From contig NZ_JDTH01000002.1 of the NCBI RefSeq assembly GCF_000710615.1, positions 1,604,082 to 1,668,081 on the forward strand: a DNA stretch of 64,000 nucleotides. The letters are read 5' to 3'. The translations under genes and the position numbers were made by a program. Shown here one piece after another: positions 1 to 64,000 of this stretch. Source of the stretch: Haladaptatus cibarius D43. Its GTDB lineage: Archaea > Halobacteriota > Halobacteria > Halobacteriales > Haladaptataceae. Each line of letters opens with the position of its first letter. The first letter of the stretch is position 1. The notes under the pieces were generated by a model. That model worked only from the letters and a program-made list of their open reading frames with translations. It had not been told where the DNA came from and ran no database searches.

Positions 1-1656
1 GAGCGGCGCGCCGCTCACCATCGGAATGTCGAGTTCGCGGGCGACTAGTGCCGGATAGCCGGTCATTCCCGGTCGAGCATCGACAATACCGGCGAGGTTC
101 GACGTATCGCCCGTGAACTCGCCGTCGAACTCCGGTTCGAGGACGAGTATCGTCCCCTCTGGAACGTCGACGAAGTCGCCGGTCGAACTACGCAGAACCG
201 GCCCCGCAACCTGCCCGCGAACGACGCCGCGACCGGTTGCGATGGTTTCGGCGGCGACGTGGACTTTCAGCATGTTGGCCGTATCGGAGCCTTCGAGTTC
301 GGTCATCATGCCGGAGAGGACGACCACTGTATCGCCGCTCTTCGCAACGTCTGCGTCGAGGGCGGCCTGCACCCCGTCCTCGATGATAGTTTCGGCGCTT
401 GGGCCGAGATTCGTGTATTGGGCGTTGACGCCCCACGAAAGCGCGAGTTTTCGGCGGACGCGGTCGTTCGGCGTCGTCGCCACGACGGGAACCCCGGGGC
501 GGAACTTCGCCACCTTCAGCGCGGTGTAGCCGGATTCGCTGGCGGCGACCACGGCACTCGCGCCGATGTCGCGAGCGAGATACCGCGCGGAACGTGCGAT
601 GGCGTCGGTTCTGGTGTCATCGCTCGTCGGAACGCGCTGTTCGAGCGTTTCCTCGTACTCGTCGCTCTCCTCGACTTCGCGGACGATGCTGTCCATCGTT
701 TCGACCACGCGAACCGGATGGTCGCCGATTGCCGTCTCGCCCGAAAGCATGACGGCGTCCGTCCCGTCGAGAACCGCGTTCGCCACGTCGGAGGCCTCTG
801 CGCGCGTCGGCCTGCGCGAGTGAACCATCGAATCGAGCATCTCGGTGGCAGTGATGACGGGGACACCTGCTCGCTGGCAGGTTCGAATGATGCGCTTTTG
901 AATCATCGGCACGTCCTCCATCGGACATTCGACGCCGAGGTCCCCGCGGGCCACCATCACGCCGTAGGCGGCGTCAACGATTTCCTCCAGATTCTCGACC
1001 GCGCCGCGCCGCTCGATTTTTGCGATAATCGGGATGTCTGCCCCGTTGTCTTCAAGCACTTTGCTGACCTCGAACACGTCGTCGGCGTCGCGGACGAAAC
1101 TCGCCGCGACGAAATCGACGTTCGCTTCTGCGGCCAATTTGAGGTCGTCGCGGTCTTTTTCGGTGACGACATCCAAATCGAGTTCGACGCCGGGAACGTT
1201 AACGCCTTTCCGACTGCTGAGTTCGCCGCCGCTTTCGACGTGTGCGACGACGGCGTCGTCGTCGACTTTTTCCACCGTCGTCTCGATTCGGCCGTCGTCC
1301 AAGAGAACCGAGTCGCCTGATTCGGCGTTCGTGATGGCGACCGACAGGCCGACCTCCTCCGGTGTCGCGTCGTTGCCTTCGATGAATCGAACCGTCGAAC
1401 CGGTTTCGAGCATGATTGGCTCTTCGATTTCGGCGGTTCGAATTTCCGGCCCTTGGAGGTCGAGCATCGCCGCAAGGGGATTTTCGGTCGCTTCGTCAAC
1501 CCGCCGAACCGTGTCGATGATGTCCGCTCGGTCGTCACGCGACCCGTGGCTTGCATTGACCCGAGCGACCGTCATTCCGGCGTCTGCGAGTTCCCGAACC
1601 GAACTCTGCGAATCCGACGCAGGACCGAGGGTACAGACGATTTTCGCATTTCTCAT
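1..1656 (-). CDS. pyk: Pyruvate kinase, C-terminus cut by window edge
   Basis: Last step of glycolysis: PEP + ADP to pyruvate + ATP, in the cytoplasm. The N-terminus reads MRNAKIVCTLGPAS, the family's opening, followed by VARVNASHG and the effector/metal loops GVMVARGDLGVE and TATEMLDSMVHSRRPTRAE. After the catalytic and C-terminal allosteric domains comes an extra domain of the PEP-utiliser mobile type, ending in GIVDARPGMTGYPALVAREL at the window edge. Where PEP-utilisers have T-S-H-A with the phospho-His, this copy reads T-G-Y-P, so no phosphorylatable His is seen there. 552 codons are visible; the stop lies outside the window. It is divergent from the GYD gene. Family assignment is certain; the role of the extra domain is unknown. 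Confidence 0.96.
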   Translation of the reverse strand, partial: MRNAKIVCTLGPASDSQSSVRELADAGMTVARVNASHGSRDDRADIIDTVRRVDEATENPLAAMLDLQGPEIRTAEIEEPIMLETGSTVRFIEGNDATPEEVGLSVAITNAESGDSVLLDDGRIETTVEKVDDDAVVAHVESGGELSSRKGVNVPGVELDLDVVTEKDRDDLKLAAEANVDFVAASFVRDADDVFEVSKVLEDNGADIPIIAKIERRGAVENLEEIVDAAYGVMVARGDLGVECPMEDVPMIQKRIIRTCQRAGVPVITATEMLDSMVHSRRPTRAEASDVANAVLDGTDAVMLSGETAIGDHPVRVVETMDSIVREVEESDEYEETLEQRVPTSDDTRTDAIARSARYLARDIGASAVVAASESGYTALKVAKFRPGVPVVATTPNDRVRRKLALSWGVNAQYTNLGPSAETIIEDGVQAALDADVAKSGDTVVVLSGMMTELEGSDTANMLKVHVAAETIATGRGVVRGQVAGPVLRSSTGDFVDVPEGTILVLEPEFDGEFTGDTSNLAGIVDARPGMTGYPALVARELDIPMVSGAPL

Positions 1657-1770
1657 ACGCCACGATTGGTCGGTGCCTGCCAAAAAACCCCGCAGTTACC
1701 GCGGCGGAGAGTAATGATTGGGGACATCTGGCCACAATCGCTATTTGTGTCCCATTCAAAACGGGAAAAT

Positions 1771-2055
1771 ATGTCCAAATACGCATCACTGGTCACTATC
1801 GAACAAAATTATCAGAACGTCCAGGAACTCGCGTCCATCTGGGGAGACATCCGAAACGAACTGGAAACCCACGAGGCAACACTGGAAGAAACCTACGCCA
1901 TCCTCGGCGAATACGATTTCCTTCTCGTCATCGACGCCGAAGATAGGGATTCGGCGTATCAGGCCTCGCTGTGTATCGAACGCTACGGACTCGACATGCA
2001 AACGATGGAAATCATTCCGATGAACGAGTTCGCAAATCTCGTGAACGATCTATAA
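1771..2055 (+). CDS. GYD-domain protein
   Basis: A 94-residue protein starting MSKYASLVTIEQNYQNVQEL. It contains the helical segment and the LGEYDFLLVIDAEDRDSAYQAS stretch typical of the small ferredoxin-fold GYD family (LGEYD corresponds to the Gly-x-Tyr-Asp signature). The function of the family is unknown; members form alpha-beta oligomers. A TATA-like CTATTTG lies about 28 nt before the chosen ATG, which supports a leaderless start here rather than the longer in-frame extension that overlaps the pyruvate kinase gene. It converges on the MetRS gene, whose stop is 69 nt away. Acidic composition is normal for a haloarchaeal cytoplasmic protein. Confidence 0.85.
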   Translation: MSKYASLVTIEQNYQNVQELASIWGDIRNELETHEATLEETYAILGEYDFLLVIDAEDRDSAYQASLCIERYGLDMQTMEIIPMNEFANLVNDL

Positions 2056-2123
2056 AAAGCGATTTACGAGAGCCAAACGCGAGCAGCCGTAAAAATCGGT
2101 GGGTTCAACCAATTCTCACGCGG

Positions 2124-4199
2124 CTACTTGATTTTCGTTCCCGGTTCCGCGTCCTCGTACGTCGTCAGTAGGTCTGCTTCTTCGCCTGCCGCCAGCACCA
2201 TTCCGTTGCTCTCGACGCCGAACAGTTCGGCCTTTTCGAGGTTGGCGACCACGACGATGTTCTTCCCTTCGAGGTCGTCTACGTCGTGCAGTTGTTTCAG
2301 TCCCGCAACAATTTGGCGCGTTTCACTGCCAATATCGACTTCCAATCGAAGGAGGGCGTCCGCTCCCTCGATTGGCTCTGCGGATTCGATGCGCCCGACA
2401 CGCAGGTCGAGGCTCTGGAATTCGTCGAAGCTGATGCGGTCGTTCGAAGTCGATTCGCCCTCCGTCGTGGATTCGTCGTCGGTCATGGTTTTGTCTTCTT
2501 CCCCATCGTCAGTCGCCGCGTCGATGCTTGCTTGCAGTTTCTCGTTCAGTTCCGCTACTCGCTCGTCTTCGATTTTGCCGAACAGTTCGTCGGGTTCGCC
2601 GAAGTCGCCGCGGGGTGCGGCGAGAGCGTCCTCGATAGTTGCGTCGTGAACCGAGTCATCCTCGTCCAACTGCGACCAGAGGGCTTCGGCTTTGCCGGGC
2701 AGGAGCGGTGCGTAAAGCACCGCGAGTGCCTTCGACAACTGGACACAGTCGTAGATGACCTGTTGTGCTTTCTCCGGGTCGTCGTCGGTCAGCTTCCACG
2801 GTTCGTTGCGCTGAATGTACTCGTTGCCGAACGCGGCGAGTGAGGTGGCCGCATCACCGAGCTTTTTCAGCGAGTAGTCGTTGAGAGCTTCGCCGAAGTC
2901 GTCGATGGCCGACTCGATACGGTGTTGAACTTCGTCGCTAGCTTCGGCGTCCGGCGCGCCGTCGTAGTTCCGCGCGGCGAACAGCAGGCTTCGGTAGACG
3001 AAGTTGCCGAACGTGCCGACGAGTTCGCCGTTGACGCGCTCTTGGAACTGCTCCCACGAGAAATTCACGTCGCGCTCGAATCCACCAGTTGTGCTAAGAT
3101 AGTAACGAAGCAGGTCGGCGTCGAAGCCTTCGTCTAGATAGTCGTCGGCCCAGACCGCGCGATTTCGACTGGTGGAAAAACCCTTGTCATTCAGGTTGAC
3201 GAACCCACTGGCCATGACGGCGCGCGGTTCGTTGTAGCCGACTGCGTGGAGCATCGCGGGCCAGAAGACGGTGTGGTGCTGGATGATGTCGCGCCCGATG
3301 ATGTGGATGATTTCCCCATTCTCTTTCCAGACTCCCTCCCAGTCGTAGGCGTCCGCACCGACGCGGTCGGTGTACTGCTTGGTCGAGGAAACGTACTCGA
3401 TTGGCGCGTCTACCCAGACGTAGAGGACGAGGTCGTCAGTGCCGCCGTCTTCGTCTCCGGGGTAGTCGATCCCCCAGTCCATATCGCGGGAGATACACCA
3501 GTCTTGCAGTTCGCCCTCAATCCATTCGCGGGGCTGGTTTTGCGCGTTACTCGTCCCTTCGAGTCGGTCGATGAACCCTTGCAGGTACTCCTGTAGCTCC
3601 GAGACGCGGAAGAACTTGTGCGTTCGCTCGCGGTACTCTGCCGGGTTGCCCGTCAGGGTACTCGTCGGGTCTTCGATTTCGCCGGGTTCGAGGTGCCGAC
3701 CACAGCCTTCGTCACATTCGTCACCGCGGGCGTGCTCGCCACAGTAGGGGCAGGTTCCTTCGACGTAGCGGTCTGGAAGCGGGGTTTCCTCCGCTGGGTC
3801 CCACGCGACCTTGATGTCTTTCTCGTAGATGTAGCCGCCTTCGTCCAGTTCGCGGACGATTTCGCGCGTGAGTTCGGTGTTCGTTTCGTCGTCGGTGTGG
3901 CCGTAGTTGTCGAACTCGATGTTGAACTTCGGGAACGTCTCCTCGTACTTCTCGTGGTGGCGAAGCGCGAACTCACGGGGCGAGACGCCTTCTTTCTCGG
4001 CATTGACGGCGACGGGCGTTCCGTGCATGTCCGACCCGGAAACGAAGGCTGTCTCTTGGCCGAACTGTTTCAGCGCGCGGGACAGTACGTCACCGCTGAC
4101 GTAGGTTCGCAGGTGGCCGATGTGCAAGTCCCCGTTTGCGTAGGGAAGCCCGCAGGTCACCACCGCGGGATTGTCCGTCGGATAGTCGTCGTGGCTCAT
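2124..4199 (-). CDS. metG: Methionyl-tRNA synthetase
   Basis: Charges tRNA-Met with methionine. The class I catalytic domain shows GLPYANGDLHIGHLRTY (HIGH at residues 26-29) and the KMSKS-equivalent GFSTSRN near residue 339. Between them lies the zinc-binding knuckle CPYCGEHARGDECDEGC. After the anticodon-binding helices a low-complexity acidic linker (TDDGEEDKTMTDDESTTEGES) leads to a C-terminal EMAP/Trbp-type tRNA-binding domain (FDEFQSLDLRVGRIESAEPI, QIVAGLKQ). The 691-residue length fits archaeal MetRS with a fused tRNA-binding domain. The start codon overlaps by 4 nt (ATGA) an upstream frame in a long leader, described separately. Confidence 0.97.
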   Translation of the reverse strand: MSHDDYPTDNPAVVTCGLPYANGDLHIGHLRTYVSGDVLSRALKQFGQETAFVSGSDMHGTPVAVNAEKEGVSPREFALRHHEKYEETFPKFNIEFDNYGHTDDETNTELTREIVRELDEGGYIYEKDIKVAWDPAEETPLPDRYVEGTCPYCGEHARGDECDEGCGRHLEPGEIEDPTSTLTGNPAEYRERTHKFFRVSELQEYLQGFIDRLEGTSNAQNQPREWIEGELQDWCISRDMDWGIDYPGDEDGGTDDLVLYVWVDAPIEYVSSTKQYTDRVGADAYDWEGVWKENGEIIHIIGRDIIQHHTVFWPAMLHAVGYNEPRAVMASGFVNLNDKGFSTSRNRAVWADDYLDEGFDADLLRYYLSTTGGFERDVNFSWEQFQERVNGELVGTFGNFVYRSLLFAARNYDGAPDAEASDEVQHRIESAIDDFGEALNDYSLKKLGDAATSLAAFGNEYIQRNEPWKLTDDDPEKAQQVIYDCVQLSKALAVLYAPLLPGKAEALWSQLDEDDSVHDATIEDALAAPRGDFGEPDELFGKIEDERVAELNEKLQASIDAATDDGEEDKTMTDDESTTEGESTSNDRISFDEFQSLDLRVGRIESAEPIEGADALLRLEVDIGSETRQIVAGLKQLHDVDDLEGKNIVVVANLEKAELFGVESNGMVLAAGEEADLLTTYEDAEPGTKIK

Positions 4200-4603
4200 A
4201 CTCTCATCTCCTTTGCTGCGGGTGTAAAACCCGCTGGTTTCGGTGTCTCGTCATGGGTGTTTCGTGCGATTGCTTCGCGGAACGACGCAGTGGCTCCGGA
4301 GTGATACTCGAACTGTCGGGTTTCACCCCCGAAAAACCGACTGCATCCGGCCCAGAAGGATTCACCCGACGCTATGGCAGGGTTCGCATGGAGGGAGCGT
4401 GAGTGTGGGCCGTCCGTCGCATAGTTATTCATTGGTTCGTGACAGTATATAAACCCACGCCTGTGAGAGGTGGTCGAAGAGTGAGATGGCAGATTGTTCG
4501 TGGGGTTCGGGGTGAGATTTGTACTTCATTTTGGAGTTGCTACTGGTGAAGAAATAACGACAACAAATCACGCCCCGGCCAAACCGACAGTTTCGAAATC
4601 CGA
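4200..4603 (-). other. metG leader and intergenic region (404 nt)
   Basis: No confident gene. On the minus strand a TATA box at 4446-4453 predicts a transcript start near 4422, leaving a leader of about 220 nt before metG. The leader holds complementary segments (GTCGGGT with ACCCGAC, 7 bp) and a small hairpin (GCGGGT TTTAC ACCCGC) directly before AAAGGAG, a plausible ribosome-binding site 4-6 nt from the metG ATG. A 78-codon frame (ATG at 4432, stop at 4196) runs through the leader and ends in ATGA overlap with metG. Its ATG is only about 17 nt from the TATA centre, so it is probably not the transcript's first codon. 4433-4603 shows nothing else. Confidence 0.45.
4446..4453 (-). promoter_or_regulatory. 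TATA box upstream of metG leader
   Basis: Reads TTTATATA on the minus strand inside GGGTTTATATACTG. It is one of the best TATA matches in the window and the only clear one before metG. The predicted start point, about 25-27 nt downstream, lies near 4422. Confidence 0.6.
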
Positions 4604-5209
4604 CTACAGCGCAAAGACGCCAGCGCCGAACCCCAACGTCACTAACAACCGACCGACACTGCCGGCGAACGTCGCGGCGGCGAATTTTATATAATCCTCT
4701 TCCAAAATCGAGAAAGCATAAATTGAGAGCGTGTCGGGGAAAAATGGAACACAGAGCGCCATGGCCAGTCCGAGATACCCCCATTTTCGGGCAAGTGCGA
4801 CGGTTTTCTTTTCCGACCACTCCACGATGTTGATTTTCGACCGACGGAGCGCCTTGATGACCGGGCCGGACTGCTTTGCTTCCTGCCCGATGTGAAAGGC
4901 GAAAACGCTCCCCGCGGCCTTTCCGAGGCCGCTAACCAGAATGATGAGCGAAAGCTGTCCAATCCGTCCCAACCCGAGGTCGAGCGGTGCGAGGAGGACG
5001 ACCTCGCTTGGAAGCGGGAGGATAAACGAGATGAGAAAGGAGTAGACGGCAATGATGACGAGTCCTGCCCATCCGGTGGCGTGTTCGACGGCACTCTCCA
5101 ACCAACCAAATGACACGAAAACGACACCACTGGACAGCAGGTCGCCAAACAAAGCGATACTCCCTAACACACGACATAGTCGGTAACCGACCGATGTAAA
5201 CTTTAACAT
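4604..5209 (-). CDS. VTT/DedA-like integral membrane protein
   Basis: A 201-residue membrane protein with hydrophobic segments at about 12-30, 45-75, 84-105, 145-165 and 175-198. The family signature is the loop FILPLPSEVVLLAPLDLG with its E in a re-entrant segment, followed by GLGKAAGSVFAFHIG and, near the C-terminus, GSVGRLLVTLGFG. This pattern fits the VTT (SNARE-associated, DedA/YqaA) superfamily, whose members are linked to lipid flipping or small-molecule transport across the membrane. The substrate cannot be read from the sequence. It is divergent from the DUF1508 gene, with 70 nt between the starts. Confidence 0.8.
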   Translation of the reverse strand: MLKFTSVGYRLCRVLGSIALFGDLLSSGVVFVSFGWLESAVEHATGWAGLVIIAVYSFLISFILPLPSEVVLLAPLDLGLGRIGQLSLIILVSGLGKAAGSVFAFHIGQEAKQSGPVIKALRRSKINIVEWSEKKTVALARKWGYLGLAMALCVPFFPDTLSIYAFSILEEDYIKFAAATFAGSVGRLLVTLGFGAGVFAL

Positions 5210-5279
5210 CGGAGAATCTGTCTGCGCAAATTGCTATTGGCAAATAGACTCATACGGAATCGGAACGAAAAGCGGGAAC

Positions 5280-5822
5280 GTGCAATCGGACAGAGAGTAC
5301 CGCGTCGGTATCCATCCGAACCTCCGAGTTCGGACAGAGTACACCACTGACTACTCCGCGGTCACGCTCACCGTGGAGTACCGACGCGACGGGGACTGGG
5401 AGGAATCGAACGGAACCATAGAACGCCGCGGACAGGGATTTACAATCACGCGGGACGGCGAACCACTGCTGGAACAGGACGTTTCGGCCGAACTGCTCGA
5501 ACGCTACGGGAAGACCGTCTCGAAGGTTGCGCGTCGTCTTACGGAACGGGTGAAAAGCCCATCCGAAACCACACAATCCGAATCGTGGCCCGTCGCGGCC
5601 ACGCAGGAAGACGGTTCGGTCGTGGAAGCCCTTCGGCCACCGACGCAAGCATCGTTCGAACTGTACGAAGACCACATAGAAGAGTGGCGGTGGCGACTCG
5701 TCCACCGAAATGGAAACATCATCGCAGACAGCGGCGAGGGCTACTCCTCGAAACAGGCCGCAAGAAAGGGAATCAAGAGCGTCAAACGGAACGCGCTCGG
5801 CGCGCCAGTGGAGGAGAGTTAG
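5280..5822 (+). CDS. HVO_2922/DUF1508 (YegP-type) protein
   Basis: A 180-residue soluble protein. Its last 55 residues (FELYEDHIEEWRWRLVHRNG, IIADSGEGYSSKQAARKGI) match the small DUF1508/YegP fold: a beta hairpin with F-E-L-Y, W-R-W-R and a GY-S-K-A helix start. The first 110 residues (two beta-rich stretches and ELLERYGKTVSKVARRL) form a separate domain I do not recognise. The start is GTG; no in-frame ATG lies nearby upstream. The gene ends next to, and converges on, the decarboxylase gene with no gap. Function unknown; YegP proteins have been linked to stress responses in bacteria. Confidence 0.75.
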   Translation: MQSDREYRVGIHPNLRVRTEYTTDYSAVTLTVEYRRDGDWEESNGTIERRGQGFTITRDGEPLLEQDVSAELLERYGKTVSKVARRLTERVKSPSETTQSESWPVAATQEDGSVVEALRPPTQASFELYEDHIEEWRWRLVHRNGNIIADSGEGYSSKQAARKGIKSVKRNALGAPVEES

Positions 5823-6893
5823 TTACAGCGATTCGAGGTCTTCGGCGAACGACTCCAACATCGACCGAGTGACGTGTGGCATACAGACGATTCTGAGTTC
5901 GCCCGACCCGGTCGGCGAGACGCGCCAACCGAGCGATTGGAGTTCTTCGACCGTCTCACGTGGAACATCCGCCGCAACCAGCGGGAGAACTGGGTCAACC
6001 ACCTCGTAGCCACAGGTTTCGAACGCATCGGCAATCCATTCGGCGTTGGCTTGCGAACGTTCGTACTGCTCGCGGTAGCCTGTCGGCCAGAGCGCATCCA
6101 TCGCCGCCCACGCGCTGGCCACTCCCGCACCGCTTCGGGTTCCGGTCAGCGTCGCCTGCGAGGTCGATTCGAGATAGGGCGTTTCGACCGCCAGCGCGTC
6201 CAGAACGGGCTTCTCGCGGGCCAAGAAGCCACCTGCCGGAACCGCCGCCTGCCCCATCTTGTGCGGGTCGATTCCCATCGAATCCACGTCTGCGTGGTCG
6301 AAATTCCACTCGTAATCCGTAAACGGAAGCACGAACCCACCCCACGCCGCGTCCACGTGGAGGAGTGCCCCGGCATCGTGGGCAATCTCCGACAGCGCCG
6401 AAATCGGGTCAACGCGACCGTACTCCGTGGTTCCAGCGATTCCGACGACCAATACGGTGTCGTCATCGACCAGTTCGTTCACCGCGTCCGGGTCGGCCCG
6501 TCGGTCGGCATCGACATCGGCGAGTCGCAGTTCGACGCCGAGCACGTCCGCCGCCTTCTGAAAACTGAAGTGGGCGCTCTCGGGGGCGACGACGTTCGGC
6601 GGATTCGCGTCCGTCTCCGACTCCGCTTCCGCGAGATTTCGCGCCGCCCGAACCGCCTGAATGTTGGCCTCGGTGCCGCCGCTGGCGATGTAGCCGTATG
6701 GATTGTCTAGCCCGGTCATCTCCCCCAGCATCTCGACCGCTTCGTCTTCCAGCGCGGAGACGGTCGGATACGTCGTCGGGTCGCCCGGATTCGACGCTAA
6801 AAATCGTTCCGCGGCGTCACGCGCCGCCGGATGAGGTTCGGTACACATCGAGGAAAGCACCCGGCGGAATGACTGGGGCGCGGCCACCTGCAT
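5823..6893 (-). CDS. mfnA: PLP-dependent aspartate/tyrosine decarboxylase (MfnA family)
   Basis: Group II PLP decarboxylase of 356 residues. The signature shows a His stacking segment ([14 protein letters not shown]), HVDAAWGG (Asp181, pyridine-N partner) and the PLP lysine in DPHKMGQ (Lys212). Archaeal MfnA-type enzymes decarboxylate L-tyrosine (methanofuran route) or L-aspartate to beta-alanine. Haloarchaea make no methanofuran, so aspartate to beta-alanine for CoA is the likelier role. That fits the pantoate kinase and phosphopantothenate synthetase genes at 35-37 kb in this window; substrate choice is inference. The lipoprotein gene lies 38 nt upstream on the same strand. Confidence 0.88.
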
Positions 6894-6931
6894 ACCCGAA
6901 AATTCGGCGCGTCGGGTTTATTCGTTCCGTT

Positions 6932-8083
6932 CTACGACGAGTCGGAACTGCTGTCAGTTGCTTCGCTGTGACCGACCCCGAATCCCATCGAGGTAACAGT
7001 GTTCCCGTTCGAGTCGAGGATAGCCAGCGAATACGAACCCTCGATTCGGTCACCGTTCGCGCCGGACGTTCTCTGAGTGAGGAGAACAGGGTCACCGCCG
7101 CCAGGATAGGAGAGATAGCGGTGCTGTCCCGGTTCGAACGAACGCTCTAATTCGAGCAGATGCACTTTGCCATCGTGTTCGATTCGAACCGTCGAACCGG
7201 CGGACAGCGTCTCTCCGCCAGCATGTTCGAGTTCGATTGTGCGCTCCGCGGCGTTTACCTCGATGTTCGCCGAGACGGTTTCGTGAGCTTTCTCCGACCA
7301 ATCAGGTCGTTCGACTGCTGTGGTGCCAGAGAGGGTGAGTTCGAAGTCGTGTTCGAGATGCACATCGTCGGTTTTCACCGTTCGGTGGAGCTGACGAACG
7401 CGACCGGACGAATCAACGACGAGCGTCGCATCGAAGTCGGTCGCATTTTCGAACTCGGAATCGTTCGCAGGTTCCGTCGCCTTGAGGGTGATGAGTGCTT
7501 GCCCGCTGGAATCCTCGGTCTTTGTGACGGTGAACTCGCCGGAGTTCAAGAGTTCGGTGAGCGTTCGCGTCATCATCCCTGTTTGGGCGAGTTCGGCGCG
7601 GAGTTGCTCGCTCTGTGCCCGTTCGTTGTACTGCGTCTGTCCGTCCGCAGTTTGCTTCGTAAGGAGAACGGAATCGTTCGCCCAAAGATGCGTCCGATAC
7701 GCTGTCGCCGAACCGTCGGTGTACTCCGTGTGTCTCTCGAAGGACGTTTGACCTTCGGCGACGGTTCCCCACAGCATGGCAGTCGCGTTCACCGTGCCAT
7801 CAGTTTTTGTGACACTGCGATAGTCGAACTCGTACCCGGACGTCTTCAGCGCGGATTCGTGCGTGGAGAGGAGTCGGCTCGCATTCAACGTTCTATCGTC
7901 GGAGATTCCAGATGGAAGGGACGCAAGCGACGTAGTCGATTTCGTGGTTTCGGTTGCTGTCGCCGTAATGTCGGTCGTTTCTGTCGCTGGTGCGGCAGTT
8001 CCCGTGTTCTCGGCGGGACCACCGACACATCCAGCGACGAGGAGCAGTGCTGTAAGGAGGGCAAAAACTGCGCGGAGGTTCAT
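6932..8083 (-). CDS. Secreted lipoprotein of unknown function
   Basis: A 383-residue protein. The N-terminal hydrophobic signal MNLRAVFALLTALLLVAGC ends in a lipobox (LVAGC), so it is a Sec-type lipoprotein anchored outside the cell. A Thr-rich linker follows (TETTDITATATETTKST), then a beta-rich body with alternating strands such as YEFDYRSVTKTDGTVNATAM and YTDGSATAYRTHLW. The body resembles in layout the LolA/LppX-like haloarchaeal lipoproteins that probably bind lipid or a hydrophobic ligand. I do not recognise a named family with certainty. It lies in the same direction as, and 114 nt downstream of, the PEP synthase gene. Confidence 0.75.
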   Translation of the reverse strand: MNLRAVFALLTALLLVAGCVGGPAENTGTAAPATETTDITATATETTKSTTSLASLPSGISDDRTLNASRLLSTHESALKTSGYEFDYRSVTKTDGTVNATAMLWGTVAEGQTSFERHTEYTDGSATAYRTHLWANDSVLLTKQTADGQTQYNERAQSEQLRAELAQTGMMTRTLTELLNSGEFTVTKTEDSSGQALITLKATEPANDSEFENATDFDATLVVDSSGRVRQLHRTVKTDDVHLEHDFELTLSGTTAVERPDWSEKAHETVSANIEVNAAERTIELEHAGGETLSAGSTVRIEHDGKVHLLELERSFEPGQHRYLSYPGGGDPVLLTQRTSGANGDRIEGSYSLAILDSNGNTVTSMGFGVGHSEATDSSSDSS

Positions 8084-8197
8084 GTCTAACTACTATCTAT
8101 TACAGATGGTTTATAAATTTACGGTCGCCGAAACGACTGCTCTGTCCGTGAAAACGTAGAAAACGTCGGAAAACACGAGAGATGAGAGTCGAAGCGA

Positions 8198-10498
8198 TCA
8201 GCGAACCGAATCGAGCATCAACTTCTGCTCGACGCGCTTCACTTCGTGTTGCACGTCGCGCACCGCGTCGATGTTAGCCGAGATGGACGAGACGCCGCGG
8301 TTGACGAGGAAGCGTACCATCTCCGGTTTCGACCCGGCTTGTCCGCAGATACTGGTGTTGATGTCGTGGTCACGACAGCAGTCGATAGTTTGGCCGATGA
8401 GTTTGAGAACGGCGGGGTGGAGTTCGTCGAACCGCCCCGCGACGTTCTCGTTATTACGGTCAACGGCGAGCGTGTACTGGGTGAGATCGTTCGTGCCGAA
8501 ACTGGCGAAGTCGATGCCTGCCTCGGCCATATCCTCGATTTGAAGCGCGCTGGCGGGCGTTTCAATCATCACACCCCACGTGCGCTTGTCGGGGTCGATT
8601 CCGGATTCGGCGATAAGTCGTCGGGCGCGAAGCACGTCCTCCGCGTCGTTGACGAGCGGGAGCATGAGTTCGACGTTGTCGTAGCCCATCTCGAACAGTT
8701 CGCGGAAAGCGTCGAGTTCGTGCTGGAACACGTCCGGCTTGTCGAGACTGCGGCGAATGCCGCGCCAGCCGAGCATCGGATTGTGTTCGTCCGGTTCGTG
8801 CTCGCCACCTTGCAGTTGGCGGAACTCGTCCGTCGGCGCGTCGAGCGTTCGAACGCGGACTGGTCGCGGATAGAACTCTTCTGCAACGCCGCGGATTCCC
8901 TCCACGATTTCCTCGACGTAGGCATCGACGCCGTGGTCTTCGATGTACTTCCCCGGCGTCTTGTTGGTCGAGAGAATCATGTGCTCCATTCGGAGCAGGC
9001 CGACGCCGTCGGCACCGGTCGCGGCGGCGCGTTCTGCGGCCTCCGGAATGGAGACGTTCACCTTGACCTCCGTCGCCGTCATCGGTTTGACGGGCGTTTT
9101 CGGGCGGGCGTCCTCGATTGGTTCGCGCTCCTGTCCCTGTTCCTTTTCGGGTTTGCCCTCGCGGACGGTTCCCTTGTCGCCGTCCAACGTAACGACTTGG
9201 CCGTCTTCGAGCGTGTCCGTCGCGTTGCTGGAACCGACGACTGCGGGGACGCCGAGTTCGCGCGAAACGATGGCGGCGTGGCTGGTCATACCACCTTCGT
9301 CCGTAATGATACCCGCGGCGCGTTTCATCGCGGGCACCATGTCCGGGGTCGTCATCTCTGTAACGATGATGTCGCCCTCCCCCACCTTGTCCAGTTGGTC
9401 GAGTTTCGTCACGGTTCGTGCCGGGCCGCTGGCGATACCGGGGCTTGCGCCTAGTCCATTCACGAGAACTTCCTGACTGCCGCCTTTCTCGGTCTGCACC
9501 GCACCGCTTCCGTCGGCGACGCCTTCGTTCGTGTCCGCTTCGATAGAGCCGGAGTCGTTAATCGTCGTAATTGGCCGGGATTGGAGCATAAAGACGTCGT
9601 CGCCGACCATTGCCCATTCCACGTCCTGTGGAGTTCCGTAGTGGTCTTCTACCTCTTCGCCGAGTTCCACGAGGCGATTGATGTCGGCTTCGGAGAGCAC
9701 ACGCGCGTTCCGTTTGTCGTCCGGAACCGTGCGTTCGACCGTCTCGCCGGTTTCGGCGTCCTTCGTGTGCATCATCTTCTTATCGGCGATGGTGATGTCC
9801 TCCGTCGCGTTGGAGGAGCGGTCAACGACGTAGTTATCCGGGGAAACCGACCCCGAGACGACCGCCTCGCCGAGTCCCCACGCCGCCTCGATGATAATTT
9901 TCTTGTCGCCGGTCGAAGGGTGACTCGTGAACATGACGCCACTCTTTTCGGCGTCCACCATGCGCTGGATAACGACCGCAATGTCCACGATTTCGTGGTC
10001 GAAGCCCTTCTCCTGTCGGTAGTAAATCGCCCGCTGGGTGAACAGCGATGCCCAGCACTGTTTCACGCGTTCGATGAGGTCTTCGCGGGTGATGTTGAGG
10101 AACGTTTCCTGTTGGCCCGCAAACGAGGCGTCGGGGAGGTCTTCCGCAGTCGCGGAAGACCGAACCGCGACAAACGCTTTGCCGTCGTCCAGATTGTCAT
10201 ATGCATCGAGGATTCCCTGTCGCATCTCTTCGGGAATCTCGGTGCCGAGAATGAGTTCTTCCGCACGCGCCTCGGCGTCCGCCAATGCCGCAGAATCTTC
10301 AGTGTCAACGTCCACGGCCTCGAACAACTCCTCCGCGATGCCGGTTTCCTCGATGAACTCCCGGTAGGTTCCGGCAGTCACGACGAATCCCGGCGGGACA
10401 GGGAGGTCCGCCCCGGTGAGTTCACCGAGCGACGCACCTTTGCCACCCACCAGTTCGAGGTCGTTTGCGCTGATTTCATCCAGCCAGAGTACAACCAT
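8198..10498 (-). CDS. ppsA: Phosphoenolpyruvate synthase
   Basis: Converts pyruvate + ATP + water to PEP + AMP + phosphate for gluconeogenesis. The three domains are in order: ATP-grasp nucleotide-binding domain (GGKGASLGEL, AVRSSATAEDLPDASFAGQQ, QSRPI), the swivelling phospho-His domain (GGMTSHAAIVSRELG) and the PEP/pyruvate TIM barrel (GVGLLRMEHMI, FGTNDLTQY, SICGQAGSKPE). I start it at MVVLWLDEISANDLELVGGKG (766 residues, the family length). A longer in-frame extension adds only nine unconserved residues. It opposes pyruvate kinase at the PEP/pyruvate node. Confidence 0.96.
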   Translation of the reverse strand: MVVLWLDEISANDLELVGGKGASLGELTGADLPVPPGFVVTAGTYREFIEETGIAEELFEAVDVDTEDSAALADAEARAEELILGTEIPEEMRQGILDAYDNLDDGKAFVAVRSSATAEDLPDASFAGQQETFLNITREDLIERVKQCWASLFTQRAIYYRQEKGFDHEIVDIAVVIQRMVDAEKSGVMFTSHPSTGDKKIIIEAAWGLGEAVVSGSVSPDNYVVDRSSNATEDITIADKKMMHTKDAETGETVERTVPDDKRNARVLSEADINRLVELGEEVEDHYGTPQDVEWAMVGDDVFMLQSRPITTINDSGSIEADTNEGVADGSGAVQTEKGGSQEVLVNGLGASPGIASGPARTVTKLDQLDKVGEGDIIVTEMTTPDMVPAMKRAAGIITDEGGMTSHAAIVSRELGVPAVVGSSNATDTLEDGQVVTLDGDKGTVREGKPEKEQGQEREPIEDARPKTPVKPMTATEVKVNVSIPEAAERAAATGADGVGLLRMEHMILSTNKTPGKYIEDHGVDAYVEEIVEGIRGVAEEFYPRPVRVRTLDAPTDEFRQLQGGEHEPDEHNPMLGWRGIRRSLDKPDVFQHELDAFRELFEMGYDNVELMLPLVNDAEDVLRARRLIAESGIDPDKRTWGVMIETPASALQIEDMAEAGIDFASFGTNDLTQYTLAVDRNNENVAGRFDELHPAVLKLIGQTIDCCRDHDINTSICGQAGSKPEMVRFLVNRGVSSISANIDAVRDVQHEVKRVEQKLMLDSVR

Positions 10499-10640
10499 TG
10501 CGTATGGGTGGAGACAAGCAGACACATAAAGAATGTTCCGACCAAATTTTCGAAGAATACTAACTCAGAAACGGAATACTGTTTCGAACAGTCGCAAAAT
10601 CGCCGGGGTGGCGGTGGTTGGCAACTACGCTTCGGGACTG

Positions 10641-11543
10641 TTATAGTTCGATAATCCCGTCGTCTTCCGATTCGGGAACGACCAACTGACCATCGAGTGC
10701 GGTCGTCGCCCGGCCACCGACCTTCACGCTATCTTCAGTCGCACGCACGCGAACGTATCCGGGTCGGTCGAGGAAATGCCCCTGTTCCAGTCGCAGTTCC
10801 TCGGGGAACTCGTCGAAGGCGTCCGTTTCGCGCAGGAAGGCACCGACCGCGCCGCTGGCGGTTCCCGTAACCGGGTCTTCCGGAATCCCTGCAAGCGGAG
10901 CAAACATCCGCCCGTGGAGCGTCGATTCGGCGTCGATGGCGTCGAAGGAGAAGGCGTAGATTCCGACCGCGCCGACTTCCTCACACAGTTGCTCGACCTT
11001 CGCCATATTCGGTTCCGCGCCGCCGAGATGTTCGAGAAAATTGACCGGAATCACGAGACACGGAAGGCCGGTCGAAGCCACCGCCATCGGAATGTCCGCG
11101 CCAACGTCCTGAAGCGCTGCCGGGTCGATGCCGAGCGCGCCACCCACTCGGTCGTACTCCAGTTCGACCGTCTCGATTTCCGGCTCGTTTTGCGTCATCC
11201 AGCTCGTGTGGTTTTCTTCCACTTCGATATCCAGCACGCCGACTTCCGTTTCGAGGGTGTGCGCCCCCGGCGACAGTTCGCCGTCTTCCAGTAGGTGAAC
11301 GTGCGAGGCAATCGTCGCGTGGCCACAGAGGTCGATTTCCGTTGTTGGGGTAAAGAACCGAACCCTGCGGTCTGCATCCTCGCTTTCGGAGAAAAACGCC
11401 GTCTCGCTGACCGCGAGTTCGCGGGCGATGGCCTGCATCTGGTCGTCCGTCAGGTCGTCCGCGTTCGGGACGACGCCCGCCGCGTTTCCGGCCAGTGGTT
11501 CGTCGGTGAAGGCGTCCACGAGGAGGGTTCTGACTGTTTGCAT
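10641..11543 (-). CDS. PhzF family isomerase/epimerase-like protein
   Basis: A 300-residue protein of the diaminopimelate-epimerase-like fold. Hallmarks are the start VRTLLVDAFTDEPLAGNAAG, the catalytic-acid region ARELAVSETAFF, TEIDLCGHATIASHVHLLE and PVTGTASGAVGAFL. PhzF is named for phenazine synthesis, but most members are of unknown substrate, and nothing nearby suggests phenazine genes. The ATG at 11543 is chosen because homology begins there. The frame continues open upstream only because a 71-73 bp tandem repeat and the dispersed element keep it free of stops; that extension is not protein-like. Confidence 0.88.
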   Translation of the reverse strand: MQTVRTLLVDAFTDEPLAGNAAGVVPNADDLTDDQMQAIARELAVSETAFFSESEDADRRVRFFTPTTEIDLCGHATIASHVHLLEDGELSPGAHTLETEVGVLDIEVEENHTSWMTQNEPEIETVELEYDRVGGALGIDPAALQDVGADIPMAVASTGLPCLVIPVNFLEHLGGAEPNMAKVEQLCEEVGAVGIYAFSFDAIDAESTLHGRMFAPLAGIPEDPVTGTASGAVGAFLRETDAFDEFPEELRLEQGHFLDRPGYVRVRATEDSVKVGGRATTALDGQLVVPESEDDGIIEL

Positions 11544-11693
11544 GTCGGAGTGGTCGTTTGCTGGTGGGTTTAATTCTGCGTTCGATAGTCCGGGGAAGGT
11601 AAGCAGGGTTTTCCAACGAGGATTAATGTCGGAATATATCTGCGACAAGTGTTGGAATGGGATTGTCGCTAGGTACTGCCGACAACACATGAC

Positions 11694-11841
11694 CGCCACG
11701 ACGACGAAATCTGCACTACGAACGTGAGAGTGGTAGAGGTTCGTCGGAAGCAAATCACGACTCCAACCAACCACCACGACGAAATCAACAATACGAACGT
11801 GAGGTTGTTGAAGATTTGTCGGAAGCAAGTCACGGCTCCAA
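11694..11841. repeat. Two tandem imperfect direct repeats (about 71-73 bp)
   Basis: Unit 1 spans 11694-11766 and unit 2 spans 11771-11841. Shared blocks in order are CCACGACGA/GAAATC, TACGAACGTGAG, GTCGGAAGCAA, TCACG and CTCCAA. The last block abuts the end of the first dispersed element, whose own tail on the minus strand has the matching TTGGAG-CGTGA motif. The units may be duplicated tails of that element. Confidence 0.7.
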
Positions 11842-11982
11842 TGAAACCGCCACCGCACCGCCGCAGACCACACCCTCCCCATCCGACTCCTTCGCTCGCT
11901 CCGCTCACTCAGTCGTCCCTCGCGCGAACCCGAGCAGGCCCTCGGACGACGAGTCCTCAGGCCTGCCGACGCACGCGCCACT
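11838..11982 (-). repeat. Dispersed hairpin element, copy 1 (minus orientation)
   Basis: Read on the minus strand it begins TGGCGCGTGCG. It then forms a stem GCAGGCC (11960-11966) with GGCCTGC (11934-11940) around GA-GGAC-TCGTC-GTCC-GA. CGCGAGGGACGA, GTCGGATGGGGAGGG, GCGGTGCGGTGGCGGTTT and a final ATTGGAG follow. The block order is shared with copies 2-4. It lies back to back with copy 2. Confidence 0.8.
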
Positions 11983-12017
11983 GAATTTACGTCGAATCAA
12001 GAAACCCAATCAACCGC

Positions 12018-12172
12018 CATGGCGCGCGCTCGTGAGACTTCGTGGACTCGTCGTCCGAGAAGTCGAGTGGAAGCGCGCGAGGGACGAGTGCGCGAACGAA
12101 GTGAGCGCATGAGTCGGTTGGGGAGGGAGTGGCCGGTTGCGGTGGCGGTTATTTGGAGTCGGCAACAGCTAG
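12018..12172 (+). repeat. Dispersed hairpin element, copy 2
   Basis: It begins CATGGCGCGCGC and forms a stem GACTTC (12036-12041) with GAAGTC (12059-12064) around GGAC-TCGTC-GTCC. CGCGCGAGGGACGA, GAGTCGGTTGGGGAGGG, GTTGCGGTGGCGGTT and TTGGAGTCGGCAAC follow. The stem bases differ from copy 1 but still pair. Confidence 0.8.
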
Positions 12173-12282
12173 CGACTCGGAAACAAACACCTCCCAATAA
12201 AATCCATTCGAACAACTTCCTCGAAACGATTTTCTGAAAACGATTTCAAACCGCGAAAATCCGCAAAAAGACCAAATCCGAA

Positions 12283-13596
12283 CTACTCGCTGTCGAGAAC
12301 GTAGCCACCGTCTACGTCCACATCGAACGAATCGCCAGCGGAGTCGGGGGCGGTAAACGACAGCGAAACGTCCTTCAAATACCGATTGCCACGGACGTGC
12401 TCTTCGGCCAATGTGAACGTGGTTCGGTCGCCATCGACGGATAACCACGCCGTTCCTTTCGCACTGCCGGACACGCGCGCGGTCGCCGAAACCTGTTCGC
12501 CGGGCGAAGGCGACCCCGAAATCGAGAAGGACACCAGCGAGAGCTGCGGCGTTCCGACCGCGACAGAGACGGTTTCGGAAAGCGTCTCTCGGTAGGTCGC
12601 CGAGTCGTCGCCGCCGCCTCCACTGCCACCATCTCCGTCGCCGGGTTCGTCGGTCAACAGCTCGACACCCAACTCGGATTCCACGTTGCCGATTTTGTTG
12701 AAAATCGTCTGGCGCGACGACCCGGCGAAGAGCAAGCCGACGAGTTCGCCGGACGAATCGAGGAAAACGGGCGACCCGCTGTCGCCGCCTTCCGACATCG
12801 CGCCTGCGATGCACTGGTCGCGGAGAGTAAGTGTTCCGGCATCGCCGAACCGAACCCGGACGCTCGCGCTGGTCGCCTTGACTTGGCTTTGCGTGACGCC
12901 CGTGGTTCGCCCAGTTTTCGTGACCGTCTTTCCTTTCAACGAGCGGTAATCCTCGCGCCGGACGGTGGTCGGCCACGAGTCGTCCAGTTCGTGGTACTCG
13001 GCGGAGTCCTGTTCAGGGTCGATAGACCGCGCCGCCACATCGACCGCTGCGCCGTCTTCGGCGGTAACGTAGCCCAGCAGTTCGCCGGTTTTGTCGTCCG
13101 GGAGGCTCCCGCCGTCGGTCGGCGAGGGTTGGATTATTGGTTCGCCGAACTCGGCATCGTTGATTCGCGCGTACACATGGTTGTTGCTCAGTCGGACGAG
13201 GTCGCCCTCGGAAGCCGCGTCGCTCCAGTTCGCCGTCGAGGTGTCCGTGATTCGGGCGGGGTACGGCCCGGCAGTGGCCGCCGACTCCTTCGCGTTGATT
13301 TCGCTGACGCCGCCGACGACCGGCCGGTGTCGCTTCTGTCGGTCTGCCTGCGCCTCCGGCAGGGATTCGACGCGGGAGAGCGCGTCGAATCCCTCGCGCT
13401 CTTCCTCGAATCCCGCGTCCTCGACTTCGAGGTTCACGTCGGAGACGCGCAGTTTCACGTTGTCCTCGTCGGCGAGTTCGCTGTCCGGAAGTTTCTGCGA
13501 GACGAACACCGTGAGAGTGTTCGTCTCGTCGTCGTACTCGACGCCGAGGACGTTCTTGCATTCGAGCAGGTCTTCGTAATCTTCGGTGCGGGACAT
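12283..13596 (-). CDS. Trypsin-like serine protease without signal peptide
   Basis: A 437-residue protein. Residues about 1-65 form an alpha/beta N-terminal domain. The chymotrypsin-fold protease core (about 90-315) shows a full triad: His140 in LSNNHV, Asp186 in GAAVDVAARSID and Ser273 in GGDSGSPVF. A Gly/Asp linker (GDGDGGSGGGGDDS) leads to a C-terminal beta-rich domain (about 345-437). The start MSRTEDYEDLLECK is preferred; an in-frame ATG 11 codons earlier is possible. Neither start gives a Sec or Tat signal, unusual for this fold, so the protein may act inside the cell or leave by another route. Substrate unknown. Confidence 0.82.
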   Translation of the reverse strand: MSRTEDYEDLLECKNVLGVEYDDETNTLTVFVSQKLPDSELADEDNVKLRVSDVNLEVEDAGFEEEREGFDALSRVESLPEAQADRQKRHRPVVGGVSEINAKESAATAGPYPARITDTSTANWSDAASEGDLVRLSNNHVYARINDAEFGEPIIQPSPTDGGSLPDDKTGELLGYVTAEDGAAVDVAARSIDPEQDSAEYHELDDSWPTTVRREDYRSLKGKTVTKTGRTTGVTQSQVKATSASVRVRFGDAGTLTLRDQCIAGAMSEGGDSGSPVFLDSSGELVGLLFAGSSRQTIFNKIGNVESELGVELLTDEPGDGDGGSGGGGDDSATYRETLSETVSVAVGTPQLSLVSFSISGSPSPGEQVSATARVSGSAKGTAWLSVDGDRTTFTLAEEHVRGNRYLKDVSLSFTAPDSAGDSFDVDVDGGYVLDSE

Positions 13597-13737
13597 GGCT
13601 ATGGTTGCTAGTTCGGTACCGACTTCCAAAATACTATTCCCGTAAATACTAACGTAAATTTATAGATAATACGATTCGTTCGAAAACCAGAGTGCATCGG
13701 CTATGGTGAGGAGGAATCCGAAACCCACCTGTAAACC

Positions 13738-13746
13738 GTTAAGTGG
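13738..13746 (+). promoter_or_regulatory. TATA-like box for the phosphoribosyltransferase gene
   Basis: GTTAAGTGG is centred 29 nt before the ATG at 13771, the spacing of a leaderless haloarchaeal transcript. An AT-rich tract at 13650-13675 may hold the divergent protease promoter. Confidence 0.5.
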
Positions 13747-13770
13747 CACGCGCCGCGACTCTCCGGTAGC

Positions 13771-14481
13771 ATGAGCGACCTGCCGGACGATTTCAAATGC
13801 ACGATTACCAACTGGGACTACATCTACGGCCTCTGCCGCGGCGTGAGCGAGCAGGTGAAAGTCTCCGATTTCGAACCGGATGTCATCGTCGCACTCGCGC
13901 GCGGCGGATGGTTCGCCGGACGATGCATCTGTGACTTCCTCGGACTGGACGACCTGACGAGTCTCAAGATGGAACATTACGTCGGAACGGCCCAGAAATC
14001 GGGCGAACCCGAAGTTCGCTATCCGATGCCGGAAGGGAGCGTCGAAGGCAAGGACGTTCTCATCATCGACGATATCGCGGACACCGGCGGCTCCATCAAA
14101 CACGCCGAAGAGTACGTCACCGACCGGGACGCAGGAGAGGTCAGAACCGCGACGCTCCAACTGCTCCAGACCAGCGAGTTCGACCCCGACTACGTCGGCG
14201 AGAAACTCGAAGAGTGGGCGTGGATAGTCTATCCGTGGAACTTCATCGAGGACATGATAGACGTGACCAGCGGCGCGCTGGACAGGGCAGACCAAGACGT
14301 GTTCACCAACGAGGACGTTCGGCACTATCTGAACGAGTACCACGACGTAGAGCGCATCCAGATGGAAATCGCGCAACCCGACCGATTGGACGAGGTTCTC
14401 ACCGAGATGGTTCGGCGCGGTCTGCTGTCGCGCAAAGACGGCGAGTGGCGACTGTTGGAGAAAGCAACCGGCGGGCAGTAA
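13771..14481 (+). CDS. Phosphoribosyltransferase (Gpt/HPRT-like) with C-terminal extension
   Basis: A 236-residue type I phosphoribosyltransferase. The PRPP loop reads VLIIDDIADTGGS (residues 96-108), with the early VALARGGWFAG segment (40-50) and the flexible loop before it. The C-terminal part (about 165-236) extends beyond the usual fold and looks helical, with a winged-helix-like end (DEVLTEMVRRGLLSRKDGEW). The likely job is purine base salvage (hypoxanthine, xanthine or guanine). The next gene, MTA phosphorylase, releases adenine, which suits a salvage setting, but the base used here is not decided by the sequence. Confidence 0.85.
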   Translation: MSDLPDDFKCTITNWDYIYGLCRGVSEQVKVSDFEPDVIVALARGGWFAGRCICDFLGLDDLTSLKMEHYVGTAQKSGEPEVRYPMPEGSVEGKDVLIIDDIADTGGSIKHAEEYVTDRDAGEVRTATLQLLQTSEFDPDYVGEKLEEWAWIVYPWNFIEDMIDVTSGALDRADQDVFTNEDVRHYLNEYHDVERIQMEIAQPDRLDEVLTEMVRRGLLSRKDGEWRLLEKATGGQ

Positions 14482-14570
14482 CCGACGAACGGCAACCGAC
14501 TATCGACGAGGCTGATTTCGTCCGGGACGAACCCGTGTCGTTTACGTGACTGCCGAAACCATCTTCGCCT

Positions 14571-15422
14571 ATGATTGGCTTCATCGGTGGAAGCGGCATC
14601 TACGAGGCACTACCGCTCGAAAACACCCGCGAAGAAGAAGTGACGACGCCGTTCGGCGAACCGAGCGCACCCGTCACCATCGGCGAAATCGCCGGGAAGG
14701 AAGTCGCGTTCTTGCCTCGACACGGCCCGAAACACCAGCGGACGCCTACGGAAGCGCCGTACCGGGCGAATATCTACGCGCTGAAAGAACTCGGCGTGGA
14801 GCGAATTTTAGCCAGCAACGCGGTCGGCAGCCTACGCGAAGAACTGCCGCCGCAAACGCTCGTGATTCCCGACCAGATTTTCGACCGGACGAAACACCGA
14901 ACCCCGACGTTCTTCGGCAGTGGCATGGTCGTCCACATGCCCTTCGCCGACCCGTACTGCCCGCACATGGTGGAACATCTCTCGGAGTCGAGCGACGAAG
15001 CGACCGACGCAGACCACCATTCGGGCGGCACCTACGTCTGTATCGAGGGGCCGCAGTACTCGACGCGCGCGGAGAGCGAGTTCTACCGCCAGCAAGGCTT
15101 CGAAATCATCGGCATGACGGCGATTCCGGAGGCGAAACTGGCCCGCGAAGCCGAGATGTGCTACGCCACCGTGGCGGGCGTCACCGACTACGACGTGTGG
15201 AAATCCGACAGCGAAGTTACCTTGGAGGAAGTGCTGGAAAACGCCGCGGAGAACGAAGACGCCATCAAGCAGGTCGTGGAACACGCGATTCGGAATCTGC
15301 CCGAAGAGCGTGACTGTAACTGTGGCCACGCGCTGGAAGGCACCATCAACACGCCGACGGACGCGATTCCGAAGGAGACGCGCGAGGAAGTCGAACTACT
15401 CGCCGGGCAGTACCTCGACTGA
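14571..15422 (+). CDS. mtnP: S-methyl-5'-thioadenosine phosphorylase
   Basis: Phosphorolysis of methylthioadenosine to adenine and methylthioribose-1-phosphate, in methionine/polyamine salvage. The 283-residue protein shows IGFIGGSGIYEA at the N-terminus, phosphate-binding RHGPKHQRTP, the purine-site block ILASNAVGSLREE, and GGTYVCIEGPQYSTRAESEF with GMTAIPEAKLAREAEMCY, all typical of the MTAP/PNP family. It follows the phosphoribosyltransferase by 89 nt in the same direction and may be co-transcribed. The stop is followed within 16 nt by a perfect 13-bp hairpin. Discrimination from other purine nucleoside phosphorylases rests on overall resemblance. Confidence 0.92.
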   Translation: MIGFIGGSGIYEALPLENTREEEVTTPFGEPSAPVTIGEIAGKEVAFLPRHGPKHQRTPTEAPYRANIYALKELGVERILASNAVGSLREELPPQTLVIPDQIFDRTKHRTPTFFGSGMVVHMPFADPYCPHMVEHLSESSDEATDADHHSGGTYVCIEGPQYSTRAESEFYRQQGFEIIGMTAIPEAKLAREAEMCYATVAGVTDYDVWKSDSEVTLEEVLENAAENEDAIKQVVEHAIRNLPEERDCNCGHALEGTINTPTDAIPKETREEVELLAGQYLD

Positions 15423-15437
15423 ATTCGAAGAACGAGC

Positions 15438-15467
15438 GGGCGAGCGCGCCGGACGGCGCGCTCGCCC
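15438..15467. terminator. Perfect 13-bp hairpin after mtnP
   Basis: GGGCGAGCGCGCC, loop GGAC, then GGCGCGCTCGCCC. It starts 16 nt after the mtnP stop. No T-tract follows, and archaeal termination normally uses T-tracts, so it may instead be an RNA 3'-end stabiliser. Confidence 0.4.
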
Positions 15468-15553
15468 GAATCACGACGACCGACTGATTTTCGACCCGAA
15501 ATCGGCGTACTGGAAAACGACCGGGAACGGCTTTCCGACCGTTCATTTGGCGC

Positions 15554-15577
15554 GGCCGAGGGCACACGCCCTCGGCC
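15554..15577. repeat. Perfect 10-bp palindrome
   Basis: GGCCGAGGGC, loop ACAC, GCCCTCGGCC. It is the second hairpin in the mtnP-aminotransferase gap. Confidence 0.6.
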
Positions 15578-15749
15578 TGCCTGCGGCCCGGCGGATTTCG
15601 GGCGAGCGAGGAGCGAACGACTGAAAGGAGTGAGTGACGAACGAGGGCGTCGTTTGTGACTCGTGATTTCAACCGACGCAATTCATCACAGGTCACAACT
15701 GGCCGATATTCGAATCCATCACCACCTGCCGAATCGGCCCATCACGCAG

Positions 15750-15755
15750 TTTTAA
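15750..15755 (+). promoter_or_regulatory. TATA-like box for the aminotransferase gene
   Basis: TTTTAA is centred 27-28 nt before the ATG at 15780. Confidence 0.55.
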
Positions 15756-15779
15756 TTCCAGTCCAGAGAACCCTCTAGC

Positions 15780-16850
15780 ATGAACGACGAAACGCTGACG
15801 ATGACGCCCGGGCCGACCGCAATCCCGGACGACGTTAGAGAGGCGATGGCCCAACCGGCGATGAACCCCGACGTTGACCCCGAATTTGGGTCGTACTACG
15901 AAACCCTGCTCGACAAACTGGCGCGGGTATACCAAACGGACGACGAGATGGTCGTTTTGGGAGGAGAGGGAATCTTGGGCTTGGAGGCCGCCGTCACCTC
16001 GCTGGTCGCACCGGGAGACGACGTGCTCTGTCTGGGCAACGGACTCTACGGCGACGGCTTTTCGGACTTCGTGGAGATGGCTGGCGGAAATCCAGTTTCG
16101 CACAGCATCGACTACACCGAGGGATTCGACCCCGAGGAAATCGAGCAATTGGTTGCGGAAAACGAGTTCACCGCCGCGACGATGGTGCACTGCGAGACGC
16201 CGACCGGACTACTCAACGATTTCGACGAGATTCTTTCGGCACTGCAAGACGCAGGCGTTCTCACCATCGTTGACGCCGTGTCGTCAATCGGCGGAACCTC
16301 GGTTCCGGTCGAAGACATCGACGTGTGTCTCGGCGGGTCACAGAAGTGTTTCAGTTCACCGCCCGGCCTCACCACGATGTCGGTCAGCGATTCTACGTGG
16401 GAGAAAGTCGAAAACACGGAACAGGATTCCTTTTACACCAGTCTGGAACCGTGGCACGAGCCGGATTTTTCCTTCCTGCCGTACACCCACCTCGTCTCGA
16501 ATCTGTACGCGCTAGAGGTCTCCCTCGACCGGATTTTGGAAGAAGGACTGGATTCGGTGTTCGCCCGGCACGAGGAAACGGCGAAACTGTGTCGAAATCG
16601 TGGGCGGGAGTTGGGAATCGACCCGTTCCCCGGAACCGAATCGCTCTGTTCCCCGACTGTCACCGCGTTCGAAATCGAAGGGCGGGCGAAAGAAGTTCAG
16701 CGACGACTTCACGACGACCACGGGATTCTCGTCGCAACCGGACTGGGCGAGATGGCTGATGACCTGCTCCGGGTGGGTCACATGGGATACAACGCGCAGA
16801 AACCTCGCGTCGAAGAGGCGATGAACGCGCTCGAATCGGTTCTGGATTAG
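15780..16850 (+). CDS. Class V aminotransferase (alanine-glyoxylate/serine-pyruvate type)
   Basis: A 356-residue PLP enzyme. It begins MTPGPTAIPDDV, the usual opening of serine-pyruvate/alanine-glyoxylate transaminases. Next come the cofactor loop GGEGILGLEAA, VHCETPTG, TIVDAVSSIGG (Asp165) and the Schiff-base lysine in GGSQKCFSSPPG (Lys189). RVGHMGYNAQKPRVEEAM closes the small domain. It probably moves amino groups between alanine or serine and glyoxylate or another 2-oxoacid; the exact pair cannot be told. The stop lies only 10 nt from the convergent scpA stop. Confidence 0.88.
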   Translation: MNDETLTMTPGPTAIPDDVREAMAQPAMNPDVDPEFGSYYETLLDKLARVYQTDDEMVVLGGEGILGLEAAVTSLVAPGDDVLCLGNGLYGDGFSDFVEMAGGNPVSHSIDYTEGFDPEEIEQLVAENEFTAATMVHCETPTGLLNDFDEILSALQDAGVLTIVDAVSSIGGTSVPVEDIDVCLGGSQKCFSSPPGLTTMSVSDSTWEKVENTEQDSFYTSLEPWHEPDFSFLPYTHLVSNLYALEVSLDRILEEGLDSVFARHEETAKLCRNRGRELGIDPFPGTESLCSPTVTAFEIEGRAKEVQRRLHDDHGILVATGLGEMADDLLRVGHMGYNAQKPRVEEAMNALESVLD

Positions 16851-16860
16851 TTTCGAAAAG

Positions 16861-17742
16861 TTAGTCCGCCAGCAGTTCCGCCGTTTCTTCGTCTTCGCTT
16901 TCGTCTCCGTCCGTATCTCCTGTGTCGCTTTCTGTCCCCCGAGCGTCCTGCACCCAGAGATCGCCGAACAGGTCGTCCTGTTCGAGCGTGAGAAAACTGC
17001 GATGGGCAAGAAACAGCAGTGCGAGATAGGTTTCCACCCGGGAAGGCCCGATGCCGTCGATTTCTGCGTACAGCACTTCGGTTCGCCCTGCCTCGTACTG
17101 GGAAATCAGCACTGACTGCACGTCGGCGATGACGGATTCGATGTCCTCGTCGTGGGTCGTGCCGGTCACCTCGGATTCGGTCGGTTCGTCGTCGAACCGC
17201 ATGTCGTCGCCGGAGTGATAATCGAGGGTCTGTGTTCCTCGCTGGAATCCCTGCGGCGAACCGCTGGTATCGTACGTTCTGGACTCTTTCCACCACGACC
17301 CGCGCTCTCGTTCGCGCAGGTCACGGACGAGTTCGTCCAGCGTTTCCGGATTTCCGCGGGCGTGTTTGCGGTCGAGTCGGCGCTCCATCTCGTCTTCGAG
17401 CGAATCTACGGGGTCGAAGCCGCCGTCGTCCATCGCGCCATCCATCGCCATCGGCGCTTCCCACGGTTCGAGTTCCTCTTCCTCGGGGTCGTCGTCCGCG
17501 AGGAGCGCGTCGCTTTTCATCCGGAGCAAAACACTGGCGTAAAAGAGCGCCCGTCCGGACGTTCGAAGGTCGGCCTCGTCCAATCGCGCGAGGAACTTGT
17601 CCGTCACATCAACGATATCGATGTCCCACGGTTCTATTTCGCCGTCCTCGGCGAGTTGGACGAGGAGTTCGACGGGTTCGACTTCCTCGTCGTCCGCGGT
17701 GCGCTCGTCGGGCAAACTCTCGGACGCAACTCCATCAATCAT
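16861..17742 (-). CDS. scpA: Segregation and condensation protein A
   Basis: Kleisin partner of SMC in chromosome condensation. The protein shows the kleisin N-terminal pattern VELLVQLAEDGEIEPWDIDIVDVTDKFLARLDEADLRTSG in the usual ScpA spacing, then LFYASVLLRMKSDALL and an acidic linker. It ends in a winged-helix region (EIDGIGPSRVETYLALLFLA) followed by an acidic tail. I start it at MIDGVASESL (293 residues), where the ATG overlaps the smc stop region by 8 nt, implying translational coupling. A start 15 codons further up is possible but lies inside smc. No scpB is seen nearby, as is usual in haloarchaea. Confidence 0.9.
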   Translation of the reverse strand: MIDGVASESLPDERTADDEEVEPVELLVQLAEDGEIEPWDIDIVDVTDKFLARLDEADLRTSGRALFYASVLLRMKSDALLADDDPEEEELEPWEAPMAMDGAMDDGGFDPVDSLEDEMERRLDRKHARGNPETLDELVRDLRERERGSWWKESRTYDTSGSPQGFQRGTQTLDYHSGDDMRFDDEPTESEVTGTTHDEDIESVIADVQSVLISQYEAGRTEVLYAEIDGIGPSRVETYLALLFLAHRSFLTLEQDDLFGDLWVQDARGTESDTGDTDGDESEDEETAELLAD

Positions 17743-20700
17743 CCGCGGGCACCTCCTGTTCCCCGTCAAGCCGAATGCCGGTGACACTGCTCACGTTGTT
17801 GCCCTGCATCGTCACGCCGATTGCGCGCTCGGAGCGTTCGAGCATCGCCGAGCGATGCGAGACGACGACGAACTGGGCGTCACCCGCGAGTTCGTCCACC
17901 ATCTCGCCGACGCGCTCCGCGTTGACGGCGTCCAAGAAGGCGTCCACCTCGTCCAGCGCGTAAAACGGCGCAGGATTGTATCGCTGGATGGCGAAGATGA
18001 ACGCGAGCGCAGTGAGCGATTTCTCGCCGCCGCTCATCGCGTCGAGTCGCTGAACCGGTTTGTCGCCGGGTTGCGCTTTCATCGTCAGGCCGCCGTCGAA
18101 CGGGTCGTCATCATTTTCGAGGAACAGTTCGCCCGACCCCGCCGAGAGGCGCGTGAAGATGTCCCGGAACTGCGAGTCGATGGCGTCGAAGGCCTCCATG
18201 AACGTCTCCTTTTTCTGTGATTCGTAGGAGTCGATTCGTTCGCGGATGCCGTCCCGTTCCTCAACGAGTGTCGCCTTGCGCTCTTTCAGGTCGTCCAAGT
18301 CGCTCTCGACTTCGTCGTACTCGTCGATTGCGAGCATGTTGACCGGTTCGAGCGCTTCCATCTGGCGTTCGAGTCGGTCGATGTTCTTCCGAACCTCGTC
18401 GTGGTCTGGAACGTCCTCGGGGTCGTACTCGCCGACTTCCTCGCGGAGTTCGGCGACATCCTCTTCGAGGCGGCTTGCACTCCGTTTGAGGCTTTCGAGA
18501 CGATTTTCGACCGCTTCGACTTGCGACTGCTGTTCGTCGCGTTTCTCCTTTGCCTCGGCGAGTTCCGATTTCAGTTCGGAACGCTCGTCTTTGAGTTCCG
18601 CGAGTTCGGATTCGAGTTCCTCGACGGCCTCGCGCTTCGATTCGAGAGTTTCCTCGCTGTCCTCGATTTTCCCTTCGAATTCCGAAATGCGCGCTTCCTG
18701 CTCGGCCTTCTTGTTCTGTGCAGATTCGATATCGTCGTGGAGGCTGTCGATGGCGTCTTCGGCGTACTGCTTTTCGAGTTGTAGTTCGTTCAGTTTGCCG
18801 TCCAAATCGTCCATCCGGTCTTCTAACTCGTCGATTTCGGCGCGGATTTCGTCCGCCTTGCTCGACAGTTCGGGAATCTTCGAGTCGGCGAGTTCGGCTT
18901 CGAGTTCCGAAATGTCGTCTTCGATGTCCGCGATTTCCACCTCGTGAGCCGAAATCTCGGTTTCGAGTTCCTGCATTCGGTCGTTGACCGACTCGCGTTC
19001 GTCCTGTACCTCCTCGATTTCGGCTTCGAGCGACTCCATCTTGTCCTCGATGGACGCGATTTCTTCTTCCTTGCGCTCGATGTCGTTCTCTATCGTGCGG
19101 ACTTGGTCGGTTGCGTCGGTTTGCCGGTCGCGTGCATCGTCCAATCGCTCTTCGACGCTGCGAATGGATTCCCGAACCGACTGGCGTTCTTCCTCCAACT
19201 CGTTGATTTGCCGGGCAACGCGCTCCAACTGGCCTTTGCCGGAGGCCGAAAACGAGTAGCGTGACCCGCTGGTCGAACCGCCAGTCATCGCCCCGCTCTT
19301 TTCGACCAGTTCGCCGGACAGCGTGACCAGACGGAAATCGCCCATCAGTTCGCGGGCGGTTTCCATGTCCTCCACGACCAGCGTGTCGCCGACGACGTAG
19401 GAGAAAATGCCCGAATACTCAGAATCGAAGTCGATGAGGTTGTAGGCGAAATCGACCACGCCGGGCATGTTCGGCACCGACGGCAGACGGCGATTCTGCA
19501 TCTTCGTAATCGGCAGGAACGTCGCACGACCAGCGTTTCTGCGTTTTAAGTATTCGATACAGCGCTGGCCGACGCTGTCGTCGTCCACGACGACCTGCGA
19601 CATTCGGCCGCCCGCCGCGGTTTCACAGGCGGTGGCGTACTGCTGGCCGACGCTTCCGAGTTGGGCAATCGTCCCGTGAACGCCGTCCAGACCGCCGTTT
19701 AAAATCGTGGAGACGGCCCGGCCATACGATGAATCGCCGCTCTCTTGCGCGCGAGCGTCGAGTTCGGCGTACTTCTGCTGTTTCGACTGTAACTTCTTCT
19801 CGACCGAATCGAGGTCGGATTGGAGTTCCCGCTTTTCGGCTTTCAAGTCGTCCACCACGTCGCCGATTTGGTTGGCATTCCGCTCGGCTTTCAGCAGTTC
19901 GTCCGCGAGGTCGTCCAGTTCGGTTTCGATGTCCAGAATTCGTTCTTGGGCCGAATCGAGTTCGGTCTGTTTTTCGTCCACCGCGTCGGCGCGTCGTCTG
20001 GCCTCGTCCAACAGGCGGTCTTTCTCGCGCTGGCGCTCGTTTTTCGCGCTCTTTTCGTCTTCGAGCGCGTCCTTTTTCTCGGCGAGGTCGGCTTTCACCT
20101 CGTCGTATTCCGTATCGACGTTGTCGATTTCGTCCTCGATTTCGGCGAATTCGGATTCCTTCGTACCGATTTCTCCTTTGACCGAGGCCTTCTCTATTTT
20201 GATGTCGCGGATGTCGCCGTCTAGTTCATCGACCGTTTCTTGCTTGCGGTCGATTTCCACGAACGCCTGCCGCCTGCGGTTTTCCGCGTCCTGAATCTTT
20301 GCTTCCGCGGATTCGATTTTGTCTTCGAGGCGCGAAATTTCGCCCTTGACTTCCTCGATTTCGCTCTTGATGGCGAGTTGTTCGTCCTCGCCTTTGCGCT
20401 CGATTTCCGTGTTGAGTTCTTCCAGTTGGTCTTCCAGACGGACGACTTTGCCCTGTCGTTCGTCCAGTTCGCGCTGGAGGGAGACGAGTTCGTCTTTCCT
20501 GCTCTCGATGTCGTCTTGGGTGTTTTCGAGGTCAGCCCGCTTCTCTTCCAGCTCTGCGGCCTTCAGATAGCCTTCGTACTCTTCTTTTTCCTCGCGGAGT
20601 CCCTTGTATTCGAGCGCGGTTTCCCGCTCGTCGCGCAGTTGGTCGAGTCGGTCGTCTTTCTCCTCGATGCGGAGTTCGGCCTCTTCGACGCGGTCTTTGA

Positions 20701-21313
20701 CGACTTCGAGTTCTTCGAGTGCGGCATCTTTTTTCGCGTCGAACTCCGCGACACCAGCGATTTCGTCGATGATTTCGCGACGCTCGTAGGGCGTCATGTT
20801 GATGATGCCGGTCACGTCGCCCTGCATGACGACGTTGTAGCCTTCCGGCGTCACGCCCGCCTGTGCCAGCAAATCCTGAATGTCGGAGAGGTTGACCGAC
20901 CGCTCGTTCAGGTAGTAGTAGGAGTAGTAGTTGTCCTCGGTCTGTTTCACCCGACGTTTGATGGTGATTTCGTCGGTGTCCCCGACGTTGTCCGTCCCGG
21001 CGGCGTTGACGACCTGTGTTCTGTCGAGTGTTCCGTCGGAGTTGTCCAGAATGACCTCGACGGAGGCTTCGAGCGGGCCGTTTTTCGCGCCCTCATCCTC
21101 GTCGTGGCCGGGGTTGTAAATCAGATCGGTCAGTTTCTCGGCGCGAATGCCCCGCGTTCTGGCCAGTCCGAGCGCGAACAGGACGCTGTCGATGATGTTG
21201 CTCTTGCCGGAACCGTTCGGCCCGGTGACCACGGTGAAGTCCTCGTAAAACGGGATTTCGGTCTTCCGGCCGAAGCTCTTGAACTTATCGAGGACGAGCT
21301 TTTTGATGTGCAT
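17735..21313 (-). CDS. smc: Chromosome segregation ATPase SMC
   Basis: Full-length 1192-residue SMC. The N-terminal head has Walker A GPNGSGKSN (31-39), followed by the first coiled coil. The hinge is at about 510-680 (GVHGTIAQLGSVGQQYATA; GGSTSGSRYSFSASGKG), followed by the second coil, and the C-terminal head has signature SGGEKS (1094-1099) and Walker B FYALDEVDA (about 1117-1125). It forms the ring that organises the chromosome, with ScpA translated from the overlapping downstream gene. The 80-residue coiled-coil gene lies 26 nt upstream in the same direction, giving a three-gene operon. Confidence 0.97.
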   Translation of the reverse strand: MHIKKLVLDKFKSFGRKTEIPFYEDFTVVTGPNGSGKSNIIDSVLFALGLARTRGIRAEKLTDLIYNPGHDEDEGAKNGPLEASVEVILDNSDGTLDRTQVVNAAGTDNVGDTDEITIKRRVKQTEDNYYSYYYLNERSVNLSDIQDLLAQAGVTPEGYNVVMQGDVTGIINMTPYERREIIDEIAGVAEFDAKKDAALEELEVVKDRVEEAELRIEEKDDRLDQLRDERETALEYKGLREEKEEYEGYLKAAELEEKRADLENTQDDIESRKDELVSLQRELDERQGKVVRLEDQLEELNTEIERKGEDEQLAIKSEIEEVKGEISRLEDKIESAEAKIQDAENRRRQAFVEIDRKQETVDELDGDIRDIKIEKASVKGEIGTKESEFAEIEDEIDNVDTEYDEVKADLAEKKDALEDEKSAKNERQREKDRLLDEARRRADAVDEKQTELDSAQERILDIETELDDLADELLKAERNANQIGDVVDDLKAEKRELQSDLDSVEKKLQSKQQKYAELDARAQESGDSSYGRAVSTILNGGLDGVHGTIAQLGSVGQQYATACETAAGGRMSQVVVDDDSVGQRCIEYLKRRNAGRATFLPITKMQNRRLPSVPNMPGVVDFAYNLIDFDSEYSGIFSYVVGDTLVVEDMETARELMGDFRLVTLSGELVEKSGAMTGGSTSGSRYSFSASGKGQLERVARQINELEEERQSVRESIRSVEERLDDARDRQTDATDQVRTIENDIERKEEEIASIEDKMESLEAEIEEVQDERESVNDRMQELETEISAHEVEIADIEDDISELEAELADSKIPELSSKADEIRAEIDELEDRMDDLDGKLNELQLEKQYAEDAIDSLHDDIESAQNKKAEQEARISEFEGKIEDSEETLESKREAVEELESELAELKDERSELKSELAEAKEKRDEQQSQVEAVENRLESLKRSASRLEEDVAELREEVGEYDPEDVPDHDEVRKNIDRLERQMEALEPVNMLAIDEYDEVESDLDDLKERKATLVEERDGIRERIDSYESQKKETFMEAFDAIDSQFRDIFTRLSAGSGELFLENDDDPFDGGLTMKAQPGDKPVQRLDAMSGGEKSLTALAFIFAIQRYNPAPFYALDEVDAFLDAVNAERVGEMVDELAGDAQFVVVSHRSAMLERSERAIGVTMQGNNVSSVTGIRLDGEQEVPADD

Positions 21314-21339
21314 GGGTTGCTCGTAGGAGAGGGTAGCCC

Positions 21340-21582
21340 CTACGCCACGATGATGTCGTCGCCCAGTCCGGACGTACCCTCGTCGTTATCGTCTGTTTCG
21401 TCCTTGGACTCCTCGGTTTTAGCCTCTTCGACCTCGGTCGATTCGTTCGATTCCTGCTCGGCCTCCAACTCGCGGAGTCGCTGATTGGCGTCCACGAGTT
21501 CCTCCGTCAGTCCGCGAATCGTCGCATCGAGTTCTTCGACCCGCGATTCCAAGTTTGCGATTCGGTCGCGCTGGCTAGTCAT
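21340..21582 (-). CDS. Small coiled-coil protein, first gene of the smc operon
   Basis: An 80-residue protein. Residues 5-45 have a clean heptad pattern (IANLESRVEELDATIRGLTE, then ELVDANQRLRELEAE), followed by an extremely acidic tail with Glu/Asp/Ser repeats and a final hydrophobic GLGDDIIVA. It resembles the haloarchaeal DUF7518 family, which I recall only as uncharacterised. Position 26 nt before smc in the same direction suggests a function tied to SMC-ScpA, for example as a coiled-coil partner; this is inference from context only. Confidence 0.75.
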   Translation of the reverse strand: MTSQRDRIANLESRVEELDATIRGLTEELVDANQRLRELEAEQESNESTEVEEAKTEESKDETDDNDEGTSGLGDDIIVA

Positions 21583-21738
21583 ATCACGTATGCGTCACGG
21601 TTTCCTCATAAAGGTGCGTCAGACATGCGGCAGACACGGGCGAAATACGGGTCGAGCTACTACATTTTCCTCCGAACTATCGAACTTCGAGAACGGATAC
21701 ACAAAACATATTATCGTGGACGAGTGGAAACGAACGAG

Positions 21739-22278
21739 ATGGGGAGAGACAACTGGACACGACGCTCAGCCCTCCGGTACTTCGGTTTGGGCATCGCCGC
21801 GCTCGGTGGGTGTGTGTCGGGCGAAAGCGACCAACAAGCCGAACAAAACGGAAAATCGGATGACGAGACGGGGACGACAGAAACTGAGACGGAAACGACT
21901 TCGGACGAGACAGGAGATTCGGACGAAACGGAAGACTCGAACACCGAAGACGGAGTTAGCCCGTCCGACACGCACCCGGTTCTGTTGGCAGTCAGCAGTT
22001 ACGCAAGCAGTGAGCACACGGTGACGGTGACGGCAACGGAGGGAAGGTCGTCGGTGCTGGACGAAACCATCACGCTTCCGATAAACGACGCGGTGACGTT
22101 CGAGGACGCACTGGCCGTTCCGAGTCAGGGTTCCGTGGAGTACGAAATCAGCGTCTCGATACAGGGTGGCACGACGGCGACGGAGACGTTCACAATAAAG
22201 AGCAGTCACGACGTGCACGGGATTTCGGCGGTCGTCATGTCCGTGGACAACATCCGTTGGGGAACGAACGCCCACTGA
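21739..22278 (+). CDS. Tat-exported lipoprotein
   Basis: A 179-residue protein. The signal MGRDNWTRRSALRYFGLG carries the twin-arginine motif, and the hydrophobic stretch ends in a lipobox, AALGGC, so it is folded inside, exported by Tat and lipid-anchored outside. A long Glu/Thr/Asp/Ser linker (about 36-75) leads to a beta-rich domain of about 100 residues (VLLAVSSYASSEHTVTVTAT, VEYEISVSIQGG) that looks Ig-like. Start chosen at the ATG that places RR at residues 8-9; a TATA-like CATATTAT lies about 30 nt upstream. Function unknown. Confidence 0.8.
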   Translation: MGRDNWTRRSALRYFGLGIAALGGCVSGESDQQAEQNGKSDDETGTTETETETTSDETGDSDETEDSNTEDGVSPSDTHPVLLAVSSYASSEHTVTVTATEGRSSVLDETITLPINDAVTFEDALAVPSQGSVEYEISVSIQGGTTATETFTIKSSHDVHGISAVVMSVDNIRWGTNAH

Positions 22279-22324
22279 ACGCCGACTGTTGGACTCATTC
22301 CCGCGATACGACCCATCCCGTAGG

Positions 22325-22332
22325 TTTTTAAC
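22325..22332 (+). promoter_or_regulatory. TATA-like box for gatB
   Basis: TTTTTAAC is centred 28 nt before the ATG at 22357, a leaderless spacing that also supports that ATG over the upstream TTG. Confidence 0.6.
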
Positions 22333-22356
22333 TTGTACCGAACCAACCAGTTAGCA

Positions 22357-23874
22357 ATGACTGCTCAGGCTGTCCAAGAGGGCGAACACGTGGCCGTTAT
22401 CGGCCTCGAAATCCACGTCCAACTGGAGACGGATACGAAGATTTTCTGCGGTTGTTCGACCAACCAAGACGACCCCGAACCGAACACCTACACCTGCCCG
22501 GTCTGTCTCGGCCTTCCGGGTGCTCTCCCGGTGCTGAACGAGGCGGCCGTCGAATTCGCCGTCAAAGTCGGCAAAGCTATCGACGCCGATATTCCGGAAG
22601 AAACCCGCTTCCACAGAAAGAACTACTTCTACCCCGACCTGCCGAAGGGTTTCCAGATTACGCAGTACGACGCCCCGATTTGTCAAGACGGGAAATTGGA
22701 GTTCCGGCACAAAGGCGAAACCCGAACCGTCGGTATCCACCGCGCGCACTTAGAAGAAGACCCCGGCAGTCTCCGACACGTCCGCGACGGCAGTGGAAAC
22801 ATTGACACCCGAACTACCGGCATCGACCGTGCGGATTACACGTTGGTCAACTACAACCGCGCCGGGACGCCCTTGATGGAAATCGTCACCGACCCCGATT
22901 TCCGCAAACCGGGCGAAGCGGTTACCTTCCTCGAAAAACTGGAGGAGGTACTCGAATATCTCGGCATCTTCGATTCGACCCGCGACGGCAGTCTGCGCGT
23001 TGACGCAAACCTCTCGCTGGTTCCCGGCGAGGACGTAGACGGCGACGGGACGATTTCCGACGAGGTGCTGGCGGACGCGAACCGAACCGAAGTGAAGAAT
23101 ATCTCCAGTCACAAGGGCGCAGAAAGCGCGCTCGCCTACGAGGAGAGTCGCCAGCGGAATCTCATTCGGCGTGGAAAGGCGGTCGAGCAGGAGACGCGCC
23201 ACTTCAACGAAACCCACGGCTCGACCGTCTCGATGCGCTCGAAGGAAGAGGAGAAAGATTACCGCTACTTCGCCGAAGCAGACCTGCCACCGCTCCAAGT
23301 CAGTGACTGGAAGGAGCGACTCGAAATTCCGGAACTGCCCGACGCCCGCCGAGAGCGATTCCGCGACGAGTACGACCTGAGCAAGGAAGCCGCGAGCAAA
23401 CTCACCTCCAGCAAGCAAGTCGCAGACTTCTACGAGGAGGTAGCCGAGGAGTTCGACCCCGACCTCGCCGCGGCGTGGGTCGCCGACAGTCTCCTCGGAG
23501 AACTCAACTACCGCGACATGGAAATCACGGATGTCGAAGACCGACTGGGCGAGTTCAAGACCCTCATCCGTCTCGTCGCCGAAGACGAGATTACGGCCAA
23601 AAACGCCGAAGAAACCGTCCTGCGTGAGATGCTGGACGAGGGCGACGACCCCGAAACAGTCATCGACCGGGAGGGACTCGGCAAGGCAGATTCGGGCGAA
23701 GTCGAACAGGCAGTCGAGGAGGCTATCGAGGAGAACCCGGACACGGTGGAGGACTACCACGCCGGAGAGGGCGGCGCAATCAACTTCCTCGTTGGACAGG
23801 TCATGCAGAAAACCGGCGGGAGTGCCGACCCCGGTTCCGTGAATGGCATGCTTCGGGAGCAACTGGACGAGTAA
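22357..23874 (+). CDS. gatB: Asp-tRNA(Asn)/Glu-tRNA(Gln) amidotransferase subunit B
   Basis: The 505-residue GatB kinase/tRNA-binding subunit of GatCAB, which amidates mischarged Glu-tRNA(Gln) and/or Asp-tRNA(Asn). It shows VIGLEIHVQLET at the start, the zinc-site cysteines (FCGCS, YTCPVCLGLPGALPVLN), RKNYFYPDLPKGFQITQYD, the GIHRAHLEEDPG block and the C-terminal YqeY-like tail (GGAINFLVGQVMQKTGG). GatA and GatC are not in this window. An AspRS gene lies 10 kb away; whether that enzyme is non-discriminating is not decided here. Confidence 0.97.
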   Translation: MTAQAVQEGEHVAVIGLEIHVQLETDTKIFCGCSTNQDDPEPNTYTCPVCLGLPGALPVLNEAAVEFAVKVGKAIDADIPEETRFHRKNYFYPDLPKGFQITQYDAPICQDGKLEFRHKGETRTVGIHRAHLEEDPGSLRHVRDGSGNIDTRTTGIDRADYTLVNYNRAGTPLMEIVTDPDFRKPGEAVTFLEKLEEVLEYLGIFDSTRDGSLRVDANLSLVPGEDVDGDGTISDEVLADANRTEVKNISSHKGAESALAYEESRQRNLIRRGKAVEQETRHFNETHGSTVSMRSKEEEKDYRYFAEADLPPLQVSDWKERLEIPELPDARRERFRDEYDLSKEAASKLTSSKQVADFYEEVAEEFDPDLAAAWVADSLLGELNYRDMEITDVEDRLGEFKTLIRLVAEDEITAKNAEETVLREMLDEGDDPETVIDREGLGKADSGEVEQAVEEAIEENPDTVEDYHAGEGGAINFLVGQVMQKTGGSADPGSVNGMLREQLDE

Positions 23875-23964
23875 GGCGAGTAGACGGCTTTGCAAAGTCG
23901 GACGATGATTTAATTCTGTTTTCAACTCGAACCATTTTTCACGGGTTTCAGTGATTGTGATTCT

Positions 23965-24978
23965 ATGACAAACCCCGTGAATTCGGAACACGACGAGAGC
24001 CTCGAACGCGAGTTAGCCGCCAACTACCAGTGCTACAGCCTCACCGGAAGTCATCACGAAATCGGCGTCGAGACAGCCAAACGAAGCGAGTCTGTCATCG
24101 AATCGGGAACGAAATTGACTGACGAAGCGCGCGAGGTGGCCGAAGAATCCAGAGAAATCACCGAATCCGTGTTTCCGGAAGCGGTCGAAGAATTTCGAGG
24201 CTACGCCGACGCCCTCGATTTGACCGACGACGAGTGGTTGTGGCAGTTCGCGCCGGGTGTGCAGGGTGGATGCAGTGCGGTTGCAGTAGAAACGGAGGAT
24301 GGCTTCATCATCGGACGAAACTACGATTTCTTCTACTTCGAGTCTCGACGCCACTTGATTCATACGAATCCGGACGATGGCTTTGCCCACGTCGGAACCC
24401 ACGAGGGACTCATCGGCGGGCGGTTCGACGGCCTGAACGAAGCAGGACTGTTCGTGGAGTTCAATGGTGCTGGCGAACCCGACGATTCCCGTGTCGGAAT
24501 GCCGTTCCACCTCGTGGTTCGCTATCTGCTGGAGAACTGTGAAACCGCGACGGAGGCCCGCGATACCTTGTGCGACCTGCCACTGCGCGAATCGAAAAGC
24601 TACCTGCTCGCGGACGAAAGTTCGGCGTTCGTCGTGGAAGCACACCCAGAAGAAACTGCGGTCAGAGAACCAGAAGACGGCGTCCTCGTCGCTACGAATC
24701 ACTTCGTCCATCCCGCAATGCAGGAGTACGAACCGGCGTGGGACAACTCCGTCCGGCGACGGGAGACGTTGCGAGGGTTGGCCGAAATTTCAGAACCGAC
24801 TGCGAAGGACGTACAAACCCGTCTCCGCGACCACGAGGCACCGGTTTGTGGCCACGAAGACGGACTCGCAACGTTTTGGTCGTGTATCGCCGACCCTGCG
24901 GCGGGACGCGTTTCCTATGCACTCGGCGCGCCGTGTCGAAACGAATACGTCTGGACGATTTCCCCCGGAGAAGAGTGA
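23965..24978 (+). CDS. C45 autoproteolytic acyltransferase/hydrolase
   Basis: A 337-residue N-terminal-nucleophile hydrolase of the acyl-CoA:6-aminopenicillanate acyltransferase (C45) type. The predicted nucleophile is Cys103 in GVQGGCSAVAVETEDG, exposed by self-cleavage before the Cys. GRNYDFFYFESRRHL, GTHEGLIGGRFDGLNEAGLF and LVATNHFVHPAM match the family's core strands. The pro-region is residues 1-102. No signal peptide is present, so it is cytoplasmic. Substrates of archaeal members are unknown; amide or thioester acyl groups are likely. Confidence 0.85.
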   Translation: MTNPVNSEHDESLERELAANYQCYSLTGSHHEIGVETAKRSESVIESGTKLTDEAREVAEESREITESVFPEAVEEFRGYADALDLTDDEWLWQFAPGVQGGCSAVAVETEDGFIIGRNYDFFYFESRRHLIHTNPDDGFAHVGTHEGLIGGRFDGLNEAGLFVEFNGAGEPDDSRVGMPFHLVVRYLLENCETATEARDTLCDLPLRESKSYLLADESSAFVVEAHPEETAVREPEDGVLVATNHFVHPAMQEYEPAWDNSVRRRETLRGLAEISEPTAKDVQTRLRDHEAPVCGHEDGLATFWSCIADPAAGRVSYALGAPCRNEYVWTISPGEE

Positions 24979-25119
24979 GTGCGGAGGAACTCCCAAAACG
25001 AGGGTCGCATCGTCGAACGCGATTCCAAACTGGTTTGAGTTTCCATACTAGTTTATTGATTTATTATTTTTCTCTTCGAAAAAATATATTGCACTCTGTG
25101 CGCGTGGAATAAATGCACC

Positions 25120-25830
25120 ATGCCATCCAGACGTGACATACTCAAGAAAGTCAGTACAGCAGGAGCGACAGCAATCACGGTGACGGGACTGTCCGGGTCT
25201 GCATCCGCCGCACCCGGTTCCATTCCGTCGCATTATCTCGATCAGTATCAGGCGACCGGTGCCAACTACGGTATCGACTGGACGTACCTCGCGGGCGTCG
25301 GCTGGATAGAAACCCAGCACGGCCAGTACGAGCCCGGTTGCGACGAGTCGTCGGCGGGCGCACGTGGTCCGATGCAGTTCATGCCCGCGACGTGGGACGC
25401 CTACGGCGTTGACGGTAATGGCGACGGCTATGCGAATATCTGCGACTATCAGGACGCGATTCCAGCCGCCGCAAACTACCTGACGGCCTCTGGCGCGCCG
25501 GAGAACTGGGACGACGCGCTGTACGCCTACAACCACAGTTGGAGCTACGTCAACGACGTGAAAGACACCGCCGCCTACTACCGCAACCAGTACGGTGGAG
25601 GTGGCGGTGGTGGGTTTGCCGACGGCGACCGAATTACGCCGACTGCCAACCTGAACACCCGTGAACAGCCCGGAACCGGCCAGCCAATCGTCGCCACGAT
25701 TTCGCCCGGCGAAGTCGGCGAAATCATGAACGGCCCGACCACGAAGGGCGGCTACACGTGGTGGGGCGTCCACTGGCTCGACCGGAACGTGTGGGGTTGG
25801 TCGGTCGAGCAGTACCTCACCGACGCATAG
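25120..25830 (+). CDS. Tat-secreted lytic transglycosylase-like protein with SH3b domain
   Basis: A 236-residue secreted protein. The Tat signal is MPSRRDILKKVSTAG with an AXA site at ASA-AP (about 30). The lysozyme-like domain (about 35-150) carries the catalytic Glu64 in AGVGWIETQHG, GARGPMQFMPATWDAYGV, DGNGDGYANICDYQDAIPA and AYNHSWSYV, which are the MltB/SLT motifs in order. A Gly linker leads to a bacterial-type SH3 domain (about 168-236; ANLNTREQPGTGQPI, WWGVHWLDRNVWGW). Bacterial versions cleave the MurNAc-GlcNAc bond of peptidoglycan, which haloarchaea lack, so the target is probably outside the cell. The upstream gap is AT-rich with several TATA candidates. Confidence 0.87.
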   Translation: MPSRRDILKKVSTAGATAITVTGLSGSASAAPGSIPSHYLDQYQATGANYGIDWTYLAGVGWIETQHGQYEPGCDESSAGARGPMQFMPATWDAYGVDGNGDGYANICDYQDAIPAAANYLTASGAPENWDDALYAYNHSWSYVNDVKDTAAYYRNQYGGGGGGGFADGDRITPTANLNTREQPGTGQPIVATISPGEVGEIMNGPTTKGGYTWWGVHWLDRNVWGWSVEQYLTDA

Positions 25831-25877
25831 ACGGCCAGTTCATCGTTTTTCGGCGGATAGAAGTAATTTCGTTCGTG

Positions 25878-27305
25878 TTAGTCCGCGGTTGCCGGTTTTT
25901 TCTCATCCTCAAGGACGCCATGTCGCCACCGGCCGAGGCTGAACCAGAGGACGCCCATGACGAACGAGACGATGGCCGAAATCGACCACGCCCACCAGAG
26001 TCCATCGACGCCCCACGCCAGTCCCGAGAGGGTGAGCGGGCCGAGTTGGAACGTCCATCCGTAGGCGAGGATGAGCGCGATGGGAAGGCGAAACACCCAA
26101 CGCGAGAGAAACGAGAGGGCCATCGCAACGCGGGTGTCACCCGCGCCGCGGAAGCCACCCTGAATCACCATCAGGCCGCCGAAGAACGAGAGGAACAGCC
26201 CGATGATGTGGAGGAAGTTGATGCCCTCCGCAACTACTGCGGGGTCGTCCGTGAACACTCGCATGGCGACGTCGGGAAACGCCACCATCAAGCCACCCGC
26301 CGCGAAGAGGACGGCTAACGTTCCGGCGGTGGCTTTCCACGTCACCTCCGCGGCCCTTTCGGGGGTTTCCGCCCCGAGGTTTTGCCCGACGCCGGTCGCG
26401 GTGGCCTGTCCGACCGCACCCGAAACCGTCCACGAAACGGACATCAGTCGAACGCCGACGCCGTAGGCGGCGGTCGGAACTGCACCGAATCGAGCGACCA
26501 ATGCGGCCATCGCCACGGCGGCGAAACTGCGGGCCGCGCCGTCGATGGTGGCGGGATAACCGATTTCCACGAGTCGTTTCAACACCGGCCAGTCCGGCGA
26601 GAGGTCTTCGAGTCGAAGCTGAATCCCCCAGTTGCCGCGGAGAAGCACGTACACGCCGACGACGGCCGCGAACACGCGGGCAATGAGTGTGGCGACGGCC
26701 GCACCTTGCGTCCCCATTCCGTCAATCGGTCCCCAACCGAGGATGAGAATCGGATCGAGAATCACGTTCATTCCCGCCGAAAGCACCATCAACCACATCG
26801 CGGTTCGCGTGTCGCCCGCGCCGCGAAGCACGGCCCGGAAGACGAAAAAGAGGAACGTAAACGGAATGGAGAAAAACAGCACCTCGATGTACTGGAGGGC
26901 TTCGACGTACACTTGCCCCTCCGCACCGACGAGCGTGAGCAGTGGCCGACGGAACAGGTAGCCGAGCGTGGCGAGAACGGTTCCGAGTAGAACTCCCAGA
27001 ATCGTCGTCTGCGCGACGACGTTGTCCGCGGCCCGGTCGTTGCCAGCCCCGACGTGCTGTGAGACGAGAGCGACAGAACCGGCGGTGAGTCCCATGGCGA
27101 GCGAGACGAACAGCCACGAAGTCGGAAACATGAGCGAGACGGCGGCGACGGCCTCGGTGCTGACTCTCCCGACCCAGAACATATCCGCGAGGTTGTAAAA
27201 CGTCTGGAGAAGATTCCCGACGACCAGCGGCCACGCCAAACTCGCCAGTTTCGGCGAAATCGAACCGGTGGTCATATCGACGCGACTCTGCGTTCGTCGG
27301 GACAT
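25878..27305 (-). CDS. MATE family multidrug/metabolite exporter
   Basis: A 475-residue integral membrane protein with about 12 hydrophobic segments in two homologous halves. It opens PKLASLAWPLVVGNLLQTFYNLADMFWVGR, the MATE N-terminal pattern, and contains FRAVLRGAGDTRTAMW and its second-half counterpart QGGFRGAGDTRVAM. Members expel cationic drugs or metabolites in exchange for Na+ or H+. The substrate is unknown. A TATA-like box (GTTTAAG on the minus strand, 27335-27341) lies 30 nt before the ATG, so the transcript is probably leaderless. It converges on the transglycosylase gene with 47 nt between stops. Confidence 0.93.
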   Translation of the reverse strand: MSRRTQSRVDMTTGSISPKLASLAWPLVVGNLLQTFYNLADMFWVGRVSTEAVAAVSLMFPTSWLFVSLAMGLTAGSVALVSQHVGAGNDRAADNVVAQTTILGVLLGTVLATLGYLFRRPLLTLVGAEGQVYVEALQYIEVLFFSIPFTFLFFVFRAVLRGAGDTRTAMWLMVLSAGMNVILDPILILGWGPIDGMGTQGAAVATLIARVFAAVVGVYVLLRGNWGIQLRLEDLSPDWPVLKRLVEIGYPATIDGAARSFAAVAMAALVARFGAVPTAAYGVGVRLMSVSWTVSGAVGQATATGVGQNLGAETPERAAEVTWKATAGTLAVLFAAGGLMVAFPDVAMRVFTDDPAVVAEGINFLHIIGLFLSFFGGLMVIQGGFRGAGDTRVAMALSFLSRWVFRLPIALILAYGWTFQLGPLTLSGLAWGVDGLWWAWSISAIVSFVMGVLWFSLGRWRHGVLEDEKKPATAD

Positions 27306-27334
27306 GCGTGCGTCGTCACATTGGTCGAATGACC

Positions 27335-27341
27335 CTTAAAC
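27335..27341 (-). promoter_or_regulatory. TATA-like box for the MATE gene
   Basis: GTTTAAG on the minus strand, about 30 nt before the ATG at 27305. It sits just inside the end of the histidine-kinase remnant. Confidence 0.5.
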
Positions 27342-27349
27342 ACACGTGT

Positions 27350-27616
27350 TCAGCCCATCCTCTGCCGGATTGTGAGATGTTTCAGGGCGTCTTCGAACCG
27401 GATGTTTCCGCCGTACTGGGTCATCATTACGTGGACGAAGTAGAGGCCAAACCCGATAGAACCCGACGACTCCGAGGTACCGTTGCGGTCGAACACCGCC
27501 GATTTCATCTCGTCCGGAATACCGGGGCCGTCGTCCTCGATTTCGACGCGAATCGCATCCTCGTCACGCCGTGCGCGAACCGCAATCGAGGGCGAAGACT
27601 GGTCGTTGTGTTAGCT
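27350..27616 (-). pseudogene. Histidine kinase remnant (ATPase domain end only)
   Basis: On the minus strand a frame without a start encodes about 86 residues of a HATPase_c domain: NDQSSPSIAVRARRDED, the G1 box VEIEDDGPGIPDEM, VFDR and the G2 region GSIGFGLYFVHVMMTQYGGN, ending at a TGA at 27350-27352. Immediately before it, where a haloarchaeal kinase would have the N-box (NAVEHND), the frame runs into TAA. The sensor, dimerisation and N-box parts are absent from the region. It is a decayed fragment, left between MATE and topoisomerase genes. Confidence 0.75.
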
Positions 27617-27723
27617 ACGCGACTCAAAGGGACTTTGTGCGCAATCTTCGTCTGGCGAAACGTTTACCAGCGCGATGGCCGTAGCCGAGGGCGATGACCG
27701 ACGCGAAACGGGGTGGTGTGTGA

Positions 27724-30210
27724 GTGGAACTCATCATCACCGAGAAGGACAATGCCGCGCGCAGAATCGCCGACATCCTATCCGGCGAGAGCGCAGACGC
27801 CGACCGACAAAACGGCGTCAACGTCTACAAATGGGGCGGAAAGCGCTGTATCGGCCTGTCAGGGCACGTCGTCGGGGTCGATTTTCCGCCGGAATACAAC
27901 GACTGGCGCGACGTGGAACCCGTCGAACTCATCGACGCCGACATCGAGAAACAACCGACAAAGGAAAACATCGTCCGCACGCTTCGACTGTTGGCACGGG
28001 ACGCGAGTCGCGTAACGATTGCCACGGACTACGACCGCGAGGGAGAACTCATCGGGAAAGAAGCGTGGGAACTCGTCCGTGAGGTGAACGACGAGGTACC
28101 AATCAACCGCGTTCGATTTTCCTCGATTACGGAAAACGAGGTCACCTCGGCGTTCGAGAACCCCGACGAACTCGACTTCGACCTCGCCGCGGCGGGCGAA
28201 GCGCGCCAGATTATCGACCTCATCTGGGGTGCCGCGCTGACCCGATTTCTCTCGCTTTCGTCCCGCCAACTCGGCAACGACTTCATCAGCGTCGGCAGGG
28301 TGCAGAGTCCGGCGCTGAAACTCATCGTCGACCGGGAGCGCGAAATCGAGGCGTTCGACCCGGAGGACTACTGGGAGATGTTCGCCGACTTGAAAAAGGC
28401 AAAAGAGGAGTTCGAAGCCCAGTACTTCTACCGCGACGAGGACGGCAACGAGGCCGAACGCGTGTGGGACGAGGAGACGGCCGAGAAAGCCTACGAAACG
28501 CTTCGAGAGGCGACCCAAGCGACCGTCGAACGTGTTTCACGGCGAACCCGAACCGACGACCCGCCAGCGCCGTTCAACACGACACAGTTCATCCGCGCGG
28601 CGGGCAGTCTCGGTCATTCAGCCCAGCGCGCGATGAGCATCGCAGAAGACCTCTACACCGCCGGGTACATCACCTACCCACGTACCGACAACACGGTGTA
28701 TCCGGACGATTTAGACCCCGAAGAACTGCTCGATGAGTTCGTCGGGAACTACCATTTCGGCGACGATGCGGACAGTCTGCTGGAACGGGACGACATCGAA
28801 CCGACCGAAGGTGACGAGGAAACCACCGACCACCCGCCGATTCATCCGACCGAGGACATTCCGACCAAGGGCGAATTGAGCGACGACGAGTGGGACATCT
28901 ACGAACTCGTCGTTCGGCGGTTCTTTGCGACGGTTGCAGAGAGTGCGAAATGGGAACACCTCAAAGTCGTGGCAATGGTGTCCGAGTTGTCGCTCAAATC
29001 CAACGGAAAGCGACTGCTCGAAGAGGGCTACCACGCCGTCTATCCGTACTTCAAGACGACCGAGAACTTCGTCCCGAACGTCGAGGAGGGCGAAGTTCTC
29101 GACGTGACCGACACGCGAATCGAGGACAAGCAGACCCAACCGCCGCGCCGGTACGGCCAATCTCGGCTCATCGAGAAGATGGAGAAGATGGGCATCGGAA
29201 CGAAATCGACCCGCCACAACACCATCCAAAAACTGTACGACCGCGGCTACCTCGAAAGCGACCCGCCGCGACCGACGCGCCTCGCGCAGTCGGTCGTCTC
29301 CGCCGCGGAGGATTACGCCGACCTCGTGGTGAGCGAGAGCATGACCCGCGAACTGGAAGAGGACATGACCGCCATCGCGGAAGGGAAGGCGGATTTGGAC
29401 GACGTGGCGGACTCCTCCCGTGAAATTCTCGCACGGGTGTTCGACGAGTTAGAAGAATCGCGCGAGGAAATCGGTAAGCAACTCCAACAGTCGCTGAAAG
29501 CCGACAAAACGCTCGGGCCGTGTCCCGACTGCGGTGAAGACCTGCTGGTTCGCCAGAGTCGCAGAGGGTCTCATTTCGTCGGCTGTGACGGCTATCCCGA
29601 CTGCACGTACACGCTTCCGCTGCCGAACAAGGGCAAACCGCTCATCTTGGACGAAACGTGTGACGACCACGATTTGCGCGAGGTGAAGATTCTCGCCGGA
29701 AGAGGTACCTTCGTCCACGGCTGTCCGCTGTGTAAGGCCGAAGCGGCCGAAGAAGCGGAAGACCGCGTTATCGGGGAATGCCCCGACTGTGGTACAGAAC
29801 ACGGTGGCGAACTGGCCATCAAACAGCTCCAAACCGGTTCCCGACTCGTCGGCTGTACGCGCTATCCGGACTGCGACTACTCGCTTCCGCTCCCGCGCCG
29901 GGGGGACATCGAAGTGACGGACGAGAAATGTGAGGAGCACGACCTGCCGGAACTCGTGGTTCACAACGACGACGACGAACCGTGGGAACTCGGCTGTCCA
30001 ATCTGCAACTACGAGGAGTTCAGACAGCGCGAAGAAAAGAGCGGTCTCGAAGTCATCGACGGCATCGGCGCGAAAACCGCCGAGAAACTGGCCGAAGCAG
30101 GTATCGAGAACATCGACGACCTGAAAAACGCGGAAGTCGAGTCGGTGGCGGAGCAGGTAAACGGCGTGAGCGAAGACCGACTTCGTGGCTGGCAGGCGAA
30201 GGCGGACTGA
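27724..30210 (+). CDS. topA: DNA topoisomerase I (type IA)
   Basis: Relaxes negatively supercoiled DNA. The Toprim domain shows LIITEKDNAARRIADIL and the metal motif DYDREGE (Asp102). The catalytic tyrosine is Tyr318 in YITYPRTDN. Four C-terminal zinc-ribbon units follow (CPDCG...GCDGYPDCTYTLPLP; CDDHD...GCPLC; CPDCG...GCTRYPDCDYSLPLP; CEEHD...GCPICNY), then a helix-hairpin-helix tail (IDGIGAKTAEKLAEAGIENI) that should bind DNA. The 828-residue length is in the range for archaeal enzymes. The start is GTG, since the conserved N-terminus begins exactly there. Confidence 0.96.
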   Translation: MELIITEKDNAARRIADILSGESADADRQNGVNVYKWGGKRCIGLSGHVVGVDFPPEYNDWRDVEPVELIDADIEKQPTKENIVRTLRLLARDASRVTIATDYDREGELIGKEAWELVREVNDEVPINRVRFSSITENEVTSAFENPDELDFDLAAAGEARQIIDLIWGAALTRFLSLSSRQLGNDFISVGRVQSPALKLIVDREREIEAFDPEDYWEMFADLKKAKEEFEAQYFYRDEDGNEAERVWDEETAEKAYETLREATQATVERVSRRTRTDDPPAPFNTTQFIRAAGSLGHSAQRAMSIAEDLYTAGYITYPRTDNTVYPDDLDPEELLDEFVGNYHFGDDADSLLERDDIEPTEGDEETTDHPPIHPTEDIPTKGELSDDEWDIYELVVRRFFATVAESAKWEHLKVVAMVSELSLKSNGKRLLEEGYHAVYPYFKTTENFVPNVEEGEVLDVTDTRIEDKQTQPPRRYGQSRLIEKMEKMGIGTKSTRHNTIQKLYDRGYLESDPPRPTRLAQSVVSAAEDYADLVVSESMTRELEEDMTAIAEGKADLDDVADSSREILARVFDELEESREEIGKQLQQSLKADKTLGPCPDCGEDLLVRQSRRGSHFVGCDGYPDCTYTLPLPNKGKPLILDETCDDHDLREVKILAGRGTFVHGCPLCKAEAAEEAEDRVIGECPDCGTEHGGELAIKQLQTGSRLVGCTRYPDCDYSLPLPRRGDIEVTDEKCEEHDLPELVVHNDDDEPWELGCPICNYEEFRQREEKSGLEVIDGIGAKTAEKLAEAGIENIDDLKNAEVESVAEQVNGVSEDRLRGWQAKAD

Positions 30211-30539
30211 GGAACGAAGCGCGATTTTTCGATTCTTGTCGGTGACGAGCGGAAACCGTAGAGAACACTCGACAGCAACCGAGGAGAGGCTTTGCGTCTC
30301 CGAGGGCGCGATAGGCCGGTGACGCAACCGCCGAGAATCGGCAATCGACACAGCCGGAACGAGCAGTACACTCACCGCGAGCGAGGAGCGACAGCGACGA
30401 GCGAGCGGGCCGACGAATCCCCCGAAGGGGGTGAGGAGGCTTTTGGTCCAGATTTTGCCAGAGAGCGCGGCTTCGCCGCGCGAACGCAGCAAAAGGTGGT
30501 TTCGAAGCAGTTTTAGCCGACAGTTTTGAAGGGAACGCT
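30211..30539. other. 329-nt gene-free region before the GGGP synthase gene
   Basis: No credible gene. It holds GAGCGAGGAGCGACAGCGAC-type purine repeats, a CCCCC-GAA-GGGGG hairpin at about 30418-30430, a longer palindrome (30448-30499) and a TATA-like TTTTAG at 30511-30514, 27 nt before the next ATG. Confidence 0.6.
30448..30499. repeat. Long imperfect palindrome upstream of GGGP synthase promoter
   Basis: Outer arms CCAGATTTTGC (30448-30458) and GCAAAAGGTGG (30489-30499) pair with one mismatch and one shift. The inner stem GCGCGGC (30465-30471) and GCCGCGC (30475-30481) is perfect with loop TTC. The right end is 12 nt before the TATA-like box. Confidence 0.6.
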
Positions 30540-31262
30540 ATGACTGCGCCTTGGGACGACTGGAACCATATCATCAAACTCGACCCGGACAAGACCCTCG
30601 CGGGTGACGATACCTTCGAGGATGTCTGTGAGACGGGCACCGACGCCATCGAAATCGGTGGCACTCTCGACATGACGCGGGAAAAGATGCAATCCGTCAT
30701 TGACGCCTGCGCGAAGTACGACGTGTCGCTCTATCAGGAACCGAGCAATCCGGCGGTCGTCGTGGACGACGAGGCACTCGATGGCTATCTCGTTCCCATC
30801 GTGCTCAACGCAGGTGACATCGCGTGGATGACCGGTTTCCACAAAGAGTGGGTGAAGATGAGCGACGTCGATTGGGAGAGGACGACTACGGAAGCGTACA
30901 TCGTCATGAATCCGGACGCGAGCGTCGCGGAGCTCACGGACGCGGACTGCGACCAATCGGCGGAAGACGTTGCCGCATACGCCGAAATCGCAGAACAGAT
31001 GTACGGCCAAGAAATCGTCTACATCGAATACTCCGGAACCTTTGGCGACCCGGAAGTCGTGGAGACGGCGCAGGAAGCACTGGATGAGGCGACGCTGTTC
31101 TACGGCGGCGGCATCCACGACTACGACTCGGCGCACACGATGGCGGAACACGCCGACACCATCGTCGTCGGTGACCTGGTCCACGACGAAGGTGTAGAGG
31201 CCGTTCGGGAAACGGTCGAAGGTGCAAAGGACGCGAAGAAGGCGCACGCGGAATCGGCGTAG
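30540..31262 (+). CDS. Geranylgeranylglyceryl phosphate synthase
   Basis: Transfers geranylgeranyl from GGPP to sn-glycerol-1-phosphate, the first ether-bond step of archaeal lipids, at the membrane surface. The 240-residue TIM-barrel protein begins [17 protein letters not shown] and shows the product-phosphate motifs [35 protein letters not shown] and [14 protein letters not shown], which are the GGGPS/PcrB signatures, together with DAIEIGGT near the N-terminus. The partner enzyme that saturates the chains is encoded at 37.6 kb. A TATA-like box lies 27 nt upstream of the ATG. Confidence 0.93.
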
Positions 31263-31386
31263 GGAAACCGTTTCTGACGCAGTATAATACGTTGGTGGTA
31301 GCTCGAATAGCAGTTACTTCTCCGACGCCTCAAATGCCGTTCAGAGCAGATAGAGAGCTTGAGATTCGGGGGTAGCCAATTCAAAA

Positions 31387-31415
31387 ATGAATGAACGAAA
31401 TATTCATATGTTCAT
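31387..31415 (+). promoter_or_regulatory. Overlapping inverted repeats, candidate TetR operator
   Basis: Two interleaved palindromes precede the ABC operon: ATGAAT (31387-31392) with ATTCAT (31402-31407), and ATGAAC (31391-31396) with GTTCAT (31410-31415). They sit at the TATA position, 28-56 nt before the ATG at 31443. The operon ends with a TetR-type regulator, the natural candidate to bind here and repress it. Confidence 0.5.
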
Positions 31416-31442
31416 AGAGTCGAGATACAGACGGGAAACAAC

Positions 31443-32327
31443 ATGTCCGTACTCGAAACAAGCGGCCTGACGAAATACTACGGCGAGACGCGGGGTATCG
31501 AAGACCTCAACCTCGCTGTAGAGGAGGGCGAAGTATTCGGCTTCCTCGGCCCGAACGGGGCCGGAAAGACGACGACGATTCGGACGCTACTCGGATTCAT
31601 CTCCCCGACGGAGGGGACCGCGAGCGTGCTTGGCCGGAACGCCTGCGAGGAACGGGAACTCATCGAGGCCAAACATCACATCGGCTATCTGCCGAGCGAC
31701 CCCGGGTTCGACGAGGAGACGACCGGAACGAGATTTCTCGACTATCAAGCGTCGCTGAAGGGCGACGAACGACGCGACGAGTTGGTTGAACTGTTCGACC
31801 CACCTATCGAGCGGAAAATCGGGGAGTACTCGCGCGGGAACAAGCAGAAACTCGCTATCATTTCGGCGTTCATGCACGACCCAGACCTCGTCATCATGGA
31901 CGAACCGACCTCCGGCCTCGACCCGCTGATGCAGGACAGATTCTACGAGTTCGTCCAGTCAGAACAGGAGCGAGGCAAAACAGTGTTTTTCTCCAGCCAC
32001 ATCCTGAGCGAAGTGCGAAAGGTGTGTGACAGGGTTGGCATCATCCGCAATGGACGACTCGTGACGACCGAGGATGTCGAGACGCTGCTCGACAGAAGCG
32101 GGAAGCGCGTCAGAGTGCGAACCGAAAACAGCGTAGAGCCGAGCGATTTCGATTTCGCAGGAGTCCACGACCTGAGTGTGGATGGTGAAGTTCGATTCAC
32201 GTTCACCGGGAATTACGACACGCTCATCGACCATCTCGACCAGTACAGTCTGGTCGATTTGGATGTGGAGGAAGCGCCGTTAGACGAAGTGTTCATGCGA
32301 TTTTACGGCGGTGAGGCCCATGCTTGA
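31443..32327 (+). CDS. ABC transporter ATP-binding protein
   Basis: A 294-residue ATPase of an ABC-2 type exporter. Walker A is GPNGAGKTT, the signature is the variant YSRGNKQKLAII, Walker B is LVIMDEPTSGLDP and the switch His lies in FFSSHILSEV. The C-terminal 70 residues are the regulatory extension common in drug/lipid exporters. The stop overlaps the permease start by 8 nt (if ATG 32320 is used), so the two are coupled. The inverted repeats directly upstream and the TetR gene at the end of the operon suggest induction by the exported compound. Confidence 0.93.
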   Translation: MSVLETSGLTKYYGETRGIEDLNLAVEEGEVFGFLGPNGAGKTTTIRTLLGFISPTEGTASVLGRNACEERELIEAKHHIGYLPSDPGFDEETTGTRFLDYQASLKGDERRDELVELFDPPIERKIGEYSRGNKQKLAIISAFMHDPDLVIMDEPTSGLDPLMQDRFYEFVQSEQERGKTVFFSSHILSEVRKVCDRVGIIRNGRLVTTEDVETLLDRSGKRVRVRTENSVEPSDFDFAGVHDLSVDGEVRFTFTGNYDTLIDHLDQYSLVDLDVEEAPLDEVFMRFYGGEAHA

Positions 32328-33111
32328 AGTCGCCCGCTACGAGGGGAGAAAACGGGTGAAAGGGTCACTCGTGCTGGGCGGTCTACTCGCCGTGATGTCG
32401 CTCGCATTCATCGGGTTTTTCCCTTCGGTGACGAGTTCCGGTGTGGATTTGGACGCCTACATGGAGAGCATGCCGCCCGCACTTCAGGCGGCGTTCGGCG
32501 AAGCTTCGCTGACGACGATAGAGGGCTTTCTGGCGATAGAGATTTACCAGTTCTTCTGGCTCCTGCTCCTCGGCGTCTACGTCGCCTACGTCGCAGGTGC
32601 GCTCATCGCGGCAGACGAGGAGCGCGACCGGATGGACGTTCTGCTCGCCGCGCCCGTCTCCCGCGTGAGCGTCGTCGTAGAAAAGTTCTGTTCGCTCATC
32701 ACGCCGATTGTCGTGGTGAACATCGCCGTCCCGCTCGCCGTTTTTCTGGGCGTCATGCTGGTCGGCGAATCCATCGATTTGACCAATCTGGCGATGGTTC
32801 ACCTGCTGTCGATTCCGTATCTGTTGGCCTGTGCCGCAATCGGCCTCTTGCTGTCGGTCGTCGCCGGAAAGGCCGACCTCGCACAGCGTGGTGGACTGGG
32901 GGCGGTGTTCGGCCTGTTCCTGCTCGATTCGATTACTGAGGCGGCGGGAATGGGATGGGTCGGCGGACTGAGTCCGACGCACTACTACGACCCGACGGCG
33001 ATTCTCGTGAGTGGCGAGTACGACTGGATGGGCGCGCTCGTTCTGCTCGGGGCAACTGTCGCGCTCGTGGCCGTCAGCGCAATCGCCTTCAAGCGGAGAG
33101 ACGTTCGATGA
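32320..33111 (+). CDS. ABC-2 type transporter permease
   Basis: A 263-residue membrane protein with about six hydrophobic segments (near residues 20-38, 75-95, 120-145, 150-172, 180-205 and 235-255). It begins MLEVARYEGRKRVKGSLVLG, a typical ABC-2 permease N-terminus with a cytoplasmic amphipathic helix. The ATG at 32320 is preferred; a GTG three codons earlier is also open. It should form a homodimer driven by the preceding ATPase. The last codon overlaps the TetR ATG in ATGA. The substrate is unknown; regulation by a TetR protein suggests a toxic or signalling compound. Confidence 0.88.
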   Translation: MLEVARYEGRKRVKGSLVLGGLLAVMSLAFIGFFPSVTSSGVDLDAYMESMPPALQAAFGEASLTTIEGFLAIEIYQFFWLLLLGVYVAYVAGALIAADEERDRMDVLLAAPVSRVSVVVEKFCSLITPIVVVNIAVPLAVFLGVMLVGESIDLTNLAMVHLLSIPYLLACAAIGLLLSVVAGKADLAQRGGLGAVFGLFLLDSITEAAGMGWVGGLSPTHYYDPTAILVSGEYDWMGALVLLGATVALVAVSAIAFKRRDVR

Positions 33112-33719
33112 GGGGATTCGACGAAAACCAACGGGAGCGAATCCGCAGCGAGCTAATCGAGGCGGGGCGCGACCTGTTCGCCCAATACGGACTGCAGAAG
33201 ACGACGATTGCCGACTTGACTGATGCTGTCGGCATCGCCAACGGAACCTTCTACCAGTTCTTCGATTCGAAGGAACTGCTGTACTTCGAGGTCGTTCAAC
33301 GGGAAGGCCACGAAATCGCCGAGGAAATAATCGCAAATTCACTCGCCGCCGAAGACGACCCGGAGCGCGCGATTCGGAAGTTCCTCCGTGCATTGGTCGA
33401 GACGATGGAAACCAATCCGCTGTTCGAACGGTTGATGGTCGGCGACGAGTGGGACAAAATGATGCGGACAGTGGACGAAGTTTCGGAGGAGGAGATGGAT
33501 GCACGACGTGCGGAGTCGTTCGCTCACGTACTGCCGTACATCGAACAGTGGCAGGAAGAAGAGAAACTCCGCGACGACGACCCGGTTGCCATCGTTGGCA
33601 CGATGGGATCGGTGAAGTTCCTTGTCCCGTACCGCGAGCAGATAGGCGAGGAGTATTACCCCATTATCCGCGACATGCTCATCGAAACCATCGCGGCAGG
33701 ACTGATGCCACAGGACTGA
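33108..33719 (+). CDS. TetR family regulator
   Basis: A 203-residue repressor. The N-terminal helix-turn-helix (about 32-62) reads KTTIADLTDAVGIANGTFYQ followed by FFDSKELLYFEV, the TetR core. The rest is helical and would form the ligand and dimer domain. The ATG overlaps the permease stop (ATGA), so it is made with the exporter it probably controls. The likely operator is the inverted-repeat cluster at 31387-31415. The frame is open upstream inside the permease gene, but homology begins at this ATG. Confidence 0.9.
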   Translation: MRGFDENQRERIRSELIEAGRDLFAQYGLQKTTIADLTDAVGIANGTFYQFFDSKELLYFEVVQREGHEIAEEIIANSLAAEDDPERAIRKFLRALVETMETNPLFERLMVGDEWDKMMRTVDEVSEEEMDARRAESFAHVLPYIEQWQEEEKLRDDDPVAIVGTMGSVKFLVPYREQIGEEYYPIIRDMLIETIAAGLMPQD

Positions 33720-33774
33720 CAAATCAGGACGGATGCGGGAGCAATTGACGCCGATGGCGGAGCGAAACGAACGT

Positions 33775-33781
33775 GTTTAAG
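33775..33781 (+). promoter_or_regulatory. TATA-like box for aspS
   Basis: GTTTAAG is centred 28 nt before the ATG at 33806, which supports that start and a leaderless transcript. Confidence 0.6.
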
Positions 33782-33805
33782 ACCGCCCCGAAAGAAAAGC
33801 GGCGT

Positions 33806-35104
33806 ATGCAGAACCGAACCTACACCGCGGATGCAGAACCCGGCGACACAGTCACCGTGGCTGGCTGGGTGCACGAAATCCGCGACCTCGGTGGAATCGC
33901 TTTCATCATCGTCCGCGACACGACCGGCAAGATTCAGGTCAAGTTCGAGAAGGACAAGATGGACGACGACCTCGTGGAAACCGGCCTCGGCGTCAACCGC
34001 GAGAGCGTCGTCGAGATTACGGGCGATGTGAAAGAGGAGCCACGCGCACCGACTGACGTAGAAATCGTCCCGAGGGAAGTCGAAGTCGTCGCGGCCGCGG
34101 AACCCGAGCTGCCGCTCGACCCCAGCGGAAAGGTCGACGCAGACCTCTCGACGCGACTGGACAACCGAACCCTCGACGCACGAAAAGGCGACGTGGAAGC
34201 CGTCTTCAAGATTCGCGGCGAAGTGCTTCGCGCCGTGCGCGAGCAGTTCCGCGAACTCGGCTGTTCTGAAATCAACACGCCGAAAATCGTGGCGACGGGA
34301 ACCGAGGGCGGAACGGAACTGTTCCCAATCACGTACTTCGGTGAGGAAGCGTTCATGAACCAGTCGCCACAGCTGTTCAAACAGCTGATGGTCGGCAGTG
34401 GTCTGGAGCGCGTCTTCGAAATCGGCCCGATTTTCCGCGCCGAAGAGCACAACACGCCGCGCCACCTGAACGAGGCGACCAGCATCGACTTCGAGAGCGC
34501 GTTCTACGACCACACCGAAGCGATGGACGCCTGCGAATCGGTCGTCAAAGCGGCCTATGAAGCAGTCGCCGAGAACTGCCAAGACGAACTCGACGCACTC
34601 GGCGTCGAGTTCGAAGTGCCAGAGGGCGACTTCCCACGTCTCACCTACGAGGAGGCAATCGAGCGAATCAACGCGACGGGCGAACTGGACGAGATGCTCG
34701 TCTGGGGCGACGACCTGCCGACCGAGGGCGAGAAAGCGCTCGGAGAAGACGTTGGAACCCACTACTTCATCACGGATTGGCCGAGCGAAATCAAACCGTT
34801 CTACATCAAAGACCACGACGGCGACGAGGAACTCTCGACCGGGTTCGACATGATGCACCCGCGTATGGAACTCGTCTCCGGTGGTCAGCGTGAACACCGC
34901 TACGAGCGACTCGTGGACGGCTTCGAACAGCAGGGACTCGACCCCGAAGCGTTCGACTACTATACGAAGATGTTCAAATACGGCATGCCGCCGCACGCCG
35001 GATGGGGACTCGGTGGCGAGCGTCTCATCATGACGATGCTCGGTCTGGACAACATTCGCGAAGCGGTGTTGTTCCCGCGCGACCGACAGCGACTCTCGCC
35101 GTAG
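33806..35104 (+). CDS. aspS: Aspartyl-tRNA synthetase (archaeal type)
   Basis: Charges tRNA with aspartate. The 432-residue protein has an N-terminal OB anticodon-binding domain ([20 protein letters not shown]) and a class II catalytic domain with motif 1 near [18 protein letters not shown], motif 2 [20 protein letters not shown] and motif 3 [16 protein letters not shown]. It lacks the large insertion of bacterial AspRS. Archaeal-type enzymes can be discriminating or non-discriminating; with GatCAB present, the latter would provide Asn-tRNA(Asn). I do not decide which from the sequence. Confidence 0.96.
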
Positions 35105-35194
35105 ACGAAATCACCTCCGACGCGAAATCGACTTTTTGCGGTCTTCAATTCGACGAACATGACACTGCCGAACGGCGAGTACGAATTTTAAGCG

Positions 35195-35200
35195 TTATAC
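35195..35200 (+). promoter_or_regulatory. TATA-like box for pantoate kinase
   Basis: TTATAC is centred about 26 nt before the ATG at 35223. A second T/A-rich box (ATTTTAAG) lies ten bases further up. Confidence 0.5.
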
Positions 35201-35222
35201 GCCGTCGCCCGAAAACTGGTGT

Positions 35223-36056
35223 ATGAGCGACGAGGCAGGTCGCGCGTTCGTACCCGGACACGTCACGGGGTTTTTCAGCATCCACGAGGCAGACGACCCC
35301 AAACAGGCCGGGTCGCGTGGAGCAGGACTGACGCTTTCAGAAGGCGTAACTGTGACCGTCGAACCCGCAAAAGAGGCGAGCATTGAACTGAACGGGGAGT
35401 TTGCGGCGGTCGAATCCGGGCGACGAGTTCTCGACGCACTGGATGTAACGGCGCGAGTTTCGGCGCGAACCGACCTGCCGCTCGGCGCAGGATTCGGCGT
35501 TTCCGGCGCGCTCGCACTCGGAACTGCGTTCGCCGCGAACGATGCGTTCGACCGCGGACGGTCGGAAAACGAACTCGTAACGCTCGCACACGGGGCGGAA
35601 GTCAAAGCCGGTACCGGGCTTGGAGACGTGGTAGCACAGGCCCGCGGCGGAATCCCAATCCGACTCGAACCCGGCGCACCGGAGTACAACCGCCTCGACG
35701 GTATTCCGATGCGAACACGAATCGAATACTGCTCGCTCGGCGAACTTTCGACCGCCGAGGTGCTTTCGGGAAGAACCGACCAACTTTCGAAGGCAGGCGT
35801 GGAGTCTCTCGTCGCGCTGGTGAACGAACCGACGCTGGACACGTTTATGAACCAATCAAGGATTTTCGCCGAGGAAACCGGCCTGCTCACGGACGAAGTG
35901 CGCGAGGTAATCGAGGACGTCCACGATGCCGGAGGACAGGCCTCGATGGCCATGCTCGGCGAAACCGTGTTCGCCATCGGAACTGGGCTTTCCGATGCGG
36001 GATACGACGCAGAAACCTGCGAAACCCACCACGCCGGAGCGACACTGCTGGACTGA
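35223..36056 (+). CDS. Pantoate kinase (GHMP family)
   Basis: Phosphorylates pantoate to 4-phosphopantoate, the archaeal route to CoA that replaces bacterial pantothenate synthetase and kinase. The 277-residue protein shows the opening FVPGHVTGFFSIHEADDP, the GHMP phosphate loop DLPLGAGFGVSGALALG and the late GGQASMAMLGETVFAI motif, the pattern of archaeal PoK. The next gene downstream, phosphopantothenate synthetase, performs the following step. The gap between them is 566 nt and contains a dispersed element, so they may not be one transcript. Confidence 0.93.
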   Translation: MSDEAGRAFVPGHVTGFFSIHEADDPKQAGSRGAGLTLSEGVTVTVEPAKEASIELNGEFAAVESGRRVLDALDVTARVSARTDLPLGAGFGVSGALALGTAFAANDAFDRGRSENELVTLAHGAEVKAGTGLGDVVAQARGGIPIRLEPGAPEYNRLDGIPMRTRIEYCSLGELSTAEVLSGRTDQLSKAGVESLVALVNEPTLDTFMNQSRIFAEETGLLTDEVREVIEDVHDAGGQASMAMLGETVFAIGTGLSDAGYDAETCETHHAGATLLD

Positions 36057-36104
36057 GTTGTTGTCGGATAGTGAATTTCCTCGGTTAACTTGGCGCTTGG
36101 ATTT

Positions 36105-36520
36105 CCATGTGGCGCGCGCTGCCGAGACTGTGAGGACACGTCGTCCGAATTGTCTCGCTGAAGCGTACGAGGGATGAGGCTTGCGAGACGCGAAACGACT
36201 CGCTGACCTGTGGCCGTGGCCCGCAGGTATCGCGACGAAGTTCTCGTGAGCGGCGAAGGAGTGAACGAGAGCACGAAGAGCTTGCGCTTCCGGAGTGAAA
36301 AACGCAATCGGTTGGGGGAGGCGGGTGGCGAACGAGATTTCTTCGAAATCTCGAACGCGAGTAGCGCGGAACGCAGTCCCGCGGACAGTCGAGCGGCGAA
36401 GCCGCGAGACGACGGTGCAACCGCGAGCAGGCAGTGCGGAGGCGGAGCGGTTTGATTGGAGTCGGCAACTGCCAACCAGTAGAGAGAGTTGAAAAGTGCG
36501 AGCAGTTGCCGACTCCACAT
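36105..36520 (+). repeat. Dispersed hairpin element, copy 4 (enlarged)
   Basis: It begins CCATGTGGCGCGCGC and forms a stem CGAGAC (36123-36128) with GTCTCG (36152-36157) around GA-GGAC-ACGTC-GTCC-GA. GTACGAGGGATGA follows. About 150 nt of different GC-rich sequence then comes before the shared AATCGGTTGGGGGAGG block; later come GTGCAACCGCGAG, GCGGAGCGGTTTGATTGGAG and the 15-bp inverted repeat. It is longer than the other copies, as if sequence had been inserted. Confidence 0.75.
36458..36516. repeat. Perfect 15-bp inverted repeat
   Basis: GGAGTCGGCAACTGC (36458-36472) and GCAGTTGCCGACTCC (36502-36516), with 29 nt between them. GGAGTCGGCAAC also ends dispersed copy 2. Confidence 0.8.
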
Positions 36521-36593
36521 ACCGCCACAAACTCAGTCACGAGAAACACGGTTCGCAACCCTCACGAAGAAACCGGAAATAAAACCATGTCCG

Positions 36594-36600
36594 TTTTTAG
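36594..36600 (+). promoter_or_regulatory. TATA-like box for phosphopantothenate synthetase
   Basis: TTTTTAG is centred 26 nt before the ATG at 36623. This decides between that ATG and the earlier in-frame ATG at 36587, which would lie upstream of the box. Confidence 0.6.
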
Positions 36601-36622
36601 CGCTCACTTCGCAGAAGAGGGT

Positions 36623-37366
36623 ATGACCGACGAGGTGGAGATTCCGGAAGATCATCCGCGCTACCAATCGCTTCTCACGCGCCATCGAATCGAGGAGGGT
36701 GTCGAAAAAGGCATCACGAGCAAACAGGGCCTCATCGCGGAGGGCCGCGGCGAGTCGTTCGACTACTTGTTGGGGGAAGAAACCCTTCCGAGTGCGGACG
36801 AAGCGGAACGGGCGGCGTCAGCCCAACTGCTTCTCGCGGAGCACGCCGTTCTCTCCGTGAATGGAAACGTCGCGGCGCTGGTTCCCGGCGAAATCGTAGA
36901 ACTCGCCGAAGCGACGGGCGCGGACATCGAAGTGAACCTGTTCAATCGCACGGACGAGCGGATGCAGGCTATCGCCGACCATCTGCGCGAACACGGTGCC
37001 GAGGAGGTCAAAGGACTCACCGCGGACGCCCGAATCCCCGGCTTGGAACACGAACGCGGAAAGGTGGACGAGGACGGAATCTACAGCGCGGACGTAGTGT
37101 TGGTTCCGCTGGAAGACGGTGACCGCGCCGAGGCGCTCGCCGAAATGGGGAAGACGGAACTCGTCATCGACCTGAATCCACTCTCGCGCTCGCCGCGAAC
37201 CGCCGCGATTCCGATTATCGACAACATCATGCGAGCGGTGCCGAACATGACCGCCCACGCGCGCAACCTTGCCGATGCGTCTCCTGACGAACTGAAAGCG
37301 ATTGTCGAAGGTTTCGACCGCGAGACGGCGCTGAAAGAAGCGGAAAACGCGATTCGAGATATTTAG
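36623..37366 (+). CDS. 4-phosphopantoate--beta-alanine ligase (phosphopantothenate synthetase)
   Basis: Joins 4-phosphopantoate and beta-alanine with ATP to make 4-phosphopantothenate, the step after pantoate kinase in archaeal CoA synthesis. The 247-residue protein begins EIPEDHPRYQSLLTRHRIEE and shows GITSKQGLIAEGRGESFDYL, AALVPGEIVELAEATGADIE, DLNPLSRSPRTA and IPIIDNIMRAVPNM, the DUF137/PPS family blocks. Start chosen from the TATA spacing and the family N-terminus. It would use beta-alanine possibly made by the decarboxylase at 5.8-6.9 kb. Confidence 0.94.
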   Translation: MTDEVEIPEDHPRYQSLLTRHRIEEGVEKGITSKQGLIAEGRGESFDYLLGEETLPSADEAERAASAQLLLAEHAVLSVNGNVAALVPGEIVELAEATGADIEVNLFNRTDERMQAIADHLREHGAEEVKGLTADARIPGLEHERGKVDEDGIYSADVVLVPLEDGDRAEALAEMGKTELVIDLNPLSRSPRTAAIPIIDNIMRAVPNMTAHARNLADASPDELKAIVEGFDRETALKEAENAIRDI

Positions 37367-37585
37367 CGACTAAGCCGACGATTTTCAGGAGACGGCTGTG
37401 ACGAAGTAGAATGGGTTGGTTTTGATAGCAAATCGTGGTTCGATGAACGTTGGTGCCTCGAAAACCAGAGCGACTGCGACCGCCGAAGTCATGTATTCGT
37501 ATTCTCGAACACGGTAGAGAAAATCTAAATCGTCGCCACAATCTCTACCCTCGACCACTAAAATCCGCGACACAGAAAGCGATAC

Positions 37586-38818
37586 TCAGACAGGAAGTTG
37601 TTCTTTGACGAATCGCTTCAGCAGTGGAATGTCCTCCCAGTGAAGCAGTTCCAAGATACCGAGAATCTTCCCGGAATTTGCTTTGCTTCGCACATCGTCG
37701 CCGATTCGTTTCAGGTCACGAACCAGCGTATCGTAGCGTTCGTTTTCGGCGAGGTAGAGCAGTTGCGTCATGAGCAGACGGGTGCGCATTTGCGGGGCAA
37801 CGTCGCCGTGCCAGAGTTTGTTGTAGATGGACATCTTGTCGGCGGAGGTGTCGGATTCGGCGGTCATGAAACAACGGTCGGCGGTTATCGCGGCGGCGCG
37901 GCCGGATTTCATACCCGTATGGATTCCCTCGCCCCAGAGCGGGTCGACGGTCGGAACCGTATCCCCGATTGCCATGAAGTTGTCCGTGCTGAGGCCGCCC
38001 GGCATCTGGATGTGTGCCGACCCGCGGTGCTGTTTGCCCGCGATTCGCTCGGCACTCTCGAATCGTGGGTCGTTGTCGAGCCAGTATTGCATGTAGTCGT
38101 CGATGCCCATGCCCTCCTTCGCGTAATCGTGGTGGCTCTCGTTCTGGATGTAACAGAGGCCGACCTTCGCGGTGTCTTCCCCGGTGTGGAAAATCCACGA
38201 GTATCCGCCCGGCGCGAGTTCGTGGTCGAGGCGGAGCATCATCGCGTCCGTGAGGTCTGCGTAGCCGTCACAATCCATATCGACGCCTTCCAGTTCGTAC
38301 TCGATGCCGATAGCCTGCTTTTCCCGTTTGAGGTTGCTCACGCCGAGGCTCTTTGCGAGGGGCGCACTCGGGCCGGTCGCGTCGATGATGATGTCGCCGT
38401 ACACTTCGTGATTCCCGCTGTGTCGAACGCCGACGATGTCGTTGCCCTCCATGATGGGCTTCGAGACGCGCGAGTTGAACCAGTATTCGGCCCCCTCTTC
38501 TCGACTATCCTCGACCAAAAATCGCTTGAAGTCAGCGAATTCGAGGACTGCTCCGGGCTGTTCTTGCACGAAATGTTCGTTCGGCGATTCGAGGACGACG
38601 TTGTCGGTGTAGTTCATCACCACATCGTCTGGAATCCCGAACGCGGCCATCATCGAGGAGAACGTTCCCGCAGTGGATTTGTTGCTCTGTTTCGGGAATT
38701 CGTCTTCGCCCTCGACTTCGAGGACGACCACGTCGTGCCCGCGCTGGGCCAAATCCCGCGCGCACTGCGCACCGGCAGGGCCAGCACCGGCAACGACGAC
38801 GTCGAAATGCTCGGTCAT
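37586..38818 (-). CDS. Geranylgeranyl reductase family protein (digeranylgeranylglycerophospholipid reductase)
   Basis: FAD-dependent enzyme that saturates the isoprenoid chains of archaeal lipids. The 410-residue protein begins with the dinucleotide fold VVVAGAGPAGAQCARDLA, has VVVLEVEGEDEFP, the family block WGEGIHTGMKSGRAAA after GDTVPTVDPL, and conserved GGYSWIFHTGEDTAKVGL. It therefore matches the haloarchaeal GGR group. The start codon overlaps the stop of a 46-codon upstream frame (ATGA). The preceding step of the pathway, GGGP synthase, is encoded 6 kb to the left. Confidence 0.92.
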   Translation of the reverse strand: MTEHFDVVVAGAGPAGAQCARDLAQRGHDVVVLEVEGEDEFPKQSNKSTAGTFSSMMAAFGIPDDVVMNYTDNVVLESPNEHFVQEQPGAVLEFADFKRFLVEDSREEGAEYWFNSRVSKPIMEGNDIVGVRHSGNHEVYGDIIIDATGPSAPLAKSLGVSNLKREKQAIGIEYELEGVDMDCDGYADLTDAMMLRLDHELAPGGYSWIFHTGEDTAKVGLCYIQNESHHDYAKEGMGIDDYMQYWLDNDPRFESAERIAGKQHRGSAHIQMPGGLSTDNFMAIGDTVPTVDPLWGEGIHTGMKSGRAAAITADRCFMTAESDTSADKMSIYNKLWHGDVAPQMRTRLLMTQLLYLAENERYDTLVRDLKRIGDDVRSKANSGKILGILELLHWEDIPLLKRFVKEQLPV

Positions 38819-38955
38819 AATCGTCCCTCAGTGTCACAGAAAGAGGAGGTTTTCCGTTCTATTCTGGGAACTCGCCCCGGTAAGTCGAAATCGACCGACC
38901 CGGCAAAATGGCGTCCCACGCCACCGATGGCAATGTCGCATGTTTCCGCAGTCAT
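38815..38955 (-). CDS. Candidate 46-residue upstream ORF overlapping the GG reductase gene
   Basis: On the minus strand an ATG at 38955 opens a 46-codon frame (begins MTAETCDIAIGGVGRH, ends SSFCDTEGRL). Its TGA overlaps the reductase ATG in ATGA. A strong TATA box (TTTTTTATG on the minus strand, 38981-38990) is centred 29-30 nt before this ATG, and nothing similar precedes the reductase ATG itself. The transcript is therefore likely leaderless with this frame as its first cistron. The sequence is not recognised. It may be a microprotein or a control frame that couples translation of the reductase. Confidence 0.5.
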   Translation of the reverse strand: MTAETCDIAIGGVGRHFAGSVDFDLPGRVPRIERKTSSFCDTEGRL

Positions 38956-38980
38956 CTTGACACGGTGTTACTGTCCATAT

Positions 38981-38990
38981 CATAAAAAAC
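38981..38990 (-). promoter_or_regulatory. TATA box before the uORF-GG reductase pair
   Basis: Reads GTTTTTTATG on the minus strand, 29-30 nt before the ATG at 38955. The rest of the 366-nt gap (38991-39184) shows no gene. Confidence 0.6.
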
Positions 38991-39184
38991 AGACGCAAAC
39001 GCCCCCGAGAATGAGCGAATGAGTCGCATGGAAGAGGGCAGAAATCGGCTAAAAACGGGGAATCAATCACGAAGTCCGTGAATCGAACTGGGAAAGACAG
39101 GAGAGATGAAAGAGATCGTCGTGGCTCTGGGCGAGAGGATACAGACGAAACAAAAATAACGGTACGCTACTGCGTGTGTGCCGC

Positions 39185-40048
39185 TCAGTAGAACTCGCGC
39201 ACGAGGTCCATCGCGTCCTCGGGCGCACCGTCGGGAATCTCGGACATGTTGCCCTCGATACCGTGGAGTTCGCTGTACGGAACACTATCCTCGTCCTGAT
39301 AGATGACGCCTTGGTACTCCTTGTCCGCGTCGAGGATTTTCTCCTTTGCGGCGTCGTAGTCGTTCGAGTCGTGGTCTTCGTCCGCGAGGTCAACGATAGC
39401 GTCGCGGAAGTAGTCGTAGGTGTCCACGTCGTTGAACGTGACACACGGCGAGAAGACGTTTACGAAGCCGAAGCCGTCGTGCTCGATTGCCTTCTGCACG
39501 ATTTCGGCGTGACGACGCGCATCAGTCGAGAACGACTGGGCGATAAACGTCGCACCGGCGGAGAGCGCGAGGGCGAGCGGGTTGACCGGCGGCTGTTTCG
39601 GGCCTTCCGGCGTCGTGCTCGTCTCGAAGTCTTCGCGGCTGGTCGGGGATGCCTGTCCCTTCGTCAAGCCGTAGATGCGGTTGTCCATGACCACGTAGGA
39701 CATGTCCACGTTGCGGCGAACCGCGTGGATGAAGTGACCAGCACCGATGGAGTAACCGTCACCGTCGCCGCCCGCGACCATCACTTCGAGGTCTGGGTTG
39801 GCGAGTTTGACGCCCGTTCCGACGGGAAGCGCACGTCCGTGAACGCCGTGGATGGCGTAGGAGTGCATGAACGTCCCGATTTTACCGGAACAGCCGATAC
39901 CGGCGACCACGAACGTGTTGTCCGGGTCGTTGCCGGTTTCGGCGAGCGCTTTCATCATCCCGTTCATCGTCCCGAAGTCCCCGCAACCGGGGCACCACGT
40001 GGGCTGTTTGTCCGACTTGAAGTCGGTGAATCGAACGTCTGAGCTCAT
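39185..40048 (-). CDS. korB: 2-oxoacid:ferredoxin oxidoreductase beta subunit
   Basis: TPP-binding subunit of a 2-oxoacid:ferredoxin oxidoreductase, which oxidises a 2-oxoacid and CoA to acyl-CoA, CO2 and reduced ferredoxin. The 287 residues show WCPGCGDFG and GIGCSGKIG (iron-sulfur cysteines), the HSYAIHGVHGRALPVGTG block, and the TPP motif VAGGDGDGYSIGAGHFIHA with MDNRIYGLTKGQ. The start overlaps the alpha-subunit stop by 4 nt (ATGA), so subunits are translated together. Haloarchaea have pyruvate- and 2-oxoglutarate-specific pairs; the sequence fits the Kor type best, but I cannot prove the substrate. Confidence 0.9.
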   Translation of the reverse strand: MSSDVRFTDFKSDKQPTWCPGCGDFGTMNGMMKALAETGNDPDNTFVVAGIGCSGKIGTFMHSYAIHGVHGRALPVGTGVKLANPDLEVMVAGGDGDGYSIGAGHFIHAVRRNVDMSYVVMDNRIYGLTKGQASPTSREDFETSTTPEGPKQPPVNPLALALSAGATFIAQSFSTDARRHAEIVQKAIEHDGFGFVNVFSPCVTFNDVDTYDYFRDAIVDLADEDHDSNDYDAAKEKILDADKEYQGVIYQDEDSVPYSELHGIEGNMSEIPDGAPEDAMDLVREFY

Positions 40049-41799
40049 GCTGTTACCTCCTCTCCGAGTTTCGCCTTGATTTCGTCGGCCAGTTCGTCTG
40101 CCTTGAACCGGATTCCATTGTACTTGTTAATTCGCTCGACGCGGGTAAGGGTGTCGTGCTCGATGACGTTGGCGAACTGCCCCGTCTCGTTACACTCGAC
40201 CACGATGACCTCGTCCGCGGCCTCTACGTCTTCTGTCAGGTCGGGACGCGGGAAGATGTACGGGACCGAGAGGAATCGAACGCTGACGTCGTCGTCTTCG
40301 AGGAAGCCGAGGGCTTCGCGCATCGGCCCTTCGTTCGAACCCCACGAGATGACGAGCGTATCCGAATCCGAGTCACCGAACTCGCGGGGACTCAGGTCTT
40401 CTTTTTCCTCGGCCGTCTCGACCTTGCGGTTTCGCTTGTCAACCTGCTCGACGCGGGTTTCCGTGTCCTCGGTACGGCGACCGAGCGAGTTGTGTTCCAA
40501 ACCGGTGGACATGTGTGCGCCACCCGTCGTTCCGGGGAAGGCACGTGGGCTGATTCCGTCCGCGGTCGGGAAGTGCGGTTGAAAACGACCCTGTTCGTCC
40601 GTCCACGCCTCGATGTCGTTCTCGTCCACGATTTTGCCGCGGTCAACTTCGACGGCGTCCATGTCGAACTCCTCGGGGGAGAACGTCTGTTCCGTGACCG
40701 CCATTGCGAGGTCGGCCAGCAGGAACACCGGCGTCTGATACTTCTCGGCGAAGTTGAACGCTTCGATGGTCTTCTGGAAACACTCCGAGACGGTCGTCGG
40801 TGCGACGACGAATCGAGGAATCTCGCCGTGACCGCCGTACAGCGTCATGTTCAGGTCGCCCTGCTCTTGCTTGGTCGGCATCCCGGTCGATGGGCCGGAG
40901 CGCATCACGTCAACGATGACGAGCGGCGTCTCGCTCTGTGCGACGAGGCCGAACGTCTCGGTCATCAGGTCGATACCAGGGCCGGACGTGGCCGTCATCG
41001 AGCGCGCTCCTGCGCGTGCCGCGCCGAGCGCCATGTTGATGGCGGACAGTTCGTCTTCGGCCTGTACCACGGTGCCGCCGAAGTGCTGGATACGACCCAT
41101 GAGGTACTCCATCACGTTGGTCGCGGGAGTGATGGGGTAGCCCGAGTAGAATCGGCATCCGGCGGCAAGAGCGCCCATACCGATTGCCTCGTCACCGTTG
41201 AGTAGGACGTAGTCGTTGTCCGTCGTCTCGATGTCGTAGGCGAAGTCGTGGTCGTACTCCTCTTGCACGTACTCTTCGCCGAGACGGGCGGCTTCTTTGT
41301 TGTTCTCGACGATTGCCTCTCCCTTGGCACCGAACTTCTTGTCCAGTGCGCTGTCGAGATTCTCGATTGGGAACTGCGCCACTTCACAGGCCGCGCCGAG
41401 TGCGACTGTGTTCTGCATGATGGCACCGCCAGCATCTTCGGCGAGTCGGCGAAGCGGAACGGACAGCCCGATCATCTCACCGGGGATGTCCACGTCTTCC
41501 ATTTCCGTGCGCTCCCCGTCGTAGATAATGACGCTGTCTTCGTGCAGTTCGTCTAAGTTCTCGTCTATCGTCCGCTGGGTGAGCGCCACGAGAATGTCCA
41601 ATCTATCGACGACGCTCTCGACTTGGTCCGTAGACGACCGGATTTTGTACGCGGTGTATCCTCCTCGGATACGGGACGCGAAGTCCTTCGACGTGAAGAC
41701 GTGTCGCCCCGCGCGGGAGAGTGCCTGCGCGAAAATTTTCCCGGTCGAATCGATTCCATCGCCGGCTTCGCCGCCGATGGCCCAGTTCAGGTCTTGCAT
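40045..41799 (-). CDS. korA: 2-oxoacid:ferredoxin oxidoreductase alpha subunit (gamma-alpha fusion)
   Basis: A 584-residue fused gamma-alpha subunit. The gamma domain (about 1-185) reads WAIGGEAGDGIDSTGKIFAQ and IRGGYTAYKIR. The alpha domain shows FYSGYPITPATNVMEYL, QAEDELSAINMALGAARAG, SMTATSGPGIDLMTE and MRSGPSTGMPTKQEQGDL. With KorB it forms the two-subunit archaeal enzyme that feeds ferredoxin with electrons. The start MQDLNWAIGGEAG is set by homology; the frame upstream is open but unlike the family. A T-rich TTTTTGAT lies about 25-30 nt upstream on the minus strand. It is divergent from the flavin reductase gene. Confidence 0.93.
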   Translation of the reverse strand: MQDLNWAIGGEAGDGIDSTGKIFAQALSRAGRHVFTSKDFASRIRGGYTAYKIRSSTDQVESVVDRLDILVALTQRTIDENLDELHEDSVIIYDGERTEMEDVDIPGEMIGLSVPLRRLAEDAGGAIMQNTVALGAACEVAQFPIENLDSALDKKFGAKGEAIVENNKEAARLGEEYVQEEYDHDFAYDIETTDNDYVLLNGDEAIGMGALAAGCRFYSGYPITPATNVMEYLMGRIQHFGGTVVQAEDELSAINMALGAARAGARSMTATSGPGIDLMTETFGLVAQSETPLVIVDVMRSGPSTGMPTKQEQGDLNMTLYGGHGEIPRFVVAPTTVSECFQKTIEAFNFAEKYQTPVFLLADLAMAVTEQTFSPEEFDMDAVEVDRGKIVDENDIEAWTDEQGRFQPHFPTADGISPRAFPGTTGGAHMSTGLEHNSLGRRTEDTETRVEQVDKRNRKVETAEEKEDLSPREFGDSDSDTLVISWGSNEGPMREALGFLEDDDVSVRFLSVPYIFPRPDLTEDVEAADEVIVVECNETGQFANVIEHDTLTRVERINKYNGIRFKADELADEIKAKLGEEVTA

Positions 41800-41893
41800 C
41801 ACTGCTACGCTACCCGGTGACAAATCAAAAACCTTCTGAAGCAGACCCGCCAGCACGCGAAACACTTTGGCGGAAAAGATCAAACAGATAGCT

Positions 41894-42532
41894 ATGGAAG
41901 GCACCGAAATTATCGTGCGAGCGGTACGAACGGTCGGCAACAACACGATTGCACTCGAACTGGAGTCTCCGGCAAAATTCGACGCCCAACCGGGACAGTT
42001 CGTGCAGGTTCGCGGCGAAGTAGATGGCGAGGAAATCACGCGCCACTACACGCTCTCGTCGCCGGACACCGACGGGACGTTCGAAATTACGGTCGGCATC
42101 GACCCCGACGGCGATTTGAGTCCGTGGCTCGCGGAACTGGAATCGGGAGACACCGTCTCCGTCGATGGCCCGTTCGGCCGGTCGTACTACGAAGGAGAAG
42201 AAAGCGTCGTCGTCCTCGCGGGCGGGCCGGGCGTCGGACCAGCCGTCGGCATCGCAGAACGCGCGATTGCCGACGGCGGCGAGGCCGTGGTCATCTATCA
42301 GGACGACGACCCGGCGCACGAAGAGCGCCTTCGGGAACTCGAAGCCGCGGGTGCAACAGTCGTAGTGACCGCCACACCGCTGGCCGAGGGCGAGGAAGTG
42401 ACGGACGCACTTGAAAGCGCGTCAGGGCAACTGTTCGTCTACGGCTTCGCCGATTTCTTGGAGGAGGCAAATACAGTGCTGACGGCGACCGGTCACGAGC
42501 CAGATGACGCCAAAAGTGAAAATTTCGGCTAA
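41894..42532 (+). CDS. FAD/NAD(P)-binding oxidoreductase of the ferredoxin-reductase type
   Basis: A 212-residue FNR-like flavoprotein. The FAD domain shows the RHYTLSSP motif (R-x-Y-T/S) after QPGQFVQVRGE. The pyridine-nucleotide domain begins VVVLAGGPGVGPAVGIAERA and ends with FVYGFADFLEE. It resembles the electron-transfer subunit of dihydroorotate dehydrogenase (PyrK), but it has no cysteine at all, so the C-terminal [2Fe-2S] site of PyrK is missing. It probably passes electrons between NAD(P)H and a partner protein. The start follows homology and lies 94 nt from the korA start. Confidence 0.85.
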   Translation: MEGTEIIVRAVRTVGNNTIALELESPAKFDAQPGQFVQVRGEVDGEEITRHYTLSSPDTDGTFEITVGIDPDGDLSPWLAELESGDTVSVDGPFGRSYYEGEESVVVLAGGPGVGPAVGIAERAIADGGEAVVIYQDDDPAHEERLRELEAAGATVVVTATPLAEGEEVTDALESASGQLFVYGFADFLEEANTVLTATGHEPDDAKSENFG

Positions 42533-42551
42533 ACCGAAGAAAGCAGTACCC

Positions 42552-42559
42552 TTTTATTA
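42552..42559 (+). promoter_or_regulatory. TATA-like box for the zinc-ribbon/acidic linker gene
   Basis: TTTTATTA is centred 28 nt before the ATG at 42584. Confidence 0.6.
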
Positions 42560-42583
42560 CGGCGTGAAAATAACCCACACCCA

Positions 42584-43492
42584 ATGGGTCTCAGGTGTTC
42601 GCTGCTGGGGCACGATTACGGCGAGTCCGAAATCGAGCGCGAGCGAGAAGAACAAGGCAACGAAGTGGTAGTGACGGTCAGAGAGTTCCAAGAGTGCGCT
42701 CGCTGTGGCGACCAGCAGGTCGTCAGCGAGAACAAAGAGATAACCGCAATCGAGGAACCGGAACCGACGCCGGAACCGATAGCGAGTCGGGAACAGGCAG
42801 AATCGGGTGGACAGACAGAACCAAAACGGCAGTCTGAACCGCGAGGACAGGCGGAACCGGTGAGCATGTCCGAATCGGGAGACGGTGAGGCGGAAATCGT
42901 CTCCGAGACGCAACCGCCAGCAGAGGCGGCATCGGCGCAGGAACCGGTGAGCTTCAACGACGACGATTTCGAACCGCCACAGAGTGCCGAAGAAGACGAC
43001 GGCGTCATCCTTGATGACGACGAGGAAGCGGACGACGACGACACCGGACGCGGACACGGCGAGTGGCCCGACCCCGAAGACACCAACGTCGATGGTGCAG
43101 GGAGCGGAGCGACGGAATGGCCCGACACGGGAATGGAAGACGAAGGCTTCGACGCCGAAGTCGGCGACGGTGGCCGCGCCGACGTGGACTTCGGCGGCGG
43201 ATTGACGCCGGAAAGCGCGCCGGAGACGGACGACGGGACGGAAGTCGTCGAAGCCGAACCGCGCGAGGACACCGGATTCGTCAGGACGACGCGACCGGAA
43301 CCGCAGACCGAAACCGGATTCACTCGTGCACGCGAGGCCCCGAAACCCGACCAAGCCTCGGGATCGAATCCGAACGCAGACCTCATCTGTCCCGAATGTG
43401 GCGAACTCGGCGGCGCAGCGACCGGGTCGTCGCTCCGCGCAGGGGACATCTGTCCCGAATGTCGGCGAGGTTATCTAAGCGAACAAGAGTAA
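42584..43492 (+). CDS. Haloarchaeal protein with terminal zinc-ribbon halves and long acidic linker
   Basis: A 302-residue protein in three parts. The N-terminus MGLRCSLLGHDYGE with CARCGDQQVV (CxxC) resembles a zinc-binding start. The middle (about 55-270) is low-complexity and rich in Glu, Asp, Pro, Gln and Gly, with repeated EP and DD runs. The C-terminus is a zinc ribbon, LICPECGELG then GDICPECRRGYL. It fits the haloarchaeal DUF7093-like group as far as I recall; function unknown. The linker is probably disordered. A DUF5611 gene follows 50 nt downstream. Confidence 0.7.
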   Translation: MGLRCSLLGHDYGESEIEREREEQGNEVVVTVREFQECARCGDQQVVSENKEITAIEEPEPTPEPIASREQAESGGQTEPKRQSEPRGQAEPVSMSESGDGEAEIVSETQPPAEAASAQEPVSFNDDDFEPPQSAEEDDGVILDDDEEADDDDTGRGHGEWPDPEDTNVDGAGSGATEWPDTGMEDEGFDAEVGDGGRADVDFGGGLTPESAPETDDGTEVVEAEPREDTGFVRTTRPEPQTETGFTRAREAPKPDQASGSNPNADLICPECGELGGAATGSSLRAGDICPECRRGYLSEQE

Positions 43493-43542
43493 ACGCGACG
43501 CGAAAAGAGTAAACATCCACCCATCCAATCACGGAGCAACCC

Positions 43543-43935
43543 ATGAAACAGTACAAAATGCGACGCGGTGAGCATCTCGAGGACCGAATGCCCGACCTGA
43601 AAGCCAGCATCGAGGATTACTTCGGCCCGATTACCGGAACCGAGGAGTTCGACGGACACGAACTCTACGTGGTCGAGGAACCGGACAACCCAGTGTTCAA
43701 GCGCATTATCGCAGGCGCGGCATCGTACAGTGGGAAGAAGGACAAACTCGCAGTTGACTTTCAAGAGCGCCCCGCGGAGGATGTCATCGCGGAAGGGAAC
43801 GCGGACGCCGCCGCCGACGCGGTCAGCAAGAAAAACGAGTTCCTTCTCGAAGCGACTGGCCGCGACGCGAAAGCGCGTCGTGACTCTCTAAAACGAACCG
43901 TCGAAGACAAAGCGGACACGCCCGACAACGTCTAA
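43543..43935 (+). CDS. DUF5611 family protein
   Basis: A 130-residue acidic protein beginning MKQYKMRRGEHLEDRMPDLK. The pattern YFGPITGTEEFDGHELYVV and KRIIAGAASYSGKKDKLAVD matches what I recall as the haloarchaeal DUF5611 family; its function is unknown. A short alpha/beta core is followed by a charged helical tail. It overlaps the sepF stop by 4 nt, tail to tail, and so leaves no room for a separate terminator between the two genes. Confidence 0.75.
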   Translation: MKQYKMRRGEHLEDRMPDLKASIEDYFGPITGTEEFDGHELYVVEEPDNPVFKRIIAGAASYSGKKDKLAVDFQERPAEDVIAEGNADAAADAVSKKNEFLLEATGRDAKARRDSLKRTVEDKADTPDNV

Positions 43936-44291
43936 TTACGCCCGAGTTTCTTCCGACTGATGTTGACGCCCGTCGGCGTCACGATGAGTTGGTCGTCGCC
44001 TTTCTGGACGATGTCACCGTTGACTTCACGAGCGACCTGCTGCAGTTCGTCGGTAATTCGCTCGACAGTGGTATCTTCGGTTCGAAGTCGAGTGATGTCC
44101 GCGATGACGATGTCGCCGTCGTAGACGGCGTCTTTGATGGCGATAACATCCTGTTGGCCGCCGATTTCGGCGATGTGAACGCTCACCCGCGTTTCGTCGG
44201 GTGCAGCTTCGAAATCGTCCAAATCGAGTTCGACGTAATCCTCGGTGCTTCCAGATGGACCCTCGCCGAGAATCTTATTCATGAATCCCAT
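43932..44291 (-). CDS. sepF: Cell division protein SepF
   Basis: The 119-residue archaeal SepF, which anchors FtsZ to the membrane. It begins with the amphipathic membrane-targeting stretch MGFMNKILGE, then an acidic linker (EDYVELDLDDFEAAPDE), and the SepF core VSVHIAEIGGQQDVIAIKDA, YDGDIVIADITRLR, ITDELQQVAREVNGDIVQ and LIVTPTGVNISRKK. Haloarchaeal SepF is required for division and interacts with FtsZ2. The ATG at 44291 is chosen for the targeting helix, and a TATA-like ACTATACTC lies about 25 nt upstream. Confidence 0.92.
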   Translation of the reverse strand: MGFMNKILGEGPSGSTEDYVELDLDDFEAAPDETRVSVHIAEIGGQQDVIAIKDAVYDGDIVIADITRLRTEDTTVERITDELQQVAREVNGDIVQKGDDQLIVTPTGVNISRKKLGRN

Positions 44292-44535
44292 AGCATGATG
44301 GGGCAAGCGAACGAGTATAGTTCTTACGTCAGACGCCGCGAGAACCCGAACAACTACTGGCCGGGTTCGGAATCCGCGGAACGTGTGCACCGGACGGCCG
44401 CAAATCCATTCCGACGAGCAACTCCTGATTTGAGTCATAGCGCCAATCTTCGCGGCAATAATTGCTCATTTTCCCGTTGTTACAAATAGAGTAAATAGAT
44501 ATGCAACTATTGTTTTAAATTTCCACTATAGAAAA

Positions 44536-44543
44536 TTATATAA
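44536..44543 (+). promoter_or_regulatory. TATA box for the first Tat-secreted paralogue
   Basis: TTATATAA is centred 29 nt before the ATG at 44569, within a markedly AT-rich stretch (about 44455-44565). Confidence 0.65.
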
Positions 44544-44568
44544 TCTGGCGTAGTATTTTACTAACGGT

Positions 44569-45012
44569 ATGGTAGAGAAAGACAAACGTGCGTCACGGCG
44601 GGACGTACTCAAGCTATCGGGGACTGCCCTCGCGGCCGCGAGTGGAATTTCAATGATGGGAAGCGCAAGTGCGGACGTTCCGTGTTACGGATGTGACCCC
44701 GGAGGAGGCGGCGGTGGTGGCGGCACCGGCAGTCCTCCGTCGGCACCGAGAACGGGACTGTATCTCGTGGAAAACGGTGAGGTCGAACTCCACGGGTGGG
44801 CATCCGAGGCCGACGCCGACGTGTGGTTCGAGTGGGGCGAAGTGGGCGACGGATTCCCGAACGACACCGAACTCCGCGTCGTGGATTATTCGGGCGAGCA
44901 GTTCACCGGAAATCCGGTCGGCGAAGTGAGTGGAGTAACCTACGAATATCGCGCCGTCGCGTTCAACGCATACGGACGCACCGAGGGCGCGACGAGGACG
45001 TTCTCGTTCTAA
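44569..45012 (+). CDS. Tat-secreted Gly-rich/beta-domain protein A
   Basis: A 147-residue secreted protein. The Tat signal has SRRDVLKLSGTALAAASG and an AXA-like site at GSASAD. The mature start contains a CxxC (VPCYGCDPGG), a run of glycines, and then a beta-rich domain of about 90 residues (LYLVENGEVELHGWASEADA, VWFEWGEVGDGFPND, VTYEYRAVAFNAYGRTEGAT) with a fibronectin-III-like strand pattern. The gene 8 nt downstream is a paralogue with the same architecture. Function unknown; the cysteines may bind metal or form a disulfide outside the cell. Confidence 0.8.
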   Translation: MVEKDKRASRRDVLKLSGTALAAASGISMMGSASADVPCYGCDPGGGGGGGGTGSPPSAPRTGLYLVENGEVELHGWASEADADVWFEWGEVGDGFPNDTELRVVDYSGEQFTGNPVGEVSGVTYEYRAVAFNAYGRTEGATRTFSF

Positions 45013-45019
45013 CAAAGCC

Positions 45020-45463
45020 ATGAATAAGCAAAACGACCGTACATCACGACGCGACGTGCTCAAACTGTCCGGAACGACTCTCGCGGCGATGAGTGGCCTT
45101 TCGGTGATGGGAAGCGCAAGCGCGGATATGCCGTGCCCCGACTGCGACGACGGTGGCGGCGGCGGTGGTGGTGGTGGTACCGGTAGCCCACCAGCGGCAC
45201 CGAGAACAGGGCACTACACCGTCTCCAACGGCGAGGTAGAACTGAGCGGCTGGTCGAACGGCGACGGCGGAAATGCGTGGTTCGAGTGGGGAGAACAAGG
45301 TACTGGCTTCCCGAACGACACGGAACTGCTTCAGGTCGGGCCATACGAGACGTACACCGGACACCCAATCGGCGAAGAAAGCGGCGTGACCTACGAATAT
45401 CGGGCCGTCCTCACGAACGCCTACGGAAAAACGGAAGCACCATCACGAACGTTCAGCTTCTGA
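45020..45463 (+). CDS. Tat-secreted Gly-rich/beta-domain protein B (paralogue of A)
   Basis: A 147-residue protein with the same order of parts as its neighbour: Tat signal (SRRDVLKLSGTTLAAMSG), mature CxxC (MPCPDCDDGG), a nine-glycine run, and the beta domain (VELSGWSNGDGGNAWFEWGE, FPNDTELLQVG, VTYEYRAVLTNAYGKTEAPS). Equal length, the same motif order and only 7 nt between the genes show a tandem duplication. Signal and domain are more alike than the CxxC flanks. The pair is probably co-transcribed from the TATA box at 44536. Confidence 0.8.
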   Translation: MNKQNDRTSRRDVLKLSGTTLAAMSGLSVMGSASADMPCPDCDDGGGGGGGGGTGSPPAAPRTGHYTVSNGEVELSGWSNGDGGNAWFEWGEQGTGFPNDTELLQVGPYETYTGHPIGEESGVTYEYRAVLTNAYGKTEAPSRTFSF

Positions 45464-45624
45464 GCACGGTACCACTGGCATTTTTTATGACGGTAGGCGA
45501 GTTCTCCGTTTCAAACTGTTCCAACGAAGTATCAATAGGCGGTGGAATCGGTGGTTCCACGTTCGGTTCGTCCCTTGCAGGACAAACGGGTGGGTTTATG
45601 CCGGAAAACGACGCATTTGCGGAT

Positions 45625-46104
45625 ATGCAGGTCAAATCTCGTCATCACCTTCGAAGCGACGAGGTCAGAGAAATCGAAACGGCACTCGAAAACACGGTCG
45701 GCGTCGAACTCGATGCGGACACCTACGAACTCGTGGAGTTGGAAGGAACCGAGTTCGACCTCGTCCTCGTGGACGGCGAGCAGTTCGTCGTGTACGTCGG
45801 TGACGAACCATTCCTGACAGTACAAGGTGCAAACGCGTATCCGCCGACGAACGCAGTCGTCACGGTCGATTCCGGTGCCGTGTCGTTCGTCAGTAGCGGT
45901 GCGGACGTAATGCGCCCGGGAATCGTCGAAGCGGACGACGACATCGAATCGGGCGACCTCGTCGCCATCGCGGAAGAAACCCACGGCAAAGTACTCGCCA
46001 TCGGACGCGCGAAGACGACCGGCGACGACATGGTCGGAGATTCCGGAAAAGTAGTTGAGTCGGTTCATTACGTCGGTGACGACCTCTTCGAGTTCTCAGT
46101 TTGA
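45625..46104 (+). CDS. PUA-domain RNA-binding protein (DUF1947/MCT-1-like)
   Basis: A 159-residue protein. The N-terminal domain (MQVKSRHHLRSDEVREIETA) matches the pre-PUA domain of MCT-1-like proteins. The PUA domain (about 80-159) shows AVVTVDSGAVSFVSSGADVM, RPGIVEADDDIESGDLVAIA and VLAIGRAKTTGDDM. PUA domains bind structured RNA in translation and tRNA/rRNA modification. The ATG at 45625 is preferred because a TTTATG element lies about 28 nt before it; the in-frame ATG at 45598 sits inside that element and is the alternative. Confidence 0.82.
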   Translation: MQVKSRHHLRSDEVREIETALENTVGVELDADTYELVELEGTEFDLVLVDGEQFVVYVGDEPFLTVQGANAYPPTNAVVTVDSGAVSFVSSGADVMRPGIVEADDDIESGDLVAIAEETHGKVLAIGRAKTTGDDMVGDSGKVVESVHYVGDDLFEFSV

Positions 46105-46149
46105 AATAGTGACAAAAAGGAGAAGTGGGAGCACGGCGAACGCAGCAGT

Positions 46150-46449
46150 ATGTGGGGTTCCCGGCGGAACCGGGAGAAGACCGTCGTTTGCATCGCATGT
46201 GGCGACGCCGTCCTCCGTAGCGCGGCCCGCGAATACGACAAAGAGGGGAACCGCTGGGAGCGAAACGGCAAGTCCTTCGAGCACCTCTGTAAAGCGTGTC
46301 ACCGCGGCCTCTGTCACCAACCGCGAGACGAACTAGAAACCCTCCTCGTCGAAATCGACGCCGGAGTCATCGAACAGGAGACGTTTTTCACCCGGTACGA
46401 AACCGCTGTTCGAAATCGCTATGGCCCGCTGGAAGAGCGGGAAGGCTGA
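46150..46449 (+). CDS. Small zinc-ribbon haloarchaeal protein
   Basis: A 99-residue protein with two metal knuckles, CIACGDAVLR (residues 14-17) and CKACHRGLCHQPRDE, giving a zinc site. The rest is helical and acidic (LLVEIDAGVIEQETFFTRYE). It resembles the haloarchaeal DUF7562 group as I recall; function unknown. It stands 45 nt after the PUA gene and 42 nt before the RNase gene, all in the same direction, suggesting a cluster concerned with RNA. Confidence 0.72.
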   Translation: MWGSRRNREKTVVCIACGDAVLRSAAREYDKEGNRWERNGKSFEHLCKACHRGLCHQPRDELETLLVEIDAGVIEQETFFTRYETAVRNRYGPLEEREG

Positions 46450-46491
46450 CCAGTCGATACGACTAACTGCCCGACTCTCCTAGGTTCGGCC

Positions 46492-47775
46492 ATGACAAGC
46501 GACGCGCAGGCCGAGGCGGGAACCGCCGAAGGTCAAGGGCCGGTCGAAATTTCGCCGGAACTCGCCGAGCGACTCGAAGACAAGCGGGAGAAACTGTTCG
46601 AAAAGTTCGAGATTCGGGACAAATTTCCACAGGCCGTGATGACCGAGGCCGAAAAGCGAACCGAGGGCATCCAACAGGAGATTAAAGACGAAGCCGAAGA
46701 GCGCAAAGACCTGCGCGACATGACGACGTGGACGACAGACCCCATCGACGCACAGGACTTCGACGACGCGATTTCCGTCGAAGAGCGCGAGGACGAGTAC
46801 GTTTTGTGGGTGCACATCGCCGACGTGACTCACTACGTCAACCCGGAGACGAACATGTGGGAGGAAGCGGTCAAACGCGGCAACACGGTGTATCTGCCGT
46901 CCTACACAATTCACATGCTCCCGCCGATGCTGGCGGAGACGGTCTGTTCTCTGGTGCCCAACGAAGACCGACTCGCGCACACGGTGGAGATGCACCTCGA
47001 CAAGGAGAACCTCTCCTACGAAACCATCGACATCTACAAATCCGTCATCCAGAGCGACGAGCGACTCACTTACGCGCAGGCAGAGGAACGCATCGACGAC
47101 GAAGACGCTCCACTTCACGAGGAGTGCAAACTGTCGTTCGAACTCGCAGACCAGATGCACGAACAGCGCAAAGAGGACGGCAGTCTCGTCCTCAACCCGC
47201 GGCGTGACCGCGCACATACCCTCATCGAGGAGTCGATGCTGAAGGCGAACAAGGCGGTCACACACGAACTGATGTGGGGCCGAGGGGTCGAGGCGATGTA
47301 CCGCGTCCACCCGCAACCGACGCCGGACGAGTGGAGCAAGGCGCTTCGGGAGATACAGGATTTGGACGGCGTCTCGATTCCGGGCAGTACGTGGGACGAC
47401 CCACGAAAAGCGGTCAACGCCACGCTCGAAGAGGCACCGCGCCGACAACTCGACAAGATTCAGTGGGCCGTGATGAAGGTGATGCCGCGAGCGCGATACA
47501 TGAGCGACCCGTTCGGCGGGCATCACGCGCTCAACTTCGAGATTTACGGTCACTTCACCAGTCCGATTCGCCGCCTCTCCGACCTCATCAACCACTGGAT
47601 CGTCTACTCGAACGACGTTCCGGAAGACCTCGTTGCGCTCTGTGACCGCGCCAGCGACAAACAGGCCGACGCCGAGGCCTGCGAACGCGAGTACAAACAG
47701 TATTTGGAGGAAGTCGGACTCAACCCGAACGCGGTCAACAACCGCGGCATCGAAATTGTCGAAGAAGACGACTAA
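46492..47775 (+). CDS. rnr: RNB-domain exoribonuclease (haloarchaeal RNase R)
   Basis: A 427-residue protein that is essentially an RNase II/R catalytic domain with a short N-terminal helix. The metal-binding aspartates lie in DPIDAQDFDDAISVE. WVHIADVTHYVNPETNMWEE, RGNTVYLPSYTIHMLPPMLA and GHFTSPIRRLSDLINHW are further RNB motifs. Family members digest RNA 3' to 5'. It lacks the cold-shock and S1 domains of bacterial RNase R, as in known haloarchaeal versions. It follows a zinc-ribbon gene and precedes a uracil-DNA glycosylase gene by 30 nt. Confidence 0.93.
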   Translation: MTSDAQAEAGTAEGQGPVEISPELAERLEDKREKLFEKFEIRDKFPQAVMTEAEKRTEGIQQEIKDEAEERKDLRDMTTWTTDPIDAQDFDDAISVEEREDEYVLWVHIADVTHYVNPETNMWEEAVKRGNTVYLPSYTIHMLPPMLAETVCSLVPNEDRLAHTVEMHLDKENLSYETIDIYKSVIQSDERLTYAQAEERIDDEDAPLHEECKLSFELADQMHEQRKEDGSLVLNPRRDRAHTLIEESMLKANKAVTHELMWGRGVEAMYRVHPQPTPDEWSKALREIQDLDGVSIPGSTWDDPRKAVNATLEEAPRRQLDKIQWAVMKVMPRARYMSDPFGGHHALNFEIYGHFTSPIRRLSDLINHWIVYSNDVPEDLVALCDRASDKQADAEACEREYKQYLEEVGLNPNAVNNRGIEIVEEDD

Positions 47776-47805
47776 GACGACAAACGACGATCAATCGAAA
47801 ATCGA

Positions 47806-48420
47806 ATGCCGCCGTTTCCTGACTCGCGCAACGTTCTCTCGCCGAACTGCTCACGATGTCCCGAACTCGTTTCGTGTCGAAATCGGATTTCGTGGGGAAC
47901 CGGGCCGCTCAATGCTGACGTGATGGTCGTCGGTGAAGCACCCGGTTACGGCGACCCCGACGCAGAACAGTGGCAAGGCGGTAACTGGACAGGAATGGCG
48001 TACACCACGCGCTACTCGGGCGGAAAAATTCGCTCGCTGTTCGCCGAACTCGGCTACGAACCCTACTTTACGAACGCCGTTAAATGCTTTCCCGAAGGGG
48101 AAGACGGTTCGAATCGGGAACCACGCAAAAGCGAACTCGACAACTGTTTCGCCCACCTGCGAGCGGAAATCGAGCAGGTGAACCCCGATGTCGTCGTTCC
48201 GACGGGAAAACACGCCACCAAAGCCCTGTTCGATTTCGAATCCATTCGGTTGGACGGCTTTCTCGACTGTGTTCTCTCCCCGGTTGAATGCGAACGGCTC
48301 GGCGTGATGTCGTTACCACTGTTGCACCCATCGTACGACAATATCTGGATTGGACGACTCGGATACGACCGAGCGGAGTACGTCACCGCCATCGGGGACG
48401 AACTCGCAAAACTCCGCTAA
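47806..48420 (+). CDS. Uracil-DNA glycosylase superfamily protein
   Basis: A 204-residue protein that should remove uracil from DNA. The active-site motif VVGEAPGYGDPDAEQ matches the family 4/5 GEAPG block. Early cysteines (CSRCPELVSCRNR) and a later Cys in YFTNAVKCFPEGEDG are placed as in the iron-sulfur type. The second motif is LLHPSYDNIW. The protein therefore looks like a Fe-S UDG, although one or more cysteine positions should be checked by alignment. Its stop abuts the HalOD1 gene stop, tail to tail. Confidence 0.88.
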   Translation: MPPFPDSRNVLSPNCSRCPELVSCRNRISWGTGPLNADVMVVGEAPGYGDPDAEQWQGGNWTGMAYTTRYSGGKIRSLFAELGYEPYFTNAVKCFPEGEDGSNREPRKSELDNCFAHLRAEIEQVNPDVVVPTGKHATKALFDFESIRLDGFLDCVLSPVECERLGVMSLPLLHPSYDNIWIGRLGYDRAEYVTAIGDELAKLR

Positions 48421-48726
48421 CTATTCGTCAGCAGGAGTGTGTTCGGAGGTTCCCGAAGCGGCGCTCTGATTGTCGTGTACGTGTATCCACCCATCACTCT
48501 CGTAGGTGATTCGATAGCCTCGGTACGTGAAGACAGCCCTTCCGCCGCGTCTGAACTTACCATCGACTCGCGGTTGGAACAGCGAATCCAGTGCATCCGG
48601 GTCTACGGCGTCGTACAGTTGCGGACGGATTTCGTCCGGCGACAAACCTTCGTAGTCTGCAATCGCATTGATGACGGCAGTGCTTGGGCGTTCATCGTCC
48701 TCCAAGCGGTAGGAAGTTCGGTCCAT
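48421..48726 (-). CDS. HalOD1 output domain protein
   Basis: A 101-residue protein consisting of a single HalOD1 domain: PSTAVINAIADYEGLSPDEI, YDAVDPDALDSLF and the C-terminal sheet VFTYRGYRITYESDGWIHVH. HalOD1 is a haloarchaeal output domain often fused to receiver domains in signal transduction, or encoded alone as here. Partner and signal are unknown. It converges on the uracil-DNA glycosylase gene without a gap. Confidence 0.85.
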   Translation of the reverse strand: MDRTSYRLEDDERPSTAVINAIADYEGLSPDEIRPQLYDAVDPDALDSLFQPRVDGKFRRGGRAVFTYRGYRITYESDGWIHVHDNQSAASGTSEHTPADE

Positions 48727-48837
48727 TCCGGTACTGCTGAGGAGGATTCGTCAGCAGATAAGTATGACGGATGAATCTGTCCAAATCCAATTATAAACAC
48801 CGTAATTTCCCAAATACGAAATAATTCCGACTATCAG

Positions 48838-49314
48838 TCACTCGGAGACTTCGTCCTGACCGAAATGGTCGAACGGTTGTACACGTTCGTCTTTCACGAG
48901 CACTTCGTTGACCACATCCAATCCGATTTCGTCGAGCGTCTTTCCGACGGCCGTGACTTCCTCACGAGTCGGCGCAACCGCTTCGACGTGAACGTTCTCG
49001 ACACCAGCCATAATCTCCTTAACGTTTACCACGCCATCTACGGAGAGCGCGCGTTCCGAAAGTTCCTCGCGGCGGGGTATCGCCGCGGTACAGATGAAGA
49101 GGACACGAAGTGGGAACTCGGCGTTGTGATAGTCAATTTGCGGGTGATACCCCTTGATGATGTCTTCGTCTTCGAGTCGCTGCAGCCGATTGCCGACCGT
49201 GCTGGCCGAGACGCCGACCGCTTCGCCAATTTCGGTCGTGGTCGTGTTACGCGCGTCTTTTTGAAGCAGGTGCAGAATGCCGCGGTCAACGTCATCGAGT
49301 GAATCCTTGCTCAT
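48838..49314 (-). CDS. Lrp/AsnC family transcription regulator
   Basis: A 158-residue regulator. The N-terminal winged helix reads LDDVDRGILHLLQKDARNTT, TEIGEAVGVSASTVGNRLQR and LEDEDIIKGYHPQIDY, which is the classic Lrp DNA-binding unit. The C-terminal half has the RAM/ACT-like fold (VLFICTAAIPRREELSERAL, VNVKEIMAGVENVHVEAVA) that senses amino acids and forms oligomers. The ATG at 49314 is chosen because homology begins MSKDSLDDVDRGIL; a longer frame upstream (to 49464) crosses a hairpin-rich stretch and is unlikely. Targets unknown. Confidence 0.92.
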   Translation of the reverse strand: MSKDSLDDVDRGILHLLQKDARNTTTTEIGEAVGVSASTVGNRLQRLEDEDIIKGYHPQIDYHNAEFPLRVLFICTAAIPRREELSERALSVDGVVNVKEIMAGVENVHVEAVAPTREEVTAVGKTLDEIGLDVVNEVLVKDERVQPFDHFGQDEVSE

Positions 49315-49891
49315 AATGGTGAATATTGAAATCGTCGCTGTTGGTTGTTGGTTGCTGTCCGAAAAAGTCGGCATGAGTTCGAGATGACAAACTTTCGTGG
49401 GAGGCATGGCCGAAACTTGGCGAGAGGCCAGCTCGCCACCAGGGCCTCCGGCGCCGTCGAACACGTGCCGGGTCTGTCACACCCGGGCTCCGGGCGTATT
49501 TCATACGAAGACCGCTACCCCCTTCATTATATTCCGAATAACGGGGACGGAGCCCGACCGAACGGTGTGAAACGGTTGGATATACTGGAATAGGCTGTTT
49601 GGTTGGAATCGGGGGTTTAGGTGGGTTTTTGGAGTTGAATTCGGTATGAAACGGTGGTTGAGATGGGGAAATCGGAGGGAGATTAGCGAGGTGATGATTG
49701 AATGATAGCGAATGAAATGAGCGATAGGCAAGTTAGCCAATGACTGGGTCACGCGTCTTGTCTAATTGAAATCCTGCTCGTCCATCCCTCACTGCGTTCG
49801 TCGTGGACTCGCCGGGACTGAGCAAACGGCGGTCTGTTTGCGAAGGTCGGCGAGTCCACTACTTGAACGGAACGCAGTGGAGTGAAAGTAG
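49315..49891. other. 577-nt gene-free region between lrp and tRNA-Ala
   Basis: No credible gene. The left part (about 49400-49486) is hairpin-rich (GGAGGC with GCCTCC, GGCGAG with CTCGCC, CCGGGT with ACCCGG). The middle (49560-49750) is AT- and purine-rich with TTGGAATCGGGGGTTTAGG-like stretches. The right part repeats the tRNA-Ala 3' end, as listed below. Confidence 0.55.
49803..49817. repeat. Direct duplicate of the tRNA-Ala 3' end
   Basis: GTGGACTCGCCGGGA, the complement of the last bases of the tRNA-Ala (acceptor and part of the T stem), matches 49891-49905 in the same direction. 73 nt separate the two copies. It may be an old attachment site. Confidence 0.6.
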
Positions 49892-49902
49892 TGGACTCGC
49901 CG
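49848..49902. repeat. Perfect 16-bp inverted repeat overlapping tRNA-Ala 3' end
   Basis: CGGCGAGTCCACTACT (49848-49863) and AGTAGTGGACTCGCCG (49887-49902). The right arm covers the 3' end of the tRNA, so the left arm is a tRNA fragment in the opposite direction. Confidence 0.75.
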
Positions 49903-49963
49903 GGATTTGAACCCGGGGCCTCTTCCTTGCGAAGGAAGCGATCTGCCACTGATCTACGAGCCC
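49892..49963 (-). tRNA. tRNA-Ala (anticodon CGC)
   Basis: A 72-nt cloverleaf on the minus strand. The acceptor stem GGGCTCG pairs with CGAGTCC and includes the G3-U70 wobble that marks alanine tRNAs. The anticodon stem CTTCC/GGAAG holds the loop TTCGCAA (anticodon CGC, codon GCG). The T arm is CCCGG-GTTCAAAT-CCCGG and the discriminator base is A. CCA is not encoded and no intron is seen. Confidence 0.95.
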
Positions 49964-49968
49964 TCGAA

Positions 49969-50586
49969 CTATTGTACCGCCCGGTCGTTACTTGTAGCTT
50001 GTGTTTCGACGCGCAGGATGTGAAGTCGTCCCGCGATAAGACCGACCGCGAAGCCTGTGAAGTGGGCGATGAGGGCCACGCCGGGCGAGGCCGTCATCAA
50101 GGTGGCGAGCAAGGCGAGGCCGAACACGACCGCGATTTGCGCACGCCGTGAGAGGTGCAGCCTTCCGAACACTGCATCCGCCACCGGATTTCCGGCGATG
50201 AGATAGCCAAAGAGGCCGAATACCGCGCCACTGGCTCCGAGGACGCCGATAGGATCCGCAGAGAACAGCCCACCAATCCAAATCTGTGCCACGCCCGCCA
50301 CGATTCCGACCGTCAGGAAGTAGGCGTGGAATCGGAATTTCGTCGTCACGCGCTCAATGAGGACGCCAGCGAACACTAGGGCAATCGCATTGGAAAGCAG
50401 ATGCCCAAGGCTGACGTGGGAGTAGACGCTCAGTGGGAGCGTCCACGGATGCACGGCCACCGGTGGAGAGAGTGCGAACAGGCTCACCATCAATGCAGGA
50501 CTGACGAGCCGAATCACCGACTGGAGGACGTACACGATACAGAAAACGATGAGCGTCTGTATCGTAGGAGAGCGCGAAAGACGCAT
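49969..50586 (-). CDS. Rhomboid family intramembrane serine protease
   Basis: A 205-residue membrane protein with six hydrophobic segments. The catalytic serine is Ser119 in LGASGAVFG and the partner histidine is His175 in ALIAHFTGFAVG. The upstream HLLSN (His62) matches the HxxxN motif of the rhomboid core, so the dyad and oxyanion residues are intact. Substrates of haloarchaeal rhomboids are mostly unknown. The gene ends 6 nt before the tRNA-Ala gene in the same direction. Confidence 0.92.
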   Translation of the reverse strand: MRLSRSPTIQTLIVFCIVYVLQSVIRLVSPALMVSLFALSPPVAVHPWTLPLSVYSHVSLGHLLSNAIALVFAGVLIERVTTKFRFHAYFLTVGIVAGVAQIWIGGLFSADPIGVLGASGAVFGLFGYLIAGNPVADAVFGRLHLSRRAQIAVVFGLALLATLMTASPGVALIAHFTGFAVGLIAGRLHILRVETQATSNDRAVQ

Positions 50587-50707
50587 AGCGTCTACTTGCG
50601 ACTCAAACTACAAAAATCGAATCCCGCCGAAAACCGTGTTTTGACGACGCTGTCGCTGGTCGGCATGAGAAAGTGGAAAATTGAGGTCGAAGAAGCGACC
50701 GTGTCGC

Positions 50708-51016
50708 TTAGTCTTCGAGAACGATTTCGATGCTCACGTCGTTCGGAACCTGAATGCGCATCAACTGTCGAAGCGCGCGTTCATCGGCGTCTAAGTCGAT
50801 GAGGCGCTTGTGGACGCGCATCTCCCAGTGTTCCCACGTCGCGGTTCCCTCTCCGTCAGGGGACTTGCGAGTTGGGATTTCCAGCGTCTTCGTCGGGAGC
50901 GGAATCGGGCCGCTCAGGGAGACGCCGGTTTTCTCGGCTATCTCGCGGACATCGTCGCAGATGTCGTCGAGGTCCGAGGGGTTGGCTCCTGCGAGTCGGA
51001 CTCGTGCCTGTTGCAT
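50708..51016 (-). CDS. rpsJ: 30S ribosomal protein S10
   Basis: A 102-residue ribosomal protein uS10: [59 protein letters not shown]. It belongs to the small-subunit head. It lies 3 nt after the EF-1alpha gene, so the two are co-transcribed, the usual archaeal tef1-rpsJ pair. The downstream gap to the rhomboid gene (121 nt) shows no gene. Confidence 0.98.
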
Positions 51017-51019
51017 CGT

Positions 51020-52285
51020 TTATTTCTCGTTGACTTCGAGGACTTTACCGGCCGCGATGGTCTGACCCATGTCACGGACAGCGAAGGAACCGAGTTCCGG
51101 GATTTCGCCGGACGGCTCGATGCTGAGTGGCTTCTGTGGTCGAACCGTCACGACGGCGGCGTCACCGGATTTGATGAAGTCTGGGTTCTCCTCGGCGACT
51201 TCGCCCGTCTTGGGGTCGAGCTTGTGGTTAATTTCCTCGACGGTACAGGCGACCTGTGCCGTATGGGCGTGGAAGACCGGCGTGTAGCCAGCCGTGATGA
51301 CGGACGGGTGCTGCATCACGACGAGCTGGGCCTTGAACGTCTCTGCGACCTTTGGCGGGTTGTCGGCTGGGCCACACACGTCACCGCGACGGATGTCGTC
51401 CTTGCCGATGCCACGCACGTTGAAACCGACGTTGTCGCCGGGTTCAGCTTTTGGCACCTCTTCGTGGTGCATCTCGACGGTCTTGACTTCGCCGCCGACG
51501 TCGCTTGGCTGGAACGAAACGTTGTCGCCCGTGTTCAGGACACCAGTCTCGATACGTCCGACTGGGACTGTACCGATACCGGAAATCGTGTACACGTCCT
51601 GAATTGGCAGACGGAGGTCGGCATTCGTTGGCGGTTCCGGTGCTTCGAGGTTGTTGAGTGCCTCGAGCAGGATTTCGCCGTCATACCACGACGTGTTGTC
51701 GCTTTCCTCTGCGATGTTGTCGCCCTCGAACGCCGAAATCGGGATAAACTCGGCGTCGTCGGTGTTGAATCGAACCTGCTTGAGCAGGTCTTTGACCTCG
51801 GAGACGACATCCTTGTAGGAGTCTTCCGAGTAGTCGACGACGTCCATCTTATTGATGGCGATGATGAGCTCGTCGATTCCCAGCGTACGAGCGAGGAAGA
51901 CGTGCTCTTGGGTCTGGGGCGCGACACCGTCGTCTGCCGCGACGACGAGAACCGCGTTGTCTGCCTGCGAGGCACCCGTGATCATGTTCTTCACGAAGTC
52001 ACGGTGACCCGGACAGTCGACGATGGTGAAGTAGTAGTCGTCGGTGTCGAACTCTTGGTGGGCGATGTCGATGGTGACACCACGTTCTCGCTCTTCTGCG
52101 AGGTTGTCCATCACGTAGGCGAATTCGAATCCACCTTTGCCTTTCTCTTCGGCTTCTTCTTTGTGCTGTTCGATGACGTGCTCGGGTACGCTCCCCGTCT
52201 CGTAGAGGAGTCGCCCGACCAGCGTGCTCTTACCGTGGTCAACGTGGCCGATAATGGCCAAGTTCTGGTGTGGTTTGTCGCTCAT
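51020..52285 (-). CDS. tef1: Translation elongation factor EF-1 alpha
   Basis: GTPase that brings aminoacyl-tRNA to the ribosome. The 421-residue protein has G1 GHVDHGKST, the switch region [14 protein letters not shown]3 DCPGHRDF, G4 NKMD and two beta-barrel domains ([37 protein letters not shown]). A TATA-like AAATAAAT lies about 33 nt upstream of the start on the minus strand. rpsJ follows 3 nt downstream. Confidence 0.98.
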
Positions 52286-52438
52286 TGGTATCTCACGCGA
52301 AGACGCGCTCTGTCGGATTTATTTGGCAGAAGCGGTTAAAACCATTTCGATACGTCTTGCAGGGCATCTTCCCGCCGTCTGGCGGTTAGTGGGAACAATT
52401 GACATGGGCGAACTATGAAACAAATCGGACTATTTGGC

Positions 52439-53389
52439 TCATTCCTCCCGTGCTAACGTCGTCACGTCGGATAGCACTGCCGACGCAGTTTCCGGGCCAC
52501 CTGCGCCGCGTCCACTGATATTGAGTCGGCCTGCATGTTTCGTCTCGAACTGAACGATGTTGCGCGTGCCGGAAACCGCGAGCGTTCCGTTTTCCGGCAC
52601 GAGTCGCGGCCCGACTCGAACGCCATCGCGCGCGACTTCACCGACCAATCGAATCGTCCAGCCATCTTCGCTCGCCAGTTCGAGCGCGCTTCCGGGAAGG
52701 TCACGGATACCCGCAACCTCCGCATCGCCGATGGTGTACTGTCCGTCGAACAGCACGTTCGCAAGGATGACGCATTTCAATGCGGCGTCGGTACCATCCA
52801 CATCAAATGAGGGGTCTGCCTCCGCGACACCGAGGTCTTGGGCCTCCGCGAGCACGTGTTCGTAACTCAGTCCCTCCGCGGCCATCCGTGAGAGGATAAA
52901 GTTCGCGGTACCGTTCAGCACGCCGCGAACAGCCGTGACGTTGTCCGAGCCGACATCCGCGATAGTCGAGAGGACGGGAATTGCGCCGCCGACCGTCGCT
53001 TCGAACAGCACACGTCCATCGTTTTCAGCTTCGATTGCTCGAAGGTCGTCGTATCGCTCGGCGACCGGCCCTTTGTTCGCCAGCACGACGTGATGATCTG
53101 ATTCGAGTGCCGCACGCGCGTGGTCGAATCCCGGTTGTGCGTCGCCGAGCGTCGTCGGCGTGGCTTCGACCAGCACGTCATATTCGCTCTCGAAAGCGGC
53201 GCCCGGGGCGACCGTTCCAACTGTTTCATCGTCGTTTTTCCGGGCCACTGCGGCGTCTACATTGATTCCATCAGAATCGACGACGGCACTGGTCGAATCG
53301 GCCAACGCCGTCACCGTGTGACCGTAGTCTTCCGCCAGTTCCGCGACCGAGCGACCGACCGCACCCGCGCCGAGCACTGCGAGTTTCAT
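52439..53389 (-). CDS. hom: Homoserine dehydrogenase
   Basis: Reduces aspartate semialdehyde to homoserine for threonine and methionine synthesis. The 316-residue protein begins with the NAD(P) fold KLAVLGAGAVGRSVAELAED. It then shows VLVEATPTTLGDAQPG, VLANKGPVAERYDDL (catalytic lysine region), FEATVGGAIPVLSTI and NGTANFILSRM, the family blocks. There is no C-terminal ACT domain. The regulatory domain appears to be supplied by the upstream gene, whose stop overlaps this start by 4 nt (ATGA). Confidence 0.94.
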   Translation of the reverse strand: MKLAVLGAGAVGRSVAELAEDYGHTVTALADSTSAVVDSDGINVDAAVARKNDDETVGTVAPGAAFESEYDVLVEATPTTLGDAQPGFDHARAALESDHHVVLANKGPVAERYDDLRAIEAENDGRVLFEATVGGAIPVLSTIADVGSDNVTAVRGVLNGTANFILSRMAAEGLSYEHVLAEAQDLGVAEADPSFDVDGTDAALKCVILANVLFDGQYTIGDAEVAGIRDLPGSALELASEDGWTIRLVGEVARDGVRVGPRLVPENGTLAVSGTRNIVQFETKHAGRLNISGRGAGGPETASAVLSDVTTLAREE

Positions 53390-53922
53390 GCCGTCACCTC
53401 ACGTTCCGTCAGCGGAGCGATGACGCGCAGTTCCTTTTCGTCCGCAATCTGTGCCACCGTATCGAGAACGTCTCCCGTGTCCGCGGAATCGGTGGCAAGT
53501 CGGAGTCGCGCGCTGGACACGTCGCTGGTTCCCTCGGGCGCGGAAAGGGAAATATCAACGACCGACGTGTTCGATTCGGTCGTAATCCGCGAAAGGGTGT
53601 CCGAAATATCGGTGTCGATGATGTGCCCTGTCAAGACGACGGTTATTTCTTCGTCGTATCGCTCGGCTCCGGCGCGGATGACGTTCACGCTCGCTTCGCG
53701 CAGTGCGGAAACGATAGCGTCGAATCGGTCGGGCGGACATTCCAGATCGACTTCGACCGGAATGTGTCCCCGCGGCGTGAGCGAACCGCGTTCGTGAAAG
53801 ACGCTTAGTAAGTTACCGCCGTGTTCGGCTATCGGTTCAAGGGCGTGAAGCAGTTCGCCCGGTTCGTCGGCGAGTTCCAACCGAACCGTGTACGCTTGCA
53901 CGTGCCCATCGTGGTCGGCCAT
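53386..53922 (-). CDS. Double ACT-domain amino-acid-binding protein
   Basis: A 178-residue protein made of two ACT-like units: residues about 8-80 (AYTVRLELADEPGELLHALE, GNLLSVFHERG) and about 90-165 (EEITVVLTGHIIDTDISDTL, NTSVVDISLSAPEG, KELRVIAPL). ACT domains bind amino acids and regulate enzymes. It overlaps the homoserine dehydrogenase start (ATGA) and so is made with it, which suggests feedback control of that enzyme in trans, perhaps by threonine. The ligand is inference. Confidence 0.85.
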   Translation of the reverse strand: MADHDGHVQAYTVRLELADEPGELLHALEPIAEHGGNLLSVFHERGSLTPRGHIPVEVDLECPPDRFDAIVSALREASVNVIRAGAERYDEEITVVLTGHIIDTDISDTLSRITTESNTSVVDISLSAPEGTSDVSSARLRLATDSADTGDVLDTVAQIADEKELRVIAPLTEREVTA

Positions 53923-54110
53923 GATAGCAGGATTGGGGCGTGGGTGGCAATAAACCTTCAGACGGTCACAAAATTCTCCAACACGGGGACGGCAACGGGA
54001 TGAAACGAATGCAAAACTGTGTGCAACCCGAATTAACCAACTCCTATGCGACTCGTTAACGAGCGCGTAGTAATACCCTTGGAGGAAAAAGGAGGGAGTG
54101 GTGATAGACG

Positions 54111-54254
54111 ATGCGATTCACAGATGCAGTCGGTGCAAGCAATGACAGTATAGCGAAAGACCACGTCTGTGCGTTCTGTCAGACGGCGTTCGACAGCCGC
54201 GACCGAATGTGCCCCGTGTGCGATGCCGAAATAGTGCACAGAGGGGAACGATAA
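54111..54254 (+). CDS. Zinc-finger microprotein (47 residues)
   Basis: A very short gene encoding MRFTDAVGASNDSIAKDHV, then CAFCQTAFDSRDRMCPVCDAEI and a short basic end. Two CxxC pairs (CAFC and CPVC) spaced 12 residues apart form a zinc ribbon, the pattern of haloarchaeal zinc-finger microproteins. Purine-rich GGAGG segments lie 20-35 nt before the ATG, so a leadered transcript is possible. It stands alone between the ACT gene (divergent) and the convergent EF-2 gene. Partner and role unknown. Confidence 0.8.
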   Translation: MRFTDAVGASNDSIAKDHVCAFCQTAFDSRDRMCPVCDAEIVHRGER

Positions 54255-54378
54255 TATCGCTATCGTCGGCAGTGCCACCGGTTCGCTTTTCATAAATTGA
54301 CAGCGGCGTGGAGTTTCACAGAGCAACCGCTGTGGATGTAAGCGACCGAAAAAGAATGCGCAAAATAGGAATCGTCGT

Positions 54379-56565
54379 TTAGAAGTAATCGACTGCCTGT
54401 GGCAGTTCGAGCTTCATACCCTTGCGCTCTCGGATTTCCATGATGGTTTCGGGCTGGAGATTGTCCGCCATGACGCGGAACCCGGCGTTCTCCGTGTTCC
54501 ACGATGCACGACCTTCCGTCGCACTGCGGATGTCCGAGGAGAACCCGATCATCTCGTCAACGGGTGCGATACCTTCGACGACCATGAGGTCACCCTCTTG
54601 GTACATGTCGTCTACGCGGCCACGGCGACCCTGAATCTCACCGGACGCGGCACCCATGTGCTCGTTCGGCACGTCGATGCGCACGTTCTGAATCGGTTCG
54701 AGGAGTTTGACGTGCCCGTGGATGAGCGCGTTGTGGACAGCCTGTCGAACCGCGGGGATGACCTGTGCCGGACCACGGTGGATGGTGTCCTCGTGGAGGC
54801 GCGCGTCGTGGAGTTTGATGAGCGTCCCCTCGACGGGTTCGGCAGCAAGTGGCCCGTCGTCGAGCGCCTCTGTGAGGCCCTCGATGACGAGTTCCATCGT
54901 CTCGTTCAGGTGCTGGATACCCTTCGTATCATCGATGAGGATGTTCGTCCCGTGGATGTGTTCCACGTTCTGGCTGGTATCTTTGTCCATGCCCGTCTCT
55001 TGGAGCACTTCACGGCGCTCCTGTTCGGGCATGTCCATCGAGATGTCTCCGAGTTTCAGTTTCTCGACCATTTCGTCCGACAGCGGTTCGACCGTGATGT
55101 AGAACCGGTTGTGGCGGTTCGGGGAGATACCTTCGACTTCGGTGGTTGCTCCCTGCACCTTCTCTCGGAAGACGACGATAGGCTCACCAGTCGTCACCGG
55201 AATACCCTGATTGCGCTCGATACGCTGAGTGATGACTTCGAGGTGGAGTTCACCCTGTCCGCTGATGAGGTGTTCGCCCGTGTCCTCGTTGATGTCGATC
55301 TGGATGGTCGGGTCTTCTTTGGAGACCTGTCGAAGCGTCTCGATGAGTTTCGGCAGGTCGTCCATGTTCTTCGCCTCGACGGATTTCGTGATGACGGGTT
55401 CGCTGATGTGTTCGATGGACTCGAACGGCGTCATCTCCGCGCTCGACACCGTCGAACCGGCGATAGCGTCTTTCAGACCGGTAACTGCTGCGATGTTCCC
55501 GGCGGGGACGCGTTCCACTTCCTCACGTTCGCCACCCATGTAGATACCGACGCTCTGGACGCGGTTCGTTCCGACAGTTCCCGAGATGTAGAGGTCTTGT
55601 CCTTTCTCCAGTGTTCCGGAGAAGACACGACCGGCGGAAATTTCGCCAGCGTGTGGGTCGATACCGATGTCGGTGACCATCAGGACGACTTCGCCGTCTG
55701 GGTCAACGAGTCGCATCTGCTCGGCGAGTTCGGATTCGTCGTCACCACGCCAGACGCGGGGGATACGGCGGGGCTGAGCCTCGATGGGGTCCGGGAAGTG
55801 TTCACAGACCATGTCGAGGATAACGTCCGAAAGCGGGGTCCGCTCGTGAAGCTCTTGACGGTCGCCGTTGCGTTCGAGTTCCATGATGTCCCCGAAGTCC
55901 ATGCCCGTTGCTTGCATCGACGGCATGGAGACACCCCACTTGTAGAGTGCCGACCCGAACCCGACGGTTCCCTCTTCGACGGAGACGGTCCAGTCGTCCA
56001 CGTCGTCCATGTCCTTGGTCATGCCGCGAATCAGCTCGTTCACGTCGTCGATGACGTTGAGCAGGCGGCGTTGCATCTCCTCGGGACCCTCTTGGAGTTC
56101 CGAGATGAGTCGGTCTACCTTGTTGATGAACAGGGTCGGCTTAACGCCCTCGCGGAGCGCCTGTCGGACAACGGTTTCCGTCTGTGGCATGGCGCCTTCG
56201 ACGGCGTCCACGACGACGAGCGCACCGTCAACGGCACGCATCGCACGAGTGACGTCGCCACCGAAGTCGACGTGGCCCGGTGTGTCGATGAGGTTAATGA
56301 GGTGGTCTTTGTCCTCGTACTCGTGGGTCATCGAGACGTTGGCCGCGTCGATGGTGATACCGCGTTCTTGCTCGTCCTCTTCCGTGTCCATCATCAACTG
56401 GGTGGCTTCGCCTTGGTCGGCGATCATGCCCGCACCAGCGAGAAGGTTGTCAGTCAGTGTCGTTTTACCGTGGTCGACGTGGGCGGCAATCGCAATGTTC
56501 CGGATCTGCTCCGGTTTGTCCATGAGCCGCTCGCACTTTTCGACGATTTTCTTTCGTCTACCCAT
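54379..56565 (-). CDS. fusA: Translation elongation factor EF-2
   Basis: GTPase that drives ribosomal translocation. The 728-residue protein begins [17 protein letters not shown] and has G1 [26 protein letters not shown]3 [13 protein letters not shown]4 NKVDRLI and domains II-V. The His in the [13 protein letters not shown] loop of domain IV is the site of diphthamide in archaea. It is transcribed away from the HEXXH gene (starts 141 nt apart). Confidence 0.98.
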
Positions 56566-56706
56566 ATATGGCTATTCCTACCTGTACGAGGTTGAAAAGC
56601 GTAGTGTTTTCGCGTCCGGACAGCGGCTGGAAATGGTTCATTACCCTGCCAAATAGTCGCATACGGCACAAGAGTAATAGCCACCCAGAGCGTGTCAACG
56701 ACACAC

Positions 56707-57462
56707 ATGGATATACGAGTGCATGGGTCTACGCCCCCGACCCCGTTCCTTAGCGCCTCCGACCTGTTCCAAACAGAACACGACCTCGACAGGCCGGTTC
56801 ACGTCCGCGTCCGTGACGACCCGGACGAGCGAACGTGGACGTCTCATCCCGGCGACCACCACATCCTCAACATCTCACGGCAGGCCGCGACGAGTGCGAT
56901 GGCCCGCGAACTTGCGCTCCACGAATACTCACACATGGCCCGCAACGAGCAGTCACACCCTTCGCACACCCAATCGACCGCGGAAGCTCTGTTTCTCGCG
57001 TTCGCGGGGAAGTCGGTCGAACGACGAAAGCTCACCCACTGCTACCAGATTGCGAATCACATGAAGGACATCTACGCCGACGACATCACCCTCCGCGTCG
57101 GCCCGAGCGACAAACTCGTCGCGTTCCTCGAATCCGAGCTCGCCACGGCGATTGCAGACCGGCCAACCCACCCACGCGGGAGGCGAATGACCGCGACCAC
57201 CGATTCCGAAATGACCGCCGTGAACGCCGCCTTCGCCCTCGCATTGGTCGAACGCCACGACCTCGTTCCCCGCGACCACCGCCTCTACGACCTCGCCCGC
57301 ACCGCATCCCGCGACGCCCCGAACGTTGACGTTCAGGGGTTCAAATACCGGTTTCTCTCGCTCGCAGACGACCCCGACGAGAGCGAATACCGCAAGGCGC
57401 TCGTAGATGCCGCCGAAGAATACGTTCTCGGTGGGAACGAAGACGGACAAGCCGCGGACTGA
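56707..57462 (+). CDS. Haloarchaeal protein with HEXXH zinc-protease motif (DUF5781-like)
   Basis: A 251-residue protein beginning MDIRVHGSTPPTPFLSASDL. It contains ARELALHEYSHMARNEQSHP, where His72-Glu73 and His76 give a perfect HEXXH metal site. Helical segments follow, with YQIANHMKDIYADDITLRV and a conserved-looking AAFALALVERHDLVPRDHR. It resembles what I recall as DUF5781, an uncharacterised family found next to EF-2 and ribosomal genes in haloarchaea. A zinc-dependent peptidase role is inferred from the motif alone. No signal peptide or membrane segment is present. Confidence 0.78.
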   Translation: MDIRVHGSTPPTPFLSASDLFQTEHDLDRPVHVRVRDDPDERTWTSHPGDHHILNISRQAATSAMARELALHEYSHMARNEQSHPSHTQSTAEALFLAFAGKSVERRKLTHCYQIANHMKDIYADDITLRVGPSDKLVAFLESELATAIADRPTHPRGRRMTATTDSEMTAVNAAFALALVERHDLVPRDHRLYDLARTASRDAPNVDVQGFKYRFLSLADDPDESEYRKALVDAAEEYVLGGNEDGQAAD

Positions 57463-57823
57463 ACCCCCGATTTCGAAGACACCTGCTATCGACACAAACA
57501 ACATGGCGCGTGCGTTGGCAAGCCCGAGGACTTGTCGTCCGAGGGCTTGCGAATTATCACGCGAGGGATGATCGGAGGAACGAAAGCGACGACGGGAATC
57601 GGTTGGAGAGGCACGTGGCCGTTGCGGTGCGGTGGCGGAGGCGGTTCGTTTAGAGTCGTGAATTGTTAGCGATATACCTCTACAACTGTTTGAGTGATTG
57701 GTTTCGATTTTACACCGTGAATAAAGTGACATCTCTAATAAAACGACCTCGTATCGAAAACGCGGCCGCTCGTAGAACAGAAAATAAAAACGAAAATCGA
57801 GTCCAAAGAGAAGGAAACGGAGT
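57463..57823. other. 361-nt gene-free region between convergent genes
   Basis: Between the HEXXH gene and rpsG stops. It holds dispersed element copy 3 (57503-57665) and an AT-rich unique stretch (57666-57823) with no gene. Confidence 0.7.
57503..57665 (+). repeat. Dispersed hairpin element, copy 3
   Basis: It begins CATGGCGCGTGCG and forms a stem GCAAGCCC (57518-57525) with GGGCTTGC (57543-57550) around GA-GGAC-TTGTC-GTCC-GA. CACGCGAGGGATGA, GAATCGGTTGGAGAGG, GTTGCGGTGCGGTGGCGG and a final AGAGTCGTGAATTG follow. Confidence 0.8.
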
Positions 57824-58441
57824 TTAGCGTGCCGCAGCAGCGACGCGCTCTTTCTCTTCTTTCTGGTTAATCGCGTAGGCCTGCACGTCGTAATCCGCGG
57901 CACCGATGAGTTGCTGTGCCAACGCTTCCTCGGCGTCCGTCGCGGTCTTGAACGAGGCACCGTGGGCACCTTCCGCGATGAATTTGAGCGACTGGTCAAC
58001 GCGGCGCTGGGGCGCAACGTCGACTGCCTTCGGGACGGAGATACCACCGTATTTGAGGCGGACGGTTTCCTCACGCGGGGCGGCGTTCTCGACTGCGCGG
58101 ACGAGCACCTGCACCGGGTTCTCCTCGGTGCGCTCGTGAACGATGTCGAACGCGTTGCGGACGATTTTCATCGTCTGCTGTTTCTTGCCCGTGTTCTCTT
58201 CCGTCTGCATGAGACGGTTGATGAGACGCTCGACGATGCTGACTTCGCTCTTCTGGAACTGCTTTCCAGCGTGGCGGCCCATCGTGTGCGCAACGGGCGT
58301 CACCGAAATGTAGCGTTCCGTGCTCGGGTCGCTGAATTCGATGTTCGTCACGTCCCACGTGCCGAACAGTTCAGCAACGGCACCTTCGCCTTCCGTTCCA
58401 ACGTGTGCGTCGGGTTCTGGTTGTTCTTCGTCTGCACTCAT
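57824..58441 (-). CDS. rpsG: 30S ribosomal protein S7
   Basis: The 205-residue archaeal uS7. An acidic N-terminal tail precedes the core LFGTWDVTNIEFSDPS, HTMGRHAGKQFQKSEVSIVE, TGKKQQTMKIVRNAFDIVHE, NPVQVLVRAVENAAPREETV and YGGISVPKAVDVAPQRRVDQ. It binds the 3' domain of 16S rRNA. The start follows rpsL by 3 nt, as in the bacterial and archaeal str operon. Confidence 0.98.
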   Translation of the reverse strand: MSADEEQPEPDAHVGTEGEGAVAELFGTWDVTNIEFSDPSTERYISVTPVAHTMGRHAGKQFQKSEVSIVERLINRLMQTEENTGKKQQTMKIVRNAFDIVHERTEENPVQVLVRAVENAAPREETVRLKYGGISVPKAVDVAPQRRVDQSLKFIAEGAHGASFKTATDAEEALAQQLIGAADYDVQAYAINQKEEKERVAAAAR

Positions 58442-58444
58442 GAT

Positions 58445-58873
58445 TTATCGCACCGGTTTTTCCGCATTGCCACGAACCAGTTCTTCCATGCTCACGCCGT
58501 TGACTTTCTCGACTTTGTAGTTGACGCCGGAAAGGTCACCCATCGCGCGACCTTTCGCACCGCCGATACCTGCGATGGTGACCTCGTCGTGTTCGTCGAT
58601 GAACGAGATTGCACCGTCGCCGGGACAGAACGCCGTCACCTGCTTACCGTTCTTGATAAGCTGGACACGGACGCATTTTCGAATTGCGGAGTTGGGCTGT
58701 TTCGCTTCGATGCCCACTTTTTCCAGCACGATACCTCGGCCTTGCGGCGCACCTTCGAGAGGGTCGGATTTCTCACCAAGACCACGCTCTCGTCGGGCGT
58801 AATCGGAGTCAGACCACCGGTGATTCTGGCGGTCTTTCTTCAGCTTCCGAGCCGCGTACTTACCGTTCGCCAT
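58445..58873 (-). CDS. rpsL: 30S ribosomal protein S12
   Basis: The 142-residue uS12 of the decoding site: [40 protein letters not shown] and [20 protein letters not shown] are typical. The highly conserved PNSAIRK loop is intact. A TATA-like GTTTAAGTA on the minus strand (58899-58907) lies 30 nt before the ATG, so rpsL-rpsG can start its own transcript, apart from rpoA-nusA. Confidence 0.98.
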
Positions 58874-58898
58874 TATGCTGTGGACTATTCGATGGAGC

Positions 58899-58907
58899 TA
58901 CTTAAAC
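58899..58907 (-). promoter_or_regulatory. TATA-like box for rpsL-rpsG
   Basis: GTTTAAGTA on the minus strand, centred 30 nt before the rpsL ATG. The remaining 182 nt up to nusA show no gene. Confidence 0.6.
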
Positions 58908-59089
58908 GGTGTCTTTTGGGTTCGGCGTTACGCCCGCAGGTCGCTCGAAAGGGGTTGATAAAGCAATCTGAGCACGTTTCATTGAGTCTAAGCAGAGCCA
59001 ATGGGTTCGTTGGACGACGTCGAGCGTACTTCACCAATTTCAACGAATAGAAAAACGAAAATCCATAGAAAACGCAGAAACGATTTCAA

Positions 59090-59542
59090 TCAGGTCAACT
59101 GAATGTCATCTACGTCGAAATGACGTTCCGACAGCAGTTTCGCCGCCTCGATGTTGCGACCGCCAGCACCGATGGCGACCCCGGTGTCGGCCTGCGCGAC
59201 TTCTGCGTAGGCCACCGTGTCGTCGTTCTCACTGATGGTGACATGGCGGACTTCCGCCGGAGCGAGCGCATTTGCGACGAACGTGTCCGCGCTGTCCGCG
59301 TCCTCCACCAGTTCTACGTTTGCGTCCAGACGATCTTCGACCGCCTGAACGCTCTCGCCGCCGGGGCCGATGGCTTGCGCCATCTCGCCTGACTTGACGA
59401 CGAAGATGATGCGATTTGTATCTTCGCCATCGGTTTCTTCGTTCTCTTCGGTCAACACGATGCAATCACGGGCCGTCGCGCCCGTTTCGTCCTCGAAAAG
59501 GGCGATGTACTGGCGTGCCGTGTCGGAAAGAGTGACCGTCAT
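59090..59542 (-). CDS. nusA: NusA-like transcription factor
   Basis: A 150-residue archaeal NusA with two KH domains and no S1 or acidic parts. The GXXG-type loops lie in MAQAIGPGGESVQAVEDRLD and TGVAIGAGGRNIEAAKLLSE. Archaeal NusA is thought to help elongation or termination, and its gene normally follows rpoA2. Here its ATG shares one base with the rpoA2 stop (TGATG), showing coupling. Confidence 0.96.
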   Translation of the reverse strand: MTVTLSDTARQYIALFEDETGATARDCIVLTEENEETDGEDTNRIIFVVKSGEMAQAIGPGGESVQAVEDRLDANVELVEDADSADTFVANALAPAEVRHVTISENDDTVAYAEVAQADTGVAIGAGGRNIEAAKLLSERHFDVDDIQLT

Positions 59543-60726
59543 CAGTCCGAAGGCTCTGCGCCGCGACTGACCGAACCCATCCGGAGGTCAACGTCACCCG
59601 TGCCGAGTTTGATTGGCTTGCCGACGATGACATTCTCGATGACGCCGTTCAAGTCGTCGATTTCGCCGTGGATGGCGGCATCGAGCAGGTGGTTCACCGT
59701 CACCTCGAATGCCGCGCGGGCAAGCACGGACTCCTTGCTTCCGGAGATACCGTGGCGACCGATGGATTCGATGGTGCCCCGGTTGGTCATGATGTCCGAA
59801 ACCAACATTAGGTGTCGAACGTTCACGTCGCCAAGCCCCTGCTCTTCGAGGGTGTCCATCGTCTCTTCGATGATGGCCTCACGGGCCGCTTCGACGCCGA
59901 GGTTGCGGTAAATCTCGTGGATGTTGTTCGACGTGGTGCGCGAGGCGTCCACGCCGTCGATTTCGATAACGTCACCGAACGCGGAGCCTTCGGTGTAGAG
60001 GACGAACTCCTCGCCTCCGTCGTCCATCTTCTCCTTGCGGATGACAACGCGGGTGATGTCCTCGATTCCCTTGAAGACGATTTCGCGGAGTTCTTCGACC
60101 AACTGAAGGAGTTTGCGGTAACTCGGCTGGTCGGGGCCGAATTCGATAACCGTTCCCTGCTGATTCGTTTCGACGCCGAGACTGTCTTCGATGATGCCCG
60201 AGACTTCGTCCGGAGTAATCATCCGCTCTTCGAGCGTGTCCTCGTTCAGATTGATCGAGACAATCATGTCGGCGACGTTTGTGGAGATGTCACCGAGCGC
60301 CAGAATCTTCGTCGCCTCGATTTGCCAGACGACTTCGTGGGCGCGTTCGCGGTTGTCGGCGAACTCGTCGTCCAGATGCACCGTCATCATCGGTGTATCC
60401 GGCGTCTTCCGAGCGTCCACGAGTTCGATGAGTCGCGGAAGCCCTTGGGTCACGTCGATTTCCGCCACGCCCGCATAGTGGAACGTGTTCATCGTCATCT
60501 GCGTTCCCGGCTCCCCGATGGATTGGGCGCTCACCGTTCCGACCGGGTCGAGCGGGTCAACTCGCGTGTTGAAGTAGCGCGTTTCGACCGCGCGTGCGAT
60601 TTCGTCCACTTGTTCGACGGAAATCCCGTCGCGCGATTCGATGGTTTCGTACACTTCGTCTTTGAGGCGTCGCGGAAGCTCCGTGTCCTCTACGATTGCC
60701 TCCATGTCGTCCGTAACTTCAGTCAT
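59542..60726 (-). CDS. rpoA2: DNA-directed RNA polymerase subunit A''
   Basis: The C-terminal part of the split largest subunit of archaeal RNA polymerase. The 394 residues contain [40 protein letters not shown] (bridge-helix/trigger-loop region) and [20 protein letters not shown]. The start [14 protein letters not shown] overlaps the rpoA1 stop by 8 nt; the longer open frame upstream lies inside rpoA1. Confidence 0.97.
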
Positions 60727-63649
60727 CTGATTCCACCTGCCGTGCGTCGGCGTGTTCGGAGAGATTCGTCGGCGGTTGACGCTCGCCAAGGAACTCCAGT
60801 TTGCGGTTCTCGCTGTCGAACTCCTCGTCTATGACTTTATCCGCGATATGTTCCACGTCGATTGGGTTCTCCTCGTCGGAGGACACCCGAACCGGCGAGG
60901 TTCCGTCTTCACCGAACTCGAACTGAACGATGGTATCGCTGGTGTCGCGCACCGTACCATCGTACTGTGTTTCGAGTTCTGACAGCGCGTTAATCAGACG
61001 GCGCTGGAGGTACCCGGACTTGGAGGTACGAACTGCCGTGTCCACGAGTCCCTCTCGGCCACCCATCGCGTGGAAGAAGAACTCAAGCGGACTCAGGCCG
61101 CCAGTGTAGGAGTTCTCCACGAAGCCGTGAGCGTCCGCGGACAAGTCGTCCGCTTGGAAGTGGCTGAGCGTGCGGTCTTCGTAGCCGCGGTTGATTCGCT
61201 CGCCCCGAACTGCCTGCTGGCCGACACAGCCAGCCATCTGGGTCAGGTTCAGGAGCGACCCACGCGCACCGGATTCGGCCATGATGACTGCCGGATTGTC
61301 GTCCGCGAAGTGGTCTTCCGCGATGTCACCAGCAGAGTCGCGGGCCTTCCCGAGCGTCTGCATGATTTTCATTTCGAGCGTCTCGTCCACCGTTCGCCCC
61401 GGCAGTGATTCGAGTTCGCCGTTCTCGTAGGTCGTGATGAGGTCTTGGACGCGCTCGTAGGCGTTGTCGATTGCTTCGTCGATTTGCTCTTGGGCCGTCG
61501 TGGAAATCGTTTCGTCGTCGATAGCGATGGAGAAGCCAAAGTGCATGATGGCACGCATCGCCAGCGTTGCGACTTCGTTGATGAAGTGACGGGCGCGGGT
61601 TTCGCCGTACGCCTTCGTAATGGTATCGACGATTTCCCCGCCGAACGCACCGACTGCGTCCTCGTCAATCGTTCCGCTAACGTGTTGGCCATTTTCGATG
61701 ACGACGGTGTCGCCAGCCGAACTCGTAAATTCGAGTTCCAGTCCGTCAGGCAGGAGTTCCGAGAACAGCGTCCGGCCAGTCCAGTACGGCGTTCCGTCCT
61801 CTTCCTCACCATCGGGTTCCGGCAGTTCGTCGATTCGAGTCGCACGAAGCAGGTCGAGTGCCTGCGTCTCGTTGAACTGCGGGTTCTCGTGCGTGAGCAG
61901 ATACGTTCCGGAGATGTGGTCTTGAATCGCGCCGATGATGTTCTCACCGAAGCGCGGGGACAGGATTTGTTCCTGCACGCGCATGAGTACGCGCGCCTCC
62001 GCGCGTGCCTCCTCGTTCTGAAGGGCGTGCATGTTCATCTCGTCCCCGTCGAAGTCCGCGTTGTACGGCGGGCAGACGACAGTGTTCAGCCGGAACGTCT
62101 TGTACGGCATCACGACCACTTCGTGGGCCATGATGGACATCCGGTGCAGGGACGGCTGCCGGTTGAAGATGACGATGTCGCCGTCGACCAGATGGCGGTT
62201 GACTTCCCATCCGGGTTCGACCTTCTCCGACAGTTCCTCGCAGTTCTTTTCCGTAACTTTGAGTCGTCGTCCGTCGGGTCGTTTGACGTAGTTCGCACCC
62301 GGATGACCTTCCGGTCCGTTTTGAACGTATCGCTGCGCTTCCTCGATGTTGCGCGGCGTGACGTTCATCGTCTGAGTCATCTCACGGGCGACGCGCTGTG
62401 GCACACCGACTTCGTTCAGCGAGAGCGTCGGGTCGGGCGAAATGACGGTACGCGCCGAGAAGTTTACACGCTTTCCGGACAGCGAACCACGGAAGCGACC
62501 TTCCTTACCCTTCAGTCGCTGTGAGAGCGTCTTCAGCGGACGCCCGGAGCGGTGGCGGGCGGGTGGCGTTCCCGAAATCTCGTTGTCCATGAACGTCGTG
62601 ACGTGGTACTGGAGCAGTTCCCACAAGTCCTCGATAATCAGCTGTGGGGCACCAGCCTCACGGTTCTCCATGAACCGCTGGTTGATGCGGATGATGTCCA
62701 CCAGTTTGTGGGTGAGGTCGTCCTCGGAACGCTGGCCATTGTCCAGCGTAATCGACGGACGGGCCGTCACCGGCGGAACTGGCAGAACGGTGAGAATCAT
62801 CCACTCGGGACGCGAGCGGTCGGAGTCGATACCGAGCGCTTCGATGTCCGAATCCGGAATGTCCTCGAACCAGTCGCGGATGTCCGAGGGCATCAATTTG
62901 TTCATGTCCTCGGTGGTGAGGTCGATGGAAAGTGCCTTCTCGATGGCTTTCCGGTCTTCCTCTCGTGGACGGAACTCTCCCGAAATTATTTGGTTGATAC
63001 GCGAGAGGTCGATGTCCGTCTGCTCCGCGAGTTCCGGCGGCGCGATTGGGTCGCGGTCTTCGTCTTCTTCGCCTTCCTCGTCCCGACCTTGCATCGCCGA
63101 CGCGATGCGCTCCGAGTACTCGCTCGTGAGAACCTGTTGTACCTCGTAGTAGGTCGTCGGTTTCTCGTGGTTGATGTCGTACTGAACTTCGCCACAGTGC
63201 GGACAGCGGTCTTTCTTGCGGGCCTCTCGAATCGCTGCCTTCGTCACGTCGGTAAGGTCGTTGCCGAGTTCCCGCGTCCGGGTCAGCATACTGTGGTACT
63301 TTTCCTGTTCTTCCTCGGTCAGGAGGAGTCGGGAACAGTCACGGCAGGTGCCACGAAGCAATCTGCGGATGAGTTTCGTGAAGCCGACGTGGATGACCGG
63401 TGCGGCGAGTTCGATGTGGCCGAAGTGGCCGTTGCACGACCCGGAGTGTTGCCCACAGGTCTTACATTCCAGACCGGGGTCGATGACGCCCAGTCGGGGG
63501 TCCATGAGTCCCATGTCGATTGGGAACCCGTCGTCGTCGTACGTGTCGGCGGTAATAATTTTCGTCGCCGACATCTCGCGGTACTCCTCCGGGTCCATCA
63601 AGCCGAAGCTGATGGAGCCGATTTCCTTGGGAGTTTGATTCGTTGCCAT
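60719..63649 (-). CDS. rpoA1: DNA-directed RNA polymerase subunit A'
   Basis: The N-terminal part of the largest subunit, 976 residues, carrying the active site. Zinc sites include [19 protein letters not shown] and [34 protein letters not shown] is the conserved rudder region. The Mg-binding loop is [13 protein letters not shown], and the bridge region [20 protein letters not shown] follows. The gene starts 2 nt after rpoB1 stops and overlaps rpoA2 by 8 nt, so rpoB1-rpoA1-rpoA2-nusA form one operon. Confidence 0.98.
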
Positions 63650-63650
63650 G

Positions 63651-64000
63651 TTAGACTGCGTCCTCCAATTCGAGTCGTGGGGCGATTCCGAGCGCCTTCA
63701 TCTCGTCGAGCAGGAGCTTGAACGCGTAGCTCATCTCGATTTCGTGGATGTCCGTCTCCTCCTCACAGTTCGGACAGTACACGCGGTTCTGGTCGATGTT
63801 CTCGACTGCGCTCATTCCACACTGACCGCAGACGTAAATCCACTCGCGGTCGGAAGAGTCGAGAAGTCGTTCTTTCAGTGCGAGTGCGGCACCGTGTCCG
63901 ATGAGAACCTCACGTTCCATCTCCCCGACACGAAGGCCACCCTCACGGGCACGTCCTTCGGTCGGTTGTCGGGTCAGCACCTGCACCGGGCCGCGCGACC
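63651..64000 (-). CDS. rpoB1: DNA-directed RNA polymerase subunit B', 3' end only
   Basis: The frame enters from the right edge ([20 protein letters not shown]) and ends LELEDAV. Visible are the clamp motif [19 protein letters not shown], a zinc ribbon ([11 protein letters not shown] and CPNCEEETD) and [16 protein letters not shown], which are the C-terminal parts of archaeal RpoB'. About 116 codons are in the window; the rest lies outside. Confidence 0.97.

Follow-up and report, generated by a model that had tools for sequence, protein, structure and literature searches.

A salt-loving archaeon without peptidoglycan exports a predicted peptidoglycan-cutting enzyme: such archaea may eat bacterial cell walls

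Introduction

Why would an archaeon that has no peptidoglycan export an enzyme predicted to cut it? The question is raised by one gene of Haladaptatus cibarius D43 within a 64,000-nucleotide stretch of its genome (the window, to which positions given below without a contig or locus name refer). The gene was originally read, from the letters alone, as encoding an exported lytic transglycosylase with a bacterial SH3 domain, which could act on bacterial walls for competition or nutrition or have been retargeted to an archaeal glycan. Archaeal enzymes of this general kind have already been described: Strock et al. reported modular peptidoglycan hydrolases in archaea, showed bacterial killing for two of them and raised the question of whether bacteria are food to archaea or rivals; they also observed that Opp-MppA homologues were more frequent (Strock et al., 2025; PMC12352652). 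With such hydrolases in print since 2025, the SLT-SH3b protein of H. cibarius is less of a surprise than the original prediction held it to be.

A conserved gene for an exported protein

The SLT-SH3b protein, a predicted secreted lytic transglycosylase of 236 aa with an ATG start, is encoded at 25120..25830 (+), a call that rests on the open reading frame and its orthologues. About 30 nt 5′ of the ATG there is a BRE/TATA-like sequence, CGAAAAAATATATT (25077..25090, +), which would give the gene its own, nearly leaderless transcript; the element was picked out by eye and there are no transcript data. The protein begins with a Tat signal peptide (SRRDILKK ... ASAA; 25120..25212, +), which had been called clear and does pass the TIGR01409 Tat model (17.4 bits against a cut-off of 16.7). 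Because this signal has no lipobox Cys, the mature protein is predicted to be released, probably, rather than lipid-anchored. It consists of an SLT (GH23-type) catalytic domain (residues 33-158; 25216..25593, +), a glycine-rich linker that is a low-confidence loop in the structural model (25594..25614, +), and an SH3b module (residues 166-236; 25615..25827, +).

Orthologues with 77-96% identity occur in seven other genomes of the genus and four of a sister genus, so by sequence comparison the observation is confirmed: the gene is conserved and is no product of chance. The closest named relative, from Haladaptatus litoreus, is 96% identical, in keeping with the haloarchaeal setting that had been assumed, and the codon pattern does resemble that of the neighbours (GC3 0.75 versus 0.66-0.77). 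In total the SLT gene was found in 8/9 Haladaptatus genomes, the four sister-genus genomes, and 18/392 Halobacteriales genomes overall. Its site is constant in the family, with gatB on one side, a MATE gene on the other and topA close by. The gene directly upstream in H. cibarius (23965-24978) belongs to the C45 family (penicillin acyltransferase-like); it was considered as a functional partner and set aside, as it adjoins SLT only in this strain and in one other genome (G004).

The haloarchaeal SLT sequences form one clade (support 100/99) nested among sequences from Actinomycetota and Bacillota, and the tree resolves no donor branch. The bacterial relatives are mainly Actinomycetota, about 50-56% identical over the SLT domain, but the bacterial sample was drawn mainly with one peptide pattern (GPMQFMP) and is biased accordingly. 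The phylogeny fits a single acquisition, after which the gene spread among haloarchaea or was lost from them, and, together with the common gene neighbourhood and the haloarchaeal composition, it bears out the suggestion that any transfer was not recent. A viral origin is without support, although not excluded: no viral relatives were found in IMG/VR by peptide patterns, and there was one short match to a phage record. The PHROGs matches of the protein are virion endolysins, which were taken to reflect the SLT fold and not as evidence of phage origin.

The catalytic domain

The motifs had been described as MltB/SLT, and of the two family labels the SLT one holds. Pfam SLT_2 (PF13406; 47.3 bits, cut-off 24.3) and Pfam SLT (PF01464; 29.9 bits, cut-off 21.3) are both matched above their cut-offs, but the MltB equivalog TIGR02282 is not met (37.5 bits against an NCBIfam cut-off of 281.4), a score so far under the cut-off that the protein is better described as an SLT-fold enzyme and not as an MltB orthologue. 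The four expected motifs are all intact and in order: GWIETQHG at residue 61 (which places the Glu at 64), GPMQFMPATW at 83, DGNGDGYAN at 98 and AYN at 136. In an alignment of 70 sequences (17 haloarchaeal and 53 bacterial rows), Glu64 (codon at 25309..25311, +) and 19 other core positions are invariant in every row, and the core residues are the same as in the bacterial enzymes. Two features set the haloarchaeal rows apart: Cys74 (25339..25341, +) and Cys108 (25441..25443, +) are present in 17/17 haloarchaeal rows and 0/53 bacterial rows, and the haloarchaeal SLT domain is richer in acidic residues (14.0% versus 8.3% in bacterial domains). A Cys74-Cys108 disulfide is possible, by inference, and the Cys pair and acid-rich composition, as far as an alignment can tell, fit a long-resident, salt-adapted, extracellular enzyme.

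An AlphaFold2 model built on the same 70 sequences reached a pLDDT of 86.9 (a model from only 12 close orthologues, at 31.6, was useless and was discarded). Its SLT part matches MltF (4oxv; Z 16.1, 117 residues, 2.2 Å) and Slt35 (1d0k; Z 14.7, 128 residues, 2.2 Å, 30% identity); matches at Z about 12.3-12.9 to a GH23 chitinase (Ralstonia 3w6e, Z 12.9) and goose lysozyme are weaker. With these matches and the invariant Glu64, the protein qualifies as a lysozyme-like fold with a catalytic Glu.

The SH3b tail and its relatives

The second domain had been called SH3b, and Pfam does not support the call: its SH3 families (PF08239 and relatives) gave no match to the SLT-SH3b protein at E 0.1. What does support it is that Amidase_2, M23 and glucosaminidase proteins carry modules 76-92% identical to it, and that Foldseek aligns the modelled tail with SH3 domains (TMt about 0.7-0.8, E about 0.007). 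The SH3b of the M23 paralogue is also under the SH3_3 cut-off (17.2 versus 27 bits), and more distant haloarchaeal copies exceed the PF08239 cut-off. On this evidence from paralogues and modelling, the tail is a real SH3b that Pfam alone cannot call.

In its tight relatives the module is joined to Amidase_2, M23, glucosaminidase and Hydrolase_2-like heads (the last assigned by eye), most with a Tat-type N-terminus. It is found too on GH18, S15 and other heads, so it is not exclusive to murein enzymes. Among the more elaborate layouts are two GH18 chitinase-like proteins with SH3b repeats (L026 25-1701 and L259 5139-6824, the latter within an AnmK cluster) and two 850-aa proteins (L106 14266-16818 and L107 5699-8251) in which a hydrolase-like N-terminal region of no assigned family is combined with four SH3b and an Amidase_2 domain.

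H. cibarius itself encodes three further Tat proteins with SH3b: an M23 protein (C2:533292), an Amidase_2 protein (C1:437568) and a second Amidase_2 protein whose SH3b is more distant (C1:331173). Its relatives add a glucosaminidase with SH3b. In Halocatena the SLT and SH3b-M23 genes adjoin (with an SH3b-amidase gene there too in G282), and in G352 SLT, SH3b and M23 are fused in a single 397-aa protein (L109 5503-6696), which probably arose, by inference, through recombination between the SH3b copies of neighbouring SLT and M23 genes. In one genome that lacks SLT (G007), the frames for SH3b-amidase, AnmK and NamZ (L035 5678-6902 and L254) are all split, through either decay or assembly errors.

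The SH3b copies within a genome are often nearer each other than the orthology of their heads predicts. In G006, G002 and G380 the SH3b of the SLT and M23 genes share identical tracts (159, 140 and 128 bp, respectively) with unrelated DNA on their flanks, and in G006 and G002 the two genes are ~120 kb apart. Constraining the SLT-type copies to one clade was rejected (p-AU 2e-61). Identity at four-fold sites between same-genome SH3b on different heads averaged 0.66, versus 0.57 +/- 0.019 when labels were permuted within genus and head, a value reached in 0/2000 replicates. Homogenisation is weaker in H. cibarius, where the longest identical SLT-amidase run is 53 bp. The simplest reading of these patterns is gene conversion.

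A predicted murein-catabolic cluster

Support for the nutritional branch of the original prediction comes specifically from a second locus. The SLT gene is on contig C2; on contig C11 (L248, with L275 upstream) H. cibarius has an Opp-type importer whose binding protein is a Tat lipoprotein, together with SDR, GNAT, AnmK, a HAD phosphatase, a beta-lactamase-fold enzyme, a 391-aa protein that belongs to no recognised family, NamZ, NagZ, a creatininase-family protein and a secreted GH18 protein. AnmK (458.7 bits, cut-off 387) and NagZ (238.7, cut-off 207) both pass their thresholds, NamZ_N scores 267 and NamZ_C 158 bits, and the beta-lactamase-fold enzyme and SBP_bac_5 were also matched. In established enzymology NagZ and AnmK process the product of lytic transglycosylases, and NamZ that of glucosaminidases. 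If the joint presence of NagZ, AnmK and NamZ is taken as the criterion for a murein-catabolic pathway, H. cibarius meets it, and that the cluster encodes such a pathway is plausible from its gene content.

AnmK is present in 9/9 Haladaptatus genomes. The cluster is nearly complete in 14 genomes other than that of H. cibarius and partial in about seven more, with conserved gene order, and AnmK and NamZ occur in the same genomes (25/25; plasmid copies of haloarchaeal NamZ carry the NCBI label 'DUF1343'). AnmK co-occurs with SH3b proteins in 19 genomes versus 3.8 expected (p 2e-12), and in 10 versus 2.1 with Haladaptatus left out (p 4e-6); these p-values carry no correction for common descent, and some proteins in the SH3b set have non-murein heads. 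In relatives, secreted Amidase_2 genes lie within the cluster at three loci (L260-L262) and adjoin it at another (L272), and at L257 a glucosaminidase-SH3b gene is ~2.5 kb from NagZ.

No MurQ etherase was found over the cut-off, only weak matches below it, mostly to frames of ~600 aa. The family of the 391-aa protein is a candidate for this missing step on MurNAc: its members, aligned from 16 genomes, share 43-94% identity, and many of their Cys, His and Trp are invariant. A profile search with the family against the PDB gave weak matches only. The H. cibarius member (L248 13618-14793) has no Pfam or NCBIfam match, and the family is usually near NamZ. On the upstream side of the importer (L275 8115-14566) are genes for a PIG-L deacetylase, a SelA/DgaE-like PLP enzyme, GATase-like and enolase-superfamily proteins and glucose dehydrogenase, some types of which recur near AnmK in other genomes; the group looks like oxidative amino-sugar breakdown. 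Also nearby is a gene (L275 4024-7440) for a 1138-aa protein with a Tat-like N-terminus and NAGPA phosphodiester glycosidase and metallophosphatase domains.

Murein as the probable target, and as possible food or battleground

That the SLT-SH3b protein acts on bacterial murein is very probable, although the activity is inferred from sequence and fold. Action on bacterial walls, as originally proposed, is strongly supported by the intact fold and Glu and by three other murein-hydrolase chemistries that carry the same SH3b. A hydrolase of chitin or another GlcNAc polymer might be considered, given that the GH23 fold includes chitinases (the Ralstonia enzyme among the model's matches), that SH3b is found on GH18 proteins and that Haladaptatus has GH18 chitinase-like genes; we think this quite unlikely, with MltF and Slt35 matching better, the nearest sequence relatives being actinobacterial SLT proteins, and the closest SH3b modules sitting on amidase, M23 and glucosaminidase proteins, of which the amidases and peptidases would be of no use on chitin. 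An inactive fold kept for binding only is harder still to credit: nothing in the sequence was found to support it, and it is at odds with the invariant core and the close identity of the orthologues. Haloarchaea have glycosylated S-layers and exopolysaccharides, and an enzyme retargeted to an archaeal surface glycan, or to the envelope of the cell that makes it, could in principle act on these. Beyond this general knowledge no direct sequence evidence for retargeting was found, and of all the readings it has the slimmest chance: several unrelated murein-specific heads sharing the module would have had to shift together, the SLT core residues are unchanged from those of bacterial enzymes, and the gene is missing from most Halobacteriales, which argues against a general envelope function.

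If murein is the target, the harder question is what its cutting is for. The set could be secreted mainly to kill competing bacteria, with any uptake of fragments incidental: Halalkalibacterium halodurans is killed by two modular hydrolases from haloarchaea (PMC12352652), and the patchy distribution of SLT, with one copy on a plasmid of Halocatena salina, fits arms-race genes. We regard this as possible but doubtful as the main role, since killing alone does not explain the NagZ/AnmK/NamZ/importer cluster or the amidase genes within it, and SLT in the family sits among housekeeping genes in a stable, not mobile, neighbourhood. We prefer murein scavenging, whether or not it involves killing, to a purely weapon role, and give the full account, in which enzyme set and cluster together serve scavenging with nutrition as the main benefit, a probability of roughly 0.6.

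Under murein scavenging, the SH3b tail would hold the protein on bacterial peptidoglycan (binding is inferred) while the SLT domain would cut the MurNAc-GlcNAc bond to leave GlcNAc-1,6-anhydroMurNAc ends, working with the secreted amidase, the M23 endopeptidase and, in relatives, the glucosaminidase. From known enzymology, amidase and M23 would free peptides for Opp uptake and glucosaminidase would leave MurNAc-GlcNAc for NamZ. Soluble muropeptides would then enter through the Opp-type transporter and be broken down inside the cell by NagZ, AnmK, NamZ and associated enzymes, both uptake and catabolism being inferences, as is the benefit to nutrition. One way to reach this food may be to lyse live bacteria. 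Several points count against the account: the lack of MurQ over the cut-off leaves the fate of MurNAc-6-phosphate open; the nearest solved relative of AnmK by sequence is levoglucosan kinase, so its substrate is uncertain; in H. cibarius SLT and cluster are on different contigs, and six SLT genomes have no AnmK match (G013, G026, G326, G338, G352, G389); no expression, activity or growth data stand behind it; and published relatives kill bacteria, which also fits a weapon (PMC12352652). The boldest version is that some haloarchaea grow on peptidoglycan by means of a four-chemistry hydrolase set with gene-converted SH3b, an archaeal recycling pathway and an unknown etherase (possibly the 391-aa family or the nearby amino-sugar genes); we would give it even odds.

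What is new here is AnmK in all nine Haladaptatus genomes, clustered in H. cibarius with NagZ, NamZ and an oligopeptide importer. A search for work on archaeal AnmK, NamZ or murein use, from which subscription literature was mostly excluded, found nothing beyond PMC12352652, and the main text of that paper does not mention NagZ, AnmK or MurQ. With cluster and hydrolases co-occurring, the rivals-or-food question left open in 2025 becomes directly testable in cultivable Haladaptatus. If the account is true, archaea in brines have an extra route for turnover of bacterial biomass, and the SH3b is a case of a wall-binding module kept common to unrelated enzymes through gene conversion.

Comparison with known systems

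The closest published likeness is to Woldo and Danwoldo, which share Tat export, a catalytic head with a wall-binding module, and halophilic archaeal hosts; the wider class, too, sometimes has more than one member per genome and shuffled modules (Strock et al., 2025; PMC12352652). Those two proteins join M23 or glucosaminidase to PG_binding_1, whereas the H. cibarius protein joins SLT to an SH3b below the cut-off. It has the export signal and the Pfam catalytic domain of that class and not the Pfam wall-binding domain; its layout is nevertheless theirs, and it would work like one of them. Strock et al. required a Pfam catalytic and a Pfam wall-binding domain, so their filter, as described in the accessible text, would probably have missed it, an inference from the SH3b score.

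The closest bacterial sequences, at about 50-56% identity, are Actinomycetota SLT proteins (Rubrobacter, Actinomadura, Nonomuraea), which differ in domain layout; none of the bacterial relatives examined has this SH3b. MltB/Slt35, Slt70 and MltF have the same fold and catalytic Glu, but the haloarchaeal protein is a short single domain with SH3b, two lineage-specific Cys and an acid-rich composition.

For the catabolic side the comparison is with Bacillus subtilis, whose murein-recycling genes are nagZ, amiE, namZ and murQRP, with a PTS transporter. As there, NagZ and NamZ adjoin in haloarchaea and an amidase is close by. The haloarchaeal cluster differs in having AnmK and no MurQ over the cut-off, extra genes that include the unassigned 391-aa family, and, where B. 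subtilis has its PTS transporter, an Opp-type ABC importer.
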